The notes under the pieces are model-generated. The model worked only from the letters and a program-made list of their open reading frames with translations, was not told the DNA's origin and ran no database searches. A DNA stretch of 31,474 bases from a virus, in the IMG/VR virus record IMGVR_UViG_3300042112_000219, positions 1 through 31,474 of that record; one strand, given 5' to 3'. Position numbers and translations under genes: made by a program. This document shows, one piece after another, positions 1 to 31,474 of the stretch; the stretch's first letter is position 1; each line of letters begins with the position of its first letter.

Positions 1-24
1 GATGCGCGGCCCCCGAAACGGTCG

Positions 25-429
25 TTAAAACGGAATTTCGTCAGGCATCAGGTCATCATTGGCAGTACTGGGCGGCAGCCAGCGCTTGATTTCCAGGTAT
101 GGCTTGCCGGTCTTGTCGTTGATCCGATCGCCGGGCCCGAGTTCCACGCGGGCCATCTTGCCTACGCAGTCCTCGGTCTCGATCACCATCGTTTTTCCTT
201 CGACAACCTTTTTCCCAATGGCTCGTCCAAATCGTGCAACATTGTCAGAATTTTTTGCTGTAAAAACGACCCACGAGCGAAAGGTCAACGGCCCAACTTT
301 AACTTCAAGTTGCAGCATTTCGTTGCCCGCTTTCGAGACTGCCTCAACGGCGGTTTCGATGCGTGCAAGGTGGATGCCCGCCTCAATCTGGGCGGGTTGG
401 TCTGTAGTTTCGATTTTCAATGATGGCAT
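25..429 (-). CDS. SSB-like single-stranded DNA-binding protein (134 aa)
   Basis: Probably binds single-stranded DNA during phage replication and recombination. The protein is 134 residues and ends in an acidic tail closing with DEIPF, the type of C-terminal tip that SSB proteins use to recruit partner proteins. The body looks like a beta-rich OB-type fold (segments around LQLEVKVG, SWVVFTA, MARVELG, YLEIKRW), but no family signature is certain; the DUF669-like group of phage SSBs is an alternative label. It is the last complete gene of an operon containing a RecT-like annealing protein, a RuvC-like resolvase and a Cas4-like nuclease, which supports the role. Starts with ATG five bases after the preceding gene ends. 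Confidence 0.65.
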   Translation of the reverse strand: MPSLKIETTDQPAQIEAGIHLARIETAVEAVSKAGNEMLQLEVKVGPLTFRSWVVFTAKNSDNVARFGRAIGKKVVEGKTMVIETEDCVGKMARVELGPGDRINDKTGKPYLEIKRWLPPSTANDDLMPDEIPF

Positions 430-433
430 GGTT

Positions 434-622
434 TTAGTTTTGGGATTTTTGCAACTGTGATTCGATGGCGCTTTGAGCTTTTACACAAAGCGCAAGGTCT
501 TCAATATGCCCCAATTTGTTTGAGACAATGTAAAGTTTCCCGTTTTTATGTGCCAAAACGACAACATGTTGAGCGGTCTCGCAAAGCTCTTGTAATTGCT
601 GAATGGTTGGCTGTTGTTTCAT
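434..622 (-). CDS. Small hypothetical protein in recombination operon (62 aa)
   Basis: Unrecognised 62-residue protein. The N-terminal part (QPTIQQLQELCETAQ) and the C-terminal part (ALCVKAQSAIESQLQ) look helical and flank a short beta hairpin (HVVVLAHKNGKLYIVSN). No membrane segment, signal peptide or metal site is visible. Its ATG overlaps the stop of the RecT-like gene as ATGA, so it is translationally coupled and probably works with the recombination proteins. The function is not inferable from sequence. Confidence 0.6.
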   Translation of the reverse strand: MKQQPTIQQLQELCETAQHVVVLAHKNGKLYIVSNKLGHIEDLALCVKAQSAIESQLQKSQN

Positions 623-1338
623 ATTCCAAAAGCTGCGAAGAACCGCTCCGGAAACGCGACTGCCTGAGTTGCAATGTCTGCCGGGATGTCGAGGTACGTC
701 TCTCCCTCTTTGATCCAGCCTCGTTTCAGTGCTCCCGCCGTGACTTTTTCACGCTGCGCTGCGGATTTGTCGGCCAGCAGGCGCTGCATCGGATTGATGC
801 GCTCCAGCATCGGCGGCACTGGCTCAGTCTCAACTTGGATCGGTTCAGGCTCCGTGTGCGACTGCACCGGCGCGAACTCTTGCACCTCCTCGGGTGCGTA
901 GAGCCCGGACAGGACGCCGGGAAAGATTCCGCGCACTGCCTCGGAAATGCAGCGGGCCTTGAGCATCTGGCGCGGAAACTTCTTCCAAGTTGGATTTCCA
1001 GTCAGCCCGGCGCGCTCTGCGTCCTTGATCGTCCAGGATACCTTCAGCGAACCGCCCTGCGGGTGCGTAAACGTGCCGCTCACGGCCTCGTGCGTGTATT
1101 CGTGCCACTCCACCTTCCCGCCTGCCTGTTGAAATCGTGCCAGCATGGCCTCGGACTTCAAGGACGGCTTGCCTCCGATGATATGGTAATCCCGCGCGGC
1201 CTCGGCGGGATGCCGTCCCTCGGCTTGGCACAATAGCCCGAGTGCGAGTGCCTGTTCAGCGGTCTGGATGCCAAACAGTTTGGATTTGGCGATGGCTTCG
1301 GCCATCAACTTGGTTTGATCGAATGGTATCAGGTTCAT
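619..1338 (-). CDS. RecT-like single-strand annealing protein (239 aa)
   Basis: Likely a recombinase that anneals complementary single strands during phage recombination. The core runs from about residue 5 to 150. It contains the pattern typical of RecT-family proteins: a helical start, a DYHIIGGKPSLKSEAMLARF segment, a beta region (GKVEWHEYTHEAVSGTF), then WKKFPRQMLKARCISEAVR followed by GLYAPEEV. The C-terminal third is acidic and proline-rich (EPEPIQVETEPVPP), probably a linker to a short helical end. ATG overlaps the RuvC-like stop by four bases, and the next gene starts in the same way. The neighbouring Cas4-like nuclease is the expected exonuclease partner for a RecT/RecE-type or Red-type pair. 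The family assignment comes from motif memory, not a search. Confidence 0.75.
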   Translation of the reverse strand: MNLIPFDQTKLMAEAIAKSKLFGIQTAEQALALGLLCQAEGRHPAEAARDYHIIGGKPSLKSEAMLARFQQAGGKVEWHEYTHEAVSGTFTHPQGGSLKVSWTIKDAERAGLTGNPTWKKFPRQMLKARCISEAVRGIFPGVLSGLYAPEEVQEFAPVQSHTEPEPIQVETEPVPPMLERINPMQRLLADKSAAQREKVTAGALKRGWIKEGETYLDIPADIATQAVAFPERFFAAFGI

Positions 1339-1793
1339 TTGCGTAGTTTCATTCCCGCCTCTAAAATCAGCAACGCATCGGCGGTTTTCAGCGTTACAGT
1401 AAGTTGTGGGTACAGCGCCTGTGCGCGCCCTTTAAGGTGCGCTTTCCAGCGCGGCCCGTGCGTTTTCTTGTCTCCAAGTCCGAGAGCCTTTTGCCACGCT
1501 TGCGGGCGTAGATATTCAATCCGGCACTGATGACTGGCAAGAAGCCCTTCAATCCTCCCGTAGTTGCGGAACATGGTAGCCATGCTTGATCCACTCATTT
1601 TTCCGGCAAACTTTGGGAGTTCCTCCAGAAACACGGTTGGCGCTGTGATCCCATAACACAAGACACTTAAAGTCTGGCGCAAGTCATGCACGGTCTCCGG
1701 CATCGGCAGCGCGTGCACGCTGCCGTCGGTGTCGGTGTAGGCGATCCCGCCGCCCACGCCCGGGTCGATGGCGATGTAGTGTTGAGTGGTCAT
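1335..1793 (-). CDS. RuvC-like Holliday junction resolvase (152 aa)
   Basis: Probable structure-selective endonuclease with an RNase H fold that cuts branched DNA formed by recombination or replication. The start (YIAIDPGVGGGIAY, catalytic Asp at residue 10) is the classic RuvC beta-strand with its first acidic residue. FLEEL (Glu57/58) fits the second acid, and TADALLILEAG (Asp139) matches the C-terminal helix that supplies the last one. The SMATMFRNYGRIEGLL helix and RPQAWQKALGL segment are also typical of phage RuvC relatives. ATGA junctions link it to the genes on both sides. The length, about 150 residues, is normal for the family. Confidence 0.82.
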   Translation of the reverse strand: MTTQHYIAIDPGVGGGIAYTDTDGSVHALPMPETVHDLRQTLSVLCYGITAPTVFLEELPKFAGKMSGSSMATMFRNYGRIEGLLASHQCRIEYLRPQAWQKALGLGDKKTHGPRWKAHLKGRAQALYPQLTVTLKTADALLILEAGMKLRK

Positions 1794-2779
1794 TTTGCCT
1801 GCACAAGCGGAGCCTGCCCAACCTTCCTTTGCACCAGATCATCCGGCAGCACGGCACCAGCTGCACTCCAGAGCGCTTGAGCTTTTTTGAGGCTCATTGA
1901 GCCCTGCGCCCGGATCACGTCCCCGGCTCCCAGCACGCCGTTGGTAACTGCTTCGGCAACGTGCTCGGCCTCGATGTACTCGGAAGCACGCGGCTTTTGC
2001 AACCTCCAGCCCGGCACTCGCACACCAGCCTCGAGGAGCCCGCGGGCCTTCTCTTTCGCGGCGTCTCGGAAGTCGTCCAGAGTCTGGCAGGCTGCCAGAA
2101 ATTGCCCGAGCTGATCAGGGTCGTTCAGGAGCGCCAAAAAGCCCTCGTCCTGGACGGTTGGCGCGAGTCCGGTAACGGCCACCAGCGCACTGTCCTTGCT
2201 GGCAACACGAGCCGGACAGGTCAGGCTTTTTGCGCACCACCCGCAATAATCGTTTTCCGCCGGCGCCGTGCCCACGTTGGCCAGCACGCTGCGTACAAGG
2301 TCGTATGCCTCTTGGTAGGTCCATCGGCGGCTGACAACCTGGCGCTGATCGCAAAAAAGCAAGTGCGTGGTCCACTCGCCCACAAAGTGCTCCTGCATCA
2401 GGCCCAGAGCGTAAGCCGCCATTTGGGCTGCGTAGTCGTAAATCTGGCCTGATTTGAGGTCGATAAGAAACCGGCCTTTGATCGCAACACCGTCAGCCGT
2501 GCCCCGATGCTCAATCCCGCCGGTGTGAATCCGGCATTTGTCCTCGTCGGTTACCAAGTCGTGGGCGCCACCAAAATGGATGCACTGGTTAATAGCCCAG
2601 CGGACTGCCTGGGCGTCCTCTTCTGGCAGTTCCCAGTCTGGAAACTCGGAATGAGTCCAGGCGTGCCGGAATGCTGCGTCCAGTTTAGTGCCGCGTTCGG
2701 CTGCCGGACTGGTCCCCGGCGCGCCTTCGTACTGGCCGCATAAGGCCAGTTTTGGGAGTGATGAGTGTCTGATTTTCAT
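1790..2779 (-). CDS. Cas4/AddB-like Fe-S PD-(D/E)XK exonuclease (329 aa)
   Basis: Predicted exonuclease that resects DNA ends to feed the RecT-like protein. The nuclease motifs are visible: GTADGV (Asp96), FLIDLKSG (Asp107, Lys109; the D-x-K of PD-(D/E)XK) and the downstream helix QMAAYALGL with Gln119. Four cysteines arranged as one early (Cys14) and three late (Cys179, Cys182, Cys188 in CGWCAKSLTC) match the split 4Fe-4S cluster of Cas4 and AddB. A C-terminal region after about residue 200 has helices and is less conserved. The gene starts with ATG three bases after the helicase-methyltransferase stop and overlaps the next gene as ATGA. It is not part of a CRISPR locus; none is present here. 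Confidence 0.78.
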   Translation of the reverse strand: MKIRHSSLPKLALCGQYEGAPGTSPAAERGTKLDAAFRHAWTHSEFPDWELPEEDAQAVRWAINQCIHFGGAHDLVTDEDKCRIHTGGIEHRGTADGVAIKGRFLIDLKSGQIYDYAAQMAAYALGLMQEHFVGEWTTHLLFCDQRQVVSRRWTYQEAYDLVRSVLANVGTAPAENDYCGWCAKSLTCPARVASKDSALVAVTGLAPTVQDEGFLALLNDPDQLGQFLAACQTLDDFRDAAKEKARGLLEAGVRVPGWRLQKPRASEYIEAEHVAEAVTNGVLGAGDVIRAQGSMSLKKAQALWSAAGAVLPDDLVQRKVGQAPLVQAK

Positions 2780-2782
2780 GGA

Positions 2783-4972
2783 TTAAAATAGGCTAGGTTG
2801 AGCTTCGATATTGCGGAGGTTTGTCACAGCGTGTTCTGCGTAGGATTTCTTCAGTTCCGATCCCACAAAACGCCTGCCAAGAGTTAGCGCGCCATAGCCT
2901 TCTGATCCGATGCCCGTGAACGGCGAGTAAACCAAGTCGCCGGGATTACTCCAAAGCGTAATGGCGCGTTCGATCACGTCAAGTTGTAGCGGGCAGATGT
3001 GCTTTTCGTCCGCCTGATCGCGTGCCACTTCTCCGTTTAACACTCGGCCCTGATCTACCGTCATCCAAACCGGTGACGCCACTTCTTGCCACCAAGCAAC
3101 TGGAAATTCTGATCCGTCTTTTGTCACTGGGACCAGCGTTTCCCCCGGAGCGCGAAAAACCAGCAAGTAGTCGGCGCATCCAACACGCGAGCTGGATGAG
3201 TCGGTTTTTAGCGTTTTGTGAAGGAGCCCGTGCGCTTTGGTTCGCTGCATCTCTGTCACCGGACTCTTCCAGATGCAAATGCGCGAATGAAAAAGAAAGT
3301 CATGCTTCCAAAACGCTCGGATGATTTCGCCGCTGAAATCCTGAAACTGAATTGCGCCATGCTTCCATTTTGTCGAAAGCAAATCCACGCAATGCACGGC
3401 CACTTCGCGGCCCGGTTGCATGATCCGTTTGATCTCCTGGATTAGAAAATCAAAGTGCACCACAAAATCTGCCATGGAATCACAGTTGCCCATGTCTTGC
3501 GGATCGTTTGAGTACGTGAAGAGGTCAGCAAAAGGCGGGCTGAAAACTGAAAAATCAATCGAGCCCGTCGGGATCATTTTTGCAACTCGGACGCAGTCAC
3601 CGTGATGAACTGTCCAGTTGTTGCCAGTGTACGTGTCCACGCCTGTCTTTGCTTCAACCTTCTCAGATTTCTGAAAGGTAATTTCTGCTGCTGCTAGTTT
3701 CATTTGTTCCTGCATTTGTTCATGTTGTTCGATTTTTCGCCGGATTGATTGAAGGATGGCTCCTTCGGTCTTTGCTTGCACGATGTAGGCGTTCACTTCT
3801 TGCGTTTGGCCGAATCGGTAGCTTCGGCGCAGTGCTTGGTAAAAGTCCTCAAACGAGTAGGAAAGCCCCACAAATGCCACATTGCGGCAGTGCTGCCAGT
3901 TAAGACCAAATCCAGCAATGCTCGGCTTGGTAATAATGACGCGAGCCCGTCCTTGACTGAAATCGGACAGCAAAGACTCTTTGCGGGATGGCGCATCCGA
4001 GCCTCGCACTTCGATGGCATCCGGGATTCGCTGAGCAAGATTGTCCGCTTCGTCGTTTGTGTTGCACCACACGATCCAAGGCTCATCTGATCCATTCACG
4101 AGATTTGCGACAGCATCAGAGCGGTCTGCTGATGTCATGCGCATTTCACGGTGCATGGTGGTCGCTGACAATGTCGCAATTCGGAACAACTCCTCCCCGG
4201 TATTTGTGCTGATGTCAGCGTCCACCAGAATCGTTTGCATGTTGAGTGCTGGCAAATCGTACCCATCGTTTTTGAAACCAATATCTGAAGGCTTGGAAAC
4301 GCACGCCGCCCAGCTTGCCAGCCACTTCCAAAACTGGCTCTCAGCGTGCTTTTTCAGGCGCCAGTCGCCAGTGTTGAACGTGTCGTTCACAAAGAACGTG
4401 GCCAGCATCTGCGCTGGCGAGCAAATGCCAAGAAAGTCAGCGTGCTGTCCCAGTTCGGTGTAGTCGTTCGGTGATGGTGTCGCGGTACACGCCAGCCTGT
4501 AAGGAGTCTGCGAAAAAGCATCTGTCAGTGCCTTTCTTGTCTTGCCCGTAAAAGATTTGAGAATACTGCTCTCGTCCAAAACCACCCCGGCAAACACTGA
4601 GCAGTCAAAATGTTCCAGCTTCTCGTAGTTGGTGATCCAAACTCCCGGGGAGTTGATTTCGTCACCGCTGGCAATCTGATTTGCCTCGATGCCAAACTTT
4701 TGCGCCTCCCTAGCGGTCTGTGATGCCACAGCAAGCGGCGTCAAAATAAGCACACTGCCGCCAGTGTGCCTCACAACCTGGCTCGCCCATTCAAGCTGCT
4801 GGGCAGTCTTGCCAAGCCCGCAGTCCTCAAACAGTGCGCAACGGCCCTTCCTAACCGCCCAACGCACGATGTGCGCTTGCCAATCAAACAACGGCGCAAT
4901 AATCGGCAAAGGCTCAAAACCGGCATCCCGCACGGTCTTTTGCTTGCCCGTAATGTAGTCGTCGTAAGTCAT
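2783..4972 (-). CDS. SNF2-like helicase fused to N6/N4-type DNA methyltransferase (729 aa)
   Basis: Two-domain protein. The first 430 residues form an SF2/SNF2-type ATPase: Walker A DCGLGKT (50-56), DESS in the DEAD-box position (133-136), TATP motif III (163-166), and the C-terminal RecA-like lobe with GFGLNWQ and QALRRSYRFGQ (motif VI, about 379-389). After a helical linker (about 405-445) comes an amino-methyltransferase. The catalytic SPPF motif (478-481) precedes the SAM-binding SPFTGIGSEG (683-692), the order of beta-class enzymes. Both active sites look intact. The ATG shares an ATGA overlap with the zinc-cluster gene and has GAGGAAAG upstream, so it was chosen over a longer 14-residue extension. 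Possible roles are self-methylation against restriction or remodelling of replicating DNA; the target sequence cannot be read from the protein. Confidence 0.88.
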   Translation of the reverse strand: MTYDDYITGKQKTVRDAGFEPLPIIAPLFDWQAHIVRWAVRKGRCALFEDCGLGKTAQQLEWASQVVRHTGGSVLILTPLAVASQTAREAQKFGIEANQIASGDEINSPGVWITNYEKLEHFDCSVFAGVVLDESSILKSFTGKTRKALTDAFSQTPYRLACTATPSPNDYTELGQHADFLGICSPAQMLATFFVNDTFNTGDWRLKKHAESQFWKWLASWAACVSKPSDIGFKNDGYDLPALNMQTILVDADISTNTGEELFRIATLSATTMHREMRMTSADRSDAVANLVNGSDEPWIVWCNTNDEADNLAQRIPDAIEVRGSDAPSRKESLLSDFSQGRARVIITKPSIAGFGLNWQHCRNVAFVGLSYSFEDFYQALRRSYRFGQTQEVNAYIVQAKTEGAILQSIRRKIEQHEQMQEQMKLAAAEITFQKSEKVEAKTGVDTYTGNNWTVHHGDCVRVAKMIPTGSIDFSVFSPPFADLFTYSNDPQDMGNCDSMADFVVHFDFLIQEIKRIMQPGREVAVHCVDLLSTKWKHGAIQFQDFSGEIIRAFWKHDFLFHSRICIWKSPVTEMQRTKAHGLLHKTLKTDSSSSRVGCADYLLVFRAPGETLVPVTKDGSEFPVAWWQEVASPVWMTVDQGRVLNGEVARDQADEKHICPLQLDVIERAITLWSNPGDLVYSPFTGIGSEGYGALTLGRRFVGSELKKSYAEHAVTNLRNIEAQPSLF

Positions 4973-5523
4973 TTTGCTTTCCTCAATTTCGCCGCCATCG
5001 TCTTGTGCCCGCACGCCGCCGTGCAGTGCTTAATCCGCACGTCACCAGCCCGCCGCTCAAACATGTTGCCGCACCAAGCGCACGGGACTGTCACGGTTCC
5101 CACAACTCGAGTCTGTGCCGCAATTCTGGCCAGCTCGATCCGGCAGGCCATGCCGCACACCACTTGCTTTCGCTGCTGCGGCTGAAACTCAACGCCGCAC
5201 TGCTTGCAAGTTTTTTTGGGCAGTCTGCACACCCGACACCGAGTCTCTGTGGCGAACTTGTCGCGGCTGTACTCGCACCGACAGACCGAACAGCTTGCCC
5301 AAACTGACCTGCTGCCAAGTTTGGACGCCTTAGCTGTTGTTGGGTCCGGTAGCTTAATCAGCCCTTTTCTCACCGCATTTCGCACCAGTTGAGGCGCGGA
5401 TGCCATGAGTGACAGGTTGTCGTCCTCCGGCTCAACTGCGGGACCAAAGTCCCAGTCCTTTGTCCGTGCCGACGGAGACCAGCATGGCTTGCCGTTGAGC
5501 AAGCCCACCATGTGGCCGCTCAT
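4969..5523 (-). CDS. Cysteine-rich multi-zinc-ribbon protein (184 aa)
   Basis: Unrecognised protein with a zinc-binding C-terminal half. From about residue 77, cysteine pairs recur: CSVCRCEY and CRVC, then CKQCG and VVCGMAC, then CAWCG and HCTAACGH. This gives roughly three treble-clef or ribbon-like sites. The N-terminal part (SAPQLVRNAVRKGLIKLPDP) is helical. Such proteins often bind nucleic acid. A strong AGGAGG lies about seven bases before the ATG, which also overlaps the preceding membrane-protein gene. It is directly coupled by ATGA to the helicase-methyltransferase, so it may be a DNA-targeting partner of that enzyme; this is inference only. Confidence 0.7.
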   Translation of the reverse strand: MSGHMVGLLNGKPCWSPSARTKDWDFGPAVEPEDDNLSLMASAPQLVRNAVRKGLIKLPDPTTAKASKLGSRSVWASCSVCRCEYSRDKFATETRCRVCRLPKKTCKQCGVEFQPQQRKQVVCGMACRIELARIAAQTRVVGTVTVPCAWCGNMFERRAGDVRIKHCTAACGHKTMAAKLRKAK

Positions 5524-5732
5524 TCTGACCTCCTGACCATAACGCTAAGTGTCAGCACTGCGAGCCCGGCAATCACCAGGCTTTCGCCAAGACAGTCGCA
5601 ATACTGGATGGCGACAAGGTCGGCGACCAATAGGACGCCCAAGCCAATTGCCCAGGCTGTTGACCGCCGTGGACGGTTCGGTGGCGGTTGCGGCCCTTGG
5701 TACGGCTTGCGGGAGTAGTGTGAAGTGCTCAT
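5520..5732 (-). CDS. Small two-helix membrane protein (70 aa)
   Basis: Unrecognised membrane protein. A proline- and arginine-rich N-terminus (residues 1-26) is followed by two hydrophobic stretches, about 28-47 (WAIGLGVLLVADLVAIQY) and 51-66 (SLVIAGLAVLTLSVMV), and a short basic tail. The start was chosen at the ATG that follows the previous stop by four bases. It sits at the head of the zinc-cluster/helicase operon and overlaps its neighbour as ATGA. Its distance from the endolysin makes a lysis role less likely than for the membrane proteins at 7712-8287. Confidence 0.55.
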   Translation of the reverse strand: MSTSHYSRKPYQGPQPPPNRPRRSTAWAIGLGVLLVADLVAIQYCDCLGESLVIAGLAVLTLSVMVRRSE

Positions 5733-5736
5733 CAAA

Positions 5737-5964
5737 TTAGCGGGGAAGAGCGTTTGCCATGGCTGCGCGGCGGTCAGTTCCAAGAGCGCCAAAAGAAGCT
5801 GGCTTGCGAGTGCCGTCGGAAAGGATAACGCTGCACTCAAAGCCGAGTTGCCAGCCGTAGGCATGGCGCTCGTTGCAATAGTACCGAATGCTGCGCGGGT
5901 CAATAGTGCAGACTCCGTGCGCGAAGTGGTTGATGATCCAGCGGGGTTTGATGGTCGTATTCAT
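5737..5964 (-). CDS. Hypothetical protein (75 aa)
   Basis: Unrecognised. A compact protein with aromatic and histidine residues (RWIINHFAHGVCTIDP, RYYCNERHAYGWQLGFEC) and a C-terminus LGTDRRAAMANALPR. No membrane segment is visible. The ATG at 5964 was preferred; an in-frame GTG eight codons upstream is the alternative. The start lies about 25 bases downstream of a three-hairpin cluster, so its translation or message stability may depend on that structure. Confidence 0.5.
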   Translation of the reverse strand: MNTTIKPRWIINHFAHGVCTIDPRSIRYYCNERHAYGWQLGFECSVILSDGTRKPASFGALGTDRRAAMANALPR

Positions 5965-5990
5965 TTCGTTGTTCAGTTCAGGTTGCACTC

Positions 5991-6039
5991 TGACGGCCTC
6001 GTCAGCACCCGCATCACGGGTGGACGCCCCGGAGGGCGT
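5991..6039. other. Cluster of three short hairpins in an intergenic gap
   Basis: Three perfect inverted repeats follow one another within 49 bases between two small genes. They are TGACG/CGTCA with a 4-base loop (5991-6004), CACCCG/CGGGTG with a 5-base loop (6006-6022) and ACGCCC/GGGCGT with a 4-base loop (6024-6039). Gaps between them are one base. In the transcribed minus direction they lie just before the gene that starts at 5964. None is followed by a U-run, so they do not look like intrinsic terminators. They could form an RNA structure that stabilises or punctuates the message. Confidence 0.5.
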
Positions 6040-6045
6040 TTCGGC

Positions 6046-6216
6046 CTAGCGTTTTGGTGCGCGCACTGTGCCGTCGCGGAGAACTTCAACTTCGCCCCAG
6101 GCGGCTTGAATGATTACACTCACAACCGCTTTGTCATTGAATGACTGCGCTGCGAGTGCGCGGATGATTTCGAGAGAATTGATCTGGGAGATGCAGGTGA
6201 TGTGGTTTGTTGTCAT
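6046..6216 (-). CDS. Small hypothetical protein (56 aa)
   Basis: Unrecognised 56-residue protein with a helical middle (INSLEIIRALAAQ) and a beta-like end (AVVSVIIQAAWGEVEVLRDGTV). An in-frame TTG at 6264, overlapping the stop of the upstream basic protein, would add a lysine-rich 16-residue extension; the ATG at 6216 is the simpler choice. No Shine-Dalgarno sequence is obvious for either. Confidence 0.42.
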   Translation of the reverse strand: MTTNHITCISQINSLEIIRALAAQSFNDKAVVSVIIQAAWGEVEVLRDGTVRAPKR

Positions 6217-6260
6217 GGGCCCAACTTTAGCCAGCAAACCACGCTTGGCTAGCTTTTTTT

Positions 6261-6422
6261 TCAATTATTTTTTGCCCTTCGTAACGCGTTGAGTTCGCGT
6301 GCTTTAGGACGCGGCTTGCTGGCATTCCGGCGCGCTGCCTCAGCTTTTTTTTCGGATTTTGCACTGCCACCGAGTCGTCCGATCTCGCGGCAGTGCTCGC
6401 GGAGGGTTTTTTCAGGCTTCAT
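6261..6422 (-). CDS. Small highly basic protein (53 aa)
   Basis: Reading from the ATG at 6422 gives 53 residues beginning MKPEKTLREHCREIGRLGGS and ending RELNALRRAKNN, then TGA. It is strongly basic (many Lys and Arg) and mostly helical, with a KSEKKAEAARRNASK segment like that of nucleic-acid-binding peptides. It overlaps the end of the preceding 73-residue gene by 11 bases, typical of the coupled genes in this phage. The function is unknown. RNA or DNA binding would be a reasonable guess from charge alone. Confidence 0.5.
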   Translation of the reverse strand: MKPEKTLREHCREIGRLGGSAKSEKKAEAARRNASKPRPKARELNALRRAKNN

Positions 6423-6633
6423 TTACTTCAGGTTTAACGACTTCCATAACCTGCTCGGCGGCTTTGGCTGCCACGCCAAATATCAGCGGCAAAGACTTTG
6501 GCGAGCCGCTGCAAAAAAAGTGCCCCTGCACCTGTGCCACCACCAACAGTTTCTCGGCTTTGACATTGTCGGCCGTCAAATCGGCAGCGGTTTTGAGCAC
6601 CAGCGAAATGCGGTCTGCTTCTGTTTGTTCCAT
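6412..6633 (-). CDS. Hypothetical protein after lysis cassette (73 aa)
   Basis: Unrecognised. Starts MEQTEADRISLVLKTAADL and ends KAAEQVMEVVKPEVNEA. It looks helical, with a central hydrophobic strand (KLLVVAQVQGHFFC). No membrane segment or signal peptide is visible. It is the first gene after a 150-base gap following the endolysin, so it may open a separate small transcription unit. Confidence 0.5.
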   Translation of the reverse strand: MEQTEADRISLVLKTAADLTADNVKAEKLLVVAQVQGHFFCSGSPKSLPLIFGVAAKAAEQVMEVVKPEVNEA

Positions 6634-6731
6634 GCCCGCAGACTACCAAAGCCCGCTTGGCTGTCTACCCCGTGTTTTGCTGAGATGTCGCAAGTGCCTT
6701 TGTTTCAAGGGCGGAAACTGCGAAACGCCGT

Positions 6732-6748
6732 CGCGGGCTCTCCCCGCG
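6732..6748. other. GC-rich hairpin with GAGAG loop in the 6634-6783 gap
   Basis: In the gap after the endolysin gene, the minus strand reads CGCGGG-GAGAG-CCCGCG, a six-base-pair stem with a five-base loop. No U-run follows. A weaker GGGAC/GTCCC hairpin lies close to the endolysin stop. The GAGAG loop resembles the GAGAGA loop of the four repeats at 27237-27534, but a single short match may be chance. Apart from these hairpins I see no gene in the gap. Confidence 0.3.
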
Positions 6749-6783
6749 CACCATACGGTCACTTGCCGGGACTTTGTCCCAAA

Positions 6784-7395
6784 TTAGTCTCCAACGGGCA
6801 CGAGCCCTGATTGGAAAAGTTCCGCCTCCTCGTCCCGTCGCCGCCGGAGTCCCCGAGAATCGGGCCAGAGTCGCTTCATGGCGCGAATCTGGTCAGGAAT
6901 CTGCGCCAGCTCGTTCACGCGCAACAATTCTTGGATCCGTAGCATTTCTCGCCTCCGGTCTCCGCTCAAATTCGGGCCGCGGTTAAAAACGATAGAAACC
7001 AGCGCCGCCGCGCAATCCCCCGGAAGCGCCTGCACATGTGGCCAGATTCGGAGAGTGCGCAAGTACCAGGTCGGGATTGTGACGTCATTAAACACGGCCA
7101 GCGCTGCGTCCCACGAGATCACAAGGTGCCGGACGTGCGGGAGGATAAACTTAGCGTCCTCTCCCCGCCGGTTTGCCACGCCGATCAAAGCCGCAAGCGT
7201 CTGCTGGTCAATGTGCGGTGCCCACGCCCTAGCTGTTTCAGTTGCTGGCGTGTGCCCGAGGTCCCATCCGATGCCGATTGTGATTCCAGACGCTTCCCCA
7301 GGCCATTCCGGGTTTCGGTTGTACTCGTGCTCTCCGCCGGTTTCCCAGCCGATGATGGCCTTAATCCCCCGTTGGCTGATATTCGTCGTCATCAT
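6784..7395 (-). CDS. Endolysin, lysozyme-fold muramidase (203 aa)
   Basis: Peptidoglycan-cleaving enzyme that lyses the host at the end of infection. The N-terminal half has the catalytic layout of T4-lysozyme/pesticin-type muramidases: Glu18 in IIGWETGG, then GITIGIGWDLGH with Thr39 and Asp45. A helical C-terminal half follows (AALVSIVFNRGPNLSG, a lysozyme-like helix with its typical N-R-G turn). No signal peptide is seen, so it would need the holin-like proteins encoded just upstream. Two consecutive ATG codons at 7395 and 7392 can serve as start. The longer frame with 52 extra residues was rejected because that part overlaps the upstream gene and looks like out-of-frame sequence. Confidence 0.82.
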   Translation of the reverse strand: MMTTNISQRGIKAIIGWETGGEHEYNRNPEWPGEASGITIGIGWDLGHTPATETARAWAPHIDQQTLAALIGVANRRGEDAKFILPHVRHLVISWDAALAVFNDVTIPTWYLRTLRIWPHVQALPGDCAAALVSIVFNRGPNLSGDRRREMLRIQELLRVNELAQIPDQIRAMKRLWPDSRGLRRRRDEEAELFQSGLVPVGD

Positions 7396-7600
7396 TGTCT
7401 GCTGTATATTCCGTTTCTCGGTCGGCGTCGATAAACCGAGTCGCTTGATAAAGCCGCGCAAACAGGCTGCCAGAGCCTGCCTCAAACACCTTGTAAGTCT
7501 CGTTGCTCGAGTCGTGCGCAAGTATCTGCACGCAATCAAAGTGCTCGCCAATTTCGGCGGCCATCCGTGCTACAAAAGCTTGTTTCTCGGCGTCGGTCAT
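7361..7600 (-). CDS. Small acidic-tailed protein in lysis cassette (79 aa)
   Basis: Unrecognised. The N-terminus is helical (MTDAEKQAFVARMAAEIGEHFDC in part), followed by a short beta region (CVQILAHDSSNETYKVFEAG) and a strongly acidic tail (DADRETEYTADNDDDEY). Its ATG overlaps the stop of the preceding 77-residue frame as TAATG, and its end overlaps the endolysin start by 35 bases. Its position between the holin-like genes and endolysin suggests a lysis accessory or regulator, without direct proof. Confidence 0.6.
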   Translation of the reverse strand: MTDAEKQAFVARMAAEIGEHFDCVQILAHDSSNETYKVFEAGSGSLFARLYQATRFIDADRETEYTADNDDDEYQPTGD

Positions 7601-7833
7601 TACACGCGCGCCAAGAATGTAGTGCCCAGTCCCGGCACTCGCGGAAGCCGTCCCTGCGCGTCATAAATGCCGCTGTATGGCATGATCCGGTCAGGCGGCA
7701 GCCCGACGCCATCAGTCCCCGCCGGAGGCAGGATTCTTTTTACGGCGCTTAGGACTTGTAAGCCTGCTGGTGGGGTCGCGCCTAAGTAACGCGTTTGAAG
7801 GCTTGGTATTACCGGAATAGGAAGGACAGTCAT
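7600..7833 (-). CDS. Proline-rich small protein overlapping holin-like gene (77 aa)
   Basis: Frame starting MTVLPIPVIPSLQTRY and ending PRVPGLGTTFLARV. It is rich in proline and hydrophobic residues. The first 122 bases are shared, in another frame, with the end of the 84-residue holin-like gene. The downstream 79-residue gene begins inside its stop codon (TAATG), which supports real translation of this frame. An overlapping proline-rich frame beside lysis genes recalls spanin pairs of the Rz/Rz1 type, but there is no lipobox cysteine, so that identity is not supported. Confidence 0.5.
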   Translation of the reverse strand: MTVLPIPVIPSLQTRYLGATPPAGLQVLSAVKRILPPAGTDGVGLPPDRIMPYSGIYDAQGRLPRVPGLGTTFLARV

Positions 7834-7966
7834 TTTTCTTGAGAAGTTTCTTGCCAAAAAATCCAACGGCAATGCCTCCAACGCCAGCCACAATCGCCCA
7901 TGTGCCAGGAGCTACGGTCGAAAGCAGGGTCAGTAAAAGTGACACATTGCCAGCGTTTAAGGTCAT
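7712..7966 (-). CDS. Holin-like membrane protein (84 aa)
   Basis: The first 38 residues form a hydrophobic hairpin-like region: VSLLLTLLSTVAPGTWAIVAGVGGIAVGFFG, followed by the basic KKLLKK. This suits a small membrane protein that permeabilises the inner membrane. The C-terminal half (from about residue 45) is polar, serine/proline/lysine-rich and overlaps the 77-residue frame, so its sequence is probably constrained by that gene. ATG overlaps the stop of the preceding holin-like gene as ATGA. It may be a holin or an antiholin partner; the two cannot be told apart here. Confidence 0.55.
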   Translation of the reverse strand: MTLNAGNVSLLLTLLSTVAPGTWAIVAGVGGIAVGFFGKKLLKKNDCPSYSGNTKPSNALLRRDPTSRLTSPKRRKKNPASGGD

Positions 7967-8130
7967 CTGCGCTCGTTCCGGATCACATCAACGACTCCAA
8001 AGATTGCAACAATTGCGGAACCGAGTTCGCCGCCCAGTCCGGTTGAATAAAAGCCAAGCGCGGCCCCGAGCTTTGCGAGTCCCAGCCAGGTTGAAGGCTG
8101 GCGGACATAGTTTTTAAGCGTCTGTTTCAT
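7963..8130 (-). CDS. Small holin-like protein (55 aa)
   Basis: Starts MKQTLKNYVRQPSTWLGLAK, a pattern common at the start of small phage holins (a basic end, a P-[ST]-TW-x-G turn, then hydrophobic helices). Two hydrophobic stretches cover about residues 14-27 and 33-48, ending in a charged VIRNERR tail. Likely inserts in the cytoplasmic membrane to release the endolysin. It overlaps the upstream gene by 17 bases and the downstream one as ATGA. The ATG at 8130 was preferred over an upstream in-frame codon at 8181 because of the family-like N-terminus. Confidence 0.6.
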   Translation of the reverse strand: MKQTLKNYVRQPSTWLGLAKLGAALGFYSTGLGGELGSAIVAIFGVVDVIRNERR

Positions 8131-8287
8131 CGTTTTGCTGTTGTAAAAGTCGTTCCCAAAGCGCTTTGCGGTCAGCCTCACACTCTTTTATTTTGGCGTT
8201 GAGATGGATGACAGCCGCAAGCGTGAGCGCCATGGAAAGCCCCTGCGCGGCTGCCTGTTGGGCGAGGATGTCGAGGAGTTGAGTCAT
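8114..8287 (-). CDS. Single-helix membrane protein in lysis cassette (57 aa)
   Basis: A 57-residue protein with one hydrophobic segment (about 19-33, LSMALTLAAVIHLNA) followed by a charged helical tail (KECEADRKALWERLLQQQ). The topology resembles small spanin-like or holin-accessory proteins, but no family is recognised. Its ATG shares one base with the stop of the glycine-rich fibre gene (TGATG), so it is coupled to late tail genes and opens the lysis cassette. Confidence 0.55.
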   Translation of the reverse strand: MTQLLDILAQQAAAQGLSMALTLAAVIHLNAKIKECEADRKALWERLLQQQNDETDA

Positions 8288-9975
8288 CAGAAGTAGGTGG
8301 TGATGACAACGCATCCTTGGGCACCGTTGCCGCCGTTTCCGCCGTTGCCGGATCCGATAGTTGCTCCGCCTCCTCCGCCTCCATGGCCGTATCCGCTTGC
8401 GTTTGCGCCGTTTCCGCCGCTGCCATTTGCAAAAGTTGTTGCACCACCACCGCCTCCGGCCGAGCCATTCATAATCAACGATGGCACTCCAGGTCGTGGC
8501 GTTGAAGGCGTTGCACTGCCACCGTTTGCAACCGTGCTTTGCCCGCCAGCTGCGGAAAAAAGATTGATAAACGGATTCGTTGCGCCATTTCCGCCGTTAT
8601 ATGGCGATGGCGTTGCAGATATTCCTCCACCGCCCCCACCGCCACTCGGAGCATTGGCGGCACCTGATCCAGCTGAAGCAGTTTGCGAAATCGAAGTCCC
8701 ACCGCCAGCATTGCTGTTTGGTGCACCACCGCTTCCGGCTGCTGGGGCAGTTGTCCCGCCGTTCACGCCAGGTTGGCCGCCGGGATTGCAACGCGCCAAA
8801 AACGCTGTTGGCGTTGAGGTTAAAGCAAACCCAGAGATGCCCCCAACTTGCGCCGTCGAAACTCCAAAAACAGCTCCAGCTCCGCCAGCCCCAACGGTCA
8901 CATTGTAATTTGCTGGGCCATCCGCAAGATCAGCTGCGTTGAGTGTTGTCCGGGTGTATCCCCCGCCGCCGCCACCTGTGCCGCCATAAATCGCAGTTCC
9001 ACTAGTGCCTTTTCCTCCCGCCCCACCGCCGTTTCCCCCAGAAACCATCTCAATAACAACCAATTTTGCGCCAGCAGGCTTGGTCCAAGTCGCTGTGCCG
9101 ACAGTCGTAAAAACATCAATCTGCGCCGTCCCAGCCTTGCCGTCTAGCGCCCCAGTCAGCCCGCTGATTTTGCTCTGCGCAATAGCCGCGTTTGCAGCTA
9201 CATCCGCGTCAACAAGCAGGCTTGCCGGTGACTGCACTACGCCTGCCACGGACTTCCAAAGCCCCGTGCCTCCAACCAGCGGCAGGCTTGTGTGGACATG
9301 GCTCGGAGTGCCGTCCCCAAACTGAGCCGTCACGTTGTGCCCGTTGCCGGTCGCGTAGGCCTCCAGAGTGACATAGATCCGATCCGTTACGAGCATCGCC
9401 GTTTCCGGAACGAGAACGGAAATTCCCACGAGAGCCGCGACGGTGCCGATGGTAGCCGCTGCCGAGGTCGCCAGTAGCGTTGGAGCGTTGGCTCCGTCGT
9501 ACTTGTACACCTTGACCCGCACGCTGTTGGCTTGGTTGCTGTTGGCAACGCCGTACAGCCAAAGGTTGAAGTCCCAGAGCCCAGCCGGAATGTCGATGCT
9601 CGCGGGATCCTGCGGAGTCGACTCGGACACAAAGCCCGCAAACTGCGTCCATGTTGTAGGTGTCAGACTGCCGGTTGTCGCGGTCGTCTGCGCCGTGTCA
9701 GGCGAGCGGCCTAGCTGCTTTGGCGCGCCCGGCAAATTAGTCGTCGGAGCGTCGGCAGCGGTGTCCTGGTTGAGGTAGTAAGTCAGCCCGTTAGCACCAC
9801 CGCCGCCGCCGCTCGTTGGCGTCGCTGGCGTCCATTGCGAGCCGTCCCATGTGAGCACCTGCCCGCTCGTCGGTGCCGTGCCGGACACCGTAGAGCCCTT
9901 GATCTTGTCGACGCTGGTTGTGTGCAGCCCGCCGGAGATGTCGCCGGTGAGGATGGGAGAGTTGAGAGAAGGCAT
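8287..9975 (-). CDS. Glycine-rich tail fibre/adhesin-like protein (562 aa)
   Basis: Virion surface protein, probably at the tail tip or fibre. The N-terminus (SPILTGDISGG) leads to a short module PTSGQVLTWDGSQW also seen in the neighbouring fibre genes, and then a beta-rich region with a lectin- or trimer-like look. From about residue 288 a glycine-rich domain begins (VFTTVGTATWTKPAGAKLVVI and then long GG-rich loops with YNVTVGAGGAGA). This is the pattern of the phage glycine-rich domain family, in which receptor-contacting loops sit between polyglycine segments. It is the last fibre gene before the lysis cassette. Receptor binding is inferred from the domain type and place. Confidence 0.72.
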   Translation of the reverse strand: MPSLNSPILTGDISGGLHTTSVDKIKGSTVSGTAPTSGQVLTWDGSQWTPATPTSGGGGGANGLTYYLNQDTAADAPTTNLPGAPKQLGRSPDTAQTTATTGSLTPTTWTQFAGFVSESTPQDPASIDIPAGLWDFNLWLYGVANSNQANSVRVKVYKYDGANAPTLLATSAAATIGTVAALVGISVLVPETAMLVTDRIYVTLEAYATGNGHNVTAQFGDGTPSHVHTSLPLVGGTGLWKSVAGVVQSPASLLVDADVAANAAIAQSKISGLTGALDGKAGTAQIDVFTTVGTATWTKPAGAKLVVIEMVSGGNGGGAGGKGTSGTAIYGGTGGGGGGYTRTTLNAADLADGPANYNVTVGAGGAGAVFGVSTAQVGGISGFALTSTPTAFLARCNPGGQPGVNGGTTAPAAGSGGAPNSNAGGGTSISQTASAGSGAANAPSGGGGGGGISATPSPYNGGNGATNPFINLFSAAGGQSTVANGGSATPSTPRPGVPSLIMNGSAGGGGGATTFANGSGGNGANASGYGHGGGGGGATIGSGNGGNGGNGAQGCVVITTYF

Positions 9976-9976
9976 G

Positions 9977-11236
9977 TCAGTAAGTGAATGTTATTGAAGG
10001 TGATCCGGCTCCAGCGCTGATCACGATTGAAATAGTCGTCCCAGCAACTTCGGAGAGGTCCATTGCTTCTCCAATGGTATCCCCTGCTGTGCCGGTTGTT
10101 CCAGCAGTGCCTTTTCCGCCTTTGCCTCCAACTCCGCCATTTCCTGCAATAGCTCCGGATAACCAAGCACCTCCGCCGCCGCCTCCTCCAGACCTTTCAT
10201 CACCACCGCCGCCGCCTCCTCCGTTTCCTTCAATGAATCCACTTATCCCACCAGCTCCTCCATCACCCCCTAAATTGGCTCCTGCCCCACCTGCCCCACC
10301 CAAACTGCCATCCTGTCCGCTTTGAGCAGTTCCACCACCTGTTCCGCCTATTCCATTTCCAAAAGATGGAGCGCCATATCCGCCTGCACCGCCGTATGGT
10401 CCTAGTCCTGGATTTCCGTTGCTTCCTGGACCAATCAAATCACTTCCACCTGAGCCTCCTCCACCTCCACCATATCCTTTCAATCCACCAATGCCCTTTA
10501 CTCCGCCTTGAAGGGAAATGCTTAAACTTGAAACTGTTACATCTGCCCCATCAACTCCATCAACCCCATCAACTCCATCGTCTCCATCAATTAAATTTCC
10601 AGTACCTCCGTCTGCACCATCTGTTCCATTTGTTCCGTTAGAACCGGCACCAGCAGCTCCGCTTACATAAACCCAACGCACCCAAGCCGGTACGACCCAC
10701 TCGTGCGTACCGGCAGTGTTAAAAGTTACGGAACCGTTGATTGAGGTTGGTTCCCATTTCGAAGTGGTCGCGTTCCACGCCAACACCTGCCCGTCAGTCG
10801 GTGCCGTCATGGCAATGTCGCGGCCTTGTAAAGAGGTCGCATCCCCGCTTCCACCGCCGCCAGAACCGGCAACCAGAGCGCGAATGGAAATCAGTTCGCC
10901 GGCAACCGGAGCTTCAACAAAAGTGATCGTGCCGCCTGCGGTCGAGGTAATTGCATACTTGCTCGGAGGCTGGTCGATACCGCCCACGCTGACGATGTAC
11001 CCGCCATCCTCGGTGCCGTTGTAGCCCGCGAATGTAAACGCCACGGTGGTCCCGTCCCCGGTATGCTCAGTGACCGTGGTCCCTGCGGCCACGGGGCCGT
11101 TGAGCAACATCACGGCGGAGTCACCGCCAAGAAACAAGCTGCCGTCCAGCGTGTTTACTGCCAGTTCGCCAAGCTCAAGAGTCGTCGGGTATCCCGACGC
11201 CCCAGAGCGGCGCTTCGGTTTGATCGGGAATGCCAT
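9977..11236 (-). CDS. Collagen-like, glycine-rich tail fibre protein (419 aa)
   Basis: Probable fibre subunit. It begins MAFPIKPKRRSG with LELGELAVNTLDGSLFLGG, an N-terminal module shared with the next upstream fibre gene and likely to attach to the tail. A PTDGQVLAWNATTSKW module follows near residue 145. After HEWVVPAWVRWVYVSG comes a collagen-like run of Gly-X-Y triplets (GTNGTDGADGG, then GDDGVDGVDGVDGADV) and a long glycine-rich tail. The DNA for the triplets is repetitive (9-bp units around 10548-10590), which could allow length variation by slippage. The gene lies one base upstream of the next fibre gene. Host-binding or trimerisation roles are inferred. Confidence 0.7.
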   Translation of the reverse strand: MAFPIKPKRRSGASGYPTTLELGELAVNTLDGSLFLGGDSAVMLLNGPVAAGTTVTEHTGDGTTVAFTFAGYNGTEDGGYIVSVGGIDQPPSKYAITSTAGGTITFVEAPVAGELISIRALVAGSGGGGSGDATSLQGRDIAMTAPTDGQVLAWNATTSKWEPTSINGSVTFNTAGTHEWVVPAWVRWVYVSGAAGAGSNGTNGTDGADGGTGNLIDGDDGVDGVDGVDGADVTVSSLSISLQGGVKGIGGLKGYGGGGGGSGGSDLIGPGSNGNPGLGPYGGAGGYGAPSFGNGIGGTGGGTAQSGQDGSLGGAGGAGANLGGDGGAGGISGFIEGNGGGGGGGDERSGGGGGGGAWLSGAIAGNGGVGGKGGKGTAGTTGTAGDTIGEAMDLSEVAGTTISIVISAGAGSPSITFTY

Positions 11237-11239
11237 AAG

Positions 11240-12175
11240 TTAGTAAGTACCAGCGGATGCAACTGTTGCGGTGCCATCAACGGCGATTTCAATGCTCGCG
11301 GAGGACTTGATGCCGCCGACCACCGTCGAGGTGCCGGGGATGATCTTTGCCGCGCCCGCGCCAGACACGGTGAAGCCGTTGCTGGCAATCGGATCCACGC
11401 TGAGAACCCCGAGCTGCGAAGTGGTGGCAAGCTGAAGCTGAGCGGTGCTGATGGTGCCAGCGCTGGTCAACTGGGGAACCTTGTCTGCCTCAGCGCTGGT
11501 CGTGATGTCGAGCAAAGAAACAGCGCCAACCATTTGCGCGTCGAGTGTGACATTGCCATTGATTGGCACCTGCGTGTTGACGGTGATAACTTCATTGCGC
11601 GCACCGTGGATTAAATCCCAGCGCTCGCCATTCCACCCGATGATGTCACCCGTCAAAATCTGGGTGATATTATTGCCAAGCCCGTCAGCAATGAAATTTG
11701 CGCTGGCAACGTAATAATCGCCAGTGCCTGGAGGTAAACCATTGACGGTGGTGGCCGTGATTGCTGGTACAAATCCGTTCCATGTACCGCGGTAAGTTAA
11801 TGCACCGACTGAGGATGCTGGCAAAAGTGCGCTCGGAATTTTGCCATCCACGCCTAGCTGCGGGATCAAATACGCCGCTGGTGCAGTCGTCAGTGCCCCG
11901 ATTTGCGCCGTCGTTAGGTTTTGGATCTGGTAGGTCGAAATCAGCCCGGCGCTAGTAAGTTGCGGAACCTTGCCAGCTTCGGCTAGTTGCGAAAGGTCGT
12001 TGGTTGTCAGTGCGCCAACAGTGCCTCCAATTTCAACGACACCGGAGTTGCCCTTCATGTAGAGCTTGCCAGTTTGCGTGTTGACGGCCAACTCAGCCAA
12101 CTGGAGACTGCCAGCAAGAGGCGCTGCTTCGGAAGTCGCAACGGCGTTACGGATCGGGATGATTGGGAATGCCAT
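11240..12175 (-). CDS. Tail fibre protein with duplicated segment (311 aa)
   Basis: Begins MAFPIIPIRNAVATSE with LQLAELAVNTQTGKLYMKG, the same N-terminal module as the next gene, so the two are paralogous at the attachment end. Inside are two copies of a segment, AGKVPQLTSAGLIST...LTTAQIGALTT and ADKVPQLTSAGTIST...ATTSQLGVLS. They lie about 140 residues apart. The centre (TYRGTWNG, GDYYVASANF, TGDIIGWNGERW) matches repeats common in phage fibres. No enzymatic motif is visible. It lies three bases from its downstream neighbour. A tail-tip or fibre role is inferred from sequence style and location. Confidence 0.68.
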   Translation of the reverse strand: MAFPIIPIRNAVATSEAAPLAGSLQLAELAVNTQTGKLYMKGNSGVVEIGGTVGALTTNDLSQLAEAGKVPQLTSAGLISTYQIQNLTTAQIGALTTAPAAYLIPQLGVDGKIPSALLPASSVGALTYRGTWNGFVPAITATTVNGLPPGTGDYYVASANFIADGLGNNITQILTGDIIGWNGERWDLIHGARNEVITVNTQVPINGNVTLDAQMVGAVSLLDITTSAEADKVPQLTSAGTISTAQLQLATTSQLGVLSVDPIASNGFTVSGAGAAKIIPGTSTVVGGIKSSASIEIAVDGTATVASAGTY

Positions 12176-12184
12176 AAGGTGAGT

Positions 12185-12430
12185 TTAGTAGGTGCCTGCG
12201 GTGAAATTGGTGGGCACCCATTCGGTGCCGTTAAACTGGTAAATTTGTCCGTCAACTGGTGTGATATCAGCAACAACACGCCCGCGTATGCCCTGCACCA
12301 CTGCCACGTTGGCGCCGCCGTCGGTTGTGATACTCACATCGCCAATAACTTCGCCCAAAGTGCCTGGCACTCCCGGGACTCCAGTCAAAAGTGTGACCAC
12401 TAAAGGTCCGCAAGAATTGTCGCAGCTCAT
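12185..12430 (-). CDS. Short fibre-module protein (81 aa)
   Basis: Small protein with a collagen-like start (TGVPGVPGTLGEV) and a C-terminal PVDGQIYQFNGTEWVPT module that matches the motif in the two larger fibre proteins. It ends in GTY, like the next gene. It may be a fibre-associated or chaperone subunit, or a remnant of a longer fibre gene. The ATG at 12430 follows the previous stop by two bases; a TTG overlapping that stop is the alternative. Confidence 0.6.
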   Translation of the reverse strand: MSCDNSCGPLVVTLLTGVPGVPGTLGEVIGDVSITTDGGANVAVVQGIRGRVVADITPVDGQIYQFNGTEWVPTNFTAGTY

Positions 12431-12432
12431 GG

Positions 12433-12753
12433 TCAAGAAACTGTCACGCGGGCCTCAATGAGTCTCATGTCCCAACCGTCCGGCCGCTGGACGGTCACGA
12501 CCAATTGCGCGCCGAACTGCGCAGAAAACAAAGCGGTCTGGCTGTTGGTCAGCCTCAATGAAACAATGTCAGGCCGCGGGCGCACCACCGTTGGTGTCGT
12601 CAAGCTGGCTCCAGACGAGGTCTTAAGCGTCACGCCCACATACCAGTCGGTGAGGTCGGTGTACTCGCTGCACGGCCCGTCCTGCTGCAACTGGAAAGAA
12701 AAGTCCCAGTCGGTGCCACGCTGGATGGTTGAGCTTGTTTGGACGGCGACCAT
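12433..12753 (-). CDS. Baseplate/tail-tip-like beta protein (106 aa)
   Basis: A beta-rich 106-residue protein with the layout QRGTDWDFSFQLQQDG...YTDLTDWYVGVTLK. This resembles the N-terminal domain found in phage baseplate or receptor-binding subunits (BppU-like), where a short sandwich domain docks on the tail tip. The resemblance is by pattern only. It lies between two small cysteine-containing proteins and the fibre genes, which fits a distal-tail role. Confidence 0.5.
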   Translation of the reverse strand: MVAVQTSSTIQRGTDWDFSFQLQQDGPCSEYTDLTDWYVGVTLKTSSGASLTTPTVVRPRPDIVSLRLTNSQTALFSAQFGAQLVVTVQRPDGWDMRLIEARVTVS

Positions 12754-12759
12754 TACACT

Positions 12760-12987
12760 CTAGGGGTCTGGGACAAGGTAGTTTTGCGCCGAGTCGCAGC
12801 AACCGCTCACCGATTCCATCGTCGTCGGCCACGCTCGAGCAGCAATCTCGTCGTCCCGGCTTGGCAGCTTTCCCAACGGGCACTGTGGTGCGTCTTGAAG
12901 GATGTCCCATCGCGTAGGACAGCCTGCGTACTGGTCGCAAGCTAAACACACTTGCGCTCGTTTGTCAGCTAGCCATTGCGGGATCAT
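12760..12987 (-). CDS. Small cysteine-rich tail-region protein (75 aa)
   Basis: A 75-residue protein with six cysteines: VCLACDQYAGCP, then PQCPLGK, then SGCCDSAQ. The first four are spaced like a metal or disulfide site (C-x2-C-x5-C-x12-C). It begins MIPQWLADKRAQVC. Small proteins of this kind occur near tail-tip genes of some phages, but I do not recognise the family. ATG overlaps the previous stop as ATGA. Confidence 0.6.
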   Translation of the reverse strand: MIPQWLADKRAQVCLACDQYAGCPTRWDILQDAPQCPLGKLPSRDDEIAARAWPTTMESVSGCCDSAQNYLVPDP

Positions 12988-13583
12988 GCCGAGGTGAGTG
13001 CGTAGGTAATTGTGCCCGTGCCGATTGAGGTCTCGAGGTCATCTGGCCGGTAGTAAGTAATCTCCGCCCCGTTTTCAATCCGGCTGTAAAACCCAAACGC
13101 CAAGGGCTCCTCGAGGTCGTCAACAATCTGCACAAAGCCTTTGGTGATCTCTGTGGACTTGCGCCAAACGCCATCTGCGCATGTCCAAAATGGATCGTCG
13201 GTGTCTTCGGGCTTGAAAAGGCCAGAAATGAAGGTTGGGAAGCTGCTGAAACCACCGGTAAAGATCCCAGCGCCGCGATCTGGCGAGTCTGTCGTGCTGA
13301 CTACCAGAGGGTGAAATTCGTAGCTCTGAATGGATGTCAGAATGTAGAAGCGGTCATATCCGGTCCAGTTGCTGCGCTTGGCCCAGTAGCTGGTATACCC
13401 AGCACCGCAACGCATTGCTCGCCTTGGATAAGGCGGCCCAACGTCAGGATAAGTGTGCTCCCCGGTGATTGTAACATTCAGCGGTTCCCCTTCAGGATCT
13501 GGGTTCGGGATCTGGTAAGCACAATTCGCCGAGATGCTCATCCCGGTCAAATTTATAGCGTGCTGCCATTCGTAGCAGTTCAT
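12984..13583 (-). CDS. Hypothetical tail protein (199 aa)
   Basis: Unrecognised, beta-rich and aromatic. The N-terminus MNCYEWQHAINLTG is followed by strands (NVTITGEHTY, DRFYILTSIQSYEFHPLVV) and a glycine-rich segment (GAGIFTGGFSSF). Four cysteines are present in the first 60 residues and around FWTCADGVW. No enzyme motif or membrane segment is visible. It is coupled to the upstream repeat protein by an ATGA overlap and to the small cysteine-rich gene in the same way, so it is probably a distal-tail component. Confidence 0.55.
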   Translation of the reverse strand: MNCYEWQHAINLTGMSISANCAYQIPNPDPEGEPLNVTITGEHTYPDVGPPYPRRAMRCGAGYTSYWAKRSNWTGYDRFYILTSIQSYEFHPLVVSTTDSPDRGAGIFTGGFSSFPTFISGLFKPEDTDDPFWTCADGVWRKSTEITKGFVQIVDDLEEPLAFGFYSRIENGAEITYYRPDDLETSIGTGTITYALTSA

Positions 13584-14920
13584 GCCTCGCTCCAGTCAAG
13601 CAAGCAGGGATTCGGTTGCGGCTGCGTGCACACGTTGGTGATTTGAGTGATGGCAATCGGTGATCCCCCGGTCACCACGGTTGCCAGCAAAATATACTGC
13701 ATCGTATCCGTATTTTGCAGCAGCTCGTCGCTTTGGAAAATCGTGATGGCGTCGGAATCTGGGCCAATTGTAAGCGTGGTGATGTCCCAATAGATACCGG
13801 CGTAAATGTACGAGTTGCCAGCGAGTTCCAGGTAAAATGGCGGGAATCCGATTCCCATTCCGTCAGGCCATCGGTTGGCAATCTGGCTTTGCGCCACCTC
13901 CACGCGTACAATTTCTTCAGTGCTGGCGTCCGTGACGCGGAAATAAGGGCAGAACGTCGCTACCGCCCCACCAGTAACAAAGGGCACTGCACACGTGTTG
14001 AGAATGTAGCTAACGTACCTGTCGCCTTGTTCCGTCAGGCTAACATTTAGCTCCGCGAGTTTGAAATAAACGTAGTCGTCAGTGGATTCTTCGTACTGGT
14101 CGCTTGAAAAAATTGTGATGTTGCCTGGCTCAGTTTGGATCACGCCATCCACAAGCGTCAGCCCGCAGTAAATCACCCAGAAGTTGGACGTGTCTGCTAA
14201 CGTAAGTGTGAACGTGTCATCCAGCGTCATGTCGTCCGGCAACGCGTTAGCAACAAGCCCAGAACGCACGGTCACGCGACACTCGCTGTCACGGCTGTCA
14301 TCTTCCACCAGAAACGGACACGTTGGTGCCGGCCGCTGGTAAACAATTGGACAAACGTTAGTAATCTGCGAAATGTACGGATTACTTTCCTCGTCCAAAT
14401 TCTTCTCGATAATCGCAACTAAAAACTTTTGGTAAGTACTACTGCCCTGCGTGAAAGTCGATTCCACACTGACCGTAATGGCTGTTGACGGCGGCAGGAT
14501 GGCGTTTCGCTGGTCAACTTGGATGTTGACGTAAACATATTCAACACCGGCTTCTTGAGTGATCGTAATGACGTAGGGAGGCGCATCTGGGTCTCCGTTC
14601 ATTCCTGCTGGATACCGGCCATCTGGAAAGTCCTCGGTAATTGTTCCAAGAACCGGATCCTGCCCAACGGAAACTTTCAAAACAAGCGTTTCGCCGTCCA
14701 TCTCTGAAGCGTCAGCAACAGAGAACGGGCATGGTGCATCTGCTGATGTTGCAGATGATCCAGATGATTGAGGCGCAACGTTGATTGTCGTTCCACCAAT
14801 GGATCGCTGAAATGTACCTCCGACGATGCCAGTGATCTGAGCAGATCTTACCATGTCTATCAATGCGTTAAACGCACTGGGAGAAATGGGTTGCCCGCGT
14901 TGTTGATATGGAGGAATCAT
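13580..14920 (-). CDS. Tail protein with three tandem CP[FY] repeats (446 aa)
   Basis: Unrecognised tail-region protein built of three related modules of about 110-127 residues. Each opens with Cys-Pro-[Phe/Tyr] (CPFSVADAS at about 64, CPFLVEDDS at 201, CPYFRVTDAS at 324), continues through a [FL]PDG/LPDD or WPDG turn and a Y-rich strand, and closes at a cysteine in ITNVC, ILNTC or ITNVC (about 190, 310 and 431). A leading helix (ISPSAFNALIDMVRSAQ) and a serine linker precede them. The paired end cysteines of each module could bond or simply mark module edges. The position between tape measure and fibres suggests a tail-tip or host-contact role. Confidence 0.6.
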   Translation of the reverse strand: MIPPYQQRGQPISPSAFNALIDMVRSAQITGIVGGTFQRSIGGTTINVAPQSSGSSATSADAPCPFSVADASEMDGETLVLKVSVGQDPVLGTITEDFPDGRYPAGMNGDPDAPPYVITITQEAGVEYVYVNIQVDQRNAILPPSTAITVSVESTFTQGSSTYQKFLVAIIEKNLDEESNPYISQITNVCPIVYQRPAPTCPFLVEDDSRDSECRVTVRSGLVANALPDDMTLDDTFTLTLADTSNFWVIYCGLTLVDGVIQTEPGNITIFSSDQYEESTDDYVYFKLAELNVSLTEQGDRYVSYILNTCAVPFVTGGAVATFCPYFRVTDASTEEIVRVEVAQSQIANRWPDGMGIGFPPFYLELAGNSYIYAGIYWDITTLTIGPDSDAITIFQSDELLQNTDTMQYILLATVVTGGSPIAITQITNVCTQPQPNPCLLDWSEA

Positions 14921-15604
14921 TTAATAAAGAATCGCATTCCACGCGGTTCCCGCCGGGCTCGATTGATACTCATATGTTGTGCGAAAAAAAGCACCTTCCT
15001 GCTGAGAGCGGACACCACTAAGGATGAAATTGCAGTTTGGAGGGACCTCAAACCCACTTGGCCACCCTCCATCCCCCCAAGAGTCTACTAGGCCCAAGTT
15101 GGTCATGTTTGGAGCACCTTCCTCAAGCACTGTAACGCGAGCAGTTACTCGTCCCACATAATAGGACTCCATGCCCATTTTGATAAAGGTGTAAAACACT
15201 TGGAAACTGGCATCCTCTTCAGTTGCCGGTTGCCATAGGTTCAGCGGGTTTTCAGTGCTAGGCCCAGTTCCTTTGCCAGCCAAATACGGATCAGTCGGGT
15301 TGCGTTTGTAAACAGTCCAACGCTTTTTGATTTCAGCAGGAATCTCAAACTCTCCGCCGTCATTAAATTTGGGATGCGTTTCAAGCGGTTCAGTTCCAAT
15401 GCTTCCATCAAAAGAAAACTGCGGTTCGCCTTGCTCAATCAAAAACTCTTCTACAAGGGTATAAACGCCATCAGTGTGATCTTCCCGATAGCTTCTAGCT
15501 TCCGGGTTTTTGTCAATCGTTCCAGAAAGGCTTTGCTGCGTGATGGTCTGCATGACGCAGCGATCAACGCCCATCGACTCTTCAACTTTTGTTTGAGTTG
15601 CCAT
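14921..15604 (-). CDS. Hypothetical distal-tail protein (227 aa)
   Basis: Unrecognised 227-residue protein directly after the tape measure. It shows alternating strands (YTLVEEFLIEQGEPQFSFDG, SFQVFYTFIKMG, YVGRVTARVTVLEEG) and a PNCNFILSGVRSQQEG segment with a C-terminal YEYQSSPAGTAWNAILY. No membrane segment or catalytic pattern is visible. In siphophages the gene after the tape measure often encodes the distal tail protein; that is the only ground for the label here. Confidence 0.5.
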   Translation of the reverse strand: MATQTKVEESMGVDRCVMQTITQQSLSGTIDKNPEARSYREDHTDGVYTLVEEFLIEQGEPQFSFDGSIGTEPLETHPKFNDGGEFEIPAEIKKRWTVYKRNPTDPYLAGKGTGPSTENPLNLWQPATEEDASFQVFYTFIKMGMESYYVGRVTARVTVLEEGAPNMTNLGLVDSWGDGGWPSGFEVPPNCNFILSGVRSQQEGAFFRTTYEYQSSPAGTAWNAILY

Positions 15605-15605
15605 A

Positions 15606-16871
15606 CTAAATCACCCCGAGCTGTGGCGTTGTGTCGCCAATGTAGGAATTGCTTGTTTGCATTGCGGACTGCAAAAACGCGTCAATTGAATTGGCGATTT
15701 TTTGCTGAACAGAAAGCTGTTCCCGTTGAACGTTTGCCATATTGTCCCCGCCCCAAATCGCTCCTCCAAGTGCTCCAACTTTTGCCCCGCTTGTAGCAAT
15801 AATTGGCTCCATCGCAGTTGAAAGCGGTTTTGAAATGTACCCTGCGCCCGTGTCACCGGGCTCGGGTGTCGCATATTTCTTTCCAGCTTCAACGCGTTTC
15901 TTTTCTATATCTTCCAAGATCCCAGCAAAAAAACTAGTTTTTGGCTGTTCAGTAGCGGCTTTTTCAGTTGCTGCACTCAATGAAGTCCCACCTCCTCCCA
16001 TCCCCATCCCGCCCATTCCCATAAACGCCTGGGCTCCGTAAGTGCTTTGCGTTTTTCCAGCCTGCTCGCCCATCCGCATGATTTTTCCAAAAGTCCGGTC
16101 GATGAGCTCCAGCGTGATGGCAATTCCATCGCCCAAACTTTCTCCAACGTGCGTTAGGTCTAGTTTTTCCAGTTTGTCCACCAGCTCCACAAGTTGCGGT
16201 GCGGTCGTGGATGCAAGGCCCACAAAAAAGCCGCGAACTTTTACCCCGGCAATGTTCATCGCATCTGCGGTTCTGGCAAACACGCCAGCATTTTCCAGCA
16301 TAATTTGAGACTGTTTTCCGAGTGCGTTTTGAACGCCTTCCATTCCCATGTCAGAAAAAAAAGTCAGCAACTTGCCTCCGCTTTTTCCGAAAATCTCCAT
16401 TGCCATCGCTGCCCGCTGAGTCGGGTTCTCAATCTTGTTGATTGCGTTCCCCACGCGCATTAGCTGCTCGTCAGCACTCAACCCTTGAATGTCTTCAATC
16501 GCCACTCCCATCGTGGCAAACTTTTGAGCCGCTTGAAGACTTCCTGTAGCCGCTTCTGCAATATTCCGCTGAAGTCTTGAGATGGCAGGTTGCACGTCGT
16601 TTGCCTGCATCCCGGCTAGCTCAAACGCAAACTGAAGCTCCATCAGTTTGTCGACTGCAATGCCAGTTTGCGCGCTGGCATCCGCCAAATTGCCGCCGTA
16701 GTCGAGAGCTTTGTAAAACTCGCGGGCTGCCAGCGAAAGCGTGCCTATAACACTTACCCCACCAATTACTTGCTGAATTACGCTGCCAAGGCCAGCCATC
16801 GCCGTGCGAGCTCTGTTGATGCCTGCAATAAATCCGCTTGTATCTGCGCCGATTTGGATATTGTTGGCCAT
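15606..16871 (-). CDS. Tail tape measure protein, short (421 aa)
   Basis: Sets tail length and is threaded inside the tail tube. The start (IQIGADTSGFIAGINRARTAMAGLGSVI) matches the N-terminal pattern of tape measure proteins. A hydrophobic helix (VIGGVSVIGTLSLAA) and repeated helical segments follow (AEAATGSLQAAQKFATMGV, SADEQLMRVGNAINKI, ANTTAPQLVELVDKLEKL-like), then methionine/glycine-rich sequence. At 421 residues it is short for the family; at about 0.15 nm per residue this would fit a tail near 60 nm. A GGGAG lies nine bases before the ATG. The preceding frameshifted chaperone pair confirms the context. Confidence 0.78.
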   Translation of the reverse strand: MANNIQIGADTSGFIAGINRARTAMAGLGSVIQQVIGGVSVIGTLSLAAREFYKALDYGGNLADASAQTGIAVDKLMELQFAFELAGMQANDVQPAISRLQRNIAEAATGSLQAAQKFATMGVAIEDIQGLSADEQLMRVGNAINKIENPTQRAAMAMEIFGKSGGKLLTFFSDMGMEGVQNALGKQSQIMLENAGVFARTADAMNIAGVKVRGFFVGLASTTAPQLVELVDKLEKLDLTHVGESLGDGIAITLELIDRTFGKIMRMGEQAGKTQSTYGAQAFMGMGGMGMGGGGTSLSAATEKAATEQPKTSFFAGILEDIEKKRVEAGKKYATPEPGDTGAGYISKPLSTAMEPIIATSGAKVGALGGAIWGGDNMANVQREQLSVQQKIANSIDAFLQSAMQTSNSYIGDTTPQLGVI

Positions 16872-16874
16872 AAA

Positions 16875-17627
16875 TTATCTCCCAAAAACATCTTCTCGCC
16901 GGATCACTCCAGCGGCAACAGCGGACACTAGTCGCCGCCGCATTGCTTCAGCCTGGCGGTCATACGCAGCATCTAGGGCACGCTGGATTGTCGCTGAGTC
17001 AGTGTGGCGGTTTGGGTTGCGAGCCTTAAACTGCACCGTGTTGCCGCTTGCGCGTAGAATGACTGTGCCGTTGTTGCGAGATCGCCAGCGCCCTACCCAT
17101 TCGGGGAAATTGACACCAAGCAATGTTGCTGCTGCGCACCATCCGGCTGCCGTTGCGCCAATTGTCTTTTGTAGCAGCAATTCAACAGCAGCGCGTTTTG
17201 CCACCGTTGCTAAGTGCTTTGGCGCAGCATCAGGGTAATGTTTGTCCGGCCGCTGGTTGCGTTTGATAAACTGCACCAAAGTCTGGGGAGATGCCGCTAA
17301 TGCTTGCGCCTGATTTTGCAATTCTGAGCGTCGCGCAGGTCTTTGGACGGTCTGCAATGCTCGTGCAATCGTCTGCTCGTTACGAATCACAAGCGCACGA
17401 CGGACCGTGTTGCGGATGGCTTTTTTTGAAGCCGAAAACCCTTTTGCAAACGATCTGCCGGCCATAGGAGGCGTATACCAAAATGCGTTGCGAATGAGTC
17501 CCTTTGCTTGCTCGCGCACCACCTGTTCAACGCTGCGGCGACTGATTTGGATTGAGCGTTGCAAATAACGATTGAACCGTTGCGCAAAATATCCGGCGTC
17601 GCTTGTAACTCGGATTGCGTCACTCAT
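16875..17627 (-). CDS. Hypothetical tail protein upstream of tape measure (250 aa)
   Basis: Unrecognised, strongly basic and mostly helical (FNRYLQRSIQISRRSVEQVV, SKKAIRNTVRRALVIRNEQTIARAL), with a hydrophobic stretch near the middle (AAGWCAAATLLGVNFPEWVG). It begins inside the end of the frameshift-extended chaperone frame, overlapping eight bases, so its translation may depend on that frame. It sits between the chaperone pair and the tape measure, where some phages encode an extra minor tail protein. Confidence 0.55.
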   Translation of the reverse strand: MSDAIRVTSDAGYFAQRFNRYLQRSIQISRRSVEQVVREQAKGLIRNAFWYTPPMAGRSFAKGFSASKKAIRNTVRRALVIRNEQTIARALQTVQRPARRSELQNQAQALAASPQTLVQFIKRNQRPDKHYPDAAPKHLATVAKRAAVELLLQKTIGATAAGWCAAATLLGVNFPEWVGRWRSRNNGTVILRASGNTVQFKARNPNRHTDSATIQRALDAAYDRQAEAMRRRLVSAVAAGVIRREDVFGR

Positions 17628-17841
17628 CGTCTTCGTCCTCCGGTTGATGCGGCGTCACAAACAAGCCTTCCAATGCCATTTGTTTTCGTTTGGTAGTCCA
17701 TGCCCCGTTCCCCCATATCGCCGCGTGATAAACGCGCAACAACATTGCCAGCGGTGCTCTCCGTTGAATGTAGTCGTGCGTCCATCCGGTTTCTTGCGCC
17801 AGCACTAGGATGAATGACTCACCCCAGCCTGGCGCTGTTAG
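17620..17841 (-). CDS. Frameshift extension of tail assembly chaperone (GT-type T part, 73 aa)
   Basis: This frame has no convincing start of its own. Reading it after a -1 slip on the A-AAA-AAC site of the upstream gene adds 73 residues (LTAPGWGESFILVLAQETG onward, ending HQPEDEDDE) to give a 187-residue fusion. In lambda-like phages the second product (GT) bridges the tape measure and tail tube, and the T-like part typically has the helical content seen here (RRAPLAMLLRVYHAAIWG). The short GTG-started frame at 17805 alone was rejected as the main product because it lacks the upstream helix GWGESFILVLAQ. Confidence 0.78.
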   Translation of the reverse strand, partial: LTAPGWGESFILVLAQETGWTHDYIQRRAPLAMLLRVYHAAIWGNGAWTTKRKQMALEGLFVTPHQPEDEDDE

Positions 17842-17847
17842 TTTTTT
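17796..17847 (-). promoter_or_regulatory. Programmed -1 ribosomal frameshift signal
   Basis: The minus strand carries the slippery heptamer A-AAA-AAC (17847-17841) in the zero frame (CCA AAA AAC), followed at once by the stop TAA. Five bases downstream an RNA stem can form: GCGCCAG (17835-17829) with CTGGCGC (17802-17796), seven perfect pairs around a 26-base loop. A perfect heptamer, a stop and a spaced stem together are the classic layout of a -1 frameshift site. The heptamer sits just where tail-chaperone frameshifts are found. Confidence 0.8.
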
Positions 17848-18182
17848 GGTTGGTCCGTTCGCCCTCCCGGTTGCGGTATTACTTCCACGCGGCCCTCTTC
17901 AACGGCTTCAGCCTGCGCTCTGCACCATTCAGCCACCGGCTTTGCCAACGCCAGCGGGAAGGCCCGCGTAAAGGCTTTAATGGCTTTTAGCGCGGTCTTG
18001 TCGGATATCGCCTGTTCAACTTCTTCGGGTTCGCGGCTTTGCAGCCACGCGCACGCAATCACTTGCTCTTGGTCGCTACGCTTTGCCAGCTCGAGTTCGG
18101 CAATAGCAAATTGCGTTGTTACCGTCCACGGGCGAAGTTCCAGCGGCCCGATGATCGTGTTTTTAAGAAAAAACGGGTTCAT
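17838..18182 (-). CDS. Tail assembly chaperone, G-like (114 aa)
   Basis: Helical 114-residue protein upstream of the tape measure. It begins MNPFFLKNTIIGPLELRPWT and ends GGRTDQPKN, where the last codons form the frameshift heptamer. Family features are the mostly helical middle (QFAIAELELAKRSDQEQVIA, ALKAIKAFTRAF) and the acidic patch (SREPEEVEQAIS). In lambda-like phages gpG coats the tape measure until tube polymerisation. The ATG at 18182 shares an ATGA overlap with the previous gene; the longer frame to 18365 was rejected because that part is arginine-rich shadow sequence of the neighbour. Confidence 0.78.
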   Translation of the reverse strand: MNPFFLKNTIIGPLELRPWTVTTQFAIAELELAKRSDQEQVIACAWLQSREPEEVEQAISDKTALKAIKAFTRAFPLALAKPVAEWCRAQAEAVEEGRVEVIPQPGGRTDQPKN

Positions 18183-18604
18183 GCGAAACGGGCTGCGAAT
18201 TCCTGTTTGAGCCATTCTGGCGAGTCGGGGTAAACCACGCCGAATGACCGTCCGTCTTTGCGGCTGATGCCAACGGCGGACGACCGTGCAAACCGTTTCA
18301 GATCGCGAGCGTTGTCGCGATAAGCCCGCATCCACGAGATGTCCGAGTCGGGGTGCGCCTTGCACCAGTTCAAGTTTTCAAACCGTTTGCGAAACTCGTC
18401 AAAGTCAATCAGTTCTCCATCGACTTTGGCAAGCACGTCGCAATTCACAATCCACCGCACATGCGGCTTGCCGGTCTCATCGACGAAGTGCTGAAAGCCA
18501 CCACGTTCGATGAGTGCACCGCCGCTTGTGAGCCAGGCGGCGATGATGTCAGTGTTGAAGCTTTTGCCCGGGGCTTCGTGGTCCTCAAGTAATCGGAGGC
18601 GCAT
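18179..18604 (-). CDS. Hypothetical tail-module protein (141 aa)
   Basis: Unrecognised. It mixes strands and helices (DIIAAWLTSGGALIERGGFQ, HVRWIVNCDVLAKVDGEL, FDEFRKRFENLNWCKAH) and ends EWLKQEFAARFA. It lies between the tube-like proteins and the assembly chaperone, so it may be a tail component or cofactor. The start is the ATG preceded by an A/T-rich leader (ATAACAAATT) with no Shine-Dalgarno sequence. Confidence 0.55.
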   Translation of the reverse strand: MRLRLLEDHEAPGKSFNTDIIAAWLTSGGALIERGGFQHFVDETGKPHVRWIVNCDVLAKVDGELIDFDEFRKRFENLNWCKAHPDSDISWMRAYRDNARDLKRFARSSAVGISRKDGRSFGVVYPDSPEWLKQEFAARFA

Positions 18605-18616
18605 AATTTGTTATTA

Positions 18617-18931
18617 TTAGAGTGCGTTCTTGTAAACGGTCGCGGTGGCACTCCATCCACGGAAGTCGTCGTTCTTGGAATCAACTGAAACGTTTGTCCA
18701 AATCCCTTTTCCAGAAACTCCAGTGATGCTTGGCGTCAGGTCTCCAGCACCATATGGAGCCGTGTCTCCCTTGCCTTTAACACTTACCGTATAGGATGTG
18801 TCATACGTCCTGGCTTCAGAGTGCTGCCCCTCGGAGTTGATTAGCTGCTTAAATTCGCCCTTCATTTCCACGTCGAGCGATTCGATGATTGAGCCAGCGG
18901 GAACCAGCAAAGAAATGCCGAAGGTTGCCAT
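18617..18931 (-). CDS. Tail tube-like protein, copy B (104 aa)
   Basis: Probable tail tube or tube-associated subunit. A 104-residue beta-rich protein: MATFGISLLVPAGSIIESLD, then SYTVSVKGKGDT and SVDSKNDDFRGWSATATVY at the end. It aligns with the gene immediately upstream through the [VI]-x-KG[KE] strand and a C-terminal K/TNDDF segment followed by an alternating strand, so the two look like tandem paralogues. Short A/T-rich leader before ATG (CCAATAATT). It may be the main tube protein or a minor partner; which of the two is abundant cannot be seen. Confidence 0.55.
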   Translation of the reverse strand: MATFGISLLVPAGSIIESLDVEMKGEFKQLINSEGQHSEARTYDTSYTVSVKGKGDTAPYGAGDLTPSITGVSGKGIWTNVSVDSKNDDFRGWSATATVYKNAL

Positions 18932-18933
18932 AA

Positions 18934-19233
18934 TTATTGGAAGAGCGTGTAGGTTGCTTCAGCGGTCGAGAAATCGTCGTTAGTCTGAGAGACCTTTGAA
19001 TTGGTTAATTTTGCACCGCTAAAACTTCCTTCAGGCACTGCAAGCAAGTTTGCCTCTCCTTTTGTTTTAACCGTGGTTGTCGTAGTGCTGCGCGGCTTTG
19101 CTTGAGAAACAACCGTTTGCCCGTCTGCATCACGGATTGTGGCAAGTTCAACCACGGTTTCTTCAGTGGACTCTTGCAAGTAGCCGCTAGGTGGCGTGAC
19201 TCCAAATGTGACTGCTCCAAATGAGACGGGCAT
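18934..19233 (-). CDS. Tail tube-like protein, copy A (99 aa)
   Basis: Paralogous to the 104-residue protein just downstream: GYLQESTEETVVELATIRD, a threonine-rich strand (RSTTTTTVKTKGEANL), and KVSQTNDDFSTAEATYTLF at the C-terminus. The alternating pattern suits the beta-sandwich of tail tube proteins. The gene follows the tail-terminator-like gene with six bases between them and lies two bases before copy B. Start leader is A/T-rich (CATAAAATACT). Assignment to a tail tube rests on size, order and strand pattern. Confidence 0.55.
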   Translation of the reverse strand: MPVSFGAVTFGVTPPSGYLQESTEETVVELATIRDADGQTVVSQAKPRSTTTTTVKTKGEANLLAVPEGSFSGAKLTNSKVSQTNDDFSTAEATYTLFQ

Positions 19234-19239
19234 AGTATT

Positions 19240-19620
19240 TTATGGTTTTGGGCCGAAGCCCACGATGTAGGGCATGGAGGTTCGCCAGTGGCGTTCCTCG
19301 CGGAGGTTGTCGGTAGATTGTGCGACCACGCCGTAAAGCTGCACGGCGCCAGAATCGAGCACGAGCGATCGCATTGCAGCGTCAACTGCAGCAGTAAATT
19401 CAGCCTGGTCGGCCTTGCTGAAATCATCGGCCTGAGAAACCACGTTAAGCGTCAGCGTGCCGCGTTGGAGCGGACTGCCCACGACGATGTCGCTTTGCAA
19501 CTCCATCAACACGGACTTGCCCGGAATGGGCTGGTCGTCCTGCGGCTCGCCGATGTAAACGCCCGGGAGCGCCAGCGCCAAAGCATCCTGCACCGCTGCT
19601 GAGAAAACGCCGTCAATCAT
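19240..19620 (-). CDS. Tail terminator-like protein (126 aa)
   Basis: Probable tail terminator or minor tail protein that caps the tail tube at the neck. It opens with a helix (MIDGVFSAAVQDALALALPGVY-like), has a GKSVLMELQSDIVVG strand pair, TLTLNVVSQADDFSKADQAE, and ends NLREERHWRTSMPYIVGFG. That closing pattern is common in terminators of siphophage tails (lambda gpU position). Overlaps the head-tail joining gene as ATGA. Family assignment is moderate. Confidence 0.55.
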   Translation of the reverse strand: MIDGVFSAAVQDALALALPGVYIGEPQDDQPIPGKSVLMELQSDIVVGSPLQRGTLTLNVVSQADDFSKADQAEFTAAVDAAMRSLVLDSGAVQLYGVVAQSTDNLREERHWRTSMPYIVGFGPKP

Positions 19621-19919
19621 CTGGTTACATCCTCCAGATAGATTTTCCAGCTGATCGGATCCTCGTCCCAGCTTGTGATGCGGCGCTCGGTTCCGTTTAC
19701 GCTCAGTTTCAGCCCTTTAACAGGTACCGGAAAACCGTCCTTTGCCACGCGCACGAAACCAGCAAAATGCTCTTCGTAACCACCAGCGGCGAGGATGTCG
19801 GAGACCTTTTCGGAAGCCACACAGTCAGCGGTCACGCCCTGGTATGTCACGCTGTCGGCTTGCATGTAGCCGAGCGCCGTGTTCATGGCTGCCGCAGTTA
19901 TGTCTTTCCATTCCGACAT
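19617..19919 (-). CDS. Head-tail joining protein, gpFII/phage_attach-like (100 aa)
   Basis: Small protein that likely finishes the neck so that the tail can dock. Begins with a helix (DITAAAMNTALGYMQ) and continues with strands: VTYQGVTADCVAS, FAGFVRVAKDGF, VKGLKLSVNGTERRITSWDEDPISWKIYLEDV. The closing strand order, with a conserved Gly-x-x-[RY]-x-[IV] turn, resembles lambda gpFII-type connectors. The ATG shares one base with the previous stop (TGATG), and the tail-terminator-like gene overlaps its end, the usual neck order. Confidence 0.58.
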   Translation of the reverse strand: MSEWKDITAAAMNTALGYMQADSVTYQGVTADCVASEKVSDILAAGGYEEHFAGFVRVAKDGFPVPVKGLKLSVNGTERRITSWDEDPISWKIYLEDVTR

Positions 19920-20146
19920 CAGAGCAACGGTTCTTTCGAGCGTTTAACTGGCTTCGGTGCTTCGACTTCCACAACCGGCGCGGGCTTGATTGTGCGGAAC
20001 AAATCCGCGCGCGGATTGATCACCAACTCGATTTTGCCCGGAGTGTTGTGATCCTTGTAAAACCGGCGCGCCTCTTCCGGGTTGGTCGAGGTATAAATGA
20101 CACGCGGGCCGCACCCGGCGTCTTCGAGAACAAGTGAAACTTTCAT
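19919..20146 (-). CDS. Hypothetical small head protein (75 aa)
   Basis: Unrecognised. Begins MKVSLVLEDAGCGPRVIYTS, has an NPEEARRFYKDH helix and a valine/proline-rich basic tail (PAPVVEVEAPKPVKRSKE). Size and place right after the capsid gene match small head-completion or accessory proteins, but there is no family signature. The ATG at 20146 was chosen over an in-frame TTG upstream; neither has a clear ribosome-binding site. Confidence 0.5.
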   Translation of the reverse strand: MKVSLVLEDAGCGPRVIYTSTNPEEARRFYKDHNTPGKIELVINPRADLFRTIKPAPVVEVEAPKPVKRSKEPLL

Positions 20147-20161
20147 CGTGATATTCGGATG

Positions 20162-20195
20162 AAGCAAAGGCTCCGCCCCGTAAAGAGCGGAGCCT
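20162..20195 (-). terminator. Hairpin after major capsid gene (attenuator-like)
   Basis: Just after the capsid stop, the minus strand forms AGGCTCCGC/GCGGAGCCT, nine perfect pairs with a short loop, then CTTTGCTTC. The U-run is weak, so it may reduce, not fully stop, transcription into the neck and tail genes, a common way to keep capsid mRNA abundant. No functional proof. Confidence 0.5.
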
Positions 20196-20211
20196 CTACT
20201 AGTTGGGAGGA

Positions 20212-21090
20212 TTAAGCGGTGACGACGCGGACGCCCATTGCAGTCCCGACACTCACGCCCCAGATGCAGGAGACGTTGATGCAGGTCTTGCCCAAGGCGC
20301 GATCATAGAACATGCGGTAGGTGATCGGCAGGCCAAGGTCCGGCACAACCACTTCGGCAATCTGAATCGAGTCCTGCAACGCGGCTTCAGGGTTGACGCG
20401 GCGAGCGGCCATGATCAGCGCGGAACTGTGGCAAGCAAACGCGCCTAGGTTGGCGCTGTTGTTGTCGCACAGATCAGACTGGTACACGTCCAAGCCAGAC
20501 ACGCGAGGGACGATGCCGTCGGCCTTATCAGGCGTGATGCCGGGGATTTCGGCACTATTCAGGGTCTTGAGCAGAGCGCCGTAGAAATCAGGGTTGCAGA
20601 TGAAGCTGCGGCCGATCTTCGGAGCCTTGAGCGTGCCGGTGAGCGTGGTGCTCAAATCGATCAAATCGGAGCGGTCAAAGTTGGCCGCGGTCGAAGTAAT
20701 CGACTGAGCAAAATTTCCGGAAGTTACCAAGTTCCAGAGTTGGCCAAACATGTCAGCGCCCAAAGCCTGCAGCATCGGCGCCAAAAAGAGACGCTCGAAA
20801 TTGATGGAGGACTGAAGCACTTCGATGTCGGTGAACCCGAGGGTCACGCCGCGATGCTGGTCCAGCGTGATCGTTTTGGAGGTCGTGTCACCGGCAACGG
20901 GCACGTAGCCAACGCTAGAAATGCTGACAACGGATGGCACCGTTGCAAATCGGGTAGTCACCGAGCTGCCAGCAGACGCAACGTCGGTGGAAAAGTCGGT
21001 CGTGATGCCACGCAGGGGAGCGAAAGCATTGGTGAGAAACGGCAGCGACTGCTGCGCGATCTGTGCGAGGAAAACGCCATTGAGGGCCAT
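20212..21090 (-). CDS. Major capsid protein (292 aa)
   Basis: Forms the phage head shell. A 292-residue protein of a size usual for HK97-fold capsids, located downstream of protease and scaffold genes. Visible features: an N-terminal helix (FLAQIAQQSLPFLTNAF), a beta-rich A-domain-like core (VVSISSVGYVPVAGDTTSKT) and FICNPDFYGALLKTLNS, a segment typical of capsid proteins; the C-terminal part has VVVPDLGLPITYRMFYDRALG. A P22-coat-like family is possible. The leader is A/T-rich (CTTAAATCAAT) without a Shine-Dalgarno sequence. The 21-base gap from the upstream gene is too short to hide a promoter. Confidence 0.8.
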   Translation of the reverse strand: MALNGVFLAQIAQQSLPFLTNAFAPLRGITTDFSTDVASAGSSVTTRFATVPSVVSISSVGYVPVAGDTTSKTITLDQHRGVTLGFTDIEVLQSSINFERLFLAPMLQALGADMFGQLWNLVTSGNFAQSITSTAANFDRSDLIDLSTTLTGTLKAPKIGRSFICNPDFYGALLKTLNSAEIPGITPDKADGIVPRVSGLDVYQSDLCDNNSANLGAFACHSSALIMAARRVNPEAALQDSIQIAEVVVPDLGLPITYRMFYDRALGKTCINVSCIWGVSVGTAMGVRVVTA

Positions 21091-21111
21091 ATTGATTTAA
21101 GTAGGTGAAGG

Positions 21112-21513
21112 TTAGAGCTGCATTGCTTTCCGGTTTGCGGCGTAAAACTCATTACGCTCGACAAAGCCAAGAGTCATGTAGTGCGCCCAAAGTTCGCTGC
21201 GGGTCTTTGGCGCGGAAATTTGTTCGGACTGGATGGCCACGGGAGCCACGCCCAAGTTGGCCACGATGGCGTTGGCTTTCGCGGCGGCGTCAGCTTCGGT
21301 GGCTTTCACGGCGTCCAGCGCCTTTGCCAGTTCCAGCTTTTCAGCCTGCGCAACGTCCAGAGCGGCAGAGAGGTCTGCGGCCTTAAGTTTGAGCGCGTCG
21401 AATTGAGCCACCATCGCGGAATGTTCCGCGGTGAGTGCGTTAAGCGCGGCCAAATCCGCCTGCGCGGCAGATAGCGCGGCCAGCGCATCGGTGAGGGTTG
21501 CAGGAGACTCCAT
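21112..21513 (-). CDS. Putative capsid scaffold, coiled coil (133 aa)
   Basis: An alanine/leucine-rich coiled-coil protein: LAALSAAQADLAALNALTAE, then a long heptad-like helix to about residue 80 (AKLELAKALDAVKATEADAA-like), followed by a helical C-terminus (SELWAHYMTLGFVERNEFY). Helical rods of this kind between protease and capsid genes are usually scaffolds that guide head assembly. In lambda the scaffold is made from inside the protease frame; here it is separate and has its own leader after a strong hairpin. The function is inferred from place and shape. Confidence 0.6.
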   Translation of the reverse strand: MESPATLTDALAALSAAQADLAALNALTAEHSAMVAQFDALKLKAADLSAALDVAQAEKLELAKALDAVKATEADAAAKANAIVANLGVAPVAIQSEQISAPKTRSELWAHYMTLGFVERNEFYAANRKAMQL

Positions 21514-21570
21514 ACAACCAAGAGTTTCGGGACAAGGAAAAGCCCGCTCCGGGCATCAAACCGGAGCGGG
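21511..21570 (-). promoter_or_regulatory. Hairpin-plus-leader element before scaffold gene (copy 2)
   Basis: The minus strand forms CCCGCTCCGG/CCGGAGCGGG, ten perfect pairs with an eight-base loop (21570-21543), then CTTTTCC, which resembles an intrinsic terminator. It continues into TTGTCCC, six variable bases, then CTTGGTT and the ATG of the scaffold-like gene. A similar leader occurs before the gpW-like gene (24163-24219). It may weaken read-through, protect the downstream message, or carry a ribosome-recruiting element. Confidence 0.6.
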
Positions 21571-21599
21571 CCACATGAACCCAATGAACAAATGAACGG

Positions 21600-22409
21600 T
21601 CAGATCATAGCCAAAAGCGCAGCGTACGCAACGTCTTCGGAACCTATTCCATCAATCAAATTTGCGGCCTTGGCTCGAGGCGCCAAATAAGCTGCGCCGG
21701 TCATGTACTCATCGGCCACGCGCCGGTTGCGGAGCACGTTGTCGCGAAACTGAGCAAAGCTGTCGTCCACCAGCTGCTGCAGGCTGGCGCGCTGCGCTGG
21801 CGTCAAAGACGGTCCCATGCCTGCGCCTTTAAGCGGACCCGAAGTAATTGGGTCCCAGCGGAGCCCTTCGGCCTCGTACGCGGCGGACTGGTCCAGCCAA
21901 GGAATGATGGTTCCGATTGAGCCCCAGGTTGAGCCAACGGAGCCAAAGACTTTGTCGCAACTCACGGCGATGTTGTACGCGGCTGAACACGCGGTGTCAT
22001 CGGAGTAGGCCACGATTGGGACTTCCAAAGATTGAATTAGATCCACCACTTCCGAGCACCCGGTGCAGTTGCCGCCGGGGGAATTGATTTCGAGGAGCAC
22101 GCCGCGCACGTTGGCTTCCATGGCGGCTTCGAGATCCTCGGCGACCCACTCGTAATCCCAGACGCCGCAGCAGGCTTCGATCGGACTGATGCCTTTGGCG
22201 AGTGTGCCCTCGATGCAGATGTGCGCAATGCCCTGCCCGTCGATCTCCATCGGTTCGCGCTGGGACTTCATCCCCATCATGCCTTCGTACTCGTCCCCGT
22301 TGGCGCGCACCAGCCGCGCCTCCACGAGCTTGCGAACGGCTGCGTAGCCCCCCGGTGTGATGAGCCAGGGACGGTAGAAAACTTGTTCGATGACTCGTTG
22401 AAATTTCAT
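21600..22409 (-). CDS. Head maturation protease, S49/SppA-type (269 aa)
   Basis: Protease of the lambda gpC kind that processes prohead proteins. A ClpP/SppA-like fold is seen: GVLLEINSPGG (103-113; oxyanion-type segment), then TACSAAYNIAVSCD with nucleophile Ser142, and GPLKGAG with Lys194, the general base of S49 enzymes. N-terminal residues before 60 are variable. The length is near 270, shorter than lambda gpC, consistent with the scaffold being a separate gene. ATG overlaps the portal stop by four bases. Confidence 0.82.
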   Translation of the reverse strand: MKFQRVIEQVFYRPWLITPGGYAAVRKLVEARLVRANGDEYEGMMGMKSQREPMEIDGQGIAHICIEGTLAKGISPIEACCGVWDYEWVAEDLEAAMEANVRGVLLEINSPGGNCTGCSEVVDLIQSLEVPIVAYSDDTACSAAYNIAVSCDKVFGSVGSTWGSIGTIIPWLDQSAAYEAEGLRWDPITSGPLKGAGMGPSLTPAQRASLQQLVDDSFAQFRDNVLRNRRVADEYMTGAAYLAPRAKAANLIDGIGSEDVAYAALLAMI

Positions 22410-23902
22410 TCGGTTGGCACGGTTGGCGGGTTGCCATTGGGGGTGAGCAGGCCGAACACATCGCGGGTCAGGCCAGAGCGTTCGACGCGCTTTTTGATTT
22501 CCAGTTCCTCGCGCTCTACCTCGTCCAAGTGCTCCTCGAGAGTCTTGGAGCCGCTGGCGAGGATGTCGGTCATGGATCGCATCCCGGCACGGTAGGCTTC
22601 GATGGCATCGCGACTGGCGTATCCGCTGTCAGCCGTCAAACGGGCGGGCTCGGTGAAACGGAATTGGTACGCGCCGCCGCGGTCACGGTCAGCGCCGCGG
22701 TATTCCGGCAGAATGCCCATCTCTACAAAGCGTGCCACGGCAAACGCGCAACGCCGCTTGCAGAACGCGGCCAAGTAAGCATGACGCTCCGAGGTGATAC
22801 GGTTGACCTGCTCCAACACGATCCGAGCAGAAGCACCACCCAGTTTGCTCATGTCCCAGCCGAACTCAGGCGGCCATTGTGCGGCCAGCAGTGCGTTGCG
22901 AATCAGTCGCTCCTGTAGCCGGTCCTGCGCCTCGGTAGGAATTTTGGCGTCAATCTGCTCGATGGATTCGCCAGCGTTGGCTTGTAGGTATTCGATGCGC
23001 CCGCCCGCCATCGGCGTGATGCGAAGCCCCGGCGTGCATTGAGGCGTATTCGTTTCGGTCAGCGCATTGTACGCGTCCGAGGCGTCCGCCATGCCCTGCT
23101 GGTTGGTGACCATCAGCCCAATCTTTGCAGCCATTCTGGATGCGGATTGGATGTCGTCGCCCAGATCCTTGAGGGAAATGAGATCGCGGATGGCGGGAGC
23201 AAACGCTGAGATGCCACGCACTTGATCGACTTCCCGAGGATCCATTGTCAGCATGCAGGATTGCACCGGGATGTCCCGGTCTTCGCTGCCGTCTTGCGAT
23301 TCTCCAAGCACTCGGTAAGCCACGGCGCGGTTGGTCTTGGAAAGGATAACGCCGTTGTAAATCCTAAGCCCGCGATAACGTCCCTCGGTCAAAATGCCGT
23401 CTTCCCCACGGCTTCCGATCTGGTGCCACGGAACTTGCTGGAGTTGTGGGTAACCGCTTTGTGTGGTCGTCAGGATGGTCAATAGATCACCTTCGCGGTC
23501 AATAGCGGTGGATTCCAACCGCAAACCTTCCCACCAGCTTTTGCCGTCGAGGTAGGCAATCTGGAACCAGTCCAACAGAACAGCCTCGGCCTGTTTTCCC
23601 CACTCTTTGTCGGCGCCCACAAAGATCGGCCGCATCGCCATCCCTACGGACAGCATCGACTTCTGATCGATCGCCGCATTCACGAGCCCATTATTCCAGT
23701 AAAGTTTGCGCGCCGCTGAATTTACCGTGCGCCATTCCCCAACGGTCAACTCGCGGCTGATGCTCTGCGTGTGATTCCTCCACCACGGTTCTCCCCAGAC
23801 TCCGCCCTCTACAAGGCGCTGTCGGCGGTAAGCGTCCCAAGCAGCCTGCGGTTTCGGCGTTCCGAAGCCCGCCAGCTTCTTTAGTCGGTCAAGAAAACTC
23901 AT
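22406..23902 (-). CDS. Portal protein, lambda family (498 aa)
   Basis: Forms the dodecameric DNA entry ring. The protein has the lambda-family layout: MSFLDRLKKLAGFG, then WDAYRRQRLVEGG, RELTVGEWRTVNSAARKLYWNNGLVNAAIDQ, VLLDWFQIAYLDGKSWW, and EGDLLTILTTTQSGYPQLQQVPWHQIG. The C-terminal half has the conserved helix WPPEFGWDMSKLGGASAR (portal wing/crown region). The length of 498 is near the usual 500. ATGA overlaps at both ends link it to the gpW-like and protease genes. Confidence 0.88.
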   Translation of the reverse strand: MSFLDRLKKLAGFGTPKPQAAWDAYRRQRLVEGGVWGEPWWRNHTQSISRELTVGEWRTVNSAARKLYWNNGLVNAAIDQKSMLSVGMAMRPIFVGADKEWGKQAEAVLLDWFQIAYLDGKSWWEGLRLESTAIDREGDLLTILTTTQSGYPQLQQVPWHQIGSRGEDGILTEGRYRGLRIYNGVILSKTNRAVAYRVLGESQDGSEDRDIPVQSCMLTMDPREVDQVRGISAFAPAIRDLISLKDLGDDIQSASRMAAKIGLMVTNQQGMADASDAYNALTETNTPQCTPGLRITPMAGGRIEYLQANAGESIEQIDAKIPTEAQDRLQERLIRNALLAAQWPPEFGWDMSKLGGASARIVLEQVNRITSERHAYLAAFCKRRCAFAVARFVEMGILPEYRGADRDRGGAYQFRFTEPARLTADSGYASRDAIEAYRAGMRSMTDILASGSKTLEEHLDEVEREELEIKKRVERSGLTRDVFGLLTPNGNPPTVPTE

Positions 23903-24165
23903 ATGAAATACGCCTGAGTCCTGCGCACCGGGCCATTGATGCCGGCGGCTTTGTAGTTTAGCGCCATCTGCGCGAGCATCATAACGTCCAACGGCGAAAG
24001 TGTGCCGCCCACGTTAAATTGGAAGGATGCGCCGTCGATGCTGCTGGATACCAGCGAGCTTTTCCCGGCGGACACAAGGTCAAACTTTTGGGAGACGATG
24101 GCCCGCAACTCAGCCACATCACGCGTGAGAAACACTTGGAGCAGGAGCTTTTGGTCGGGAGCCAT
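23899..24165 (-). CDS. Head-tail joining protein, gpW-like (88 aa)
   Basis: Small connector that lies between large terminase and portal, as gpW does in lambda. Residues 1-40 form a helix (QKLLLQVFLTRDVAELRAIVS), then a beta hairpin (ASFQFNVGGTLS), and a second helix (SPLDVMMLAQMALNYKAAG) ending in GPVRRTQAYFI, similar to the RRRGP end of gpW. Its leader is the hairpin-plus-leader element described at 24163. It is somewhat longer than lambda gpW (68 residues). Confidence 0.72.
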   Translation of the reverse strand: MAPDQKLLLQVFLTRDVAELRAIVSQKFDLVSAGKSSLVSSSIDGASFQFNVGGTLSPLDVMMLAQMALNYKAAGINGPVRRTQAYFI

Positions 24166-24219
24166 CTAACCAAGACCATTGGGACAAGGGAAAACCCGGC
24201 CCCCACTCAGGGACCGGGT
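24163..24219 (-). promoter_or_regulatory. Hairpin-plus-leader element before gpW-like gene (copy 1)
   Basis: In the 110-base gap after large terminase the minus strand forms ACCCGG/CCGGGT (24219-24194), six pairs around a 14-base loop. It is followed by TTTTCCC, TTGTCCC, six variable bases, CTTGGTT and the ATG. From the U-run to the ATG, 24 of 32 positions match the element before the scaffold-like gene, as aligned by eye. The stems differ in sequence but not in design. The rest of the gap holds no gene. Confidence 0.55.
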
Positions 24220-24275
24220 CTGATTTTTCCCCAACCAGCGCAACCCCGCCAAGGGTTTTTGGTTGAGTAATCACC

Positions 24276-26054
24276 CTACGCCGCGGGCGCCGGTTCGTCA
24301 ACCTCCGGCGTGGCAGAAATCATGTCGGGAAGGATGCCAAGAATCTGTGCCGTCAGCACGTTCATTGCTTCCGCGTCCCACATGTGGTTCGGCCGCCCTG
24401 TAGCCGTCCATCGTAGCCGAGTCTTTTTGGTTCTTTTGTCAACCGTTGCCCTTTTGCGCTCGGAATTGAGATGCCGGACGTACTCGGGCGGAGCGTCTTG
24501 CGGGAACTCCCAGACTGGCGAGCCCGTGTTGCGCAGGTTAGCCAGGATGTCTTTGATAGGATCCGACGCCCAATAGAAAAAGGTCACAAACACGCGCTTG
24601 CCAGCAGCGTCTCGGGTCGTCGGTGCAACCACGCGATCGGGCGCAGAGTAATACCGGCGGATAGGTTTGCCGTCCTGCCCGCGCACCGTGAAATGATCTT
24701 CAGCGCGCCCGACAAGCGCCGTCCAGCCGTACTTGGCACAGGTATCGTAAACTCGACCGTGGAAACTGTTTCCGGCGTCCAACAGCGTGCGCTTGTCCGG
24801 CACCTTGAGCCGAGTCTGGATCTCGCGGATCTGGTCCACGGTCAGAATCTTGCCCGCCCAAAGAAGTCGGCTATGCCCATTCTTGAGCCAAACCCGCACG
24901 ATGCCCCAGTAGTGGTCCTGCTGGCAGTCCACGGTCATTACCCTGGCGGCCTCGTCTGGCATCGGTCGCCCGTCTTGCCACTCGTTCTGGAAATATTCGG
25001 AGGCTTCGAGTTCCAGCGCTGGCAATTCTTCCTCTTGCTTCCAAGGTTCCGCGAGTCGCTGCATCCGAAAATCTTTGGTCGGTTGTAGCACACCGAGGTG
25101 CCGAGCGTCGGAAGCCTGACACCATTGGATGACGAGATCCGCCCAGCGAATCCAGTACACGGACTGTGCCGAAATTCGCCGGGAGCGGTAGCCCTCGACA
25201 TGGTCATTGCCCTCGCTGCGCCACTCGCTCCGCTGCGTCAGCGCCCGCCGAGCCGCGGTCGTGTCTGGGGTGATGTGCCCGCAATGCGGACATTCGTGCC
25301 GAACCGTTTTAACCAGAGCGCCCCAGTTCCATTCGCCTTGCTCGTTTTTCGCCTCGTCGTACTTAATGTCAGTCCACGCCGGTTTTACCCACTCTTCGCA
25401 TGCCGGGCAGCGGTGGCACCAGACAAACTCCTCACCGGAGCGCCACTCCTCGGTCAGTTGGTGTGGCTCCTCGTAGGACTGGGACACGAGCAGCGCGTAA
25501 CCGTTCCACCTGTCGTGCAGCCGCTTTTTGAATTGAGTGATCAGGTCCGAGTATTGCCAGCATTCGTCGAGGAACAGTGCCTGCACCGACTTTTCCTGAG
25601 CGTTGGAAGTGTTTGCACCCCCTAGCATGAGCGGCATGTGAGGGAAGTAGATCCCATCCTTTTTGACGTGGTGCCGGTTGCTCGGCATCAGTCCCCGTAG
25701 TGGCTCGCAAGCTGCCAGTACCGGTTTAAGCCGCGTTTCCATCCATTCGGCCGAGGTCGCATCCGTCTGCGTAATGGACAGCATCGGGCCCGGCTGCTGC
25801 GCCACCGCCCAGCAAACCAGTGCTTCCAGTGCAGTGCTTTTGCCGGCGCCCGTGCATGCCTGCACAAAAGTCTGCCGGCATGTGGGGTCCGCAAAATCGT
25901 GGAACACGGCGTTCCACCACGGCGCTGTCTGCCGGTCAAAATGAGTCGAGCGGGACGAGTGCGGAAAGCGCACGTTGGATTCCATCCAGTCCAACGGATC
26001 GCCGGTGTACGCCAGCCGCACCCCGGAACAGCAGCCCTGCAAGAAAGGCGTCAT
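24276..26054 (-). CDS. Terminase large subunit, GpA type (592 aa)
   Basis: Motor and nuclease that package phage DNA into the prohead. ATPase motifs: Walker A ACTGAGKST (66-74) and Walker B ALFLDE (159-164). A zinc-like cluster (Cys213, 216, 219, then Cys255 and 258) sits between the ATPase and nuclease, as is usual in GpA terminases. The nuclease has VMTVDCQ (Asp376) and a late helix with PNHMWDAEAMNVL. The length of 592 is usual. GpA enzymes generally cut cos sites, so cohesive ends are expected, but I could not place a cos site. ATG overlaps small terminase as ATGA after a good GGGAGGG. Confidence 0.9.
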   Translation of the reverse strand: MTPFLQGCCSGVRLAYTGDPLDWMESNVRFPHSSRSTHFDRQTAPWWNAVFHDFADPTCRQTFVQACTGAGKSTALEALVCWAVAQQPGPMLSITQTDATSAEWMETRLKPVLAACEPLRGLMPSNRHHVKKDGIYFPHMPLMLGGANTSNAQEKSVQALFLDECWQYSDLITQFKKRLHDRWNGYALLVSQSYEEPHQLTEEWRSGEEFVWCHRCPACEEWVKPAWTDIKYDEAKNEQGEWNWGALVKTVRHECPHCGHITPDTTAARRALTQRSEWRSEGNDHVEGYRSRRISAQSVYWIRWADLVIQWCQASDARHLGVLQPTKDFRMQRLAEPWKQEEELPALELEASEYFQNEWQDGRPMPDEAARVMTVDCQQDHYWGIVRVWLKNGHSRLLWAGKILTVDQIREIQTRLKVPDKRTLLDAGNSFHGRVYDTCAKYGWTALVGRAEDHFTVRGQDGKPIRRYYSAPDRVVAPTTRDAAGKRVFVTFFYWASDPIKDILANLRNTGSPVWEFPQDAPPEYVRHLNSERKRATVDKRTKKTRLRWTATGRPNHMWDAEAMNVLTAQILGILPDMISATPEVDEPAPAA

Positions 26055-26560
26055 AGTCCGGCAAATCCCTCCCGAGCGTTGGATTTGAGGAGCTCAATCC
26101 GGCTTTTCAACTTTGGCTGGATCTCGGCCTCAGTCAGTCCGGCCAGTTGCCCAGGCAGGTCGCCAACCAACGCGTCGAGTTCCGAGCACCAGACGCTGAC
26201 AACCCGGGTTCCGAGTTCGCGCATTTCAGCGGCCAGCACCAGCTCGCCCTTTTCGCGTTTGATGATGAGGTCAAGGCGTTCAATTTCTTTTCTGAGTTTT
26301 GCCGTGCGGGTCTCTTGAAAGCCTGCAGCCTGTGAAATTACGACATCAGCTGTCGGTTTTTCCTGCTTTTGTGCCGGTGCAGGCTCTGACGTTGCCGGTT
26401 TCTGCGGCGGTATAACTACACGCCCTGCAGAGTGTACTGCGCGCCACTCTTCGATCTTTTCCCAACTCCAGCCCCTGTTAAGCCCTCGCTTTTCCCATCC
26501 TTGAACGGCTCCGCGGGAAACGCCGTAACGCTCGGCGATCTGTTTGTGACTGTATGCCAT
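26051..26560 (-). CDS. Terminase small subunit with HTH (169 aa)
   Basis: DNA-recognition partner of the large terminase. N-terminal HTH: SHKQIAERYGVSRGAVQGWEKRG (Nu1-like winged helix), WSWEKIEEW follows. A proline-rich linker (PPQKPATSEPAPAQ) and a coiled coil (RTAKLRKEIERLDLIIKREK) probably hold the oligomer and the large subunit. First gene of the late block. Almost no space separates its ATG from an extended dyad; no Shine-Dalgarno sequence is visible, so a very short leader is likely. The HTH may also bind that dyad. Confidence 0.85.
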   Translation of the reverse strand: MAYSHKQIAERYGVSRGAVQGWEKRGLNRGWSWEKIEEWRAVHSAGRVVIPPQKPATSEPAPAQKQEKPTADVVISQAAGFQETRTAKLRKEIERLDLIIKREKGELVLAAEMRELGTRVVSVWCSELDALVGDLPGQLAGLTEAEIQPKLKSRIELLKSNAREGFAGL

Positions 26561-26608
26561 CGGTATTTTTTGCCTGTATTATCAATAATACACCGGCAAA
26601 ATACAGTC
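26548..26608. promoter_or_regulatory. Extended dyad operator before the terminase operon
   Basis: A perfect 16-base inverted repeat, GTATTAT-CA-ATAATAC (26576-26591), is flanked by TTTTGCC (left) and GGCAAAA (right), and further out by GACTGTAT (26548-26555) and ATACAGTC (26601-26608). The outer arms are offset from the centre, so this may be two overlapping operators. It ends inside the first codons of the small terminase. A minus-strand TTGACT at 26610-26605 could be a -35 element, but no -10 is well spaced. Most likely an operator-promoter for the late block. Confidence 0.5.
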
Positions 26609-26744
26609 AAAGATACAACTGCGCGGCAATTTCTGCCGGTAGACAGGCCGTTTTTTGCCGATTGCACAAAAAAAAAGCAAGCGTCCTTGAGCTCACCCCG
26701 ACGAAAAGCCGGTTTAGGAGACTCCTTGCCGGGGGGGAGTAGGC

Positions 26745-26787
26745 AAGTTGGGCTAAAGACATACCCCCTTCATGGCCCAACTTTTTT
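26745..26787 (+). terminator. Plus-direction terminator-like hairpin
   Basis: AAGTTGGGC (26745-26753) pairs with GCCCAACTT (26775-26783), nine perfect pairs, followed by a run of T on the plus strand. On the minus strand the stem is followed by GCCTACTCC, so only plus-direction termination fits. No plus-strand gene is evident, so a short antisense or regulatory RNA from 26560-26787 is possible. Immediately upstream lies another short hairpin, TTGCC/GGCAA (26726-26746). Confidence 0.45.
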
Positions 26788-26792
26788 AGGGC

Positions 26793-26838
26793 AAAAAAAG
26801 CCCCCGGTTGGTGCGCATCGTTGAGAGGCGTCCGGGGG
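26793..26838 (-). terminator. Intrinsic terminator after HTH gene
   Basis: On the minus strand CCCCCGG (26838-26832) pairs with CCGGGGG (26807-26801) around a 24-base loop, followed by C and seven T (26799-26793). It lies about 55 bases downstream of the stop of the HTH gene, so it ends the early transcription unit before the late block. In the nearby stretch from 26839 to 26893 I see no gene. Confidence 0.7.
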
Positions 26839-26893
26839 TCGATTGCCGATATACTCGCACAATCTTGCCATCAGTCTAGCATCATCTTTCAGG

Positions 26894-27229
26894 TCACCCA
26901 AGCATTGCCTTAGCCGCTTGCTTGGCCGCGTACTCCACGGCCTGGTGCGACACTCCCAGTGCAGCCGCTGCCTGGCTCATGTCATTGTAGCCCGTCAGGT
27001 GCCCAAGCCCAACCCCGAACGCCATGCCCACAATCCGCAACCGCATGTTGCTGCGTGCCGTTGCCTCAAGCAGCCAGCTGAGGATGCGGACGATTGCCAC
27101 GCCACCAGAGGTCTGCGCGTGCGCTCGGCAACCTCGGACATACCAGCGCCAGACGTCCTCAGACTGGTCGTGCGTTAGACCAAGGTCAAGAAGGTCGTCG
27201 ATGCCTGCTGAGTAGTCTAGCTCGGTCAT
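26894..27229 (-). CDS. Small HTH protein, possible regulator (111 aa)
   Basis: Helical 111-residue protein of unknown family. The C-terminus has an HTH-like segment, MSQAAAALGVSHQAVEYAAKQ, and the middle is helical with hydrophobic faces (AIVRILSWLLEATARSNMRLRIVGMAFG). It follows the hairpin repeats and precedes a terminator and the late block, as expected for a late regulator or a packaging-related protein. The ATG at 27229 lies just after one hairpin repeat; an in-frame GTG at 27259 within that repeat is the alternative. The gap 27260-27602 above it has no gene I can support. Confidence 0.55.
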   Translation of the reverse strand: MTELDYSAGIDDLLDLGLTHDQSEDVWRWYVRGCRAHAQTSGGVAIVRILSWLLEATARSNMRLRIVGMAFGVGLGHLTGYNDMSQAAAALGVSHQAVEYAAKQAAKAMLG

Positions 27230-27236
27230 GCAGTAT

Positions 27237-27534
27237 TGCCGGTCTCTCCCGGCTGTCACGCCTGGCGGTGGGTAGCGGCGTTCCCAGTCCTGCTATAGTT
27301 TTATGTGCGGCAAGACTCGCGACACTCTGGCCGAGTTCCTGCCGGTCTCTCCCGGCTGTCAGGTCTGCATTTGGCTCTTACCTTCGCCCCGTTTCTGCGG
27401 CGTCCCGCCTCGGCACTGGTGCCGGTTTGCTGTCGCAAAATTTGCCGGTCTCTCCCGGCTGTCGCACCACTTTTGGCCTAACCGCAATCAGGCCACGCAG
27501 GTGTCGCGGATGTGTCTGTCTCTCCAGACTGTCA
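27237..27534 (-). repeat. Four 22-bp hairpin repeats with invariant GAGAGA loop
   Basis: In the gene-free gap, four copies lie at 27237-27258, 27340-27361, 27443-27464 and 27513-27534 (start-to-start spacing 103, 103 and 70). On the minus strand three read GCCGG-GAGAGA-CCGGC, with TGACA or CGACA before the stem. The fourth reads GTCTG-GAGAGA-CAGAC: two base pairs change on both sides, so the stem is kept while the loop stays identical. The lowest copy is seven bases before the HTH gene's ATG and holds a GGGAG inside the hairpin. The spacers do not resemble each other. This is either an RNA element or a palindromic operator set. Confidence 0.75.
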
Positions 27535-27602
27535 CGCACGACCGGTGTGGCACACGCCAGTGGTCCCGCGGCGTTCGCGGAAAGAACCCATAGGGATTGC
27601 CG

Positions 27603-27791
27603 TTAATGAACCACACTTGGCTGAATCGCGTCAAGGTCTTCCTGCGTCCAGCCCTCTCTGCGCATCTGAATTTCCAGTGCCTCTATGCGCCTGAGTGCAG
27701 TCCTAAGCTGCCGGGATGTTTCGTCGAGCATGGCCTTGAGTGTTTCAATTGCCAGTGCGTGCTCAATACGTTCGGATGGTGTGATGCTCAT
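27603..27791 (-). CDS. Small coiled-coil protein (62 aa)
   Basis: Unrecognised helical protein: MSITPSERIEHALAIETLKA, then SRQLRTALRRIEALEIQMRR with a coiled-coil rhythm, ending TQEDLDAIQPSVVH. ATG overlaps the previous stop as ATGA. It is the last of a chain of small early genes and precedes the hairpin repeats. Confidence 0.55.
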   Translation of the reverse strand: MSITPSERIEHALAIETLKAMLDETSRQLRTALRRIEALEIQMRREGWTQEDLDAIQPSVVH

Positions 27792-27985
27792 TCCAGTGCC
27801 TCCCGTGCTATTTGACGCATGGATTGTGCCCAGTTGCCATGGTAATCGCGAATGCGCTTAAGTGCAGTTTCCAGCTTTTCAATTCTGGCTTCTGCCTCAT
27901 CCAAATCGGAATTGAGGATACAAGGATCACCGCAATCGCAGCGTGCATCGTTAATCATTCTAACGTGGTTTGGATCTGTGATCAT
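27788..27985 (-). CDS. Small protein with CDCGDPC cluster and coil (65 aa)
   Basis: Unrecognised. The start contains CDCGDPC at about residues 16-22 (possible metal site), followed by a heptad-like helix (DLDEAEARIEKLETALKRIR). Ends QSMRQIAREALE. Coupled on both sides by ATGA overlaps. The ATG at 27985 was preferred because it follows the GAGGGGGA leader shared with neighbouring genes. Confidence 0.55.
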   Translation of the reverse strand: MITDPNHVRMINDARCDCGDPCILNSDLDEAEARIEKLETALKRIRDYHGNWAQSMRQIAREALE

Positions 27986-28194
27986 TCCCCCTCCTTCCAT
28001 TTGCCCATTGCTTTTGGATCACCAACAATTTGCCCAGTTTCAAACGGTCCAATGTTTGCGCCAAAGAAAATCGGGAAACCCGGCCCTTCTTTTTTGACCA
28101 ACAAAAGAGAATCGATGGCGTAAATTAACGTTCCATTTTCCCAGCATTCTCTGCGTCCCGCTGGACTATCGTAAACACAGACTCTCACCTTCAT
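27982..28194 (-). CDS. Small early protein ending GKWKEGE (70 aa)
   Basis: Unrecognised. A beta-like start (KVRVCVYDSPAGRRECWENGT), a strand-rich middle (LIYAIDSLLLVKKEGPGFPIFFG), and an end, MGKWKEGE, that copies the C-terminus of the two ABA-sandwich-like proteins upstream although the rest is unrelated. The shared end covers the ribosome-binding sequence of the next gene, so it may be kept for that reason. ATG overlaps as ATGA. Confidence 0.55.
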   Translation of the reverse strand: MKVRVCVYDSPAGRRECWENGTLIYAIDSLLLVKKEGPGFPIFFGANIGPFETGQIVGDPKAMGKWKEGE

Positions 28195-28544
28195 TCTCCC
28201 TCCTCCCATTTACCTAGTGTCCTCAGAAACGCCTCTGCGCGTTGGCGGGCAGTTGCGCACACCCACGGCCAGTCTGCATCTAACCCGCGCAGATGATCCG
28301 TTTCGACCAAACCGGCAAGCGTAGTGAGATATGAGTTGCGGTCTTTAGTCAGCACCTTCTCCGCCTCATGCATTGCGTTGAGGTCGGTGGAGTAATTGGG
28401 CAGGTACTTGTATGCATTGCCTCCCTGTCCCGGCTTCATGGGAGGGTAGCCCCACAAGGTGTGATTGTGCCAGGGGCCACTGTCGTGAATGTCAGTCCAC
28501 CCACACTCACGCGCAATCGCAGCGTTAATTTCTTGGTCAGTCAT
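28191..28544 (-). CDS. Phage ABA-sandwich-like protein, copy B (117 aa)
   Basis: Begins MTDQEINAAIARECGW and carries YSTDLNAMHEAEKVL and CATARQRAEAFLRTLGKWEEGE, the typical elements of the phage ABA-sandwich family (unknown function, common in early regions). It is paralogous to the gene directly upstream. The ATG at 28544 overlaps the previous stop; the purine-rich GGAGGAGGGGGA before it is encoded by that gene's last codons. No catalytic motif is visible. Confidence 0.68.
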   Translation of the reverse strand: MTDQEINAAIARECGWTDIHDSGPWHNHTLWGYPPMKPGQGGNAYKYLPNYSTDLNAMHEAEKVLTKDRNSYLTTLAGLVETDHLRGLDADWPWVCATARQRAEAFLRTLGKWEEGE

Positions 28545-28870
28545 TCCCCCTCCTCCCTTTTTCCCAGCGTGCGCAAAAACGCTTCTGCGCGTTGCCGGGC
28601 GGTTGCGTGGATGTGCGCAAACGATCCGGCCCGGTAATAAATTCCTGGTCCAGCGTCCCGGCTGACAATTTCCAACACCCATCGCGCGTACTCTTCACCC
28701 CTGCGCACCAGTATATTCTCGGCGTCGTGCATGGCGTCGAGGTCAGTGCACCAGTCCCAGAGTTCCGGCGAAGTCCAGTCGATGCGGTCCTTAGTCCACA
28801 TCCACACGCCGTCTTCAAACCGCCAACCGCACGCGGTGGCAATAGCTTCGTTTATTTCGCGATCAGTCAT
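28541..28870 (-). CDS. Phage ABA-sandwich-like protein, copy A (109 aa)
   Basis: Begins MTDREINEAIATACGWRFEDG, followed by CTDLDAMHDAENIL and HATARQRAEAFLRTLGKREEGE. Closely matches the next gene in its start and in its whole C-terminus, so the two arose by duplication. The function of the family is unknown. The ATG at 28870 overlaps the stop of a 53-residue gene as ATGA; the 30-residue extension upstream is that gene in another frame. Confidence 0.68.
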   Translation of the reverse strand: MTDREINEAIATACGWRFEDGVWMWTKDRIDWTSPELWDWCTDLDAMHDAENILVRRGEEYARWVLEIVSRDAGPGIYYRAGSFAHIHATARQRAEAFLRTLGKREEGE

Positions 28871-29028
28871 TTTGCTGCCTCCAGTTGCTCCATCGGTATT
28901 TCGGTTAGCGCATGCACTTCCCGGCACGCTTCTGCGGCTGAGTAAGCCTGAACGTGCCAATATCGAAATGGCAGGTAGTCTGCCGACACTGTGTAGTGCA
29001 GCTTTTTAAGCGGTGGTAGTGTGGTCAT
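28867..29028 (-). CDS. Small hypothetical protein (53 aa)
   Basis: Reading from ATG at 29028 gives 53 residues starting MTTLPPLKKLHYTVSADYL, then PFRYWHVQAYSAAEACREV and ending PMEQLEAAK. The stop overlaps the ATG of the ABA-sandwich-like gene as ATGA. The CREV/AEAC helix and the tyrosine-rich strand suggest a compact fold, but the family is unknown. Confidence 0.55.
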   Translation of the reverse strand: MTTLPPLKKLHYTVSADYLPFRYWHVQAYSAAEACREVHALTEIPMEQLEAAK

Positions 29029-29059
29029 ATTGGCTTCAATAGAAGTGGCATCAAAAAGC

Positions 29060-29341
29060 CTATTTCTGCGCCCGCGTTAGGCGGTTAAATGTTTCGTTCA
29101 ACTCCTGCCTGTCCCGAATGAACTGCGCAACAGTGCCCCAGCGCACTGAAATGGTGTCAGTGTCGATCAGGTCCAGCATCAGGATGGCGCCCTGGAGTTC
29201 GGTCTCCAGCAGTGTGCACCGTTCCCGAAGTGCTTCGATCTGCGCCGGGGCAATGATTTCGCAAGCAATGCAAGGCCTGGTTGCCAGTGCTGCGTTTTCG
29301 GCACGAAGCCGTTCAATTTCTGCAATCAAATCGGGAATCAT
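29060..29341 (-). CDS. Small coiled-coil protein (93 aa)
   Basis: Unrecognised. The first 22 residues form an acidic helix (IPDLIAEIERLRAENAALAT), followed by a CIACE motif and a second long helix (QIEALRERCTLLETELQGAIL). The end is RDRQELNETFNRLTRAQK. It follows the replication protein gene by about 30 bases. A structural or regulatory coiled-coil role is possible, but nothing points to a specific one. Confidence 0.58.
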   Translation of the reverse strand: MIPDLIAEIERLRAENAALATRPCIACEIIAPAQIEALRERCTLLETELQGAILMLDLIDTDTISVRWGTVAQFIRDRQELNETFNRLTRAQK

Positions 29342-29373
29342 TTTTGGGTAATCGGTTGATCAGTGTTTTTGCT

Positions 29374-29964
29374 TTAGTCGTTTTCGTCAAAGGTTGCGTA
29401 GAACTTGCGCAAGTAGTCTGGCCCGTCGCCTTGCGGTTCTTTCGGGCCGCTGCTGCGCCTCAAGCGCGAGCGAGCGGGCTCGGTTTCTTCTTTTTCTACT
29501 ACTCCCGCTGCCGCTGGCGGCGGCGCGGAGTAGTTGTTCTCTTTCTCTATTAAGCGACCCTGTGAGGGTTTCACGTCGTGACCCTGTGAGGGTTTCACGT
29601 GCTCACCCTGTGATGGGTGGCCATGACCCTGTGAGGGTTGGCAAATTGAGAGCAAACAAAAGGCATTTCGGGTCGCTCTTCGGCTGCTATTTACCCCGGA
29701 AAAAATGCGCACCAGCCCGGCTTTTGCAAGCACCGGGAGGCACCTAGCAACGGTGTTTTTTGACGCCCCAATGTGGTCGGCCAGCTCCTCATACGACGCC
29801 GAAAAACGGCGTTTATGGTCGACTCCAGCAGCACTCTGAAAGTGCGTCAGCGCGTGGTAGACGGCGTAATGGTTGGGTCCGTATCGGCCTGCAATCTTTG
29901 CAGCTTCGCGGTGTTGCCAAGCAAACGGCCCCTCGTCTCGCGGGTTCTCAGAGCGTGGTTTCAT
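29374..29964 (-). CDS. Winged-helix replication protein, lambda O-like role (196 aa)
   Basis: Probable replication initiator that binds the origin in its own gene. Residues 14-105 hold a winged helix: AWQHREAAKIAGRYG, then YEELADHIGASKNTVARCLPVLAKAGLVRIF (HTH at about 56-80). Then come four PSQG repeats (about 109-136), encoded by DNA palindromes described separately, and a charged tail with DYLRKFYATFDEND. Like lambda O, the iterons sit in the middle of the gene and the helicase gene lies next to it. The ATG overlaps the helicase stop as ATGA after a GGAGGAG. A longer frame to 30132 was rejected as shadow of the helicase gene. Confidence 0.72.
   Translation of the reverse strand: MKPRSENPRDEGPFAWQHREAAKIAGRYGPNHYAVYHALTHFQSAAGVDHKRRFSASYEELADHIGASKNTVARCLPVLAKAGLVRIFSGVNSSRRATRNAFCLLSICQPSQGHGHPSQGEHVKPSQGHDVKPSQGRLIEKENNYSAPPPAAAGVVEKEETEPARSRLRRSSGPKEPQGDGPDYLRKFYATFDEND
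29557..29638. repeat. Four iteron-like palindromes inside the replication gene (candidate origin)
   Basis: Four copies of ACCCTGTGAGGGT or a close form (third copy ACCCTGTGATGGGT) lie at 29557-29569, 29581-29593, 29605-29618 and 29626-29638. Spacing is 24, 24 and 21 bases, close to two helical turns. Each has ACCCT/AGGGT arms. They encode PSQG repeats, so the protein constraint is weak, and they lie next to an A/T-rich stretch (29534-29556). This is the layout of an iteron origin within an initiator gene. Confidence 0.7.
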
Positions 29965-31286
29965 TTTCTTTTTTTGGTCTCCTCCGGCGGTTCTGGTTGC
30001 GGGCAAAGCTGCCAAATCATGCCGTGCTTCTCGGGATTCGGACTGTGGCGAATGTAGATCCTGGCCGTCGGTTGCCGGTCCCAACTCATCATTCCGGCTC
30101 GCAACCTGCGCTTGGTAGCGGTCAACGAGCATGTCGGTGGTTGTCCTGGCTCAGTCTCGACTCTCTGTAGAGTCACGACTTCGCGTGCCCAATTGGTCAG
30201 TGCGCTTGATCCAAACCCAGCGTAAGCCAAATCCGAGTCAGTGCGTGCCGTACCTTCTCGCGGCTTTGGAAGGTGGTGGATAAGCACCAACAACACGCCG
30301 GTCTTGCTGCTGATTCTGTTAAGCCCGTTGCAAAACTCCGTCACCACCTTTTGGTCGCTGATGTCGTCGCCGAGGTAACACATGAGCGGGTCAATCCACG
30401 CAACGTCTGGCCGGTGACGCACGATTAAAGCCTCAAGCACTCTGAGAAACTCCGGGCCTGAATGTACGTTGTCGCGGTAAAAAACCAACCGTTCGTTTAA
30501 CGCCTGCTTTTCAACTTCCCCGCAGTGATTTTTGCCAAACTTACAAACGACCGATTGCAAGATTTCAGCCTGGTCTCCAATGTCATTTTCAGCCTGTAAA
30601 ATAAGGCTCTTTAATGCTCGAACTGGCTTAATGCCAAAAGTAAGAACATCTGCAAATGCACCGCTGCCTAACGCCCATCCGATTGCCAGTTGCATCGTTA
30701 ATGAGCTTTTGCCGATACCGCTTTGAGCATTAATCAGCAGTGATCCGCCTTTGCACAACCAGCGGTTGCCGATTAAGTTGTTTTTATCGCACTCCGTATC
30801 ATAGGAAAGCAGGTCATTAAACCCAGTCTGTACTATAGAACCAAGGGTTTGCTCAGCACTGGCAACCGTTACGGCCTCGTTAAGTCCCGCAACAATCTCC
30901 CCAGTCGGCAATCCTTCTCCCAAGGCTTTGGCCGCGTCTCTTAATTGCGAGAGTAGTCTGCGGCGCCTCGCTGCATCCTGGACCAATTCGCACCAGCTCG
31001 GCAGCGGCGCAAGGCTTGGCATCCCGGTTGCAAGGTCCGACATCAGCGCATAGCTAATCCCCTGATTCGCCAACCGGCTCGCCAACACGATAGGATCCAT
31101 GCTGTCACCGGCATCAGCTGCGGCTTGGATGCCTGAAAAAATGGTCGCAAACGTCGGGTTGTAAAAGTCACCTGACGTCAACCCAGACGCGACGACGGCC
31201 GGAAATGCCGTGTGAGGCGCGAATAAGAGACAACCCAGCACCGCCCGCTCGGCCTGCTCGGCCTCCGGGATCTTTTGAGCACTCAT
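29961..31286 (-). CDS. Replicative helicase/ATPase, DnaB-N plus RepA type (441 aa)
   Basis: Likely the phage replicative helicase. N-terminal residues 5-110 have the DnaB N-domain pattern (EAEQAERAVLGCLLFAP, FYNPTFATIFSGIQ). The C-terminal ATPase has Walker A AQSGIGKSS (187-195) and Walker B DVAWIDP (294-300), followed by VLLVLIHHLPKP with paired histidines (337-338), typical of RepA-like hexameric ATPases. It is about as long as DnaB. ATGA overlap with the winged-helix gene suggests joint expression. No loader gene is apparent in the window; the winged-helix protein may recruit the helicase itself. Confidence 0.82.
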   Translation of the reverse strand: MSAQKIPEAEQAERAVLGCLLFAPHTAFPAVVASGLTSGDFYNPTFATIFSGIQAAADAGDSMDPIVLASRLANQGISYALMSDLATGMPSLAPLPSWCELVQDAARRRRLLSQLRDAAKALGEGLPTGEIVAGLNEAVTVASAEQTLGSIVQTGFNDLLSYDTECDKNNLIGNRWLCKGGSLLINAQSGIGKSSLTMQLAIGWALGSGAFADVLTFGIKPVRALKSLILQAENDIGDQAEILQSVVCKFGKNHCGEVEKQALNERLVFYRDNVHSGPEFLRVLEALIVRHRPDVAWIDPLMCYLGDDISDQKVVTEFCNGLNRISSKTGVLLVLIHHLPKPREGTARTDSDLAYAGFGSSALTNWAREVVTLQRVETEPGQPPTCSLTATKRRLRAGMMSWDRQPTARIYIRHSPNPEKHGMIWQLCPQPEPPEETKKRK

Positions 31287-31289
31287 GCG

Positions 31290-31474
31290 CTAGAGTGCTG
31301 CTTCTATGTCGCGCTGGGCTCGAGCGATTCCGGACAAAATTTCTGGCTCGGCTTTTGCGGAAAAAAGGTGGATCGCACGGGCCAGTCTAAAAGTGTCCAT
31401 TGCGTCAGGTTGTAACCCAGGTTGTCCCGACTTAACCAGCCCTTCGTGCGTGGTCATCAGTTCGGCGGCGATGC
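31290..31474 (-). CDS. C-terminal end of unknown gene (partial, 60 aa)
   Basis: Only the last 60 residues are present because the gene begins beyond the window edge. The readable part (LMTTHEGLVKSGQPG, then MDTFRLARAIHLFSAKAEPE and ending RDIEAAL) is helical. It stops three bases before the helicase ATG, so it belongs to the same operon. No family is recognised. Confidence 0.5.
   Translation of the reverse strand, partial: IAAELMTTHEGLVKSGQPGLQPDAMDTFRLARAIHLFSAKAEPEILSGIARAQRDIEAAL

Follow-up and report, generated by a model that had tools for sequence, protein, structure and literature searches.

We have identified what is very probably a canonical -1 programmed ribosomal frameshift of the lambda G/GT type in the putative tail assembly chaperone operon of the uncultured phage studied here. 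The window, that is the whole stretch of DNA analysed, is a complete IMG/VR virus record of 31,474 bases, and all features discussed in connection with the frameshift lie on its minus strand (Table 1). G and the product of the shifted frame, T, constitute an unannotated protein family of a known kind. Judged by comparison of its relatives, the frameshift is real and of an ordinary kind, and the comparative evidence for it is unusually good.

Table 1. Features of the G–T locus and its neighbourhood in the window
Feature	Coordinates	Strand	Remarks
G ORF, 114 aa	17838..18182	-	ATG at 18182; without Pfam or PHROG match
Slippery heptamer A AAA AAC	17841..17847	-	In frame: CCA AAA AAC
0-frame stop TAA	17838..17840	-	Adjoins heptamer; 3' end of G is CCA AAA AAC TAA
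Spacer, 5 nt	17836..17840	-	Heptamer to stem
Candidate stimulatory hairpin	17796..17835	-	About 17 bp, one bulge, 5-nt loop, -29.4 kcal/mol
T, -1 frame, 73 codons	17620..17841	-	From CTA at 17841 to TGA at 17622-17620; part of the predicted G-T fusion
SD-like GGGAGG	17863..17868	-	15 nt 5' of heptamer; possible but doubtful stimulator, not family-wide
250-aa gene after T	16875..17627	-	Conserved neighbour
Tape measure protein, 421 aa	15606..16871	-	PHROG tail length tape measure, E 2e-18
Conserved ~100-aa protein 5' of G	18617..18931	-	Candidate tail tube/major tail protein, from its position

The open reading frames agree with the initial annotation, which had placed an in-frame heptamer directly before the stop of G, a -1 frame of 73 codons ending inside the next gene, and products of 114 and 187 residues (114 + 73 for the predicted G-T fusion). 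The ATG of G overlaps the stop of an upstream 141-aa gene, and the 3' end of T overlaps the next gene (ATG at 17627-17625) by 8 nt. The stem described initially, GCGCCAG (17835-17829) pairing with CTGGCGC (17802-17796) 5 nt after the heptamer, does exist, but its length of 7 bp was an underestimate, as the pairing extends to about 17 bp. With this arrangement, most ribosomes would read G through CCA AAA AAC and stop at TAA to give the 114-aa protein. A minority, paused at the site by the hairpin 5 nt downstream, would slip back by one base while Lys-tRNA occupies the P site and Asn-tRNA the A site, and would then read CTA ACA GCG and onwards into the 187-aa G-T. If lambda is a guide, the tape measure protein would be coated by many copies of G and few of G-T, and tail tube subunits would be recruited through the T part; both proteins would be gone by the time the tail is complete.

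The heptamer alone proves little: AAAAAAC occurs eight times in the window against 8.05 expected, so conservation must carry the argument. Relatives were gathered by searching IMG/VR and bacterial genomes for proteins similar to G or T and not for the site, except that one of the six peptide patterns of one scan contained the site-coded PKN, which was absent from the patterns of the other scans. An initial scan of bacterial-genome contigs using G gave no match. For the tally, a profile placed the start of T in 93 distinct sequences and the sequence found there was then read. Of these 93 relatives, 88 have an X XXY YYZ heptamer at precisely this codon boundary (87 recovered by script, plus L029, which has A AAA AAC in place), compared with 25 of 9021 (0.28%) other in-phase positions of the same G genes. 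This exact position is not explained by chance. Two remote prophage members, L199 and L200, carry a heptamer of the bacterial type at a shifted site, AAAAAAG lying nine nt before the usual position. These two, together with three in-frame fusions described below, mean that the signal is not universal.

Three heptamers, A AAA AAC, G GGA AAC and C CCA AAC, are the only ones found at the exact place in the unbiased tally of 93 sequences. In a set of 87 distinct junctions they number 48, 24 and 15, respectively, counts which describe the classes only, since the junctions were chosen for having one of these heptamers. On a tree of the G-T proteins, the heptamer labels and the fused state change at least nine times; a switch of class replaces three bases while the slippery pattern and the phase are kept. 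Two rival explanations of the split frames are difficult to reconcile with this pattern. In the first, RNA polymerase slips on the run of A, and the fusion is read from an edited mRNA. The site in the window does have six consecutive A, a short run for transcriptional slippage, but the 39 relatives of the 87 with GGGAAAC or CCCAAAC never have more than three A in a row at this place, and the preservation of the hairpin region downstream also speaks against it, so that we consider transcriptional slippage extremely unlikely. In the second, G and T are a single gene, broken by an error in sequencing or by a pseudogene mutation. Homopolymers are error-prone and a few relatives do carry a continuous ORF, but dozens of independent contigs show the split in the same phase, at three different heptamers, and both frames show coding-type selection. 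An artefact or a decayed gene is thus barely credible.

The selection in the two frames is apparent from the differences between close relatives, which at the first, second and third codon positions amount to 0.18/0.10/0.52 in the 0 frame of G and to 0.24/0.16/0.46 in the -1 frame of T. The third-position variability switches from the 0 frame to the -1 frame at the site. Conserved motifs of T include P.W, LA.ETGW and YHAAxWxNGAWT. T has no conserved start codon, and we conclude that it is reachable only through G. The alternative, that T is a separate protein translated by reinitiation or internal initiation after the stop of G with the hairpin controlling the start, draws on a GTG at 17805 in the T frame, which would open a 61-aa ORF and is followed just downstream by the 3' arm of the stem. 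Only 19 of 87 relatives have GTG at this codon (the others have GTA, GTT, ACT, ACC etc.); the first possible T-frame starts scatter among relatives from codon -97 to codon +41, and 18 relatives have no ATG in the stretch examined. A separate start would also leave the conserved heptamer and the in-frame fused relatives unexplained. We therefore regard a separately initiated T as very unlikely and a ribosomal frameshift as the probable source of the G-T protein.

The downstream hairpin is conserved as a structure. The 40-nt element of the window (z -5.6) was matched in stability by none of 200 shuffled sequences. In 38 aligned relatives, some with only 45% identity in G, the stem lies near the same place with an energy of -23 to -30 kcal/mol, and in every one of the 38 its stability exceeds the average for synonymous-codon shuffles (z -2.2 to -5.0, mean -3.2). 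When the structure of the window is imposed on the alignment of these 38 relatives, 94.7% of cells pair, whereas sliding the partner arm by 1-3 columns as a control reduces pairing to 43.5-53.9%. Five pairs show compensatory changes with both sides altered, and the structure computed by RNAalifold is nearly identical to that of the window. As expected of a -1 frameshift signal, a stable structure about 5-9 nt downstream of the heptamer is thus kept in these sequences, with compensatory changes. More distant members retain the stem (codon-shuffle z -2.6 to -4.1 in the seven IMG/VR members tested), while some remote prophages are devoid of it. The hairpins of the C CCA AAC class are weaker, with a median of -19.5 vs -27.3 kcal/mol. 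The initial annotation had proposed to look for the heptamer and the stem in related phages; both are kept, together with the T frame, across very divergent relatives.

Other signal elements were also considered. A pseudoknot between the hairpin loop and downstream sequence found no support, the complementarity being no better than in shuffled sequences (2.63 vs 2.69 nt). A role of the stem as a transcription terminator was rejected, as no T-run was seen by eye 3' of the stem. Upstream of the heptamer, SD-like stretches of at least 5 nt occur in 32 of 48 A AAA AAC members, in 7 of 24 G GGA AAC members and in none of the 15 C CCA AAC members; their spacing is mostly either 7 or 15 nt. As an upstream stimulator, such an element is possible but doubtful, being limited to certain clades.

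Somewhat unexpected is the strictness of the second slippery codon. The last base of the heptamer is C in 87 of 87 junctions, never giving AAT or AAG at this position, and CC directly precedes the heptamer in 85 of 87. Where the stop follows, ending the heptamer in T would change the encoded residue in neither frame (Asn AAC/AAT; Leu CTR/TTR), and these G genes use AAT for 40% of their Asn. A stop (TAA, TAG or TGA) comes right after the heptamer in 74 of the 87 junctions and 1-11 codons later in the remainder. In L031, L032, L055, L099 and L101, for instance, TCA follows the heptamer and the 0 frame ends 11 codons on, inside the hairpin. In E. coli, A-AAA-AAC is reportedly much less shifty than A-AAA-AAG (PMC5009743), so the efficiency of the shift in the real host is uncertain. 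The initial description of the signal as a textbook case and a strong one must be tempered accordingly: the frameshift site is upheld by its conservation, but A-AAA-AAC is not the strongest bacterial slippery site. The combination of a strict AAC and strong hairpins with the weak slippage of AAC in E. coli is the point that specialists might find unexpected. It might be that these phages are tuned to slip at Asn AAC, the ribosomes or tRNA-Asn of their hosts shifting on AAC like mammalian ribosomes, unlike those of E. coli, with stimulation by the strong hairpin; we offer this tentatively and think it rather doubtful. A lack of queuosine in the hosts is not supported as the cause of the AAC sites, since the TGT family is present in 56 of 59 sampled Verrucomicrobiota genomes, a gene presence that does not prove tRNA modification.

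The initial annotation had named, as a finding that would weigh against the frameshift, relatives with the heptamer destroyed and the T part missing. The relatives devoid of a heptamer have in fact kept T, fused in frame to G. One Verrucomicrobiaceae genome (G001) has two copies in which G and T form a continuous 226-aa ORF with the same gene order and no heptamer, and a second fused lineage, L203, is found in another Verrucomicrobiota genome, also with no heptamer. The three fused copies, L194 (1090-1767), L196 and L203, each have a single continuous G-T ORF, and gene order is kept in L194 and L196. To judge from their sequences, these fused ORFs are a natural replacement of the frameshift by a plain in-frame fusion in two host lineages. 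The hairpin region of the three fused copies gives z values of 0.2, 0.1 and -1.9 against synonymous shuffles; this is suggestive of a loss of the hairpin together with the shift, the numbers being small.

The gene neighbourhood points to the function. Portal and terminase were assigned by Pfam, and in most of the distant viral contigs checked the order is kept as a neck-type gene, two genes for ~100-aa proteins, the 141-aa gene, G-T, the 250-aa gene, the tape measure gene and genes for two further proteins. The order from neck to G-T to tape measure holds down to about 20% identity in G. The site thus has tail structural genes on one side and the tape measure gene on the other, the major tail protein upstream being a putative assignment from position. 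The neighbouring ~100-aa proteins (18617-18931 and 18934-19233), both conserved upstream of G, are apparently paralogues, as KGKGD...NDDF-type motifs were seen by eye to be common to the L194 copies; they may represent a duplicated tail tube protein.

The initial annotation as tail chaperone G/GT fits the gene order and the frameshift, but is not accompanied by any sequence or fold match to a characterised chaperone. G and T have no match in Pfam, PHROGs or PDB sequences. The T model is of low confidence (pLDDT 68). The fold search, with the G model, returned nothing worth reporting in PDB; its BFVD matches were a close relative at 78% identity and two weak hits to phage proteins, all three uncharacterised. 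The chaperone role is inferred from the position and the frameshift. The frameshift could be real and its product something other than a tail assembly chaperone, an idea in keeping with these empty searches and with the 250-aa gene that separates T from the tape measure gene in most relatives. Against it, a small T in the -1 frame is as expected of a chaperone, and so is a location flanked by conserved tail genes and by the tape measure gene. In L178, moreover, the 250-aa gene is relocated upstream of the tail genes (1779-2494), which places G-T immediately before the tape measure gene, the lambda arrangement. We judge a different function unlikely and retain the chaperone reading. Among long-tailed phages, G/GT-type frameshifts are widely conserved although sequence similarity is low (PMC5009743).

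The host phylum is probably Verrucomicrobiota. The nearest cultured phage is P8625 (27% identity in the portal), a siphovirus infecting Puniceicoccales (PMC4642752), and among named genomes a clear relative occurs in just one, that of a Verrucomicrobiaceae bacterium; one of the scans of bacterial genomes for relatives covered Verrucomicrobiota only. No homologue of G or T was found in P8625, whose 206-aa gene before the tape measure gene gives no significant profile match. P8625 gp18 was considered as an in-frame G-T relative and discarded, as the resemblance was by eye with no profile support.

Several known systems are reminiscent of the one described here. In lambda, gpG/gpGT is encoded by a small gene between the tail tube and tape measure genes, with a -1 frameshift near its 3' end and a T part that has no start of its own (PMC5009743). 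The present locus has the same gene placement, the same type of shift near the 3' end of G and a T lacking its own start. It differs from lambda in its strong conserved hairpin 5 nt downstream, in the 250-aa gene lying after T, ahead of the tape measure gene, and in the absence of detectable sequence or fold homology. The lambda heptamer is G GGA AAG, unlike the A AAA AAC of the window. The G-T frameshift family was reportedly described by Xu, Hendrix and Duda in 2004. The E. coli dnaX frameshift uses a downstream hairpin and an upstream SD-like element. Its heptamer is A AAA AAG (PMC5009743). The window resembles it in its A-run heptamer, its hairpin and a possible upstream SD-like element, and departs from it in having A AAA AAC and in the SD-like element lying 15 nt upstream, with no family-wide conservation. 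The haloarchaeal siphoviruses HCTV-1 and HCTV-2 have g-t sites G_GGA_AAC and A_AAA_AAC (PMC5009743). They have the same heptamers, an AAC second codon and the same G-T context, but their hosts are archaeal; the likeness noted here is between the sites.

Our limited literature search, which is weak evidence of absence, found no paper describing this G-T family. The family would add a diverse and previously unannotated group to the G/GT frameshifts, in poorly sampled phages whose probable host phylum is Verrucomicrobiota. The set of relatives separates the parts of the signal that are kept (phase, X XXA AAC, spacer and hairpin) from those that drift, and the lineages in which a plain fusion has replaced the shift bear on why phages keep a fixed ratio of G to G-T. 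Annotation pipelines miss T unless the frameshift is modelled. Elsewhere in the window (2783-5014, minus strand), a 743-aa protein combines SNF2/helicase C-terminal domains and an N6_N4 DNA methylase domain in one chain.

Follow-up and report, generated by a model that had tools for sequence, protein, structure and literature searches.

The repeats and their surroundings

The DNA analysed here (the window) is a single IMG/VR virus record of 31,474 bp. Upstream of the genes for the small and large terminase subunits it contains a noncoding stretch of about 370 bp, which runs from a small gene (27603-27791) to a gene for an HTH-like protein of 111 aa (26894-27229, minus strand, start codon at 27229). 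All of the genes examined near this stretch are on the minus strand. Four hairpin repeats had been noticed here in a sequence-only reading, and re-reading of the sequence confirmed them all, on the minus strand between 27237 and 27533. Copies 1-3 are GCCGG-GAGAGA-CCGGC and copy 4 is GTCTG-GAGAGA-CAGAC, with two stem positions altered on both sides; the start-to-start spacings are 103, 103 and 70 nt. The copy described as seven bases from the ATG of the HTH gene lies 8 nt before the A at 27229, or 7 nt if counted from the conserved A that follows the hairpin. Read as RNA, copies 1-3 are GACA-GCCGG-GAGAGA-CCGGC-A and copy 4 is GACA-GUCUG-GAGAGA-CAGAC-A. An extended form of this pattern matched the record four times and a backwards control not at all, which, together with covariance-model scores of 36.3 to 63.1 bits, argues that the repeats did not arise by chance. 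The model (R1; 44 sequences, 10 pairs, E-values rough) found no strong site in the window besides the four copies, and a DNA-level search of INPHARED with positions 26700-28300 returned no match.

Alignment of related loci showed that the hairpin first noted, P2, makes up no more than the 3' half of an element about 45-70 nt long, with the consensus 5'-GA-[P1: A....U]-GACA-[P2: 4-5 bp, loop GARAGA]-A-3'. The 5' helix, P1, has A-U as its outermost pair, GA or GG in front of it and a loop that varies from 5 to more than 30 nt; GACA, P2 and the conserved A follow in that order. In the flanks, information reaches background level within about 4 nt on the 5' side of P1 and 2-3 nt on the 3' side of P2. 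This structure is well supported. A kink-turn was considered and rejected: GA...GA can flank P1, but the column profiles on which this test was based held no conserved upstream column for a C-stem.

Copy 1 (27236-27286, minus strand), directly 5' of the HTH gene, scored 63.1 bits with R1, whose training set includes a near-identical copy from contig L005. Its P1 pairs 27277-27281 with 27258-27262 and is followed by GACA (27254-27257), the P2 hairpin (27238-27253) and the conserved A (27237); relatives keep this copy 8-11 nt from the ATG. Copy 2 (27339-27388, minus strand, P2 hairpin 27341-27356, 36.3 bits) has a short P1, AGGU/ACCU. In copy 3 (27442-27509, minus strand, P2 hairpin 27444-27459, 37.4 bits), P1 (CACC/GGUG) encloses an inner hairpin, and the fold was bettered by only 1 of 200 shuffles. 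Copy 4 (27512-27579, minus strand, 42.2 bits) combines a P1 of ACGC/GCGU with the compensated P2, GUCUG/CAGAC (27514-27529). Single-sequence folding gave P2 in all four copies, whereas P1 was clear in copies 1 and 3 and less so in copies 2 and 4.

The HTH-like protein is conserved in close relatives, with 90-100% identity over its full length from the ATG at 27229, and had no confident PHROGs family. Relatives whose HTH genes are 90-93% identical have one intact copy of the element or spacings of 107 and 90 nt, so the 103-nt period of the window appears incidental. Two proteins had been put forward for binding to the repeats. The HTH gene is present in 16 of several hundred loci, which argues against its product as a general ligand. 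The ORF for the second, a basic protein of 53 aa, is not conserved; because it is confined to a near-identical contig (L005/L169) and occurs in no other relative, it is probably not a gene. A Shine-Dalgarno-like role, suggested for the stem and loop of copy 1, was also abandoned because GGAG is about 16-19 nt away from the ATG, a greater distance than is normal for Shine-Dalgarno sequences, and loop variants such as CAGAGA break GGAG.

Elsewhere in the window, at 5988-6046 on the minus strand, there is a type II hammerhead ribozyme (RF02276; 38.6 bits, cut-off 37). A contig that also carries the element, L030, has two type II hammerhead ribozymes.

Covariation of the stems and the RNA reading

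A check for covariation in related phages, proposed in the sequence-only reading, showed that the stem pairs covary across hundreds of phages. A search of IMG/VR with the pattern GACAGNCNGGAGAGACNGNCA, in which the loop is GAGAGA and two stem pairs are left free, returned at least 120 stretches. Among the matches listed, both free pairs were complementary in 109 of 112 distinct ones (209 Watson-Crick pairs, 14 G-U pairs and 3 mismatches). The same pattern with GAAAGA as the loop also gave at least 120 matches; the distinct ones listed paired in 118 of 118 cases (225 Watson-Crick, 11 G-U, 0 mismatches), while a control with a scrambled loop gave a single match. The counts in these scans are taken among the matches listed, which are mostly metagenomic contigs, and relatedness between sequences was handled by removing duplicates only. 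When P1 was fixed and P2 left free, all five pairs formed in 37 of 47 cases, with stems as unlike as AUCAG/CUGAU and CCUCG/CGAGG. When the stems were fixed and the loop left free, GAGAGA was recovered in 38 of 43 cases and CAGAGA in 3 of 43.

P1 is no part of GACAGNCNGGAGAGACNGNCA, and counts of P1 are thus free of that selection. A 5-bp P1 with a basal A-U pair was present in 43 of the 112 listed matches compared to 10.5 in shuffles (maximum 19), and a further A preceded P1 in 33 of the 112 compared to 2.8 in shuffles. Alignments that had been selected for the structure or fitted to it contained 53 and 140 compensatory cells (0 of 500 shuffles), counts that are biased towards the structure and supportive only.

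The sequence-only reading had leaned towards RNA but left symmetric DNA operators open. With both loops taken together, G-U pairs outnumbered true mismatches about eight times among the matches listed (25 vs 3), which argues for pairing in RNA. Among the matches listed, the element was intergenic in 165 of 174 copies, as judged with our own heuristic codon-model gene caller; of the 138 listed copies with both neighbours, 134 had the orientation of the next gene and 128 were co-directional with both neighbours. The covariation, the tolerance of G-U pairs, the near-invariant loop and the sense orientation strongly support the view that the repeats are a cis-acting structured RNA.

If the HTH protein or terminase bound the repeats as double-stranded DNA, as an operator or a packaging site, this would suit their tandem, inverted arrangement next to an HTH gene and upstream of the terminase genes. 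However, G-U pairs exceeded true mismatches with each loop (14 vs 3 and 11 vs 0, among the matches listed), the strand bias is strong (134 of 138 sense, among the matches listed), and the sequence of the stem is free while that of the asymmetric loop is fixed. Moreover, spacing and copy number vary even among close relatives, and nearly all phages with the element lack the HTH gene. A symmetric DNA operator would be expected to show Watson-Crick symmetry and no preference for one strand. A DNA site is therefore disfavoured, and we regard it as very improbable.

Distribution and placement in phage genomes

Phage contigs and prophage regions with the element number at least several hundred; among them are phages of E. 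coli, Klebsiella, Cronobacter, Pseudomonas and cyanobacteria as well as crAss-like phages. Named phages that carry it are mEp390, Cronobacter CS01, Klebsiella P7641, Morganella IME1369_02, Acinetobacter Alexa, Pseudomonas Medea1, Xanthomonas DIBBI, Rhodobacter RcCWillis, Phaeobacter MD18, Synechococcus MinM2 and the crAss-like cr55_1; in the regions read it is unannotated. Genome contigs of very diverse bacteria also contain it. Since the neighbours there match phage PHROGs (head-tail adaptor, portal and terminase among them), these occurrences are probably prophages for the most part. A scan of bacterial genomes, in which chance matches were more numerous, gave 89 of 112 matches paired at both positions. 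Tandem copies are common, up to 4-5.

Frequent downstream neighbours are the T7-like major capsid gene (9), the Mu gp36-type head-tail adaptor (6) and recombination genes. The element precedes the major capsid gene in T7-like marine-type phages (L013, L035, L036, L043, L058, L069, L071, L094, L098, L115 and L120); three of the upstream neighbours tallied are photosystem II D1 genes, and a hairpin further downstream that starts with GGGAGA resembles a phage promoter start. Upstream of the element, about 60 nt are near-identical in mEp390 (L335, 3941-4000) and DIBBI (L343, 1820-1879), which are unrelated phages of different hosts.

The element is in no Rfam 15 family. No family was found at the element at gathering level, nor did scanning the window region and 15 loci with a lenient E-value yield one; Mu-gpT-DE, though conceivable at Mu-like sites, had no match there. 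A search of open-access papers found no earlier description.

Among the matches listed there were about 20 cases in which a tRNA or tRNA-like structure (ARAGORN, introns allowed) starts -1 to 6 nt after the element, and tRNA starts were far denser in this interval than at larger distances. Several of these tRNA-like structures have disrupted or enlarged anticodon arms. Those directly downstream of the element in L046, L008, L149, L153, L109 and L126 are 87-128 nt long, with normal acceptor, D and T arms and anticodon arms that are enlarged or broken, and nearly the same structure stands ahead of two different genes in L008, L149 and L153.

Within the HTH family, most relatives have a gap of about 8-11 nt from the end of the element to the ATG; L170, L173 and L189 carry a version with a 4-bp P2 in the same place. 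L008 and L153 differ in having a tRNA-like structure interposed, which follows the element by about 5 nt and is separated from the ATG by 8-11 nt. L149 is arranged in the same way in a second gene family, other members of which have the element directly at that distance. These comparisons suggest that, with respect to the start codon, the 3' edges of the element and of the tRNA-like structure are equivalent. Excision of tRNA-like structures normally involves a cut at either end, so a cut at the edge of the element would be the simplest common explanation. In other gene families, the distance from element to start codon varies.

Placement just before start codons, which is frequent, might also reflect a site at which a host RNA-binding protein or the ribosome determines how stable the downstream RNA is, or how it is translated, without cutting it. 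A hexaloop that stays invariant while the stem varies is a typical trait of hairpins bound by proteins. However, tRNA-adjacent copies have no start codon to regulate, no single protein is common to the loci, and loop variants of the CAGAGA type disrupt the Shine-Dalgarno-like motif. We consider such a site unlikely.

Two matches concern tmRNA. The phage tmRNA at L045:1644-1990, with the tag ANDNSTPLAAKAA, contains GACAGGCTGGAGAGACGGCCA at 1880-1900 within the gene, possibly by chance. In CS01, a weak tmRNA_permuted match (L336:3034-3175, 27.4 bits vs a cut-off of 47) follows the element immediately, within an unannotated gap that precedes the terminase genes. A tmRNA module was provisionally set aside, as the pattern in one phage tmRNA and the weak CS01 match are not general.

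Possible functions and known systems

We tentatively favour, at somewhat less than an even chance, a cis-acting RNA-processing element that is possibly a new self-cleaving ribozyme. In the nascent phage transcript, P1 and P2 would form side by side, linked by GACA; P2 would bear the conserved purine loop GARAGA, and the helices would be bordered by conserved A residues. A cut at the element's 3' edge or close to it would then create a separate 5' end for the tRNA or mRNA downstream, and the cutter would be either the element itself, as a new small self-cleaving ribozyme, or a common host ribonuclease. Cleavage, the position of the cut and the RNA as catalyst are all predicted. We prefer processing because of the adjacency to tRNAs, the spacing in the HTH family and in L149, and the hammerhead ribozyme of the window phage; the very wide host range and the lack of a shared protein fit a mechanism that is independent of protein or uses a universal host factor. 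Against processing we counted the variable distance to the start codon in other families, the tandem copies, which would be superfluous for a single cut, and the location of theta ribozymes, which are linked to tRNAs in phages and sit 3' of them.

A narrower and more doubtful proposal is that the element may be a new class of ribozyme of about 50 nt with two hairpins that cuts polycistronic phage RNA in many bacterial phyla, with predicted cuts just 5' of tRNAs, tRNA-like structures and start codons. If this is true, the class would be new, but the absence of a match at the element to known Rfam ribozyme classes (hammerhead, HDV-like, twister, pistol, hatchet and others) counts against a ribozyme. 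The sequence GACA-GNC recalls the cleavage motif of the hairpin ribozyme. A hairpin-ribozyme substrate was rejected because these bases pair and covary in P2.

Among known phage RNAs, boxB in the nut sites of lambda resembles the element in its 5-bp stem, its conserved purine-rich loop and, at some loci, its location in phage operon leaders. BoxB has a GNRA-like pentaloop and a boxA sequence nearby. The element instead has a hexaloop, GARAGA, and a second covarying helix, and its flanks, which carry background information beyond about 4 nt, contain no conserved boxA-like sequence. Type II hammerhead ribozymes (RF02276) are likewise small phage RNAs, one of them in the same record, but the element is without any hammerhead core. 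The HDV-like theta ribozymes of gut phages adjoin tRNA genes, act at tRNA 3' ends and have a proposed role in tRNA maturation (PMC10879173). The likeness is that of a small phage RNA directly beside tRNA genes; the structure and sequence differ, the element is on the 5' side of the tRNA, and its cleavage is putative.

The main rival of the processing reading is an antiterminator like put of phage HK022, in which the nascent two-hairpin RNA would bind host RNA polymerase and allow read-through of terminators in long operons and untranslated tRNA regions; we judge it rather unlikely. Put has a two-hairpin architecture and acts without dedicated phage proteins (PMC9378689); the very wide host range of the element is a further point in favour. 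Both are cis-acting RNAs of about 50-70 nt with two adjacent stem-loops; put lies in early-operon leaders, as the element does in some phages, and achieves antitermination via the zinc-binding domain of the RNA polymerase beta' subunit. In mEp390, P7641 and Medea1 the element occupies the leader of the early operon, after the repressor gene. In CS01, DIBBI, IME1369_02 and the window it stands where the terminase region begins, and in MD18 it lies within tRNA arrays, so that early-operon, late-operon and tRNA-array placements are all represented.

Several observations weigh against this rival. R1 found no site in HK022 between 24000 and 34000 except one match of 13.9 bits (E 0.13) inside IS903; terminator-like sites are not enriched near the element, so that local terminators were rejected; and in Alexa the copies face away from any annotated gene downstream. 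The element precedes the major capsid gene in T7-like phages, and the two records of near-genome size in that group encode a single-subunit RNA polymerase, although this enzyme is possibly not the one that transcribes that region. Compared to put, the element is far more widely spread, is often inside operons or before tRNAs, occurs also in phages with their own single-subunit polymerase, and keeps a near-fixed spacing of 2-6 nt to tRNA 5' ends that would be unexpected of an antiterminator. If the element nevertheless acts as put does, put would change from a lambdoid curiosity into a general phage strategy.
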